Virus record (IMG/VR): IMGVR_UViG_3300037504_000500
Location: 1 to 21,229 of that record
Origin: a virus
Strand: one strand, 5' to 3'
Length of the DNA stretch: 21,229 nucleotides
The position numbers and the translations under genes are program-made. This document shows positions 1 to 21,229 of the stretch, piece after piece. Numbering within the stretch: position 1 is the stretch's first letter; the number at the start of each line of letters is the position of its first letter. The notes below the pieces were generated by a model, which saw only the letters and a program-made list of their open reading frames with translations, searched no databases and was not told the DNA's origin.

Positions 1-1
1 C

Positions 2-166
2 ATGTGTCGGGTCCAGCTATCCAAAATTACCACCGGTAAAGTCAAGGATCCGAAGTTATCTACGTTGCAGTCTATCCTCAAGAGCATCCCTTCGGATATC
101 GATATAAGGTGGCTGCTTTGCGGACATGAAGAACAAGAAGGGGACGCGGATGAACCTGAAATCTAG
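2..166 (+). CDS. C-terminal end of a probable XRE/CI-like HTH regulator (5' partial)
   Basis: The frame is open from the window edge to a TAG at 164-166, giving 54 visible residues. The visible part has the look of the end of a small Cro/CI-type HTH domain: a recognition-helix end followed by 'KITTGKVKDPKLSTLQSIL' and then 'DIDIRWLLCGHEE'. In XRE-family phage regulators the same order appears as S-x-I-x-x-G-K, then L-x-T-L-x-x-I-L, then WLLTG-E. A methionine codon sits at position 2, but it falls inside this fold, so the true start is very probably upstream of the window. The last 17 bases overlap the next gene. Assignment rests on pattern resemblance only. If correct, this protein would bind operator DNA and control phage genes. 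An unrelated small protein is the alternative. Confidence 0.5.
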   Translation: MCRVQLSKITTGKVKDPKLSTLQSILKSIPSDIDIRWLLCGHEEQEGDADEPEI

Positions 167-497
167 TCAAATAGTACAGGAGCAGGACGCACGCCTACGG
201 GCCCGGTACCTCAGGGAGCCCTGGGGTCGTTTCCTGGAGGAGTATTGCGGCATGGACCCGGTGCACACCGAGTCTTCCGCACGATCCGTAGCAGGGCACG
301 CTGCCGAGGTGCTGAAGAAACGTGACGAGCAGATAGTGAAGCTGAAAAAACGACGGCAAGAAATCGATGATGAAGCGTTTGAGTACGCAGAACAAATTGA
401 GCAGCTAAAGAAGGATAAAGCTGCCTTGGAACAAGCATTGACGGACGCCTACGCTGAACGAGACGCAGCGTGGGACAAGATCGAAGAACTGCGGTAG
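150..497 (+). CDS. Small coiled-coil protein of unknown function
   Basis: About 115 residues. Two in-frame ATG codons exist, at 126 and 150. The second is chosen because a purine-rich AGAAGGGG lies a few bases upstream, while the first has no good ribosome site. The N-terminal half is mixed and contains a WGRFLEEYCGMD stretch. The C-terminal half, from about residue 60, is highly charged (K/E/R/D rich) with heptad-like leucines and isoleucines, so a coiled coil and oligomerisation are likely. It overlaps the preceding probable regulator gene by 17 bases, which suggests translational coupling. No enzyme motif or membrane segment is visible, and the function is not recognised. Confidence 0.7.
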   Translation: MNLKSSQIVQEQDARLRARYLREPWGRFLEEYCGMDPVHTESSARSVAGHAAEVLKKRDEQIVKLKKRRQEIDDEAFEYAEQIEQLKKDKAALEQALTDAYAERDAAWDKIEELR

Positions 498-552
498 CAA
501 GACCGCTTTCAGAACACCGAATCAAGAAACCTATCGAAGTAGGAGATTACTC

Positions 553-981
553 ATGAATTTAGTAGAGCACGCGAAAGCGGAGTTCGATTTACTGGGCTGG
601 CCCGGTGATTGCGAAATGCAGAAGATGGTATGCGACAACGTAATCGAGCTGTTGGAAATCTTCGCAAAGCAGGGGCATTCTGGGTTTTCGGCGTCTTACA
701 TGCTGAATCTATTCAACAGGCTCGTGAAACACGAATCGATCTCACCTTTGACCGGCGACGACGATGAGTGGGCAGACGTCTCAGAAGACTCAACCAGGTC
801 CTTGTACCAGAACAAACGCGACCCCAGTGTGTTCAAGGACGAGGAAGGAGCCTATTGGATGGAAGGCAGGGTTTTCAGGGACCGTGACGGTTGCATGTTC
901 ACGAATAGCGACAGCCGTGTATCGATTGTATTCCCTTGGACCAAGCCGGAGAGTCCTGAGATTATTGACGTAACGGATTAG
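553..981 (+). CDS. Widespread phage protein of unknown function
   Basis: 142 residues, started by ATG at 553 with AGGAG at 541. The sequence shows two blocks I associate with a family found in many unrelated phages: 'GHSGFSASYMLNLFNRL' followed by 'ISPLTGDDDEW' (about residues 40-75), and 'YQNKRDPSVFKDEEGAYW' with a short V-F-x-D tail (about residues 85-110). The N-terminal 'MNLVEHAKAEFDLLGW' is also typical. The family is soluble and acidic and has no assigned biochemical role that I know of. It lies among other small genes upstream of packaging. Membership in the family is fairly sure; function is unknown. Confidence 0.8.
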   Translation: MNLVEHAKAEFDLLGWPGDCEMQKMVCDNVIELLEIFAKQGHSGFSASYMLNLFNRLVKHESISPLTGDDDEWADVSEDSTRSLYQNKRDPSVFKDEEGAYWMEGRVFRDRDGCMFTNSDSRVSIVFPWTKPESPEIIDVTD

Positions 982-996
982 CCTAAAGGGGACGTC

Positions 997-1266
997 ATGA
1001 CGCCGACCGAACGTGAGATACTAGAGAACAGGTACAAATGGCGTTTATGCTGGCACGAACCTGTAGCAGCAGTAACAAGCTACGGTCGAGAGCGAACGGC
1101 AGATCGCATCGTTTCTATGATGGTTTATGAAGTCATTGACGCTCAACGGTTCGTCGCTAACAGGGTAAAACCCGATCACGACCTGGATGATCGTCGTCTT
1201 CTTCAAGATTTTATGGTTGTGCATTACGCGTGGGTTGCCCAGGATAAAGGTGACCACGATAGCTAA
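997..1266 (+). CDS. Small hypothetical protein
   Basis: 89 residues from ATG at 997, preceded by AAAGGGG about eight bases upstream. The composition is mixed and charged with several aromatic residues (KWRLCWHE near residue 14, HYAWVAQDKGDH at the C-terminus). The latter half reads as amphipathic helices. No zinc cluster, signal peptide or membrane helix is visible. It sits 15 bases after the previous stop and 31 bases before the next start, so it is probably in the same transcript. Function not recognised. Confidence 0.65.
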   Translation: MTPTEREILENRYKWRLCWHEPVAAVTSYGRERTADRIVSMMVYEVIDAQRFVANRVKPDHDLDDRRLLQDFMVVHYAWVAQDKGDHDS

Positions 1267-1297
1267 CCTACCCCGTCGGCTCGTAAAGGAACGCACC

Positions 1298-1735
1298 ATG
1301 GACGAACGTGAGAAATTCAAAAAGAAATACGAAGAGGCGGTGGCGAAACAACGTCACGCCAGCCTTAATCCCGAGTGCGAAGAGATACGTCGGGACGCCT
1401 TCCTCCATACCTATCGAGGCAGCGATGCGTTGAAGCGTCGGCTTATTAAAAAATACCACACGCAGGACGTACCGCCTCTGCCACAACCTACTCCCCAGGA
1501 TACCGAAGATAGAGATAGCGTAAAAACGTACGAGTACGGTGGTGTGTTGGTGTTGTTGTTCGGGTTGTTTTTTATTGGAGTCGCCGGTTTCCTGGGATGT
1601 GTTGGCGCCGCTATCGCTCTGCAGTACTACGGTTGGCCGTCCGGTACAGCGTGGTTGCTGGCGTGCCTTTGCGTGGTACTGAGCGTTGCATCGATGAATG
1701 CGGTGGTGTACTACGGTAATGAATCGATGAAGTAG
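1298..1735 (+). CDS. Two-helix membrane protein of unknown function
   Basis: 145 residues from the ATG at 1298, chosen because AAAGGA lies about nine bases upstream. A longer reading from 1187 would overlap the previous gene and has no ribosome site. The first ~80 residues are charged and hydrophilic (MDEREKFKKKYEEAV..., later DVPPLPQPTPQ). They are followed by two hydrophobic stretches at roughly 86-113 (VLVLLFGLFFIGVAGFLG...) and 117-140 (TAWLLACLCVVLSVASMNAV), separated by a short YYGWPSG turn. The layout suggests a cytoplasmic N-terminal domain and a membrane hairpin. It could act in lysis, superinfection exclusion or host takeover, but nothing in the sequence decides between these. A repeat-rich non-coding region follows. 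Confidence 0.7.
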   Translation: MDEREKFKKKYEEAVAKQRHASLNPECEEIRRDAFLHTYRGSDALKRRLIKKYHTQDVPPLPQPTPQDTEDRDSVKTYEYGGVLVLLFGLFFIGVAGFLGCVGAAIALQYYGWPSGTAWLLACLCVVLSVASMNAVVYYGNESMK

Positions 1736-1738
1736 GAC

Positions 1739-1769
1739 TTTGTCGATTCTGCGCGAAAGTTTGTCGATT
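1739..1769 (+). repeat. Short direct repeat TTTGTCGATT, two copies
   Basis: The ten-base word TTTGTCGATT occurs at 1739-1748 and again at 1760-1769. The copies start 21 bases apart, about two helical turns, directly after the stop of the membrane protein gene. Such spacing would place both on the same face of the DNA, which suits a dimeric DNA-binding protein. Function is not shown. Confidence 0.6.
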
Positions 1770-1778
1770 TTTTGGTTC

Positions 1779-1891
1779 AATTTAGTGTAAGTACAGTGGT
1801 GGAGCTGAGATACACTAAATTAATTCCGATACGTGATAGCGTTTACGTCTAAGTTGTGAATTTAGTGTAAGTTCAGTAGTAGACTTGAGAT
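1779..1891 (+). repeat. Imperfect 33-base direct repeat with embedded inverted repeat
   Basis: The block at 1779-1811 recurs at 1859-1891 with five mismatches, and the starts are 80 bases apart. Both copies begin AATTTAGTGTAAGT. The first copy's AATTTAGTGTA (1779-1789) is also matched in perfect inverted orientation by TACACTAAATT at 1811-1821. There are therefore three copies of one 11-base word, two direct and one inverted. This is the form of a repressor or activator operator array. A stem-loop in RNA with a 21-base loop is the other reading. Confidence 0.7.
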
Positions 1892-2041
1892 GTGGCGCTA
1901 TCTCTTTGAGGCCGTTTTGAGGGGGTGCGTAATGGGTTGATACTTTGCTTTGCTTACATGTGACCTATATTTCAATTTTTCAATTAGTAGTCAATGTTTA
2001 GTCCATATACCCCCTCAAACCACCGTCAAAGGAATAGCGAA

Positions 2042-2653
2042 ATGAAATCGAAAGTAGCGCTGCTATCTGCTGGTCCGTCACTGACTAAAATGCTACCGAT
2101 TTATACTGCGGTAGGTCCGTTCGATTATACGATAGCGATCAATCGAGCGTTGTGGTGCCCGTGGGTTCGTAACCGTGGGGTTGAGGCGTTCTGTGCGCTG
2201 GACAGGCAGACGCTGCAGTGGTTGACGTTCAAGAAACCTGCGGTGCTCGATAGAGATAGCGTACGTGAATGCTTTATAGTGAATGAACCCGTGCGTGCTG
2301 AACTGGAAAGTACCGGATTTATTCATGACGACGGGGTTACGGGGCTGGACGGACGACGAGTACTGATACCGAAAGATATCTACAAAGATGTACACCAGCC
2401 CGGTAGGTGGGGAGAGGCGTGGACGGGTAATACGTCGTTTGCTGTTGCTATCGCTTTCTGCGCTACACTCGATGTGTGCGATGTTGAGGTGCATGTGTTC
2501 GGTGCGGATTGGAAGGGAGATATGGATGCTGGTGGATTTAGCTACAATGCTAGGAATAATCCCGGTAGGTGGAAGAGTGAAGCGGAACAGTATCGTAAAT
2601 TAGAAGAATTGATGGGACGATGTAACGTAACGCTAAAGCGTTATCATCTCTAA
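2042..2653 (+). CDS. Probable DUF115/sialyltransferase-fold glycosyltransferase-like protein
   Basis: 203 residues from the ATG at 2042, which has AAAGGA about ten bases upstream; the in-frame ATG at 1994 lacks one. The N-terminus reads KSKVALLSAGPSL (residues 2-13), close to the G-x-GPSL nucleotide-sugar loop of the DUF115/MAF and bacterial sialyltransferase fold, followed by 'IAINRAL' at 31-37. A helix 'GNTSFAVAIAFC' (129-140) precedes 'VEVHVFGADW' (148-157), the other hallmark strand with a G-x-D motif. These enzymes move a sugar from an activated donor to protein or glycan. It lies directly upstream of the terminase genes, separate from the second glycosyltransferase-like gene at 6844. 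Fold assignment is moderately sure; substrate and activity are unknown. Confidence 0.55.
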   Translation: MKSKVALLSAGPSLTKMLPIYTAVGPFDYTIAINRALWCPWVRNRGVEAFCALDRQTLQWLTFKKPAVLDRDSVRECFIVNEPVRAELESTGFIHDDGVTGLDGRRVLIPKDIYKDVHQPGRWGEAWTGNTSFAVAIAFCATLDVCDVEVHVFGADWKGDMDAGGFSYNARNNPGRWKSEAEQYRKLEELMGRCNVTLKRYHL

Positions 2654-2751
2654 CGGAGGAATTAGTCCCGTTAATTGATTTGTCGAACCGTAAACTTTTC
2701 TATCGGATGTTCTCAGCTTGTATTAGGTTTTACGCACCATAATGAAGTGTC

Positions 2752-3723
2752 ATGGAACCTGAAACAGAAGTCGATATCCTCCTTAGTCCGGCACGTCACG
2801 GTAAGAAGCATCCGCACGACCGTGCTAAGTACATAAAAGCTCAGCTACGTAAACACGGTCCGTTTCGGATTGTGAAAAAACCAGGTATCATACACAGGCC
2901 TCCGAAAGTAAGAAAAGTCTTAGAAGACAGAGGAGTACCTCAGCATTACGCACCGGACGATATGGCGGATTGGCTGGTCGTACTGATGGCAGAGCACCAC
3001 GTGTGCGGCCGACGCCTGCCACGCGGCAAGGGTTTCTGCCTCCGCCCACCGACCGACGAACGGGTTTACGACCAATCCCACCGGTACTGCGCCCGGTGCT
3101 GGCCCCACGGCGGCAAGGAGCCGACCGAGAAGATGCGGAAGGCCGGCAAGAAGCAAGCAGAGCGGATCAAGAAGCAACGAGAGACCGCAGCTACTGCGAA
3201 GGAAACCGTCGAAGCGATGGAGCGCATGAAGTCGGTAGGGACCGATTCATCGAAAGCAGCACAGAACTTCAGGCACGGCCTCTACGTCGACGCTCTCCTC
3301 CCAGGTGAAGAAGATATCTACGATAACGTTGATATCACGTCCGTCGATGAAGAGATACGCATGGCTAAGATACGCCTGCGTCGACTGCAAAACGCTCAGG
3401 CTGCTATTGAGGATGCATTGCTTGAGACCGACAAGGTCAAGAAACGAGCCAAGCTTGAGACGTTAATGACGGTATTTTCACGCACCACCGAGAAGGAGTA
3501 CGCAGGCGGTACCGTGGTCGGGAGGAAAGAGAAGATCGTCAACGAGATACCCGACTACCATAACAAGATCAACAGCCTTCAGGCCGAGCTTAGCAGGATG
3601 GTTAAGCAACGGTTCGAGCAGCTGCTGGCGTCCGGTGCCGGGGAGCTCAGCCCAGAGGAGCGTGCCGAACGTGCCCGTAAGCATCTGGATAGAATTATGG
3701 GCATGCATACGTCGGAGGATTAA
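2752..3723 (+). CDS. terS: Probable terminase small subunit with N-terminal zinc cluster
   Basis: 323 residues. The start at 2752 is the only in-frame ATG before residue 71, although its ribosome site is weak. A cysteine cluster spans residues 85-119 (C85, C96, C113-x2-C116-x2-H119) and ends in PHGGKEP, the 'HGG' motif often seen in small-terminase-like phage proteins. A lysine/arginine-rich coiled coil follows (125-160). Then comes 'NFRHGLYVDALLPGEEDIYD' (about 178-197), close to the RHGLYS-x-x-LP block of these proteins, and further long helices suited to oligomerisation. The gene lies two short steps before the large terminase, as expected. The role would be recognition of phage DNA for packaging. 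It is longer than many small terminases. Confidence 0.65.
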   Translation: MEPETEVDILLSPARHGKKHPHDRAKYIKAQLRKHGPFRIVKKPGIIHRPPKVRKVLEDRGVPQHYAPDDMADWLVVLMAEHHVCGRRLPRGKGFCLRPPTDERVYDQSHRYCARCWPHGGKEPTEKMRKAGKKQAERIKKQRETAATAKETVEAMERMKSVGTDSSKAAQNFRHGLYVDALLPGEEDIYDNVDITSVDEEIRMAKIRLRRLQNAQAAIEDALLETDKVKKRAKLETLMTVFSRTTEKEYAGGTVVGRKEKIVNEIPDYHNKINSLQAELSRMVKQRFEQLLASGAGELSPEERAERARKHLDRIMGMHTSED

Positions 3724-3725
3724 CC

Positions 3726-3974
3726 GTGGTAGATCTCGCATTGGTATCGATAGATGATATGCTAGACGAGGTAGAACGTCGGTGTAAAGACGCTGTCATA
3801 GCCGTTACTCAATACGAAGAAGGTACTGATATCGGATCGCCTAGCGTGCTAACACGGATCAGTGGTAGTTTCACGATGTGTGAAGGCTTGGTACGTGTGT
3901 TGAAGCATCGTTGTGAGGATCATAGCAAAAGGTTGCTAGGTATCTACGACGATGATGACGACGAGGCCGTGTAA
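3726..3974 (+). CDS. Small acidic protein between the terminase genes
   Basis: 82 residues starting with GTG at 3726. The start is supported by GGAGGA at 3714-3719, six bases upstream, and by the preceding gene's stop two bases before it. The protein is predicted helical, with C21, C52 and C63 scattered, and ends in an aspartate run (YDDDDDEAV). Its TAA overlaps the ATG of the large terminase (TAATG), so the two are probably translationally coupled. The function is not recognised. Its position suggests a packaging accessory role, but this is inference. Confidence 0.7.
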   Translation: MVDLALVSIDDMLDEVERRCKDAVIAVTQYEEGTDIGSPSVLTRISGSFTMCEGLVRVLKHRCEDHSKRLLGIYDDDDDEAV

Positions 3975-5392
3975 TGGCTAGGCGTAAAAATACTCGTGCT
4001 GCTACCGTTACCCATGAAGGAGGCCTCACCGTACGATGGCGTCCTGCTGTGCTGTCTCCGATGCAGATGGGGTACCTCAATAGCACGGAGCGTATGAATG
4101 TGGTTGTCGCTGGACGACGCTCGTTCAAAACCGAAGGAGCCAAGCGTAGGCTCGTACGTGCAGCCATGACCTTCACTCAGTACAATGACGGTAGATTTTA
4201 CGCGTGCGCCCCGACCCATCAGCAGGCTAAGGACATCTTCTGGGAGGACATCAAAGCACTCATCCCTGACGACATGCTGATTGGACGTAGAACCGATTCG
4301 ATATCTGAGAGCGATCTAACGGTTCACCTATGGAACAATGCGGTAATCAAGGTAGCGGGGCTGGACCGACCACAACGCATTGAAGGTAAGGACTGGGACG
4401 GTGGGGTCATATCAGAGTACGGCGACGTAAAAAAGGACGTACTACCGCTACACATCCGTCCCATGATGACGCGTGGTGGATGGATCGATATCGAAGGGGT
4501 GCCCGAAGGCCGAAACCATTACTACGAGCTGGCCGATGAGGTCAAGCACGGGCACCGACCGAACGCAGCGCACCATCACTGGACGACAGAAGAGGTGTTG
4601 CATCTATGGCTAGGTGAAGAGGCAGCAGAAACCGAGCTGGCAGAAGCCAAGCGAAGCCTCAATGCACTCGAGTATCGACAGGAGTACCTCGCCGACTTCG
4701 TCAGCTTCGAAGGCATCGCGTACTACGCCTACGACGAAACCCTCAACATACCTCCTCCAGGGTTCCGCGTTAGATACCTTGACAGCGCTCCGTTGATCCT
4801 TTGTTTTGACTTCAACCGCACCCCTGGTGTCTGCTTGGTATGTCAGGAGCAGCACGCAGTACGGCATTCATGGGTGAAGCAGCCTAACCTCAGTAAAGAC
4901 GGCATGCTAACGTGCGCTATTGATGAAGTATTCATTGAACGTGGATCCAATACCCGTAGGGTATGTGAAACCATCATGGAACGATGGGCTGGTTTGCATG
5001 AAGGCGAAGTGATGGTCTACGGTGACGCAGCAGGTGGGAACAAGACCAGCCAGGGCCTTGACGGTAGCGACTGGGATATCGTTTTTGCCATGCTGAAGAA
5101 AGGTTTCAAAGGGAGAGTACGTGACCGTGTCGCTAAATCTAATCCAGCCGTCAGAGCTCGTTTGAACTCCGTCAATTACAGGCTTGTTGCGGCCGACGGA
5201 TCAGTAGGTACCGTTATTGATCCTAACTGTAAGAGATTCATACGGGATCTCGAAGGTGTGGAAGCCGACGAACGAGGCGATATCGTCAAAGACAAGGACT
5301 CCATGCTAACGCATATATCGGACGGATTCGGATACTATGTAGCGGAACGCTTCGGGTCCGGGTATAGCGTAGCTTCATTCCAGCGTTCGTAG
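3974..5392 (+). CDS. terL: Terminase large subunit (packaging ATPase and nuclease)
   Basis: 472 residues, the expected size. The N-terminal ATPase has 'VVVAGRRSFKTEGAKR' at 43-58, a Walker A variant with K52/T53. The motif near 143-150 (DGGVISEYG) sits where Walker B and its catalytic glutamate are expected, with E148 as candidate. The C-terminal RNase H-like nuclease has 'LILCFDFNRTPG' (D279), 'VMVYGDAAGGNKTSQ' (D351) and 'LTHISDGFGYYV' (D450), the three acidic metal ligands of this domain. The protein powers DNA translocation through the portal and cuts the concatemer. It starts within the stop of the small gene before it. Most similar in pattern to Terminase_6/6C-type large subunits. Confidence 0.93.
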   Translation: MARRKNTRAATVTHEGGLTVRWRPAVLSPMQMGYLNSTERMNVVVAGRRSFKTEGAKRRLVRAAMTFTQYNDGRFYACAPTHQQAKDIFWEDIKALIPDDMLIGRRTDSISESDLTVHLWNNAVIKVAGLDRPQRIEGKDWDGGVISEYGDVKKDVLPLHIRPMMTRGGWIDIEGVPEGRNHYYELADEVKHGHRPNAAHHHWTTEEVLHLWLGEEAAETELAEAKRSLNALEYRQEYLADFVSFEGIAYYAYDETLNIPPPGFRVRYLDSAPLILCFDFNRTPGVCLVCQEQHAVRHSWVKQPNLSKDGMLTCAIDEVFIERGSNTRRVCETIMERWAGLHEGEVMVYGDAAGGNKTSQGLDGSDWDIVFAMLKKGFKGRVRDRVAKSNPAVRARLNSVNYRLVAADGSVGTVIDPNCKRFIRDLEGVEADERGDIVKDKDSMLTHISDGFGYYVAERFGSGYSVASFQRS

Positions 5393-5414
5393 TAAAACGT
5401 ACATCGCAGCTTAG

Positions 5415-5458
5415 GTACTATACCGTGCGTGCTTTACCGGTACCGATCGGCATAGTAC
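5415..5458 (+). repeat. Inverted repeat in the gap after terL
   Basis: GTACTAT at 5415-5421 is mirrored by ATAGTAC at 5452-5458, with the eight-base palindrome CGGTACCG (5438-5445) in the loop. It occupies most of the 85-base gap before the next gene and is not followed by a T-run. It could be a protein-binding site or a weak RNA structure. Function unproven. Confidence 0.35.
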
Positions 5459-5477
5459 ACCGGTCAGGAGATTTCAC

Positions 5478-5816
5478 ATGAGTAATAATGTACGTGAGTA
5501 CGGGCGATCGATACTGGAGGCTGACCACCCCGTCGGCGCCACCACCTTCTGGGTAATCGAAATTCAGCTCCAAGGCGATCTGAAATACATATCCGTCCTC
5601 CAGGATGAAGATGGAGTGAAAGACGTCGGTGAAATACTGACGGCTAAGGAAGAACTGGTTACGTTGCATGGGTTCAGCTTTGATCCGGACGGATGGTTCG
5701 TGATGAATCCGGTAACTCATTTCTTCCGTAAGGAGTCGATAGTACGTATTACGTGCTACCCTACCATGCGTCATGTGACGTACGAGATGCCTGGTAGCGA
5801 GAACGCTCCGTCATGA
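5478..5816 (+). CDS. Hypothetical protein downstream of terL
   Basis: 112 residues from ATG at 5478, with AGGAG at 5466-5470. It looks like a small soluble, mainly beta protein: 'FWVIEIQLQGDLKYISVL' near residues 24-41, and alternating hydrophobic residues through 'VTLHGFSFDPDGWFVMNPVTHFF'. Neither a signal peptide nor metal ligands are evident. Its stop overlaps the next start in an ATGA junction, and it begins a coupled group of four genes reaching 6812. Function not recognised. Confidence 0.7.
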   Translation: MSNNVREYGRSILEADHPVGATTFWVIEIQLQGDLKYISVLQDEDGVKDVGEILTAKEELVTLHGFSFDPDGWFVMNPVTHFFRKESIVRITCYPTMRHVTYEMPGSENAPS

Positions 5817-6043
5817 TACCTGTCAGGGTACGTTCGATAGAGAGGAAACGTCGTCACGCGGAGTGCCGTGACTGCGGACGATCCATCGAACGTAACGAGT
5901 CATGCGTAGAGATCAGTATTTATCAGGAAGGATGTATTTTTAGTGAGTACTCCTGCTGCGTACCGTACTGGAATCTACGAGCGTGCTCGTTCCCCGTTAG
6001 TGAACCCGATATGTACGACGAGTACGAGGAGGCTCCGTTTTGA
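5813..6043 (+). CDS. Small cysteine-rich, probable zinc-binding protein
   Basis: 76 residues, start ATG at 5813 inside the preceding stop (ATGA). It contains seven cysteines. C18-x2-C21 in 'HAECRDCGRSI' forms one half of a possible zinc ribbon or knuckle; C31, C41, C48-C49 and C58 could supply the rest. The tail is acidic (DMYDEYEEAPF). The coding sequence of that tail provides the Shine-Dalgarno of the next gene. A structural or nucleic-acid-binding zinc protein is likely, but no family is recognised. Confidence 0.65.
   Translation: MIPVRVRSIERKRRHAECRDCGRSIERNESCVEISIYQEGCIFSEYSCCVPYWNLRACSFPVSEPDMYDEYEEAPF
6027..6032 (+). promoter_or_regulatory. Strong Shine-Dalgarno deciding a TTG start
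   Basis: A perfect AGGAGG lies seven bases before the TTG at 6040, within the end of the previous gene. It is the main reason for accepting a TTG start for the 61-residue protein that follows. Confidence 0.7.
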
Positions 6044-6225
6044 CTGTCCATTACCGTAAGCACGCTAACACTCCTACCCATAGCGCCTGCAATAACGCCG
6101 GAGTAATTACAACGGAGCACATAACTATGGTTACGTGTAAGCAGTGCATGAAAACACGTCGTTATAAGCAGAATAAACGTGAGTTGATAGCTTCCCTTGA
6201 GAGCCGAGAGGTAGAACAGATATGA
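6040..6225 (+). CDS. Small zinc-ribbon-like protein (TTG start)
   Basis: 61 residues. It starts at TTG 6040, overlapping the preceding TGA by three bases and preceded by AGGAGG at 6027-6032. The pattern 'THSACNNAG' (H14, C17) then 'ITMVTCKQCMKTRR' (C33-x2-C36) matches small zinc-ribbon proteins common in phages, in which a C-G-x-x pair is followed by TT and then VTC-x-x-C. The C-terminal part is a short charged helix. Its stop overlaps the next gene's start (ATGA). Partner and role are unknown. Confidence 0.7.
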   Translation: MTVHYRKHANTPTHSACNNAGVITTEHITMVTCKQCMKTRRYKQNKRELIASLESREVEQI

Positions 6226-6812
6226 TACAACGAATTCTACTCGATATGGATGGAGTTCTGTCCGATTTTGTCGGTGCGGTGCTGGATCTGCACTCGATGC
6301 TCGGCTACGATATCGTCGATACTGTAGACGTTACCAGCAGCCTGGAAGAAAGCCTCGAAATAACCGTTGAGGAGATGTGGCGTAATATCGGTAATGTCAA
6401 GTACTTCTGGAGGGATCTCAAGCTTACTCGCTACGCTCATGATATCTATTGGAGGGCATGCGCTGTGGTCGGTACGGATTCCGTATTCATCAGTACTAGC
6501 CCATCTGAGTGCCCGGCCTGTGCGAGTGATAAATTCGAGTGGTGCAAACGCCATCTAGACGTCCCTCATCGTAATATCATGGTAGGTTCGTCAAAGCACT
6601 TGATGGCCAACCCTAACCACCTGCTTATTGACGATACCGAAAGAAATATCGAACGGTTCGAAGCGGAAGGGGGTAAGGGTTTGTTGTACCCGGCTCCGTG
6701 GAATAGGCGTAGAAATGAGTACCAGACTTATACAATAGCAGACATCGAAGCAGACCTTGTATCTGCTATCGACGAGGGTACTGCGAATGTACCTAAGGTG
6801 TCGCGTACTTAG
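6222..6812 (+). CDS. HAD-superfamily phosphatase, 5'(3')-nucleotidase-like
   Basis: 196 residues. All four HAD motifs are visible: 'LLDMDGVLSDF' (D8 nucleophile, D10 acid/base), 'FISTSP' (S91/T92, motif II), K125 in 'GSSKHLM' (motif III) and 'HLLIDDTERNIERF' (D137/D138, motif IV). The insert after motif I is helical, as in the NT5C deoxyribonucleotidase group, and the ending 'GGKGLLYPAPWN' is typical of phage members. Family members remove phosphate from nucleotides or small phosphosugars. Here it could adjust the nucleotide pool or serve the neighbouring sugar-transfer gene. Start overlaps the preceding stop (ATGA). Family is sure; substrate is not. Confidence 0.82.
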   Translation: MIQRILLDMDGVLSDFVGAVLDLHSMLGYDIVDTVDVTSSLEESLEITVEEMWRNIGNVKYFWRDLKLTRYAHDIYWRACAVVGTDSVFISTSPSECPACASDKFEWCKRHLDVPHRNIMVGSSKHLMANPNHLLIDDTERNIERFEAEGGKGLLYPAPWNRRRNEYQTYTIADIEADLVSAIDEGTANVPKVSRT

Positions 6813-6843
6813 TACGGCATACTGATCGCAGTAGGAGATAGAA

Positions 6844-7881
6844 ATGCGCATAGCAGTAGTGACATTTGACGCTCGTGATAGTAATATCAATGGAGGGTAC
6901 GTTTTCGGTCCTCGTTACTTCGCGGACCATCTTGTAAACGAAGGTCATGAGGTTGATGCTATCTCCATAGTAACCAAGCATAAGATGCCGGAGGCTGACG
7001 ATAGCGCAGCAGCGTTATTCAAACAGGTACGGCTGAAAGATTGGTACGCGGACCGGTACGACTTCGTAGTCGTAGGATACCCTATGAGCGCAGGCATGCG
7101 TAAGAGTGATAGGCTGTCCGGTAAGTTTCTTCGAAGCCTGGAGCGTACGCCGTACTGCGTACTTGTTCAGGACGAGCATGAGCTTGGCGAGTCCAACGTA
7201 GTTGACAATGTAGGGGAGCTGATGGCAGACGCCAAGTTCGTCATCTACATCGCCGACGAACTGATCGATGCGTGGCAAAGCAAATTCCTGTATACCAATA
7301 CGTCGTACGTCATGCCTATGTTCCCTGCGAAACCGTCATCGCACGGGATGAAACCTAACGGTATAGGGTTAGGGTACGTAGGACGTATCGTATCGCGTAA
7401 GAAGATACGTCAGTTCCTTCAGGTAGCGGATCAATTTGCACCAGCAGGTATCCACGGCATCCTATGCGACGGACCTTTCAAGGTATGGTGCCTCAAGCAG
7501 AAGTTATTCAACGACCTGTACCAAGGACCTAATGGAACCGACCTCAGCGTCATCGCTCAGTACCGTTTCCTGTGGTGCTGCGTAGTCCTTGAACGTGGAG
7601 CCGCATTCTCTCCCAGGGTGGAACTGGCTCCTATCAACGCATTAGCTCACCGTACTATTCCGATACTTGTAAAGCAGTCAACTCCGAAGTGCATCCACAG
7701 GATCGTGCCTTGCGTTGACTGGAGTATCGTAGGTTCACGCTCGACTTCGGAAAAAGCCAAGGCGCACCACATCAAACGCGTTATTGAAATGACACCGGTA
7801 GTCGATTGTCAAGAAGTCATCGATGCGATCTATGATGAAATGTTCAATACGCAGTTCACACGCGTTATTCGTGCGTTCTGA
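6844..7881 (+). CDS. GT-B-fold glycosyltransferase-like protein
   Basis: 345 residues from ATG at 6844 with AGGAG at 6833-6837. The N-terminus 'MRIAVVTFDARDSNINGGY' has the strand plus G-G loop of GT-B sugar transferases, followed by 'FADHLVNEGHEVDAISIV', the usual helix and second strand. The second Rossmann-like half opens at 'GIGLGYVGRIVSRKKIRQFL' (about 173-192), the common start of the donor-binding domain. 'FSPRVELAPINALAHRTIPILV' (255-276) occupies the place of the E-rich donor loop but lacks a clear E-x7-E. The protein probably transfers a sugar to a virion protein, DNA or host glycan. It lies between packaging genes, away from any lipopolysaccharide cluster. Activity could be lost or altered, given the imperfect motif. 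Confidence 0.62.
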   Translation: MRIAVVTFDARDSNINGGYVFGPRYFADHLVNEGHEVDAISIVTKHKMPEADDSAAALFKQVRLKDWYADRYDFVVVGYPMSAGMRKSDRLSGKFLRSLERTPYCVLVQDEHELGESNVVDNVGELMADAKFVIYIADELIDAWQSKFLYTNTSYVMPMFPAKPSSHGMKPNGIGLGYVGRIVSRKKIRQFLQVADQFAPAGIHGILCDGPFKVWCLKQKLFNDLYQGPNGTDLSVIAQYRFLWCCVVLERGAAFSPRVELAPINALAHRTIPILVKQSTPKCIHRIVPCVDWSIVGSRSTSEKAKAHHIKRVIEMTPVVDCQEVIDAIYDEMFNTQFTRVIRAF

Positions 7882-7910
7882 AGTAAGTGCATAAATCCTT
7901 CGTTACCTAA

Positions 7911-7941
7911 GTATGTAGCTAGGCTTGTCCTAGCTGCTTAC
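7911..7941 (+). other. Strong hairpin between genes, no T-run
   Basis: Arms 7911-7923 and 7929-7941 pair over 13 positions, with one mismatch and one G-U, around the five-base loop CTTGT; the core AGCTAGG/CCTAGCT is perfect. It lies 29 bases after the glycosyltransferase-like stop and 33 bases before the next gene. No T-tract follows, so it is not a standard intrinsic terminator. An RNA processing or stability element, or a DNA-binding palindrome, are alternatives. Confidence 0.55.
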
Positions 7942-7974
7942 ATTGTTAGAGACAGGGTAAACGTACCTACCATC

Positions 7975-8601
7975 ATGACTGGTATGGTACACCTACGATT
8001 ACTTCTACTGGTACTGCTGCTGGTGACGACGGGGTGCAATACACGATCACCGGGTAAGGCGGAATCTCGGAAGACGGTAGTTGATACGTCCGAATCCACC
8101 GAGGCATCAACCATTGAAGGAGTTGGAACGGTTGCTCCTGGGACGAAGGTGGAAATTACTACCACGTACGCCCAGCAACCTAACCCTCCGGATACTACAG
8201 CCACCGCAAATATCGACGATAAAAACGCTACGTCTAGTACCGGTGATGCTGGTCAGTGGTCAGAAACCCTGGCTCAGCTCAGTCCGTTGATATGGATCGG
8301 TGCTGCATGTATCGTAGCCGGTGTTATTATTCTGGCCATTACGATCAAGCGTAGAGGGATGGGAGGATTTGTGGGGTCCTTACCAATCTGGCTTGGTCCT
8401 GCTATTTCAGGTACCGGCGTCGGTTTCATATTCCTGCCTAGGTTTGTGGAACTGGCTGCCGGTCCTTTGGTATCTATCGCTTTAGTTTCTATTGTCACCC
8501 TGCTAATCCTCGGACTGTGGGTGGCATACCGTAATCGTTTGAAGATAGAGAAGAAAACCGGTTACGATATGCCTTTCACGAAAAAAGGAATAGGGGTTTA
8601 G
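7975..8601 (+). CDS. Lipoprotein-like protein with three membrane spans
   Basis: 208 residues. The N-terminus is a hydrophobic signal-like segment (LRLLLLVLLLVTTGC, residues 7-21) ending at C21. The residues before the cysteine (T-T-G) are a loose rather than a perfect lipobox. Residues 22-100 are a threonine/serine-rich hydrophilic stretch, then three hydrophobic segments follow at about 104-124, 132-154 and 161-184, and a basic tail. A lipid-anchored or cleaved N-terminus joined to polytopic segments is unusual. The ribosome site is weak; ATG 7984 is an alternative start. The next gene is also membrane-anchored, so the two may act together, for example in lysis or at the host envelope. Function unknown. 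Confidence 0.65.
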   Translation: MTGMVHLRLLLLVLLLVTTGCNTRSPGKAESRKTVVDTSESTEASTIEGVGTVAPGTKVEITTTYAQQPNPPDTTATANIDDKNATSSTGDAGQWSETLAQLSPLIWIGAACIVAGVIILAITIKRRGMGGFVGSLPIWLGPAISGTGVGFIFLPRFVELAAGPLVSIALVSIVTLLILGLWVAYRNRLKIEKKTGYDMPFTKKGIGV

Positions 8602-8635
8602 CACGCCTCGTAAAACCCGGAGCAGGTACTGAACC

Positions 8636-9055
8636 ATGATGACATTATTGAAACTCGTAACGGGTGTAGGCACAGCTGCTGCGGGAGTAGCGGCACCGGT
8701 AGCACAAGCCTCACAAGATCCTACCCTCACCGTCAGTCTAGGTACCGTTCTAACCTCTGTCGGTATGATATGCGTAGGTCTCGGCTTCGTAATTAGGACA
8801 GTATGGAGCGCAGCTTCTGAACGCAGCTCTGTACTGCAGATCCAGAAATCGATGGCCGTCGAAATGCAGACGCTACATATAACGCTGAATAAGCATATGG
8901 ATGACGGTAATGAGTACTGGCGTCGAGACGACGCCCGTAAGGACCTGATCGAACAACGTCTAGCGCGATTGGAAGCCAAGCTAGAAGACGTCGGTAGCAA
9001 TACGTACAAAGCTCTCTCCAGGAAGGACGAACAAAATGGCAATGGCAACCGGTAG
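8636..9055 (+). CDS. Membrane-anchored coiled-coil protein (holin or spanin-like)
   Basis: 139 residues, from tandem ATGs at 8636 and 8639. Residues 1-26 are a weakly hydrophobic, alanine-rich segment ending in PVAQAS, possibly a signal sequence. A clear membrane helix spans about 31-57 (LTVSLGTVLTSVGMICVGLGFVIRTVW). Residues 60-120 form a charged coiled coil (SSVLQIQKSMAVEMQTL..., LIEQRLARLEAKLEDV). One membrane helix plus a coiled coil occurs in inner-membrane spanins and in some holin-like or XhlA-like proteins, but no lysin gene is visible here. The last 20 bases overlap the portal gene and carry its ribosome site. Function is open. Confidence 0.65.
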   Translation: MMTLLKLVTGVGTAAAGVAAPVAQASQDPTLTVSLGTVLTSVGMICVGLGFVIRTVWSAASERSSVLQIQKSMAVEMQTLHITLNKHMDDGNEYWRRDDARKDLIEQRLARLEAKLEDVGSNTYKALSRKDEQNGNGNR

Positions 9056-10508
9056 TAAGGATAAGGTTGATTACGTAACTAAGCAGGTAGAAGTGCTACG
9101 TAGTCGCTGGAATCTCCCTGAAACACTGCTCGGTGGTACTAAAGCCATGAGGGCTGCCGGGGAGAAGTACCTTCCTAAGGAAGACAAAGAACCTCACGAC
9201 GCGTACACCGTACGATTGAATCGTTCTTTCCTGTATAACGCGTACGGTGACACGCTTACGAAAACGGTGGCGAAACCGTTTCAGAAACCAATTGACGTGC
9301 AGAATTTACCGGAGTCTTTGGAGTACCTGTTGAATGACGTAGATACCAACGGGACTGACCTAACCAATTTCGGGAAGTCGTTATTCCGTGATATGCTTCA
9401 CTTCGGTATCTGCTACGTAATGGTCGACTACACACGAATCCCTCAGAATGAACGAGGAGAACGTCTAGCTACGATCGCTGAAGAAAAGGCGTCCGGAGCA
9501 CGCGTCGTAATGGAGCGTATCACTCCTACGGATATCCTTGGGGTGAGGCACGACGATTCAGGAGAACTCACGCAGGTACGTATCAAAGAGGTTCGTGTTG
9601 AACCTGACGGGTTGTACGGTGAGCAGGAAGTTCACTACGTGCGGGTGTATGAAAAACTCGATAATGGACGAATTGCTTGGGCGAAGTACCGGAAGCCTGA
9701 GGATCAGGATAAATTTATTCTAACCGATGACCGCGGTGTAATGATCGGTACGTCTCGTATCCCACTAATTAGTATGCAAGCATCTCCTGATACCATATGC
9801 CCTGTTTACGAAAGACTCGCTGAGGTTAATCTCGCCCATTGGCAGAGTGAATCCGATCAGCGTAATATCCTACGCGTAGCTCGGTTCGCTATACTATTCT
9901 TCAAAGGCCTGACGAAGGAGGAGGCCGAAGAAGACATCAAGATCGGACCATTCAATAGTTTCACATCGAGCAGTGATGAAGCGGATGGTAAGTACATTGA
10001 GCATAGCGGCAGCGCGATCCAGGCAGGTGAACGTGACATCACCAAGCTTGAAGCACGGATGGAAGCGTTGGGTATGCAGCCATTCGTGGAACGTTCAGCC
10101 GACTCCACAGCAACCGGTAAAAAGATCGACGAGGGGCGAGGACAGGCCTTGATCCTGGAGTGGGTGCGTGCGCTCGAGCTCGCTCTTTACGAAGCATTCA
10201 GTATCGTTTCGGAGTGGACCAGGGTAGAACTCCCTGAGGATCTTCTGATCAATGTCTACAGCGATTTCGAGATACTGGTAAATCGTGGCGGGGACGTAGA
10301 GTTCCTGCTGAAGTGCCTGGTTTCCGGTAAGATGACTCTCGAAACCTTCTGGGCTGAAGTAGCACGTCGAGGTTTGATGTCTGAAACCTTCGACCCTGAG
10401 GTTGAGGCTCGGTCCGTACGTGATACCCTCGATCCTGGTACTATCGGTTTCGAGGACGAGGACGAGGGCGAGGGCGAGGGCGAGGAAGAGGACGACGAAG
10501 ACATGTAA
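9036..10508 (+). CDS. Portal protein, DUF4055 type
   Basis: 490 residues, typical for a portal. The start at 9036 is supported by AGGAAGG at 9020-9026. The N-terminal 'AAGEKYLPKED...YTVRLNRSFLYNAYGDTLTKTV' and the central 'VNLAHWQSESDQRNILRVARFAILFF' (about 269-294) are characteristic of the DUF4055 family, which occupies the portal position in many phages. Twelve copies would form the ring at the capsid vertex through which DNA passes. The C-terminus ends in an extreme acidic tail of D, E and G (about 471-490), encoded by a GAGGAC/GAGGGC hexamer-like repeat at about 10453-10504. The upstream gene overlaps it by 20 bases. Confidence 0.88.
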   Translation: MAMATGSKDKVDYVTKQVEVLRSRWNLPETLLGGTKAMRAAGEKYLPKEDKEPHDAYTVRLNRSFLYNAYGDTLTKTVAKPFQKPIDVQNLPESLEYLLNDVDTNGTDLTNFGKSLFRDMLHFGICYVMVDYTRIPQNERGERLATIAEEKASGARVVMERITPTDILGVRHDDSGELTQVRIKEVRVEPDGLYGEQEVHYVRVYEKLDNGRIAWAKYRKPEDQDKFILTDDRGVMIGTSRIPLISMQASPDTICPVYERLAEVNLAHWQSESDQRNILRVARFAILFFKGLTKEEAEEDIKIGPFNSFTSSSDEADGKYIEHSGSAIQAGERDITKLEARMEALGMQPFVERSADSTATGKKIDEGRGQALILEWVRALELALYEAFSIVSEWTRVELPEDLLINVYSDFEILVNRGGDVEFLLKCLVSGKMTLETFWAEVARRGLMSETFDPEVEARSVRDTLDPGTIGFEDEDEGEGEGEEEDDEDM

Positions 10509-10526
10509 CCTCTAGGAAGGGATGGC

Positions 10527-11087
10527 ATGGACTACGAGAAAACCTACCGTAAATTGTACTTAGATCACGGGTACATGCTTCGAAGTGATCGTGAAGAGCT
10601 GTTCGAGTTCTGCCTCCCTCTGCTAGAAAAAGAGAAGCCGTCTACGGTGCTCGACTTCGGGTGCGGCAGAGGTACATTCCTAGACTGGATCATCCAGCAT
10701 TCGTGGTGCGAACGGGCAGCCGGGTTGGACATATCTGATATCCAGGTACCTTCTAGCGTGCCATGGACATTCTGCAAATGCCCGACGTGGTGCTCTCCTT
10801 ATAGCGATAAAGAGTTCGAATGGGCTACTTCTTTCGACGTACTTGAGCACCTCACCGGATCGGAGATACTTGCTACGCTAGAGGAAATGCGTAGGGTATC
10901 CGGAAGTGGGTTGATCGGTATGGTTTACGCTGGTCCGGATATCTACCGATGCCCGTTGACCGGAGCCAATCTACATAGAACGGTGATGGATAAAAATGAA
11001 TGGGCTACGATCCTTGGTCATTACGGAGCAATCGAAGTGCTTGACGCTCCAGGAAAACGTACGCCTTTCTGCTTGCGATGGGATTGA
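10527..11087 (+). CDS. Class I SAM-dependent methyltransferase
   Basis: 186 residues with AGGAAGGGA upstream of ATG 10527. Motif I 'VLDFGCGRGTF' (41-51) binds SAM. D68 in 'AAGLDIS' is placed to hold the SAM ribose. 'FDVLEHL' (103-109) is the post-II/IV motif of the Methyltransf_11/25-like group. The later 'GANLHRTVMDKNEWATIL' segment resembles small-molecule or glycan methyltransferases rather than DNA methyltransferases, which would show D/N-PP-Y. It lies between portal and head-morphogenesis genes, 18 bases after one and 3 bases before the other. A role in modifying sugars or proteins on the virion fits the neighbouring glycosyltransferase-like genes, but the substrate is unknown. Confidence 0.8.
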   Translation: MDYEKTYRKLYLDHGYMLRSDREELFEFCLPLLEKEKPSTVLDFGCGRGTFLDWIIQHSWCERAAGLDISDIQVPSSVPWTFCKCPTWCSPYSDKEFEWATSFDVLEHLTGSEILATLEEMRRVSGSGLIGMVYAGPDIYRCPLTGANLHRTVMDKNEWATILGHYGAIEVLDAPGKRTPFCLRWD

Positions 11088-11090
11088 CGG

Positions 11091-13385
11091 ATGGCTGTAA
11101 ACGATGATCTATTCGAGGCGGTGGTACGCCACGCGCATTACGTAGAAAGATGGAAGACTCATGAAGTCAATCAGATGGTCGGCTTCCTCAACGATGAAGT
11201 ATTTCCACGTACTACGGAGCTGATTCAAGATCGTTTGAATTCACTATCTCCGATGGACGCTCGTAAGGCTGCGCAGCTACAGCGATTGAATCTCGCCTTA
11301 CGTGAGCAATTTCGTACGGACTACGGACCGTCACGTAACGAGGTCAGGAAGAACGTACTAGACTTTGCTGAGTACGAAGCTGAATGGATCAAAGGCACTA
11401 TTCAGAAAGCTACACCGATCAGTGTCGATCTCGCTTCGCCGTCGACTGAAGCGTTACGTGCTATCCTGTCTCCTAACGCAATAGAAGGTGATGTCCTCGG
11501 GAAATCATGGCAGAAGTGGTGGGGAGCTTTCGAGAATAACACGAGTACTAGGATAATGCAGCAGATACGCTTGGGGGTGGCTGAAGGACGTTCCACTCCG
11601 GAGATAGTACGTACGCTTGTTGGTACACGTGCCAATAACTACACCGATGGTATCTACCAAGCCTCGAGGCGTGAAGCTTCCATGATAGTTCGCACCGCAA
11701 CGAACGACGCCAGCGCTCGGGCGCGTGAGATGACGTACAAGCAGAACGACGACGTTATCAGCGGAGTCGAGTACGTGGCAACCCTGGACGGACGTACCAC
11801 CATCCGGTGCGCTTCGCTAGACGGTCGTATCTTCCGTATCGGTGACGGTCCACGTCCACCGCAGCATCCGAACTGTCGTAGCACGACAGTACCGGTCACT
11901 AAATCGTGGAAGGAGCTCGGCATCCCGTTGAAGGATACCAACGCAACGACACGAGCTTCGATGAATGGACAGGTCTCAGCTAAAATGTCTTATTCGGAGT
12001 GGTTGAAAAAACAACCAACGGATATTCAGAACAGAGTACTAGGGAAGAGCCGCGCTCGATTGTTCCGTAAAGGGGAGGTACGACTTGACCGCTTCCAGGA
12101 TAACGGGAAAACCCTTACTCTGGACGAATTGAAACGCATGGATAACCTGGATCAGAAACGTGTCTTTCCTGGGGAGAAGACCGGCGTGTCTACTCCGTCG
12201 CCGTCTCGTACGTCTACGAGAAGTACTACTCCTGCGCCTAAGGTTGCGGATCCACCGAGTACAGCAAGCCGTCCTCCTCGTAAAAAGGCTGCACCCGTGA
12301 AGAAAATGACGCGACTAGATAGGAAAATTGAGAACAATAGAAAAAAGCTTAACGAGGTAGAAGCCAAGCTAGCAACGGACCCTCGTAACGAGGACCTATT
12401 GATCAAACGGCGCAGGTACGCGGTACGGCTGGAAGAAGCTTTGAAGGAGAAGTCCACGCTTCCGACCGGTACCGTTACGTCGACGACTACCTCGACTAGA
12501 ACGTCTGCTAAACTTCGTACCGGACGGCAGGTTCGTGAAGACATCGAAAAGAAATTGAATGAAACCTCCAGCGCATCTTCCGTAGGAGCTTCTAACGTAA
12601 CCGGTGACGTAGTTGATACGTTACGTAAAATCGAAGACGACATCGCTAATGTAGAGTTCAGGTATAGTAACGGTAAAATGAATACGATGGTCTACATGGA
12701 TCGTATCGGCGAACTTCAAGACGCTAAACGTATGCTGCTACGTAGAGCTGGAAAGAGTACCTCACAATCCGCTCTCGGTACCACGAGATTGCCGGTAGGT
12801 AGCAAAGAAAGTATACGAGCAGTCCATGATGAATTGATGCGAGACGTAACCCCGTACCGTAAGCTTGGTATAAAAACAGGTAGCGCCACTTCGGCGTCAG
12901 TACGTGCTAAAGCTGAGGAGGCTCAAGACTTTTTACGTCGTGTGACGGACTCGTCTAGCACGGGTGGGAAAAACCTTAGGGTTAAAGTGGTTAGTGAACG
13001 TGGTAGGGCATTCGCTAGGTACAATGACCGTAGCGTACACGTCGATCCGACAAAGGGAACCAGGACGTACGTTCACGAGATAGCTCATCTGCTTGAAGAT
13101 AATTCTCCTGGGTGGCGTGCTAAGGTCGCGAAATTCTTCAGAAAACGTACTAAGGGTGATACGTTACGTACGATGCGTGAGCTAACAGGTAACAGAGCTT
13201 ACCGTGACACCGAAGTAGGGTACCGCGATGAGTTCATAAATCCGTACATGGGTAAAGTAAAGCAAGATGTGGCACGCGAGGTAGTATCCATGGGTACTGA
13301 ACTGCTGTACGCCGATCCGATAGGTTTCATGAAGAAGGACCCTGAAATGTTCGAATTCATCATCGATTTATTGAGAGGTGTGTAG
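11091..13385 (+). CDS. Mu-F/SPP1 gp7-like head protein fused to a C-terminal metallopeptidase
   Basis: 764 residues, far longer than a plain Mu-F/gp7 protein. Residues about 145-275 carry the head-morphogenesis domain: 'RIMQQIRLGVAEGRSTPEIV', 'EASMIVRTATNDASARA', 'EYVATLDGRTTIRCASLDG', ending 'PPQHPNCRSTTVPV'. A Ser/Thr/Pro-rich linker with charged coiled coil covers about 360-570. The C-terminal ~130 residues contain 'YVHEIAHLLEDN' with an HExxH zinc site (H662, E663, H666) and 'REVVSMGTELL' (E730, probable third ligand), as in gluzincin-type domains attached to some phage head proteins. The first part aids capsid assembly at the portal. The peptidase could process head proteins or act after ejection. 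It begins 3 bases after the methyltransferase stop. Confidence 0.85.
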   Translation: MAVNDDLFEAVVRHAHYVERWKTHEVNQMVGFLNDEVFPRTTELIQDRLNSLSPMDARKAAQLQRLNLALREQFRTDYGPSRNEVRKNVLDFAEYEAEWIKGTIQKATPISVDLASPSTEALRAILSPNAIEGDVLGKSWQKWWGAFENNTSTRIMQQIRLGVAEGRSTPEIVRTLVGTRANNYTDGIYQASRREASMIVRTATNDASARAREMTYKQNDDVISGVEYVATLDGRTTIRCASLDGRIFRIGDGPRPPQHPNCRSTTVPVTKSWKELGIPLKDTNATTRASMNGQVSAKMSYSEWLKKQPTDIQNRVLGKSRARLFRKGEVRLDRFQDNGKTLTLDELKRMDNLDQKRVFPGEKTGVSTPSPSRTSTRSTTPAPKVADPPSTASRPPRKKAAPVKKMTRLDRKIENNRKKLNEVEAKLATDPRNEDLLIKRRRYAVRLEEALKEKSTLPTGTVTSTTTSTRTSAKLRTGRQVREDIEKKLNETSSASSVGASNVTGDVVDTLRKIEDDIANVEFRYSNGKMNTMVYMDRIGELQDAKRMLLRRAGKSTSQSALGTTRLPVGSKESIRAVHDELMRDVTPYRKLGIKTGSATSASVRAKAEEAQDFLRRVTDSSSTGGKNLRVKVVSERGRAFARYNDRSVHVDPTKGTRTYVHEIAHLLEDNSPGWRAKVAKFFRKRTKGDTLRTMRELTGNRAYRDTEVGYRDEFINPYMGKVKQDVAREVVSMGTELLYADPIGFMKKDPEMFEFIIDLLRGV

Positions 13386-13386
13386 C

Positions 13387-13650
13387 ATGACGGCAAAGGT
13401 TACCCTACCCGATGGCAGCGAGTTGCACGTCACTGACGGCTTCTGGACTTCACCCTCCCGGGATGTGACGGAGGCGGTGAATAGGTTGTGGTACGAAAAA
13501 GAACTCGACACGTACGTCAACACCTCGGATCCGGATAACGACATGGCTTCAGCGGAGGTTATGGCGGAGTATCTTAGAGGTCGTGCGGTTTCCGTATCAG
13601 GTGCGGATGTTCGATCCGACCTTGAGGATGATTTAAGTACTGATTTTTGA
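13387..13650 (+). CDS. Small hypothetical protein before the scaffold gene
   Basis: 87 residues from ATG 13387, directly after the TAG of the preceding gene, with GAGAGGTG at 13374-13380. A GTG at 13378 would add three residues and overlap that stop. The protein is acidic, starts with a short strand-rich block ('AKVTLPDGSELHVTDGFW'), and ends in helices and 'SDLEDDLSTDF'. It may follow the head-protein gene in the same transcript. No family is recognised. Confidence 0.65.
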   Translation: MTAKVTLPDGSELHVTDGFWTSPSRDVTEAVNRLWYEKELDTYVNTSDPDNDMASAEVMAEYLRGRAVSVSGADVRSDLEDDLSTDF

Positions 13651-13663
13651 GTAGCTTAATACT

Positions 13664-13692
13664 CCGTTAGCTTACGTAGTTGTACGTATAAT
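13664..13692 (+). promoter_or_regulatory. Candidate promoter upstream of scaffold and capsid genes
   Basis: A perfect TATAAT lies at 13687-13692 in the 166-base gap before the scaffold gene. No good TTGACA-like -35 is found at 16-18 bases; the best nearby hexamers score poorly. It is placed where a strong late promoter for head genes would make sense, but the evidence is the -10 box alone. Confidence 0.3.
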
Positions 13693-13731
13693 GCCCGAGA
13701 AACTGTATCTAAACGAAGCATACTAATCCCT

Positions 13732-13780
13732 AGGTGGCTGGTACGGGACGCACCCCACCTCCGCTTGACGGGATGTCAAG
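13732..13780 (+). other. Two adjacent hairpins in the scaffold leader
   Basis: AGGTGG at 13732-13737 pairs with CCACCT at 13755-13760. Directly after it, CTTGAC at 13764-13769 pairs with GTCAAG at 13775-13780 around a five-base loop. Both lie between the candidate -10 box and the scaffold ribosome site (AAGGGA near 13804), so they would be in the leader RNA. No T-run follows. They could stabilise the mRNA or affect translation. Confidence 0.4.
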
Positions 13781-13816
13781 TCGTCCTACGTAACGCCTAA
13801 CGGAAGGGATACCCGT

Positions 13817-14608
13817 ATGGCACTGCCTATCATCATCAAGAGCTTGGATGAAATCGCCGAGCCGCTCCGCGAGCACTACGTCGAGAAGGATGGGAAATTC
13901 ATGCTCGACGCCACCCCGAGTAACGGACTCGCTATCGAGGATGTTACTGGGTTGAAAAATTCCCTGGCTGCCGCACGTGGCGAACGGGATAAGCTCAACG
14001 AGCAGATTCGTGGTTTCAAGGATATCGATCCTACGAAAGCGCGGGACGCGCTGAAGAAGGTCGAGGAGATGCAGAACTGGGATCCGGATAAGCAGGTCGA
14101 AGAAAAGATCAAGGCTAAGCTGGAGCAGATGAAGTCTCTGCATCAACAGGAACTCGAGAAGGTCAGCGGTGAGTCTAAGGCTCTCACGGGGCAGCTCGAG
14201 AAACTCATGGTGGACGCCGCAGCTTCTGAGGCTCTTCAGAAGGAAGGCGGTAACATCAAGATCCTGATGCCTCATATCCGCAGCCAAGTTCGCATGCGCC
14301 GTACCGAAGACGGGCAGATGATCGCTGAGGTAGTCGATGAAAGTGGTAACCCTCGAGTTGGTGATGCGCAGGGCAATCCGATGACCATCCCTCAACTGGT
14401 CGACGAATTGCGGCAATCCGATGACTACGCTCCGGCCTTTAGCGGGTCCGGATCTTCCGGTTCGGGTTCGAAACCTTCGAACTCACACCAAAAACCTCCC
14501 ACCGGCAATGGTGGTGGTGTGCTTCAGATCAAGTCATCCGATCAGGACAGCATCAACGAGAACTGGCAGAAAATTGCCTCCGGCGAAGCCGAAGTCGTTC
14601 CGGACTAG
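13817..14608 (+). CDS. Capsid scaffolding protein
   Basis: 263 residues immediately before the major capsid gene, the usual scaffold position. After an N-terminal block there is a long charged coiled coil (about 45-150: 'SLAAARGERDKLNEQIRGF', 'KIKAKLEQMKSLHQQELEKV'). It is followed by 'ILMPHIRSQVRMRRTEDGQM' and 'MTIPQLVDELRQSDDYAPAF', a segment widely shared by phage scaffolds. A Gly/Ser-rich linker (about 209-240) leads to a short helical tail (INENWQKIASGE), where scaffolds usually contact coat protein. The protein directs procapsid assembly and then leaves. A ribosome site AAGGGA precedes ATG 13817. Codon use changes here to a more GC-ending pattern shared with the capsid gene. Confidence 0.85.
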   Translation: MALPIIIKSLDEIAEPLREHYVEKDGKFMLDATPSNGLAIEDVTGLKNSLAAARGERDKLNEQIRGFKDIDPTKARDALKKVEEMQNWDPDKQVEEKIKAKLEQMKSLHQQELEKVSGESKALTGQLEKLMVDAAASEALQKEGGNIKILMPHIRSQVRMRRTEDGQMIAEVVDESGNPRVGDAQGNPMTIPQLVDELRQSDDYAPAFSGSGSSGSGSKPSNSHQKPPTGNGGGVLQIKSSDQDSINENWQKIASGEAEVVPD

Positions 14609-14618
14609 TCAAAGGGAT

Positions 14619-14660
14619 GGTCGAAAGCTCCACCTCAATCCTTGAGAAAGGAATTCGACC
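14619..14660 (+). promoter_or_regulatory. Structured leader of the major capsid gene
   Basis: GGTCGAA (14619-14625) and TTCGACC (14654-14660) form an outer stem ending at the base before the ATG. Inside it, CTCAA (14634-14638) and TTGAG (14642-14646) form a second hairpin. The Shine-Dalgarno AAAGGA (14647-14652) lies between inner hairpin and outer 3' arm. Such a fold could partly hide or present the ribosome site and regulate capsid synthesis. Confidence 0.45.
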
Positions 14661-15821
14661 ATGTCCAATACTCTCACCGCCATCATCCCGAAGATCCTTG
14701 CTCGGGGTTTGAACGTTCTGCGCGAGCAGTGCGTCATGCCCCGACTGGTGAACGGTGACTACAGCAGCGACGCTGCTCAAAAGGGTGCCACCATCGACGT
14801 GCCGGTGCCCACCGCGATGACCGCTACCGAGGTCTCGCCGTCCTCCACTCCGAAGACCGCCAGTGACCACACGATCACTACCGTGCAGGTTCCGTTGGAT
14901 AATTGGTACAGCACCAATTTCCATCTGACCGACAAGGACATGGTGCAGATCGATCGGAACCAGTCGTTCTTCCCAATGCAGGCCATGGAGGCCGTTCGTG
15001 CGCTGGCCAACAAGGTCAACATCTCCCTCCAGGATCTGTACATCGAGACTCCGTACTACTATGGTACGGCTGGCAGCACCCCGTTCAACGATACCGACAA
15101 GGTGAAGAGCGCAACCGGTGCTCGTAAGATTCTGAACCAGAATCTGGCTCCTCGTGTGGATCGGCGTGGTGTTCTGAACTATGACGCTGAGGCGAATGCC
15201 CTGGCGCTGAGTGAGTTCAGCGATGCCGAGAAGATCATGTCACCGACCGTGAAGATGGAAGGTGAAATCGGTCGGAAGTTCGGTATCGACTGGGTGGCTG
15301 ATGACCACGTTCGCTCTCACACGACCGGTGCCGTTGCTGCCACCGCTGGTATCGCTATCGATTACGGTAGTGGCTACTCTGCTGGTGTTTCCACCATCCA
15401 TCTGGACGGCTTCACCTCGGACAATCTGCCTAACGTTGGCGATGTGTTCAAGATCACCGGTGATAGTCAGCCGTACGTCGTGACCGGTGTCGGTTCTAGC
15501 TCCGGTACCGAAACCGATATCACGATCTACCCGGCCTTGGCTGCTGCCGCAGCTGACGACGCTGCGGTCACTTTCGTGGATAGCCATGTCGCGAATATGG
15601 TCTTCCACCGTGACGCCATCGCCTTCGCCACTCGTCCGTTGATCGCGTCCACTCAGGACCTGGCTCTCGGCTCCCGCATTATGAGTATGCAGGATCCCGA
15701 CACCGGCCTGACCCTCCGCCTCGAGGTTTCCCGTCAGAACAAGCAGGTTCTGTGGGAATTCGACATCCTCTGGGGTTGCAAGATGGTTCGTCCTCAGCTG
15801 GCTTGCCGCCTCCTCGGCTAG
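14661..15821 (+). CDS. Major capsid protein, P22 coat-like (HK97 fold)
   Basis: 386 residues. The N-terminus 'TAIIPKILARGLNVLREQCVM' with 'GATIDVPVP', and the C-terminal 'FHRDAIAFATRPL' plus 'DPDTGLTLRLEVSRQNKQ' and 'FDILWGCKMVRPQLACRL', are hallmark blocks of the P22 gp5-like coat family. The middle (about 225-310) is a beta-rich insert with Gly/Ser/Thr repeats. Hundreds of copies would form the shell with the scaffold made just upstream. In the whole frame I see no GTA and no ATA codon, whereas neighbouring genes use both often, consistent with very high expression. A structured leader precedes it and a strong hairpin follows it. Confidence 0.92.
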   Translation: MSNTLTAIIPKILARGLNVLREQCVMPRLVNGDYSSDAAQKGATIDVPVPTAMTATEVSPSSTPKTASDHTITTVQVPLDNWYSTNFHLTDKDMVQIDRNQSFFPMQAMEAVRALANKVNISLQDLYIETPYYYGTAGSTPFNDTDKVKSATGARKILNQNLAPRVDRRGVLNYDAEANALALSEFSDAEKIMSPTVKMEGEIGRKFGIDWVADDHVRSHTTGAVAATAGIAIDYGSGYSAGVSTIHLDGFTSDNLPNVGDVFKITGDSQPYVVTGVGSSSGTETDITIYPALAAAAADDAAVTFVDSHVANMVFHRDAIAFATRPLIASTQDLALGSRIMSMQDPDTGLTLRLEVSRQNKQVLWEFDILWGCKMVRPQLACRLLG

Positions 15822-15836
15822 TCATCTGGATTCTCG

Positions 15837-15864
15837 TACGGAGTCGGGTACGCCCGGCTCCGTA
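15837..15864 (+). terminator. Perfect-arm hairpin after the capsid gene (terminator-like)
   Basis: Arms 15837-15848 and 15853-15864 pair over twelve positions with one G-U pair, around the four-base loop TACG (a UNCG-type tetraloop). It begins 15 bases after the capsid stop. The following bases (TATTCGACC) are a poor U-tract, so it may be an incomplete terminator, or a 3' stabiliser that raises capsid mRNA over downstream genes. Confidence 0.55.
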
Positions 15865-15891
15865 TATTCGACCACTTGCACGGAGGTAGTT

Positions 15892-16380
15892 ATGAGGACG
15901 CTGATGTTCACAGCTATTATTCTGGAAGCTCTGGATACCCGTCGGCTGGTAGATCCGGAGGTTTCCGTTGAACTATGCAAAACTGATTTGTGGCGTGAGA
16001 TGAGTGCGGATGAGGTGCTGTCCGTCGACGGCTGGACCGCATTCAGGCGTCGCATCACCAACCTCACAGGGCACGCCGTACCAGAAACAGGGCCGGAGGG
16101 GCCGGCACCTAAGGTGGAGGCCGCTACAGGCCGTTCTACGGCTCCTAGCAAGGCTCCCACCACCCCCACCGCACCACCTGAAACCCCTGCACCGCCTGTA
16201 GACGACGATCTGACCGCCCTGCCCGACGTGGGGCCGGCTGCGGAAGCGTCCTTGAGGCGGCTCGGACTCGGCTCCTACGCCCTGCTGGCCGAAGCCGAGC
16301 CGACGCAGGTCGCCAAGGTACGTGGCATCTCACTGGACGGTGCCGAGAAGATCATCAAGAAAGCGAAAACCCTGCGATAG
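15892..16380 (+). CDS. Helix-hairpin-helix protein downstream of capsid gene
   Basis: 162 residues with GGAGG at 15882-15886. Three parts are visible: an N-terminal helical block (1-60) containing 'DGWTAFRRRITNLTG'; a Pro/Ala/Thr-rich flexible linker (about 63-103); and a C-terminal helix-hairpin-helix domain (about 107-161) with 'LTALPDVGPAAEASLRRLGL' and 'VAKVRGISLDGAEKIIKKAK', containing two G-x-G/G-I-like hairpins. HhH domains bind the DNA backbone without sequence preference. In the head-to-tail joining region it could touch packaged DNA or act as a connector-associated protein. The annotated role is inference; the HhH assignment is fairly sure. Confidence 0.72.
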   Translation: MRTLMFTAIILEALDTRRLVDPEVSVELCKTDLWREMSADEVLSVDGWTAFRRRITNLTGHAVPETGPEGPAPKVEAATGRSTAPSKAPTTPTAPPETPAPPVDDDLTALPDVGPAAEASLRRLGLGSYALLAEAEPTQVAKVRGISLDGAEKIIKKAKTLR

Positions 16381-16394
16381 AAGTGGAGGCCTGA

Positions 16395-16916
16395 ATGGCA
16401 CTCGTCGTTGAAGACGGTACTGGTAAGTCGAACGCTGACGCCTACGTTGACGTAGACTACGTTTCCACGTATGCCACCGACTACTCCGCTAGTCCGACTA
16501 CGTGGACGAGTGCCGCCACCTCTCTCCAGGAACGTGCAATTCGAGAAGCTACGTTGTACCTCGACCAGACCTACAAAATGAGGTGGAAGGGACGTAAAAC
16601 GGATAGCGAGAATGCGTTGGATTGGCCTCGATCCGGAGTATGGGACGCGAATGACTTTCTGATAGAGAACGACGTAATTCCTACTCAGCTCAAGCGTGCG
16701 TGCAGCGAACTTGCGATCGCGGTAGTTTCAGGGGATGATCTCGATCCCGATATTTCCGCAGGCAGCGGTGTGGTCTCCGAAGAATCTAATCGATTGGGTG
16801 CTTTGTCGGAGAGTGTCAAGTACATAGGAGGTAAGTACGAATTCAAGCAGTACACCCGTGTGAAGAGGCAGCTCACCGATCTGATTACTCGAGCCGGAAG
16901 GATTCATAGAGCATGA
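16395..16916 (+). CDS. Head-tail adaptor, DnaT-like family
   Basis: 173 residues, GGAGG upstream of ATG 16395. The beginning 'MALVVEDGTGKSNADAYVDVDYV' and the block 'QERAIREATLYLDQTYKMRW' then 'ALDWPRSGV' are typical of a phage family often labelled DnaT-like ssDNA-binding. That family sits at the first connector position after the coat gene and resembles adaptor proteins of the gp6/gp15 type. It would attach below the portal ring after packaging. The C-terminal part 'YKQYTRVKRQLTDLI'-like helix fits an adaptor tail. The ssDNA label comes from old annotation transfer, so the structural role is preferred on context. It ends four bases into the next gene (ATGA). Confidence 0.78.
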   Translation: MALVVEDGTGKSNADAYVDVDYVSTYATDYSASPTTWTSAATSLQERAIREATLYLDQTYKMRWKGRKTDSENALDWPRSGVWDANDFLIENDVIPTQLKRACSELAIAVVSGDDLDPDISAGSGVVSEESNRLGALSESVKYIGGKYEFKQYTRVKRQLTDLITRAGRIHRA

Positions 16917-17290
16917 CCGCGTTCGATGATAAATTCGTACCGCTGGCTACTAAACTGCTAGCTAAATTCGGAATTGACGCTACAATTACCGTAGAGAATA
17001 CCGGAGATACGTACGATCCTACTACTGGAACGTACACGTCAGCTGGAGCTGATGCTACGCATGTTATCAAGGTTACACCTCCGTACCCGTACCGTAACTA
17101 CTTGGAAGCTTCTGACATCAGTCGGCATAACCGGCTCACGGCCTACTTCGCTGCCGAAAATCTCCCTTTCGACCCTCTCGTCGATAGGTGGAAGATGACC
17201 CTCGACGGTAAGACGTACGAGAACATGGAAATCAACCCCTTACAAAGTGGTGATAAGATCGCCGCGTACGAATTGATTCTGGAGAAATGA
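16913..17290 (+). CDS. Probable head closure (stopper) protein
   Basis: 125 residues, start overlapping the previous stop by four bases. The sequence is mainly beta: 'IDATITVENTGDTYDPTTGT', 'VIKVTPPYPYRNY', 'RWKMTLDGKTYENMEINPL', 'IAAYELILEK' at the end. This size, fold pattern and position, between adaptor and neck proteins, match head closure proteins that seal the portal channel. No single decisive motif is present, so the call rests on order and general pattern. It overlaps the next start (ATGA at 17287). Confidence 0.65.
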   Translation: MTAFDDKFVPLATKLLAKFGIDATITVENTGDTYDPTTGTYTSAGADATHVIKVTPPYPYRNYLEASDISRHNRLTAYFAAENLPFDPLVDRWKMTLDGKTYENMEINPLQSGDKIAAYELILEK

Positions 17291-17730
17291 TGGCTGGAGA
17301 TACTAACGCTAGGATAAAGAAAGTCAACGCGTTGGTAACCTCTAGCGTGAAGGAATTCAGTGACGCTATTGAAGAATTCGCTACGCAGCTAGTACCTGAG
17401 TCCTTGATACTAATGCAGAAAAAATTAGTACTCGATCTACTGGCTGGCGTTGTACGCAAAACCCCTGTAGATACTGGACGAGCTCGAGGTAACTGGCAAG
17501 TAGAGGTAGGGTCTGTACCGCAAGGAGTACGTAATGACCGTGACGGAGAATCTGAAGAAGCGATAATCCAAGCGGCATCGGAGAATCTACGATCACTCGG
17601 TTTCGCTCAGGTCGTATGGGTGGCCAATAACCTTGAGTACGTAGTTTTCCTGGAAGACGGTTCTTCTGAGCAGGCTCCGGCTGGTATGCTTCGTGTCACG
17701 CTCGAAGAGTTGCGGAGGGATTTCGAATGA
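17287..17730 (+). CDS. Neck / head-tail joining protein, HK97 gp10-like
   Basis: 147 residues from ATG 17287 (tandem ATG at 17290), coupled to the previous gene. The block 'RKTPVDTGRARGNWQ' (about 57-71) is the signature of the HK97-gp10-like family, in which a P-V-D-T-G-x-L/A-R-x-x-W segment follows a helical N-terminus. The ending 'VFLEDGSSEQAPAGMLRVTL' is also typical. These proteins join the closed head to the tail. The gene ends in ATGA with the tail terminator gene. Confidence 0.85.
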   Translation: MMAGDTNARIKKVNALVTSSVKEFSDAIEEFATQLVPESLILMQKKLVLDLLAGVVRKTPVDTGRARGNWQVEVGSVPQGVRNDRDGESEEAIIQAASENLRSLGFAQVVWVANNLEYVVFLEDGSSEQAPAGMLRVTLEELRRDFE

Positions 17731-18122
17731 ACCATACAACCCTCGGTAATATCATACGTGCTCGTATCGCTTCAGTACCCGAGGTGGACTCCGGAGAGAT
17801 CGAGGTTCAGTACGATAACGTTCAGTTCAAACCAAGGAATCACTCCTACTGGGTTCGTGCCTCAATACGTGAAGGTGAATCCAGGTCCGCTACGTTAGGT
17901 GCCACCTTACATAGGACCGTTGGTGTGGTGATACTTCAGTTATTCGCCCCGTTAGACGAAGGGGATGGAACGTTACGTGATTACGCCGATACCTTCAAAG
18001 CCCATTTCAATTCAGTAGACGTATCTGGAGTAGCCTTTTACGTCCCTTCCGTAAACACCATAGGACGTACAAAAGGATGGTGGCAGATAAACGTATCGTG
18101 CCCATTCTACGTTGACGACTAA
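17727..18122 (+). CDS. Tail terminator protein, DUF4128-like
   Basis: 131 residues, start overlapping the previous stop. The pattern 'YWVRASIREGESRSATLG' followed by 'HRTVGVVILQLFAPLDEGDG', then 'YADTFKAHFNS' and a final 'GWWQINVSCPFYVDD' fits the DUF4128 family found at the tail-terminator position (gpU/gp17-like fold). It would cap the growing tail tube at its head-proximal end and fix tail length. It lies between neck and tube genes as expected. Confidence 0.8.
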   Translation: MNHTTLGNIIRARIASVPEVDSGEIEVQYDNVQFKPRNHSYWVRASIREGESRSATLGATLHRTVGVVILQLFAPLDEGDGTLRDYADTFKAHFNSVDVSGVAFYVPSVNTIGRTKGWWQINVSCPFYVDD

Positions 18123-18149
18123 TCAACCCCGCATGAAAGGAGCATAACC

Positions 18150-19337
18150 ATGTCCGACGCGGATCGCATCAAGGTTTCCTACGTAGCCGAAACTACCTGG
18201 GGTACCACCCCGACTTCTCCCACCCTCCAGGATGTACGACTCACTGGTGAGGCGATTAGCATGGAGACCTCTACCGAGGACTCCGCCGAGATTCGCCCGG
18301 ATCGCCAGAAGTCGGATACCATTCGGACCGCCATCCAAGCGGGAGGCGATCTGAATTTTGAAATGTCGTACGGTACGTACGATGATTTCATGAAGGCTGC
18401 GCTTTTCGCTTCGGACTGGAGCAGCCAGGTCACGGACGTGTCTTCTGACGTCGGCGTTGCTGCTGTCGCTAGCGGGAATAAGTACACAGGGGATGATGAA
18501 GAGTTCGCTAACTACGGTGTTGGTGAATGGGTATGGGTTGAAGGGTTTAGTGATAACGCTAATAACGGTCTGCGTAAGATCGTTGCGATCAATAGCTCTA
18601 ACCCTGGTGTGGCGGAAAATGATGAACTGGTTGTTGTCGGTGGCACCCTTGTGGATGAGACAGCTGGCGATACGGTCAGTATTACTCAGCTGTCCTCCAT
18701 TACTAACGGGACTACTCAACACTCGTTCACGATCGAGAAGTACTATACCGATCTTACGACTACGTACGTATCGTATACTGGTATGGTGATCAATTCATTC
18801 AGCCTATCCCTTGCTCTGGAATCCGTGATATCCGGTACATTCAATTTCATGGGTAAAGAAGAGGCGTGGGGTACTTCAACGGTCGGTGACGGGAGTAATA
18901 CCAGCCCGACCAGTACGAAGGTGATGAATACTGTCGACCATATCGAATTCGTTTACGAGGACGATACGTCATTTGAAGCTACCGAGATTACTCTCGAACT
19001 CCAGAACAATCTTCGTGCGCGTGGTCTCCTCGGTCAGCTCGCGAAGGACAGCGTCGGCAACGGTCTTTGCAACGTGACCGGTACGTTGAAAGCGTACTTC
19101 GAGAGCTCCACCACTATGGAGAAGTACTCCAACTACTCGAGTACTGCAATTGCTGTGGTTCTCAAGGATACCGCAGGTAATCGCTACGTACTGGATATGC
19201 CTGAAGTTAAGCTGACCAACGGCACCGCAGTCGCTGGTGGGCAGTCGCAAGACATTATCGCAGAATTCGAATTCTCGGCGATCATGGATCCGTCCGAGAA
19301 TAAGACCATTCGTATCGCTCGTCTGCCTGCTGCGTAA
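18150..19337 (+). CDS. Major tail tube protein
   Basis: 395 residues, AAAGGAG upstream of ATG 18150. The N-terminus 'IKVSYVAETTWGTTPTSP' followed by 'LTGEAISMETSTEDSAEIRPDRQ' is characteristic of the phage tail tube family, as is the closing 'FSAIMDPSENKTIRIARLP'. It is long for a tube subunit; the middle (about 95-190) looks like an inserted or extra beta-rich region. The protein stacks in rings to form the channel for DNA. The next gene is the chaperone pair rather than a sheath, which supports a non-contractile tail. Confidence 0.85.
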   Translation: MSDADRIKVSYVAETTWGTTPTSPTLQDVRLTGEAISMETSTEDSAEIRPDRQKSDTIRTAIQAGGDLNFEMSYGTYDDFMKAALFASDWSSQVTDVSSDVGVAAVASGNKYTGDDEEFANYGVGEWVWVEGFSDNANNGLRKIVAINSSNPGVAENDELVVVGGTLVDETAGDTVSITQLSSITNGTTQHSFTIEKYYTDLTTTYVSYTGMVINSFSLSLALESVISGTFNFMGKEEAWGTSTVGDGSNTSPTSTKVMNTVDHIEFVYEDDTSFEATEITLELQNNLRARGLLGQLAKDSVGNGLCNVTGTLKAYFESSTTMEKYSNYSSTAIAVVLKDTAGNRYVLDMPEVKLTNGTAVAGGQSQDIIAEFEFSAIMDPSENKTIRIARLPAA

Positions 19338-19396
19338 GTAGGTTTACACGATACAGTAACGCCTAACCTTTAGTCCAACAGGACAAGGAGCACACC

Positions 19397-19852
19397 ATGG
19401 GCAAGCTCAGTTTTCAGAAGATCGACACCAAAGCAGAAGCTGAAGGCGTTTGGACGGACTACGCTGACGGTATCCGATTCAAGATCGCACGCCTCGGCAA
19501 CCCTGACTACCGTGCGCACCTCCGTAAGATCGGACGTGCAAATCAGATTCACGTTCAACAGGATCTGATGGATCCGGAAGTAATGGAGTCGTTCTCGAAA
19601 GAAGCGATCGCCAAGCACGTACTGCTTGACTGGGAAAATGTCGAAGATGACGACGGGAGTAAAATTCCGTACAGTCCTGACGTCGGTGAGAAGATTCTGA
19701 AGGATCCCGCCTACGTCCGTATTTTCGAGTTCGTGGTCGCGTTCGCGGCTCGTGCTGAGAATTACCGTACGGCGGCGATCGGAGAAGCCCTGGGAAACTC
19801 CTCGAGTACCTCCGCTGGGACCACCAGTGGGGGAGAGATCGAGCAACCCTAG
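19397..19852 (+). CDS. Tail assembly chaperone (G-type frame)
   Basis: 151 residues from ATG 19397 with CAAGGAG just upstream. This is the expected G-like product between tube and tape measure genes. It starts with strands ('IRFKIARLGNPDYRAHL'), then helices around 'ILKDPAYVRIFEFVVAFAARAENYR', and ends in a low-complexity Ser/Thr/Gly tail (NSSSTSAGTTSGGE). The tail is what the zero frame reads after a slippery site at 19792-19798. In most ribosome passes this protein would be made; in some, translation shifts to the other frame. It helps the tape measure protein recruit tube subunits and is not in the finished virion. Confidence 0.85.
   Translation: MGKLSFQKIDTKAEAEGVWTDYADGIRFKIARLGNPDYRAHLRKIGRANQIHVQQDLMDPEVMESFSKEAIAKHVLLDWENVEDDDGSKIPYSPDVGEKILKDPAYVRIFEFVVAFAARAENYRTAAIGEALGNSSSTSAGTTSGGEIEQP
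19792..19798 (+). promoter_or_regulatory. Programmed -1 ribosomal frameshift site GGGAAAC
   Basis: The heptamer G GGA AAC lies exactly in the zero frame of the chaperone gene (codons GGA, AAC at 19793-19798), the X-XXY-YYZ form used for -1 slippage. After slipping, both tRNAs can re-pair on GGG AAA, and reading continues without a stop from CTC at 19798 into the frame ending at 20151. Phage lambda uses the similar GGGAAAG in its G/GT genes. Confidence 0.88.
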
Positions 19853-20151
19853 CGATGCTCGAGAGGCGTCGAGCGGAGGGGAAATCTGTACCTTCGCTCG
19901 ACTCCAAACCGAGCATACCTCCCTGGTGTCAAATCGCGTGGGATGCGTTCGTAGATCTGTCAGCAGCAAGGTACTACACTCAGCAATGGGCGTTACCTAT
20001 AACCTTCTCTGATATCCTAGCGTGGTTGGAAATTAATGACATCAGCTTCCAGGAAGACCGGGAATTTATTACCAGGTGTGTCCGTGAGCTAGACAGGGAG
20101 TGGGTCGTACTCAGTCACAAAGAAGTACTACGTACTATGAAGAATAGGTGA
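19798..20151 (+). CDS. T-type extension of the tail assembly chaperone (made by -1 frameshift)
   Basis: This frame, -1 relative to the gene before, is open from the slip site to TGA at 20149-20151. The shifted product would have 134 residues of the first frame plus 117 of this one, 251 in all. It begins 'LLEYLRWDHQWGRDRATLAM' and contains 'PPWCQIAWDAFVDLSAARYY' and 'ITFSDILAWLEINDI', typical of GT C-terminal parts (W-x-AF-x-L, then S-D-I-x-A-W-L). An ATG at 19855 exists but has no ribosome site, so an independent start is unlikely. The T part recruits tube protein to the tape measure complex. Confidence 0.85.
   Translation, partial: LLEYLRWDHQWGRDRATLAMLERRRAEGKSVPSLDSKPSIPPWCQIAWDAFVDLSAARYYTQQWALPITFSDILAWLEINDISFQEDREFITRCVRELDREWVVLSHKEVLRTMKNR
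19801..19843 (+). other. Stem-loop downstream of the slippery site
   Basis: A ten-pair stem joins 19809-19818 to 19824-19833 around a five-base loop, with two G-U pairs. Below it, CTCGA (19801-19805) can pair with TCGAG (19839-19843), leaving a small internal loop. The main stem begins ten bases after the heptamer. It is in the position of the RNA structures that stall ribosomes at frameshift sites. Confidence 0.6.
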
Positions 20152-20155
20152 CACC

Positions 20156-21229
20156 ATGCCCACATTACGTGCAGCCATCGACGCGAGAGAAGCGGTAGAA
20201 GGTGGACGTCAGTTCACCGACTCTACCAACAAGATGAGGGACGCTGCTGGCAGGTTCGTCAAGGGTGGCGACGGTATGAACCGTAGCATGACGAATATGG
20301 GTACGGTTGGTGGTAAGCTCGCAGGTACGATGAAAACCCTTGCAGCTTCGGTATCAGCTATGCTGGTAATGCGTGACGTAATCAACGTCAATAAGCAGTA
20401 CGAAGCAACCATGGCGGAGCTGCAAGGTATCACGAACGCAACGGCTGCTCAGATGGGTCTTCTGTCGGACGTCGCACGTGAAATGGGATCTACTACCAAG
20501 TTCTCCGCTTCTGAAGCCGGAGAAGGTTTGATATTCCTGGCGCGAGCTGGGTTCGGAGTGGATCAGGCAATCAGTGCACTGCCTGCTACTTTGAATCTAG
20601 CTACGGCTGCTAATATGGATCTCGGTAGGTCCGCCGATATAGCGTCGAATATCCTTTCTACTTTCAGACTGCGTACTGAAGAAACTTCGAGGGTCGTAGA
20701 CGTTCTTGCTAAAACCTCTAATTCAGCGAATACCGATGTAGAGCAGCTTGCGCAGGCTATGAAATTCGTAGGACCTACGGCGGCAGCTCTCGGTATATCT
20801 GTTGAAGAAGCCTCCGCAGCTATCGGCGTACTCTCCGACAACGGTATTCAAGGAGCCCTCGCTGGTACCAATCTACGTGGCGTACTCGCGTCCCTGGTAA
20901 AACCGACGAGCATGGCACGAAAGCAACTTGAGCAGTTAGGGCTATCCGTTAGTGAGCTCAATCCTGAGAGTAACAGCCTTGAAAGCGTTCTACGTAAGCT
21001 CGGAGACGCCAACCTGTCCGTAGGCCAGGCCACCAGGATATTCGGACGTGAGATGGCAGGCTCGGCGTTGATTCTATCTAACAGCACTACGCGTATAAAC
21101 GAGCTTACGGAGGCTAACAGTAACGCTGCCGGAGAAGCTCAACGCATGGCGGATGTCATGGGTCGAACTTTGAGCGGTAGGTTGAAGGGATTGAGGTCAG
21201 CTTTAGAAGAAGTATTCCTGCAAGCTGGA
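20156..21229 (+). CDS. Tape measure protein, N-terminal part (cut by window end)
   Basis: The frame opens at ATG 20156, five bases after the chaperone stop, with AGGTG at 20146-20150, and runs 358 codons without a stop to the window edge. From about residue 80 it matches the TP901/PhageMin_Tail tape measure domain: 'QYEATMAELQGITNATAAQM', 'SASEAGEGLIFLARAGF', 'AMKFVGPTAAALGISVEEAS', 'IGVLSDNGIQGALAGTNLRG', then 'ARKQLEQLGLSVSELNP'. The full gene should be much longer, as tape measure length sets tail length. The protein fills the tail tube and leads DNA ejection. The glycine- and alanine-rich helical content is typical. The visible part has no peptidase or lysozyme motif. Confidence 0.9.
   Translation, partial: MPTLRAAIDAREAVEGGRQFTDSTNKMRDAAGRFVKGGDGMNRSMTNMGTVGGKLAGTMKTLAASVSAMLVMRDVINVNKQYEATMAELQGITNATAAQMGLLSDVAREMGSTTKFSASEAGEGLIFLARAGFGVDQAISALPATLNLATAANMDLGRSADIASNILSTFRLRTEETSRVVDVLAKTSNSANTDVEQLAQAMKFVGPTAAALGISVEEASAAIGVLSDNGIQGALAGTNLRGVLASLVKPTSMARKQLEQLGLSVSELNPESNSLESVLRKLGDANLSVGQATRIFGREMAGSALILSNSTTRINELTEANSNAAGEAQRMADVMGRTLSGRLKGLRSALEEVFLQAG

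Follow-up and report, generated by a model that had tools for sequence, protein, structure and literature searches.

Maf flagellin glycosyltransferases place a sugar onto a self-assembling structural protein, and their central domain, PF01973 (formerly DUF115/Maf_flag10), resembles the sialyltransferase Cst-II (PMC11339370). In Aeromonas and Shewanella, flagellin carries glycosylation as well as methylation (PMC9290775). The major capsid protein of mycobacteriophage Che8 carries covalent glycans, which phage-encoded glycosyltransferases (GTs) are proposed to add and which alter antibody recognition of the phage; the GT genes of its relative Maravista are reported to lie close to the 3' genome end (PMC11256854). 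In the Bacillus phage SP-15, genes 146–155 are proposed to decorate dihydroxypentyluracil (DHPU) with glucose and phosphoglucuronate (PMC5977210). Here we analysed a stretch of 21,229 nt (the window), a fragment from an uncultured phage, in which a DUF115-like gene, a HAD gene, a GT-B-like gene and a methyltransferase (MT) gene span positions 2042–11087. The DUF115-like product is assigned to the same domain family as Maf, but its phage members either stand alone as one domain or are joined to an MT or a GT, the window copy is under the Pfam cut-off, and a structural protein is its putative substrate. Che8 differs in being an actinophage, and no DUF115–MT pair is reported for it.

Sugar- and methyl-transfer genes in the packaging and head block

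The block is organized as follows.
2042–2653, + strand: DUF115/MptE-like (Maf_flag10-type) putative sugar transferase (motifs GPSL, IAIN, W-TGNTS and FGAD)
2752–3723, + strand: terminase small subunit-like protein (TerS-like; phrog_1889, 8.9e-8)
3974–5392, + strand: terminase large subunit (TerL; phrog_2, 7e-28; 40% identity to TerL of MW202621)
6222–6812, + strand: HAD 5'(3')-deoxyribonucleotidase, NT5C family (PF06941, 1.3e-13; phrog_2643, 2.9e-21; 3bwv, 5e-6)
6844–7881, + strand: GT-B-like glycosyltransferase of the SP-15 gp153/LIS04/Vibrio 1.031.O gp22 family (tblastn, 2e-3)
7975–8601, + strand: lipoprotein-like membrane protein (lipobox VTTGC), in the TerL–portal gap, outside the studied set
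8636–9055, + strand: small membrane/coiled-coil protein (phrog_462, 6.8e-4), in the TerL–portal gap, outside the studied set
9036–10508, + strand: portal protein (DUF4055; PF13264, 1.4e-31)
10527–11087, + strand: class I SAM methyltransferase of the phage DVMEHIP/LHxTVxDxEWW family (PF13489, 5.7e-11)
11091–13385, + strand: MuF-like head morphogenesis protein (PF04233, 3.6e-12)
13817–14608, + strand: scaffold-like protein (weak PF06810; homologues in 34 related loci)
14661–15821, + strand: P22-type major coat protein (PF11651, 5.9e-31)

As an earlier note on this DNA had claimed, sugar- and methyl-transfer genes are interleaved with the terminase, portal and head genes, and since the four are intact genes with family-level matches, they represent more than chance; ribosome-binding sites are good for most of them. 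The note had also placed a GT-B-like and a HAD gene between terminase and portal, and both lie in that gap, though in the opposite order, the HAD gene preceding the GT gene. Its premise of an actinobacteriophage did not hold. The TerL and portal kin are mainly phages of Pseudomonas, Sphingomonas, Pelagibacter and similar, mostly proteobacterial, hosts, and Microbacterium phages account for 12 of the 165 TerL matches; judged by these matches, the kin of the window phage infect proteobacteria, not actinobacteria. Sigma-70-like promoters are not in excess in the region (10 found against 13.5 expected).

The four-gene set is unique to the window contig. None of the 28 relatives' records searched holds the GT family, NT5C or a window-type DUF115, and direct scans of viral contigs for close kin of the window DUF115, GT and MT, and of genome contigs for kin of the window GT, recovered none. 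A single conserved operon was rejected because the set does not recur in relatives, and the idea of one pathway of four genes was given up, since the GT kin moreover lie in nucleotide- or DNA-modification clusters. The four genes look instead like two pairs, the DUF115-like gene with the MT gene and the nucleotidase gene with the GT-B gene. Judged by the refuting condition of the note, relatives in which the genes occur independently and are readily lost, the full set fell, while the former pair stood.

Family assignment and the case for DNA modification

In profile searches of the four proteins, as the note had proposed, the nucleotidase and the MT scored over the cut-offs, whereas the DUF115-like protein stayed under the Pfam threshold and the GT had no Pfam family. 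The HAD protein reached 51.7 bits against PF06941 (curated cut-off 24.8), and its catalytic motifs (DxD, S/T, K and DD) read as LLDMDGVL, ISTS, SSKH and LIDD in the alignment to 3bwv. It is thus classified by sequence as an NT5C-family deoxyribonucleotidase, a predicted dNMP hydrolase, and its former reading as a phosphatase acting on sugars was dropped for this reason. The MT scored 42.9 bits against PF13489 (curated cut-off 27), contains the glycine-rich motif I LDFGCGRGT, and matched a profile of the phage MT family, built without the window member, at 6e-22 over profile columns 4–167. The ORF of the DUF115-like gene opens at 1994, and the ATG at 2042 is preceded by AAAGGAA. Its product gave E=0.14 and 12.3 bits against PF01973 (MptE-like), under the gathering cut-off of 34.6, and an earlier comparison with six DUF115-like proteins of phages reached no significance. 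A larger profile, made from 29 phage DUF115-like proteins without the window copy, gave a full-length, colinear match to it of 11.6 bits, the top of 5135 sequences (5,134 of them decoys), with an E value of about 0.3 at Z=20000. We regard it as a probable distant family member. AlphaFold models made without an alignment had a pLDDT of 34 for this protein and 41 for the GT-B-like protein and were unusable as fold evidence.

The GT-B-like gene starts 31 bp after the nucleotidase gene. Members of its family tested against Pfam and PDB had no match to a known GT family, but GT-B references rank high among decoys with the family profile, and the motifs GR-x4-K and PRxELA are present. R181, K186 and E260 do not vary among five family members and correspond to the nucleotide-sugar-binding R/K pair and the acidic residue of the C-terminal GT-B domain; we call the protein GT-B-like from these motifs and this ranking. 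Its only detectable phage relatives (shuffle z 16–18) are in the thymidine-hypermodification cluster of SP-15 and LIS04, where gp153 of SP-15 (23% identity to the window GT) belongs to the DHPU sugar cluster of genes 146–155, and in the Vibrio phages 1.031.O and 150E35-1, where they adjoin genes for YfbR 5'-deoxynucleotidase (6.7e-21), MazG, nucleoside deoxyribosyltransferase and cytidylyltransferase. Furthermore, the family profile scored the DNA alpha-glucosyltransferase (AGT) of T4 at 34.5, against a maximum of 25.2 among 400 decoys, in a colinear GT-B match including GR-x4-K and a GTIPV-like segment. However, two other AGTs (JD18 and Cronus) scored lower (26.1 and 22.6), and pairwise the window GT and T4 AGT share 15% identity (z 0.5, not significant), so that the link to T4 AGT is suggestive only and the window GT is not assigned as a member.

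These relatives, together with the NT5C gene immediately upstream and the presence of QueC in 4 of 29 records searched, that of Sphingomonas phage MMDA13 among them, speak for DNA hypermodification, the second option of the note, by the GT-B and nucleotidase pair, perhaps by all four proteins: the nucleotidase would clear a competing dNMP, the GT would add sugar to a modified base and the MT would cap it. However, the window, an incomplete fragment of 21 kb, showed no gene for a hydroxymethylase or a thymidylate-synthase-like protein and no Que gene, and a QueC search of its contig (G000) was empty; nor were the UDP-glucose dehydrogenase, uridylyltransferase and hydroxymethyldeoxyuridine synthase seen there that SP-15 encodes in addition. 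Moreover, the pair sits in the late packaging block, not among replication genes, and the linkage of DUF115 and MT is with coat genes. We consider DNA hypermodification a less likely but serious alternative.

DUF115–methyltransferase pairs at head genes of other phages

With the window excluded, all 15 MT family members within 5 kb of head genes adjoin or are fused with a DUF115-like gene, versus 6 of the 43 members away from head genes; the 15 cases correspond to about 12 distinct ones after removal of near-copies, and the count is biased upward and non-independent because coat-linked MTs served as seeds for the genome-contig scan and the same loci supplied part of the head references. In MW202621, the nearest GenBank record by TerL score, and likewise in prophages, including apparent ones of Pseudoxanthomonas sacheonensis DSM 19373 and Variovorax J22R193, the order is coat–MT–DUF115. 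Loci L105 and L106 resemble the window in their MuF (5e-66), scaffold and connector genes and have the order scaffold–MT–sulfotransferase–DUF115–coat. A single DUF115–MT protein is encoded after the coat gene in four loci (L107, L128, L132 and L134), and a GT–DUF115–MT fusion in L109–L111. L033, a relative by TerL, has DUF115, GT-like, sulfotransferase-like and again DUF115 genes between portal and MuF. Among the carriers of the pairs and fusions are siphovirus-type and SU10-like phages; others are prophages, or phage contigs that binning assigns to several bacterial phyla. Their position beside coat genes, like the family-level identity of the genes, is established by sequence comparison. Recurrence of DUF115 and MT in the head block of unrelated phages, even as a fusion, is how a virion-glycan module would be expected to look, and the pairing favours Maf-like glycosylation together with methylation of a virion protein. 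This suggests that phages with the coat-adjacent pair chemically decorate their own shell. In the literature searched (mostly without subscription papers), no description of phage DUF115/MptE-like genes with coat genes was found.

Candidate virion decoration in the window

The note had proposed that the set could build a methylated sugar on capsid or tail. The presence of sugar- and methyl-transfer genes in the head block was borne out, with DUF115–MT recurring there in unrelated phages; a pathway of all four genes was not. We assume, at about even odds (a probability of roughly 0.5), that the DUF115-like protein and the MT represent, in split form, a virion-decoration module that recurs among phages, in which a sugar is put on a virion protein and methylation is added. 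We infer a sugar donor, an acceptor, an order of steps and a time of expression, with the window versions acting like the coat-linked ones: the DUF115 protein would attach the sugar to a virion protein, the coat or some other head protein being the likeliest acceptor, the MT would methylate the attached sugar or the same virion protein, and late expression alongside the head genes would place the modification during particle assembly. For the GT-B-like protein, a role in extending or supplying the glycan is possible, as is a separate function in nucleotide or DNA modification with the neighbouring 5'-deoxyribonucleotidase. This reading is favoured by the partner counts, the fusions after the coat gene, the arrangements in the window-related phages (L105/L106, MW202621 and L033), and the Maf domain kinship (PF01973) with the precedent of Che8 coat glycosylation. 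It is also favoured by L103, the nearest kin of the window MT, which lies in a cluster of nucleotide-sugar genes that includes one for a 3,5-epimerase/4-reductase (9.5e-32). On the other hand, it is weakened by the tree, in which the window MT clusters with L103/L104 (support 98/91) on a long branch outside the coat-linked, DUF115-paired clades, and by the DUF115-like gene being distant in sequence, 7.9 kb from the MT gene and ahead of the terminases. Further points against it are the lack of any sugar-nucleotide synthesis gene in the 21 kb fragment, the indication of DNA modification given by the GT-B kin, the occurrence of MT family members alongside QueE-D-C-FolE genes (L098) or in surroundings without recognised phage head genes, and the seeding bias of the adjacency count.

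The TerL–portal gap is about 3.6 kb in the window; in relatives it spans 0–6 kb and its contents differ. This variation, and the lack of the GT family, NT5C and the window DUF115 in the relatives' records, would also fit unrelated accessory genes (morons) that share no product and have collected in gaps where the packaging block tolerates insertions; the GT, for example, might act on a host surface glycan and the nucleotidase in salvage of the nucleotide pool. However, the pairing or fusion at about 12 distinct loci, and the comparable sugar, sulfo and methyl sets that L105/L106, L033 and MW202621 hold in the same block, speak against this explanation, which we consider improbable.

Extending virion decoration beyond the window, we tentatively propose, at somewhat less than an even chance, a phage system, widespread and so far undescribed, whose Maf-like (DUF115) GT and dedicated small MT, neighbours or fused by the coat gene, would build a methylated, and in L105/L106 also sulfated, virion glycan, the window representing a split and diverged version. 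To our knowledge, glycosylated coats have been reported for few phages only, mostly of actinobacteria. If the proposal is true, the DUF115–MT pair by coat genes would allow virion glycosylation to be predicted from sequence and tested directly in cultured bacteria, Pseudoxanthomonas and Variovorax among them, in which apparent prophages carry the pair. Coat glycans could influence phage stability or adsorption.

The window, its kin and its four genes

The 21,229-base IMG/VR virus record is a fragment of a tailed phage, whose late block contains, in order, genes for a TerS-like protein, TerL, a DUF4055 portal protein, a MuF-like head morphogenesis protein, a scaffold-like protein, a P22-type coat protein, connectors, the tail tube and the tape measure. 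No near relative at the DNA level was found among 50,697 GenBank phages. According to TerL and portal protein, the nearest named kin are the uncultured Manatee Spring siphoviruses MW202621 and MW202657 (34–40% identity), followed by phages of Pseudomonas, Sphingomonas, Xanthomonas and Variovorax. Actinophages are a minority among these kin, so the actinobacteriophage parallel drawn in the earlier note is unsupported. The presence and placement of its four genes are confirmed, with corrections:

2042–2653, + strand, DUF115-like (PF01973) protein
6222–6812, + strand, NT5C-type 5'(3')-deoxyribonucleotidase of the HAD type
6844–7881, + strand, GT-B-like protein
10527–11087, + strand, class I methyltransferase (PF13489)

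In the profile searches proposed there, only the HAD protein and the methyltransferase matched Pfam. The former, taken for the phosphatase of a sugar set, is instead a deoxyribonucleotidase (PF06941 at twice the cut-off, also phrog_2643), in which the catalytic motifs are present and whose closest solved structure is 3bwv. Although the motifs to be expected are present, the DUF115-like protein matches PF01973 only at E = 0.14; its assignment became convincing only with a profile built from 29 phage DUF115-like proteins, against which it outscored all 5,134 decoys along its whole length. The GT-B-like protein has no matching Pfam or PDB family.

Just upstream of the portal gene (7975–9055) are the genes for a membrane protein with a lipobox and for a small membrane/coiled-coil protein, possibly spanin/holin-like lysis genes in an unusual place. 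Among the connector genes after the coat gene (15892–16380), a proline-rich linker leads into the C-terminal helix-hairpin-helix domain (PF14520, 8.7e-8) of one product.

The four genes in TerL relatives

As a set, the four genes are unique to this contig, because 80 IMG/VR loci with a related TerL hold no close homologue of any of the four proteins, a search of the whole records of 28 relatives gave no match to the GT family or NT5C, and the interval contents differ. In relatives, the distance from TerL to portal ranges from zero to 6 kb. Their packaging and head intervals have a mixed gene content that includes hexapeptide transferases, a MocA-type oxidoreductase, a sulfotransferase and a putative GT, with DNA methylases, TET/JBP and TAGT genes upstream of TerL. 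In one locus (L033:6250–12384) the portal–MuF interval of the head block is occupied by a larger island of glycan type, with two DUF115-like genes, several that are GT-like and one that is sulfotransferase-like.

DUF115-like and methyltransferase genes beside coat genes

Although the full set does not recur in relatives, the combination of DUF115-like and methyltransferase genes does recur in other phages. In MW202621, coat, methyltransferase and DUF115-like genes are immediately consecutive. Loci L105 and L106, found by a profile-guided scan with the methyltransferase family, have MuF (5e-66), scaffold and connector genes in common with the window, and their scaffold–coat interval holds a family methyltransferase, a sulfotransferase (PF13469, 9.6e-9) and a DUF115-like gene. 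In L107, the coat gene and a decoration-like gene are followed by a single protein with DUF115 and methyltransferase parts, and at the same place three SU10-like phages have a triple fusion, whose GT8-like part was assigned by reading the sequence:

Single ORFs with GT8-like, DUF115-like and methyltransferase parts, directly after coat and decoration genes
L109:4334–6400
L110:4209–6269
L111:4390–6450

A scan of genome contigs turned up more fusions, as well as prophage-like loci of this layout in Lysobacter, Pseudoxanthomonas and Variovorax, among others. With the window excluded, the family has 58 members. A DUF115-like partner, either fused or no more than 2 kb away, accompanies each of the 15 members that lie within 5 kb of recognised head genes, against 6 of the remaining 43. 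The Fisher p of about 2e-9 (1e-7 without near-copies, with deduplicated margins estimated by hand) overstates the case, because the counts are non-independent and the scan was seeded with coat-linked members. The fusions are stronger evidence, since they are independent of counting. As a gene arrangement, the DUF115–methyltransferase theme of virion decoration is real and recurs across phages.

Maf enzymes, which attach nonulosonic acids to flagellin, have PF01973 as their central domain, and this domain resembles the sialyltransferase Cst-II (PMC11339370). The simplest target of a Maf-like enzyme that is encoded next to the coat gene, together with a methyltransferase and in some cases a sulfotransferase, would be the coat protein or some other protein of the head. 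Che8, as cited in PMC11256854, offers a precedent for coat glycosylation.

The window methyltransferase, located between portal and MuF, matches the family profile at 6e-22. In the tree it groups on a long branch with those of L103, whose gene is set in a cluster of nucleotide-sugar and glycosyltransferase genes, and L104, whose gene, as judged by reading the sequence, has fibre-like genes next to it. Because it falls outside the coat-linked clades (98/91) and the DUF115-like gene of the same late block is 7.9 kb off, the window is a split and distant instance of this pattern, to which the function is carried over by inference.

In the TerL relative G021 (IMGVR 3300022226_000012), matched when relatives' records were searched with the methyltransferase, two family genes adjoin QueE, QueD, QueC and FolE genes and a possible DpdA-like gene (L098:1878–8576), a 7-deazaguanine-type cluster that includes two additional methyltransferases.

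The GT-B-like protein and the nucleotidase

The earlier interpretation is partly supported: the decoration theme holds as a gene arrangement for the DUF115-like and methyltransferase genes, but the four genes of this contig are probably two pairs. The second, GT and nucleotidase, may act on nucleotides or DNA. The main alternative to virion decoration is DNA modification, mostly by this pair, and QueC in 4 of the 29 records searched is in its favour.

By tblastn the GT-B-like protein has three phage relatives (shuffling z = 16–18 for two of the three), and its family includes proteins of Vibrio phages 1.031.O and 150E35-1, Listeria phage LIS04 and Bacillus phage SP-15 (gp153). R181, K186 and E260 are invariant in it and fall where a GT-B donor site would be expected from GT4-type enzymes. 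The Vibrio-phage gene neighbours a YfbR-type 5'-deoxynucleotidase, a nucleoside deoxyribosyltransferase, MazG, a cytidylyltransferase and a DXD glycosyltransferase; the window gene starts 31 bases after its deoxyribonucleotidase gene, whose product is non-homologous to the Vibrio-phage one. SP-15 gp153 lies inside the gene 146–155 cluster, proposed in the genome paper to decorate dihydroxypentyluracil with glucose and phosphoglucuronate (PMC5977210).

In a profile comparison of the family, T4 AGT topped all 400 decoys, with other GT-B enzymes near the top. Since two other AGTs scored lower and pairwise tests against AGT gave no significant match, membership of the AGTs was not adopted and the label is kept at GT-B-like. 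The LIS04 homologue of gp153 is an open ORF without annotation (L006:4001–5104, OQ999172.1).
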